Positions 1-5,247 of a DNA stretch of 5,247 bases are shown in pieces. The DNA is from an uncultured Methanomicrobiales archaeon. Its GTDB lineage: Archaea > Thermoplasmatota > Thermoplasmata > Methanomassiliicoccales > Methanomethylophilaceae. The DNA lies in the NCBI GenBank assembly GCA_946528255.1, contig CAMMYR010000066.1, positions 1 through 5,247 of the forward strand, written 5' to 3'. How positions within the stretch are numbered: the first letter of the stretch is position 1; the number at the start of each line of letters is the position of its first letter. A model generated the notes under the pieces. It searched no databases. It saw nothing but the letters and a program-made list of their open reading frames with translations, and was not told the DNA's origin. Both the position numbers and the translations under genes were made by a program.

Positions 1-456
1 GCGACAGTCAAGAAGCCCGTAGCCAAGATGATCGACGGCGCCATGGTCTACGATGTCACCATCCAGGCCGGATCCTCCGTGATAACGACCTTCAGCGGCG
101 AGCTGACCCTGTCCCTGCCCTACGAGCCCGCGGCGGGCCAGAGCACCTCCAAGCTGGCGATCTACCACCTGAGCGCCAGGGGAGAGGCCACCCTGGTGGG
201 CGGGCACTATGGCAACGGAAGCGTCACCGCCTCCCTGCCCCACCTGTCCATGTACTTCGTGGGAGAGGGCGAGTACGAGCCCGAGCCGACCCCTGTCGAT
301 GACGAAGACGACGACATCCTCGACATCATCAGGCACCTCCGCGATGCCCCGGCATCCACCGGCGGAAGGTCCCTGGCCCTGTACGTCGCGGTGGCCGCGG
401 CGGCCGTCGCCGCGGTAGCCGCCATGACTGCGGTCCTGGTATTCAGGAGGAACCGA
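1..456 (+). CDS. C-terminal part of a membrane-anchored surface protein (5' partial)
   Basis: The frame is open from base 1, so the start lies outside the window; 151 codons are visible. The first ~90 residues are beta-rich with many Thr, Ser and Gly, ending in a segment resembling the last repeat of archaeal and bacterial adhesin-like proteins (alternating hydrophobics, then SLPHLSMYFVGEGEYEP). An acidic linker follows (EPEPTPVDDEDDD), then a TM helix of Ala, Val and Leu at codons ~125-148 and the basic stop-transfer end FRRN. This suggests an extracellular domain anchored by one C-terminal helix; the ligand is unknown. There is no standard stop: after AAC comes CGA (454-456), the first in-frame CGA in the visible gene. 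Under the standard code the frame runs through a hairpin and a promoter straight into the next gene, to TAG at 1303-1305. I therefore end it at CGA by inference. Confidence 0.7.
454..456 (+). other. CGA at the expected stop of the surface-protein gene
   Basis: CGA follows the TM helix and its basic FRRN end, eight bases before a perfect hairpin. It is one transition away from TGA. CAA two codons later (460-462) is likewise one transition from TAA, so this site alone is less decisive than the other three. The basis is position and context only. Confidence 0.55.
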
Positions 457-464
457 TCCCAACC

Positions 465-491
465 GCTCCCCCGGCATCCCGCCGGGGGAGC
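465..491 (+). terminator. Perfect 11-bp GC hairpin after the surface-protein gene
   Basis: The arm GCTCCCCCGGC (465-475), loop ATCCC (476-480) and arm GCCGGGGGAGC (481-491) form a perfect inverted repeat. No T-run follows (CCAAACCCTTCTCGC), so it is not a classic intrinsic terminator, and archaeal termination usually depends on T-tracts. It may protect the 3' end of the mRNA or help termination. Its place directly after the CGA supports the upstream gene ending there. Confidence 0.5.
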
Positions 492-524
492 CCAAACCCT
501 TCTCGCACGTCCGCGCCCGCACGC

Positions 525-540
525 GGATATTATGATATAC
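525..540 (+). promoter_or_regulatory. TATA-like promoter of the FNT-ABC operon
   Basis: This AT-rich island (GATATTATGATATA) lies in an otherwise GC-rich spacer, about 40 bases before the FNT ATG. With the usual archaeal spacing, transcription would start near 558-562 and leave a leader of about 14 bases carrying the GAGG element at 563-566. The match to the TTTATATA consensus is imperfect. A promoter here only makes sense if translation of the upstream gene has already ended. Confidence 0.55.
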
Positions 541-562
541 TGCCGTCCTCATCCTGTTGGCA

Positions 563-566
563 GAGG
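563..566 (+). promoter_or_regulatory. Shine-Dalgarno-like GAGG of the FNT gene
   Basis: GAGG lies seven bases before ATG 574 and matches the GGAGG core complementary to the 16S rRNA 3' end. It supports 574 as the start rather than the in-frame ATG at 532, which lies inside the TATA-like element. Confidence 0.5.
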
Positions 567-573
567 CACGACA

Positions 574-1179
574 ATGGATTACGGCAGAAGCTTCGTGAGG
601 GCCATCCTGGCCGGAATCGCCATCGGGGTCGGAGGATGCGTGTTCCTCGGCTGCGACGTCAAGTGGGTCGGGGCGGTACTGTTCTCCATAGGCCTGTTCA
701 CCGTGTTCACGTTCGGATTGGACCTGTACACCGGGAAGGTCGGCTACGCCGTGGACAACGACCTCAAGTACGTGCCGTATCTCATACTGGTCATCATCGG
801 GAACTTCGTCGGTTGCCTGGCGATAGGGCTGATGATGCCCTCCGACGCCGCCGAGAACCTGGCGCTGGCCAAGCTCGACGACCCGGACTACCTCAGGGTG
901 CTCTTCAAAGGGGTCTTCTGCGGCATGCTGATGTTCATCGCCGCCGACTACTACAAGACCAAGAAGAGCTACCTGGCCACATTCATCTGCGTGCCCGTGT
1001 TCATCCTCGCCGGATTCGAGCACTCCATCGCGGATATGTTCTATTTCTGCGCCGGGGGCCAGTTCACCATCGAGGCGCTGCTGTTCATCCTCGTGGTGAT
1101 CGCCGGCAACGCCATCGGCGGCATGCTGATCCCCGCGGCCAGGAAATACATGTACGAGCCCGAGGAGAAGGCCGCACGA
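574..1179 (+). CDS. Formate/nitrite transporter (FNT) family channel
   Basis: A 201-residue integral membrane protein of the FocA/NirC/HSC family, pentameric channels that pass small monovalent anions such as formate, nitrite or hydrosulfide. Six hydrophobic segments lie near residues 6-27, 31-49, 66-87, 106-125, 132-150 and 165-187. Family landmarks are visible: LYTGK (51-55, with the Thr of the omega-loop region), AGFEHSIADMF (146-156, with the central-pore His150) and GNAIGG (178-183). Many FNT proteins have 250-290 residues, so this is a short form, though all six segments seem present. Substrate cannot be told from sequence. ATG 574 was chosen for the GAGG and the promoter. The chain ends EPEEKAA at CGA (1177-1179), whose A begins the next gene's ATG, giving CGATG like the common TGATG overlap. 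Under the standard code it would run to TAG 1303-1305 with a Cys/Arg/Ser-rich tail made by reading the ABC gene out of frame. Confidence 0.85.
1177..1179 (+). other. CGA at the expected FNT stop, in a CGATG overlap
   Basis: This is the first in-frame CGA of the FNT gene (none in 201 codons). It overlaps the ABC start ATG (1179-1181) by one base, exactly as TGATG or TAATG stop-start overlaps do. Beyond it the frame holds four further CGAs in about 42 codons, the density of a non-coding frame. This is the second clearest of the four sites. Confidence 0.7.
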
Positions 1180-2888
1180 TGTCCGCGAAGCTCATATGGA
1201 AGTACCTCAGGGAGCGCCCGGCGCTCCTCTCGGCGCTGGTGCTGCTCCAGGTTGTCACGGCCCTGTTGCAGATCGCCCTGCTCTATCTCACGAAGCCGAT
1301 CATAGACGACGGTGTGAAGCAGAACGATTTCGCGGCGGTCCTGGGGTATGCCCTGGTGATGATCATCCTGGCCGCCGCCATCGGTCTCGTATCATACGGG
1401 GTATCATATGCATCGGCCACGCTGGCGGCGGAGGTCGGGAAGGGCGTCAGACGGGACATCTATACCTCCGTCATGTCCATGTCTACTCCGGACGAGCGCA
1501 CCCGCGACCCATCAGACACCATGGTCAGGATGACATCGGATGTCAACAACATCCAGGAGTACTCCCGTCTGCTGCTATCCGCGGTGCTGTTCGTGCCGGC
1601 GATGATGGCCCTGCTCATAGCAGGGGTATACGAGATCAGCAAGGTCGCCTCCGCAGTCATGCTCGGATCCTACGTCGGGGTGATGCTATTCATGGTGTAC
1701 TCGGGGCGGAGGTTCAGGCCTCTGGTGGAGGACATCCAATCCCGCATGGATACCATCAACGGCATGATCAGGGACACGGCATCCGGCGCCAGGGCCATAA
1801 GGGCCTTCGGTCGCAGGGAGCACGAGATATCGAAGTTCGACGCATTCCACGAGGGATTCGTCGTGATAAACACCAAGTTCAACAACAACACGTTCTTCTA
1901 TCCGATACTGGGCGTGGCCATCGTCAACTTCATCCTGGTATCGGTCTACAACCTCGGGGGGACCAGCGTCGGCGATTTCGAGATGTCGATATCCGAGCTC
2001 TCCCTGATAGTGCAGTTGTGGGGATGCCTGATCGGCTGCATGTCCGTGGTTCCGTTCCTCACGGTCCTGTCCCCCAAATACGCGGTCAGCAAGGCCAGGG
2101 TGCTGGCCCTCTTCGAGGGCGGCACCTCGTTGCCCGATAACGCATCCGAGGACGATCCATCCGCTCCGTTCCTGGTCATGGACGGAGTGACCTTCAGATC
2201 GGAGAACGGGACCGTGCTCGCAGAGGACATATCGCTGACCATCCCACGCGGAGGGGTCACCGTGATCGCCGGCCTGAGCGGACCCCTGAAGAGGCACTTC
2301 GTCAGGCGCATGCTCGGGGTCGGATCCGGGCCCGGGAGCATAACCGTCTGCGGGATAGACGCCTACGGGCCGGACGCCGCGGAGATACGCGGCAGGGTCT
2401 GCGTCGTATCCGACAGGATAATGATGCTCAGGGCCTCCATCAGGGACAACATCCTCATGTCGGAGGACCTGACCGACGATGAGCTGTCCTCCATATGCTC
2501 GGACGCCCTCCTGGACGATGTCCTGGATGCCATCCCCGGCGGATTGGATGCGGACATGGCCTCCTGCGGCATGGAGTTCTCCAACGGGCAGAGGCAGAGG
2601 ATCGCCATCGCCAGGGGCCTGGCCAGCAGGGCCAGGGTGAAGGTGTTCGACGACTGCTTCCATTCCCTCGACCCGGTGGTCGAAGCAGGTGTCATAGGGA
2701 ACATCGTCAGGCGCTGCTCCCGGGATACAACGGTGTTCATATCGGACAGCATGAGGGAGGCCTCCATCGCCGACAGGGTCGTCTTCTTCGACGGGGGGTC
2801 CATCGCGGCCGTCGGCTCCCATGAGGAGCTCATGGCGTCCTGTCCGCTGTACGCCGAGATGCGCAGGATACAGGGGGGTTCCGCATGA
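1179..2888 (+). CDS. ABC exporter half-transporter with degenerate ATP-binding domain
   Basis: A 569-residue membrane-ATPase half transporter of the MdlA/MdlB/MsbA-like exporter type. Six hydrophobic segments lie near residues 14-37, 52-78, 131-151, 156-175, 239-259 and 274-297, with an NBD from about 331. The NBD is decayed at most ATP-handling sites. Walker A is GLSGPLKR (365-372; Arg replaces Ser/Thr and the GSGK core is lost). Ser341 stands at the A-loop aromatic and Asp412 at the Q-loop Gln. Walker B is VKVFDD (487-492), with Asp for the catalytic Glu. Asp523 replaces the H-loop His. The signature FSNGQ (467-471) keeps Ser, Gly and Gln, as needed to complete the partner's ATP site. It is therefore the non-catalytic half of a heterodimer with the next gene. 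GGAG at 1164-1167 may serve as its ribosome site. It ends at a normal TGA (2886-2888) overlapping the next ATG as ATGA. Substrate unknown. Confidence 0.9.
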   Translation: MSAKLIWKYLRERPALLSALVLLQVVTALLQIALLYLTKPIIDDGVKQNDFAAVLGYALVMIILAAAIGLVSYGVSYASATLAAEVGKGVRRDIYTSVMSMSTPDERTRDPSDTMVRMTSDVNNIQEYSRLLLSAVLFVPAMMALLIAGVYEISKVASAVMLGSYVGVMLFMVYSGRRFRPLVEDIQSRMDTINGMIRDTASGARAIRAFGRREHEISKFDAFHEGFVVINTKFNNNTFFYPILGVAIVNFILVSVYNLGGTSVGDFEMSISELSLIVQLWGCLIGCMSVVPFLTVLSPKYAVSKARVLALFEGGTSLPDNASEDDPSAPFLVMDGVTFRSENGTVLAEDISLTIPRGGVTVIAGLSGPLKRHFVRRMLGVGSGPGSITVCGIDAYGPDAAEIRGRVCVVSDRIMMLRASIRDNILMSEDLTDDELSSICSDALLDDVLDAIPGGLDADMASCGMEFSNGQRQRIAIARGLASRARVKVFDDCFHSLDPVVEAGVIGNIVRRCSRDTTVFISDSMREASIADRVVFFDGGSIAAVGSHEELMASCPLYAEMRRIQGGSA

Positions 2889-4648
2889 GCCTGCTTGCCG
2901 ACATCAGGAGGACCTTGGCGCTGCTGAACAAGATGATCGCCGGGGTGCCCGAGGCGCACCGCCTCATCCGTCTGAGCACGGTCCTGCTCATCCTGGGCTC
3001 CCTGGCCGCGGTCCTCGCGCCGGTGGTCGGAGGGTTGTTCTTCAATGCCCTGGTCGACCACTGGGAGGGCAAGAGCATCCTCACGGTGGCGACCATAGAG
3101 CAGATGACCGGCATAATGGCCCTGCTGATCGTCCTCTGGTACGTATTCACATCGATAGCCGGCAGGCGCATGCTGCTGGTCAGCAGGAAGGCCACCGCCG
3201 ACGTCAGGAGAAGGATCGAGAGGAAGCTCCACCGCCTCCCCGTATCCTACTTGGATTCGCACCCCGCCGGGGAGCTGTCCTCGCACATCACCAACGACCT
3301 GGATTCCTTGGGTCGCTTGCTTACCGGCGATCTGCTCAACTTCGTGTCACAGCAGGCGCTGGTGGTGATGGTCCTGATCGTAATGGCCATACAGTGCCCC
3401 CAGATAGCCATCACATACATCCTGCTGGTGCCGCTGGTCTGGTACGCCACATACTACATCGACCGCCGCGCGGCCGGCGATTATGCCGGGCAGCTCACCA
3501 AGATGGCGGAGTTGAACGGCTTCCTGGACGATTCCGTGAGGAACCATGCCCTGATCAAGAGCTTCGGCATGGAGAGGAGGCTGATCTCCAGATTCTCCGC
3601 TATGAACGAGGATTATTCGGAGGCCTACCGCCGCGGGAAGACGATGTCCGGGCTGGTTCAGCCCATAAGCACGCTGACCATGAACGTGGGGTACATAATC
3701 ATGGCCGTTCTCGGCTCGTACATGATCATCGAAGGGGAGCTGACGCTGGGCACCTTCGCCACTTTCCTATTCTTCGTGAGGATGATCAACGGCCCGCTCA
3801 CCAAGGGATCCTACCACATGAACATGATCTCGGAGGAGCTCCACGCCGTGCAGAGGATCAATGCCCTTCTGGAAGAGGAGGAGATCGACGAGTCCGGTTG
3901 CACCGGGACGCTGCCCGACGAGGTCGGCGGGTGCCTGGAGTTCAGGGATGTGCATTTCTCCTACGGCGATGGCAGGGAGGCCATCAGGGGGGTGTCATTC
4001 GCCATCCCCGCGGGCAAGGTCACCGCCATAGTCGGCCCCACAGGCTCCGGGAAGACCACCATGGCCAATCTGATGATGCGCTTCTATTCCCCATCATCCG
4101 GAGAGATCCTCTTCGACGGAAGGGACATCGCCACCATCACCAGGAGATCGCTCAGGGACCACATGGGGATGATAAGCCAGATGCCATGGGTGTTCGATGG
4201 CACGGTAGCCGAGAACATAGGGTATTCGAAGGAGGGATGCACCCGCAGCGACATAGTCGAGGCGGCCAGGATATCCGGGTTCGACAAGTATGTGGAGCTC
4301 CTGCCGGACGGCTACGAGACCACCGTGGGCGACGACAGGTACCAGCTGTCGCTGGGCGAGAAGAAGCTGCTGGTCCTGTCCCGCTCGATACTATCGGATC
4401 CGGACGTGCTGATATTGGACGAGGCCACCGCGGGGGTCGATGTGAGATCGGCGCATATGGTTATGGCGAAGGTCCGCGAGCTGTTCGAAGGCAGGACCCT
4501 GGTTGTGATAACCCACAGCCTCTATTCGATAGCCGATGCCGATCAGATAATCTACGTGGAGGACGGGCTGGTTGCGGAGTCCGGGACCCACGAGGAGCTG
4601 ATGGCGAAGGACGGCGCCTACGCCAGGATGTACAGGAGCCAGTACCGA
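2885..4648 (+). CDS. ABC exporter half-transporter with catalytic ATP-binding domain
   Basis: A 587-residue ABC exporter subunit whose start overlaps the previous stop (ATGA), so the pair is probably translationally coupled; a G-run (2873-2878) precedes the ATG. Six TM segments lie near residues 31-56, 75-95, 152-170, 172-193, 262-285 and 288-301. The NBD runs from about 350: A-loop Tyr360, Walker A GPTGSGKT (384-391), Q-loop Gln432, Walker B VLILDE (508-513, catalytic Glu513), D-loop AGVD and H-loop His544 are all intact. The signature is unusual, LSLGE (488-492) instead of LSGGQ, and would face the partner's decayed Walker A. One composite site should therefore bind but hardly hydrolyse ATP, and the other should be active, as in TM287/288- and TAP-type heterodimers. 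The chain reaches the usual family end (YARMYRSQY) at CGA 4646-4648. The standard code adds 12 residues (RFGSWRTARGPW) to TGA 4682-4684, inside the opposite gene. Confidence 0.93.
4646..4648 (+). other. CGA at the expected stop of the second ABC gene
   Basis: This is the first in-frame CGA after 587 codons with about 40 Arg residues. It comes directly after YRSQY, where exporters of this family usually end. Another CGA follows at 4670 in the short standard-code tail. Confidence 0.65.
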
Positions 4649-4649
4649 T

Positions 4650-4652
4650 TCG
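4650..4652 (-). other. CGA at the expected stop of the CsoR-type gene
   Basis: Read on the minus strand, CGA is codon 91, directly after EQFSRI, the normal end of a ~90-residue CsoR-family protein. It lies one base from the CGA that ends the convergent ABC gene, so plus-strand 4646-4652 reads CGATTCG. No earlier CGA occurs in the gene's 90 codons. Confidence 0.7.
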
Positions 4653-4922
4653 GATCCTGGAGAACTGCTCGAGGGCCTTGGTGAATTCCTGGATGGTCCT
4701 CTCGGCATCGCCGTGCTCTATGCCGTCCCTGACGCAGTGCTGGATGTGACCCTCCATGATGATATGGCCGACCTTCTGCAGCGCGCTCTTCACCGCATTG
4801 ACCTGGATGATGATATCCTCGCAGGGCACATCCTCGTCGATCATCCTGTCGATGGCCGCCAGCTGACCCTGTATCTTCTTCATGCGGGTGTGAAGATTGT
4901 CGGAATCCATGCACTGCTTCAT
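4650..4922 (-). CDS. csoR: CsoR-family copper-sensing transcriptional repressor
   Basis: A 90-residue all-helical regulator of the CsoR/RcnR/FrmR (DUF156) family; these form tetramers that release DNA on binding an effector. The N-terminal helix has the family pattern RMKKIQGQL (13-21). The metal fingerprint is Cys34, His59 and Cys63, with the spacings (25 and 4) of the Cu(I) site of Mycobacterium CsoR (Cys36-His61-Cys65). Glu79 matches its second-shell Glu81, while the second-shell Tyr is Pro33 here. FrmR and RcnR fingerprints do not fit, so Cu(I) sensing is likely. ATG 4922 lies ~26 bases from a TATA box, so the mRNA should be leaderless; Met5 is a weaker alternative. A G-tract operator lies just upstream, implying autoregulation. 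No copper pump or chaperone is in the window. Under the standard code the frame runs on to 4461 as an Arg/Pro/Ser-rich tail antisense to the ABC gene, taking it to 153 residues. Confidence 0.88.
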
Positions 4923-4943
4923 GGTCTGTAGATTAAGCCATCG

Positions 4944-4951
4944 ATTATAAA
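4944..4951 (-). promoter_or_regulatory. TATA box of the CsoR-type gene (leaderless)
   Basis: On the minus strand this reads TTTATAAT, close to the archaeal consensus TTTATATA. Its centre is about 26 bases upstream of ATG 4922, so transcription should begin at or next to the start codon. No Shine-Dalgarno-like element lies between. Confidence 0.75.
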
Positions 4952-4954
4952 AAC

Positions 4955-4976
4955 ATACCTAGAGGGGGTATAGTAT
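4955..4976. promoter_or_regulatory. Putative CsoR/FrmR-type operator
   Basis: Imperfect inverted repeat with a central G-tract: left arm ATACCTA (4955-4961), GAGGGGG (4962-4968), right arm TATAGTAT (4969-4976). Operators of this family typically have a G/C tract flanked by A/T-rich inverted arms of ATAC/GTAT type, and this site shows that. It lies directly upstream of the TATA box, over the expected BRE position. Bound repressor there would block TBP/TFB and so its own transcription. Confidence 0.7.
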
Positions 4977-5046
4977 AGAGAGGTTGGATGGATACCGCAA
5001 CCGAAGATGCCAGAATACCGAAGCAAGGTAAGAGAAGAGAGATGAG

Positions 5047-5121
5047 TGGTCCCAATGTGATTCGAACACACGACCTTCCGGTTATCAGCCGGACGCTCCA
5101 TCCAGGCTAAGCTATGGGACC
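5047..5121 (-). tRNA. tRNA-Ile (GAU)
   Basis: A complete 75-base cloverleaf on the minus strand: acceptor GGTCCCA/TGGGACC, D-stem GCTT/GAGC, anticodon stem TCCGG/CCGGA with loop CTGATAA (anticodon GAT at 5084-5086), variable loop AGGTC, T-stem GTGTG/CACAT with loop TTCGAAT (one G-T wobble), and discriminator A at 5047. CCA is not encoded (CTC follows), so it must be added by the CCA enzyme. No intron is seen. It decodes AUC and AUU. Confidence 0.96.
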
Positions 5122-5145
5122 GTTGAATCGAGGATAGATGAATCG

Positions 5146-5153
5146 GATATAAA
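5146..5153 (-). promoter_or_regulatory. TATA box of tRNA-Ile
   Basis: On the minus strand it reads TTTATATC, preceded by A/C-rich ACAAACC at the BRE position. The centre lies about 28 bases from the mature tRNA 5' end, so transcription starts at or within a few bases of it and the 5' leader is very short or absent. Confidence 0.75.
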
Positions 5154-5188
5154 GGTTTGTATCGCAAAGCCAGAGGCCCCATGCCCTG

Positions 5189-5196
5189 TTTTATAA
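5189..5196 (+). promoter_or_regulatory. TATA box of the rightmost + strand gene
   Basis: TTTTATAA is centred about 27 bases before ATG 5220, the spacing expected when an archaeal transcript begins at its start codon. It diverges from the tRNA promoter, with about 35 bases between the two boxes. Confidence 0.65.
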
Positions 5197-5219
5197 GAGG
5201 GGTCGCCGATGCCTGGAGC

Positions 5220-5247
5220 ATGGAAACCCTCTTCTTCGAATCGCGTC
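5220..5247 (+). CDS. Start of an unidentified gene (3' partial)
   Basis: Only nine codons are visible, METLFFESR, before the window ends. The start was chosen because the TATA box at 5189-5196 places transcription initiation at this ATG, giving a leaderless mRNA, and because no ribosome-binding site precedes it. An ATG at 5209 opens another frame (MPGAWKPSSS) but lies only ~17 bases from the TATA box and looks less natural. The product cannot be named from nine residues. Confidence 0.45.

Follow-up and report, generated by a model that had tools for sequence, protein, structure and literature searches.

CGA as a probable translation stop codon in an archaeal contig related to the Methanomethylophilaceae

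Genes and features of the contig

The stretch of DNA analysed in this study (referred to below as the window; 5,247 nucleotides) is a 5.2 kb archaeal contig, for which the closest named protein relatives are those of the Methanomethylophilaceae. The archaeon is thus a relative of methane producers of the gut. Its G+C content is 60.6%, and 86% of third codon positions are G or C. Five protein genes, designated A to E, and a tRNA gene are situated on it.

Gene A (1..456, + strand) is represented by its C-terminal part, with the 5′ end outside the window. Its frame is free of CGA up to position 454, where a CGA codon (454-456) is preceded by a hydrophobic stretch and then the residues FRRN. Searches of Gene A with Pfam and NCBIfam profiles gave no match, and its end was judged by its own anatomy (the hydrophobic stretch, FRRN and the adjacent hairpin) and not by relatives. 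The hairpin (465..491, + strand), located just 3′ of this CGA, is G+C-rich, with 11 pairs and a loop of 5. The region comprising positions 454-520 folds at -29.5 kcal/mol (z = -4.19), and none of 200 shuffles was equally stable. A terminator scan of positions 400-700 returned none, and the hairpin is not followed by a run of T. The hairpin marks intergenic DNA, and is possibly a transcript-end element. A TATA-box-like stretch, atattatgatatac (527..540, + strand), was read by eye 5′ of Gene B; it resembles what we take to be an archaeal TATA box.

Gene B (574..1179, + strand) encodes a protein of 201 amino acids belonging to the formate/nitrite transporter (FNT) family (PF01226, E = 3.9e-24). 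Its terminal codon, CGA (1177-1179), overlaps the start of Gene C as CGATG. Genes C (1179..2888, + strand) and D (2885..4648, + strand; 587 amino acids) encode ABC exporter half-transporters 1 and 2 (ABC1 and ABC2), each matching PF00664 and PF00005. The TGA stop of Gene C (2886-2888) overlaps the ATG of Gene D as ATGA, and Gene D has CGA as its terminal codon (4646-4648), as placed by a comparison of homologue columns. Gene E (4650..4922, - strand) encodes a CsoR/FrmR-type metal-sensing repressor of 90 amino acids (PF02583, E = 4.8e-26); its terminal CGA (4652-4650) is convergent with that of Gene D, one base apart. The only tRNA in the window is an ordinary tRNA-Ile(GAT) (5046..5121, - strand), identified with ARAGORN and as Rfam RF00005 (64.2 bits).

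Positions and frequency of CGA codons

The first-pass annotation had placed CGA at the ends of four genes, with none in frame before them in about 1,600 codons and with about 95 arginine codons drawn from AGG, AGA, CGC, CGG and CGT. These statements were confirmed when a script was applied to the window. CGA closes the gene part in four of the five protein genes, on both strands and with no standard stop, at the positions given above. It is absent from all 1598 codons of the five gene frames, in which 95 arginine codons were counted (AGG 59, CGC 24, AGA 7, CGG 3 and CGT 2), and it accounts for 112 of the 3196 codons when these genes are read in their other two forward frames. If four CGAs were spread randomly over 99 arginine codons, the chance of their occupying all four ends would be 2.7e-7.

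A sense-to-stop change calls for a codon that is missing inside genes, as CGA is here, though few internal occurrences would be expected in any case. In the seven four-codon boxes other than CGN, 70 of 802 codons end in A; at that frequency, approximately 2.5 CGAs would be expected among the 29 internal CGN codons, and the probability of finding none is approximately 0.07. Taken alone, the absence of CGA inside the genes is weak evidence, and the weight therefore rests on the positions of the four CGAs.

Past the CGA, the frames stay open for 282 codons in Gene A, 41 in Gene B, 11 in Gene D and 62 in Gene E. Under the standard code, Gene A would thus continue through the hairpin and the entire FNT gene. 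Five CGAs were found in the 153 codons of the tails, that of Gene A being taken only as far as the FNT start; the contrast with the gene interiors (Fisher p = 4.8e-6) is one that any out-of-frame DNA would show. An earlier count of five CGAs in the first 42 codons past the FNT end was too high, as the 41-codon tail has three, or four with the terminal CGA included. No Pfam match was obtained in the tails of Genes A, B and E at E values up to 1.

The TGA of Gene C, whose T is shared with the next ATG, is the only standard stop among the five genes, and no in-frame TAG occurs in them. Reassignment of CGA to an amino acid, as in bacteria, would call for internal CGA codons at columns where another amino acid is expected, and the five genes have no internal CGA. 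Programmed frameshifting at CGA is disfavoured because the shifted frames lack a nearby stop: a stop is reached after 10 codons in one shifted frame of Gene E, and after at least 26 codons in each of the other seven cases.

It is also very unlikely that the standard code applies and that each CGA is converted to UGA by C-to-U editing of the mRNA. To our knowledge, C-to-U editing in archaea concerns tRNA only. The contexts of the four codons (aacCGAtcc, gcaCGAtgt, tacCGAttc and atcCGAatc) have nothing in common beyond a preceding C or A, and the out-of-frame CGAs enumerated above would need to be spared or their editing tolerated. A precedent does exist in plant mitochondria, where a terminal CGA in rps10 has been attributed to C-to-U editing (PMC10983754).

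Gene ends and run-on proteins in relatives

The terminal CGA coincides with the family end in all three of the genes that were compared with relatives (FNT, ABC2 and CsoR), so that the codon stands at homologue-defined ends, as a sense-to-stop change demands. In the FNT family, the portion that begins with the KYM-type motif and runs to the end of the protein is 9-13 residues long in 117 of 120 listed hits, and 11 in the window protein. For CsoR, 110 of 120 listed hits terminate at the column of window residue 90.

Certain relatives run on past these ends, and do so with arginine. P0001 and P0002 (82%), the closest of the 120 listed FNT hits, continue with Arg and a tail. For ABC2, the eight closest listed hits divide into P0121-P0127 (60-92% by BLASTP), all seven of which carry Arg in the CGA column and then a tail, and P0128 (57%), which terminates one residue before that column. 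Among the ten listed CsoR hits that extend past the residue-90 column, eight have Arg at the next position (P0242, P0243, P0286, P0297, P0307, P0308, P0320 and P0327). P0242 and P0243 share the C-terminal sequence of P0241, yet proceed to Arg and a tail; P0241, a protein 92% identical from a Candidatus Methanomethylophilaceae archaeon, has a standard stop at the residue-90 column. The two residues preceding Arg differ in P0297, and the remaining two extended hits, P0343 and P0348, have one extra residue that is not Arg. It is apparent that the pattern recurs in related species at the protein level, P0241 being an exception. DNA was available from one 5.2 kb contig only; since the relatives were seen as predicted proteins, we infer the codon that specifies their Arg.

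For the two FNT relatives, the protein sequence bears on that codon. In both P0001 and P0002 the Arg is followed by Trp (TGG), as an overlapping ATG start demands; if such a start is present, the Arg codon ends in A (CGA or AGA). When their tails were read two bases on, they aligned with the N-terminus of ABC1 in a gapped test, in which 2 of 300 shuffles for P0001 and 1 of 300 for P0002 were as good, and 0 of 300 for the window control. In the other two frames of these tails, 197-271 of 300 shuffles were as good. The gapped test was run after an ungapped one, which gave no separation (8 of 24 for each protein, with shuffle means of 6.6 and 7.2). The P0001 and P0002 tails correspond to a shifted-frame reading of the following gene, and not to conserved protein. 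When the ABC2 tails of P0122-P0127 were examined for hidden readings, these suggested a downstream protein, and they were kept out of the evidence.

These results bear on the possibility that CGA is simply arginine, that the stops were lost by ordinary mutation and that the genes run on with their tails translated. Single stop losses do occur, and three of the CsoR relatives, P0308, P0320 and P0327, have Arg and then an immediate stop, which ordinary stop drift would also give. However, all four free stops are affected in one contig, Gene A would be fused via the hairpin to an entire FNT protein, the tails of the FNT relatives match the next gene in a different frame, and Arg followed by a tail persists among the closest listed ABC2 hits down to approximately 60% identity. 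The run-on explanation is thus considered very improbable. Misreading of TGA as CGA through sequencing or assembly error is more improbable by far; just one contig was read, but the run-on proteins with Arg are drawn from separate sources (ena, jgi, lgn and ncbi), and TGA triplets are common elsewhere in the window, the plus strand having 76 and the minus strand 91.

Wider searches were also conducted. A single-sequence contig scan with ABC2, using exact 8-residue patterns, yielded 80 loci. Bacterial titles account for 79 of these and a Thaumarchaeota title for one (L039); no same-family title was present among the 80. The genome reached via L039 (G001) and 100 of its relatives contained, in these 101 genomes, two weak FNT matches (35% and 30%). 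Ribosomal protein S26e, which we take to be a marker of the Sulfolobus side of the archaea, was present in 30 of 30 tested relatives of G001 and, among 14 control genomes, in Sulfolobus only; the 30 tested relatives therefore provide no bridge to the Thermoplasmatota. Scans of viral contigs revealed 13 loci at 32-35% identity in one scan and no relative in the others, and megablast of the window found no match among phages and plasmids.

A candidate sense-to-stop change in an archaeon

The initial proposal that CGA terminates translation alongside TGA is supported by the homologue-defined ends, by the Arg found without a stop in the relatives and by the frame test on the FNT tails. Judged from the sequence, CGA very probably signals the end of translation in this archaeon. 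An identical sequence pattern would be produced if CGA were unassigned, i.e. if tRNA-Arg(UCG) were gone, ribosomes stalled at the codon, and the chain were freed by Pelota/ABCE1-type rescue or by a codon-blind aRF1. Yeast ribosomes are reported to stall at CGA for lack of tRNA(UCG); in Neurospora extracts, weak release at rare sense codons is reported for a codon-motif mutant of eRF1 (PMC6755126). Such a process would be slow and wasteful for a codon found at four of four free ends, for which an efficient stop is more likely, and the unassigned state is considered unlikely.

The full explanation, that CGA became a stop in this archaeon and a small clade around it by way of changes in TGA, tRNA and aRF1, is considered probable. 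TGA stops would have become CGA by T-to-C change in a G+C-rich genome once CGA had ceased to be read as arginine, tRNA-Arg(UCG) presumably having been lost or disabled. Either aRF1 or a duplicate of this factor would take C as well as U at position 1, and this relaxed first-base reading would cause CGA to be treated like UGA. TGA would still be a stop, left within the window only where its T is that of the following ATG. There is a reasonable likelihood that the release factor does accept C at the first codon position. In simulations of eRF1, as reported, C at position 1 is opposed by approximately 6 kcal/mol, set by Lys63 of NIKS, and an Arg68-to-Ala substitution reduces this penalty to 1-2 kcal/mol (PMC5681627). 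These values may leave mechanistic room for the reading of CGA by aRF1.

In the literature found, sense-to-stop changes have been described only in mitochondria and one plastid group. Those in green-algal mitochondria involve UCA and UCG in Sphaeropleales, UUR in Pycnococcus and UUA/UUG in Marsupiomonadales, with an altered mtRF1a and a proposed route of codon disappearance and release-factor change (PMC6821328, PMC12574857). As here, the sense codon is described as absent inside genes and placed at their ends; those are, however, organelles, which have few genes and release factors of the bacterial type, whereas an archaeal cell, in which an aRF1-type factor is expected, and another codon are concerned here. 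The UUA/UCA stops of peDinoflagellate plastids, termed by the authors the first sense-to-stop case outside mitochondria (PMC12574857), are associated with a changed pRF2 and likewise differ in codon and in setting from CGA in an archaeal cell. Reassignments of CGA/CGG in Absconditabacteria, Peptacetobacter, Anaerococcus and RFN20 Bacilli (PMC8629427) resemble the present case in that arginine codons of the CGN box were lost and then reused, but they are described as changes to Trp or Gln in low-G+C genomes, in contrast to a stop in G+C-rich DNA. Among methanogens that decode UAG as pyrrolysine, certain ones reportedly carry a pair of class-I release factors that show substitutions near NIKS (PMC1586002). 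These too are methanogenic archaea with altered stop usage, although the change is stop-to-sense, the opposite direction, and the five genes studied here have no in-frame TAG.

It is likely that in a clade of Methanomethylophilaceae CGA is an ordinary stop, TGA is mainly start-pinned and aRF1 reads YGA in place of UGA, which would constitute the first sense-to-stop change in a cellular genome as opposed to that of an organelle. Codetta, the method used in a screen of 250,000 genomes, cannot detect sense-to-stop changes according to its authors (PMC9825746), a blind spot for changes of this type. If an archaeal cell does terminate at CGA, a sense-to-stop step would be possible for a whole chromosome, and the clade would offer a natural test of first-base reading by aRF1/eRF1. 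Predicted proteins of this clade would then be present in databases with false tails and fusions.

Gene content of the window and the codons at gene ends

The window (5247 bases, with a G+C content of 60.6% overall and 86% at third positions) contains five protein genes and one tRNA-Ile, and its right edge may hold the beginning of a further frame. Organism names among the database matches included Candidatus Methanomethylophilaceae archaeon, Methanomethylophilus alvi and Methanomassiliicoccales archaeon Mx-03; the Methanomethylophilaceae are a family within the Methanomassiliicoccales, phylum Thermoplasmatota. Gene A (+ strand), which is cut by the window start and lacks a family match, encodes a C-terminus consisting of a hydrophobic stretch followed by FRRN, and ends in CGA at 454–456. 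The remaining genes were assigned with Pfam: gene B, a formate/nitrite transporter (FNT; +, 574–1176, terminal CGA 1177–1179); genes C and D, the ABC exporter halves ABC1 (+, 1179–2888, stop TGA 2886–2888) and ABC2 (+, terminal CGA 4646–4648); and gene E, a CsoR/FrmR-type metal-sensing repressor (−, terminal CGA 4652–4650).

Against the NCBIfam models for FocA, NirC and fnt in general, the FNT protein stays far under the cut-offs, and these models therefore assign it no substrate. FNT-family relatives, with 32–35% identity to it, are also encoded on 13 IMG/VR contigs (L085–L097), three of them longer than 200 kb. The nucleotide-binding site of ABC1 seems degenerate, with GLSGPLKRH in place of the GPTGSGKTT of ABC2, and DDCFH at the position of DEATA. 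These motifs give the pair the look of a heterodimeric exporter in which one ATP site is weak.

The first-pass annotation had proposed that CGA, normally an arginine codon, acts as a stop codon beside TGA, since it closes four genes and is missing in frame within them. Both observations were borne out. CGA is the last codon of genes A, B, D and E, on both strands, and none occurs among the 1598 internal codons of the five genes, 95 of which specify Arg. The triplet itself is not rare: read in their two other forward frames, these genes contain it 112 times in 3196 codons. Taken alone, its absence inside the genes is poor evidence: A-ending codons make up 70 of 802 across the other seven four-codon boxes of the five genes, so that only about 2.5 CGA are expected among the 29 CGN codons. 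Were CGA an ordinary Arg codon, the probability that four CGAs among 99 Arg codons would all fall at the four ends is 2.7e–7.

The sole standard stop in the window is the TGA of gene C, situated inside an ATGA overlap with the start of the next gene. Its T is the T of that ATG, and a T-to-C change to CGA would therefore destroy the start codon. All four stops that are free of such a constraint are CGA, and neither TAA nor TAG ends any of the five genes. This arrangement suggests that TGA still functions as a stop in the source organism, and that the other stops shifted to CGA by T-to-C change in G+C-rich DNA.

Read with the standard code, the frames of genes A, B, D and E would remain open after CGA for a further 282, 41, 11 and 62 codons, respectively; that of gene A would cross an 11-pair hairpin (z = −4.19) and then the FNT gene in its entirety, the two genes being in the same frame. 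The hairpin (465–491) is strong, rich in G+C, directly 3′ of the gene A CGA and without a T run; it may serve in transcript ending or processing. Where genes D and E converge, their ends lie in a shared near-palindrome at 4643–4655, taCCGATTCGGat, which gives CGA on both strands, one base apart.

Family ends and tails in related proteins

Among the 120 CsoR relatives listed, 110 terminate at the column of gene E residue 90, the residue preceding CGA. Measured from where the KYM-type motif begins, 117 of the 120 FNT relatives listed have 9–13 residues to the C-terminus, and the window's protein has 11. ABC2 and its eight closest matches align without gaps over the last 17 residues preceding the column of the terminal CGA, and one of these matches, P0128, terminates exactly before that column. 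CGA thus coincides with the family end in FNT, ABC2 and CsoR, the three genes compared.

If, as we assume, standard-code prediction underlies the database proteins, a CGA-terminated gene would appear among them with Arg at the stop position followed by a meaningless tail, and such proteins are indeed present. The FNT relatives exceeding the usual length, among the 120 listed, are P0001, P0002 and P0100. The first two are the closest matches (82% identity, ENA) and have Arg plus a tail; the tail of P0100 is charged and its own. Seven of the eight closest ABC2 matches carry Arg and a tail at the CGA column (P0121, 92% identity; P0122–P0127, 60–64% by BLASTP), and the eighth, P0128 (57%), has no residue there. 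Ten of the 120 CsoR relatives listed exceed the common end, eight with Arg at that place (P0242, P0243, P0286, P0297, P0307, P0308, P0320 and P0327) and two with another residue (P0343 and P0348). In P0297 the two residues preceding Arg differ, and in P0308, P0320 and P0327 a stop follows Arg immediately; these genes have either grown by one codon in the ordinary way or carry a CGA with a standard stop behind it. P0241 has the same C-terminus as P0242 and P0243, yet a standard stop at that place. The position therefore alternates between standard stop and Arg among close relatives, the pattern expected if T and C are exchanged at a YGA stop. Sequencing or assembly error is disfavoured, as the signature is present in independent sources (ena, jgi, lgn and ncbi). 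In P0286 and P0307 the post-Arg tails show recurring PWGYQ or PPGG-like stretches, which gives the impression of translated intergenic repeats.

In the window, the FNT end and the next gene start overlap as CGATG; if P0001 and P0002 share this arrangement, their tails must represent an out-of-frame reading of the gene that follows. The residues permitted by each tail in other frames were aligned, with gaps, to the N-terminus of the window's ABC1, and the scores were compared with 300 shuffles. In the two-base frame P0001 scored 19.8, equalled or exceeded by 2 of the 300 shuffles, and P0002 scored 18.5, with 1 such shuffle. Nothing unusual was seen in the remaining two frames (197–271 shuffles), whereas the window's own tail, as control, scored 54.4 with no shuffle reaching it. 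An ungapped version gave no signal for either protein (8 of 24 matches each, against shuffle means of 6.6 and 7.2). Both proteins have Trp (TGG) directly after Arg, matching the requirement of an overlapping ATG; given that start, A must be the third base of their Arg codon, which leaves CGA or AGA, each a single change away from TGA. A Pfam scan of three of the window's four tails returned no matches. That CGA encodes Arg and the genes truly extend into the tails is contradicted by the fit of the FNT relatives' tails to out-of-frame coding DNA, and by the involvement of all four free stops.

Precedents and the reading of CGA

AGA and AGG are terminal codons in vertebrate mitochondria. Other sense-to-stop changes reported in mitochondria involve UCA, UCG and UUR (PMC6821328) and UUA/UUG (PMC12574857), and one in peDinoflagellate plastids is called the first case outside mitochondria (PMC12574857). 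Bacterial CGA and CGG have been reassigned to the amino acids Trp or Gln (PMC8629427), whereas the CGA of the window stands at gene ends. Codetta, the method of that bacterial screen, is described as unable to detect sense-to-stop changes (PMC9825746). No report of a CGA stop in archaea was found among the listed titles and abstract starts from the open-access literature, subscription journals and bioRxiv being outside the scope of the search; the phrase 'CGA stop codon' led, by title, to plant mitochondria only. A rival reading of the four ends is C-to-U mRNA editing to UGA, which has been proposed for a terminal CGA in plant mitochondria (PMC10983754), but the four CGA sites of the window have no common sequence context.

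As a rule, archaea rely on a single eRF1-type class-I release factor, aRF1 (PMC5681627, PMC1586002); certain methanogens have two, with substitutions near NIKS (PMC1586002). A test with ribosomal protein S26e, applied to 30 of 101 genomes, suggested that these 30 belong to a different branch of the archaea. Simulations of eRF1 have the first codon base read by Lys63 in the NIKS loop, with a penalty for C of approximately 6 kcal/mol, which falls to 1–2 kcal/mol once Arg68, the residue holding the loop, is changed to Ala (PMC5681627). Yeast ribosomes stall at CGA when tRNA(UCG) is lacking, and eRF1 is able to free chains at rare sense codons (PMC6755126). The likely route is that tRNA-Arg(UCG) was lost, leaving CGA rare or unread, and that aRF1 then gained acceptance of C at codon position 1, after which TGA stops would have drifted to CGA; the first-pass annotation had supposed both the tRNA loss and a change in aRF1. 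Stalling at CGA with eRF1-type release (PMC6755126) is a plausible intermediate. The strongest rival is that CGA is unassigned and that ribosomes stall there and are then rescued, which would yield the same sequence pattern. How CGA is read, including the tRNA and aRF1 steps, is an inference; what stands is that four of the contig's five genes end in CGA, with the same signature in proteins of close relatives. Taken together, the sequence comparisons indicate that CGA is very likely a true stop codon in the source organism, and the species encoding P0286 and P0307 may be further users of it.
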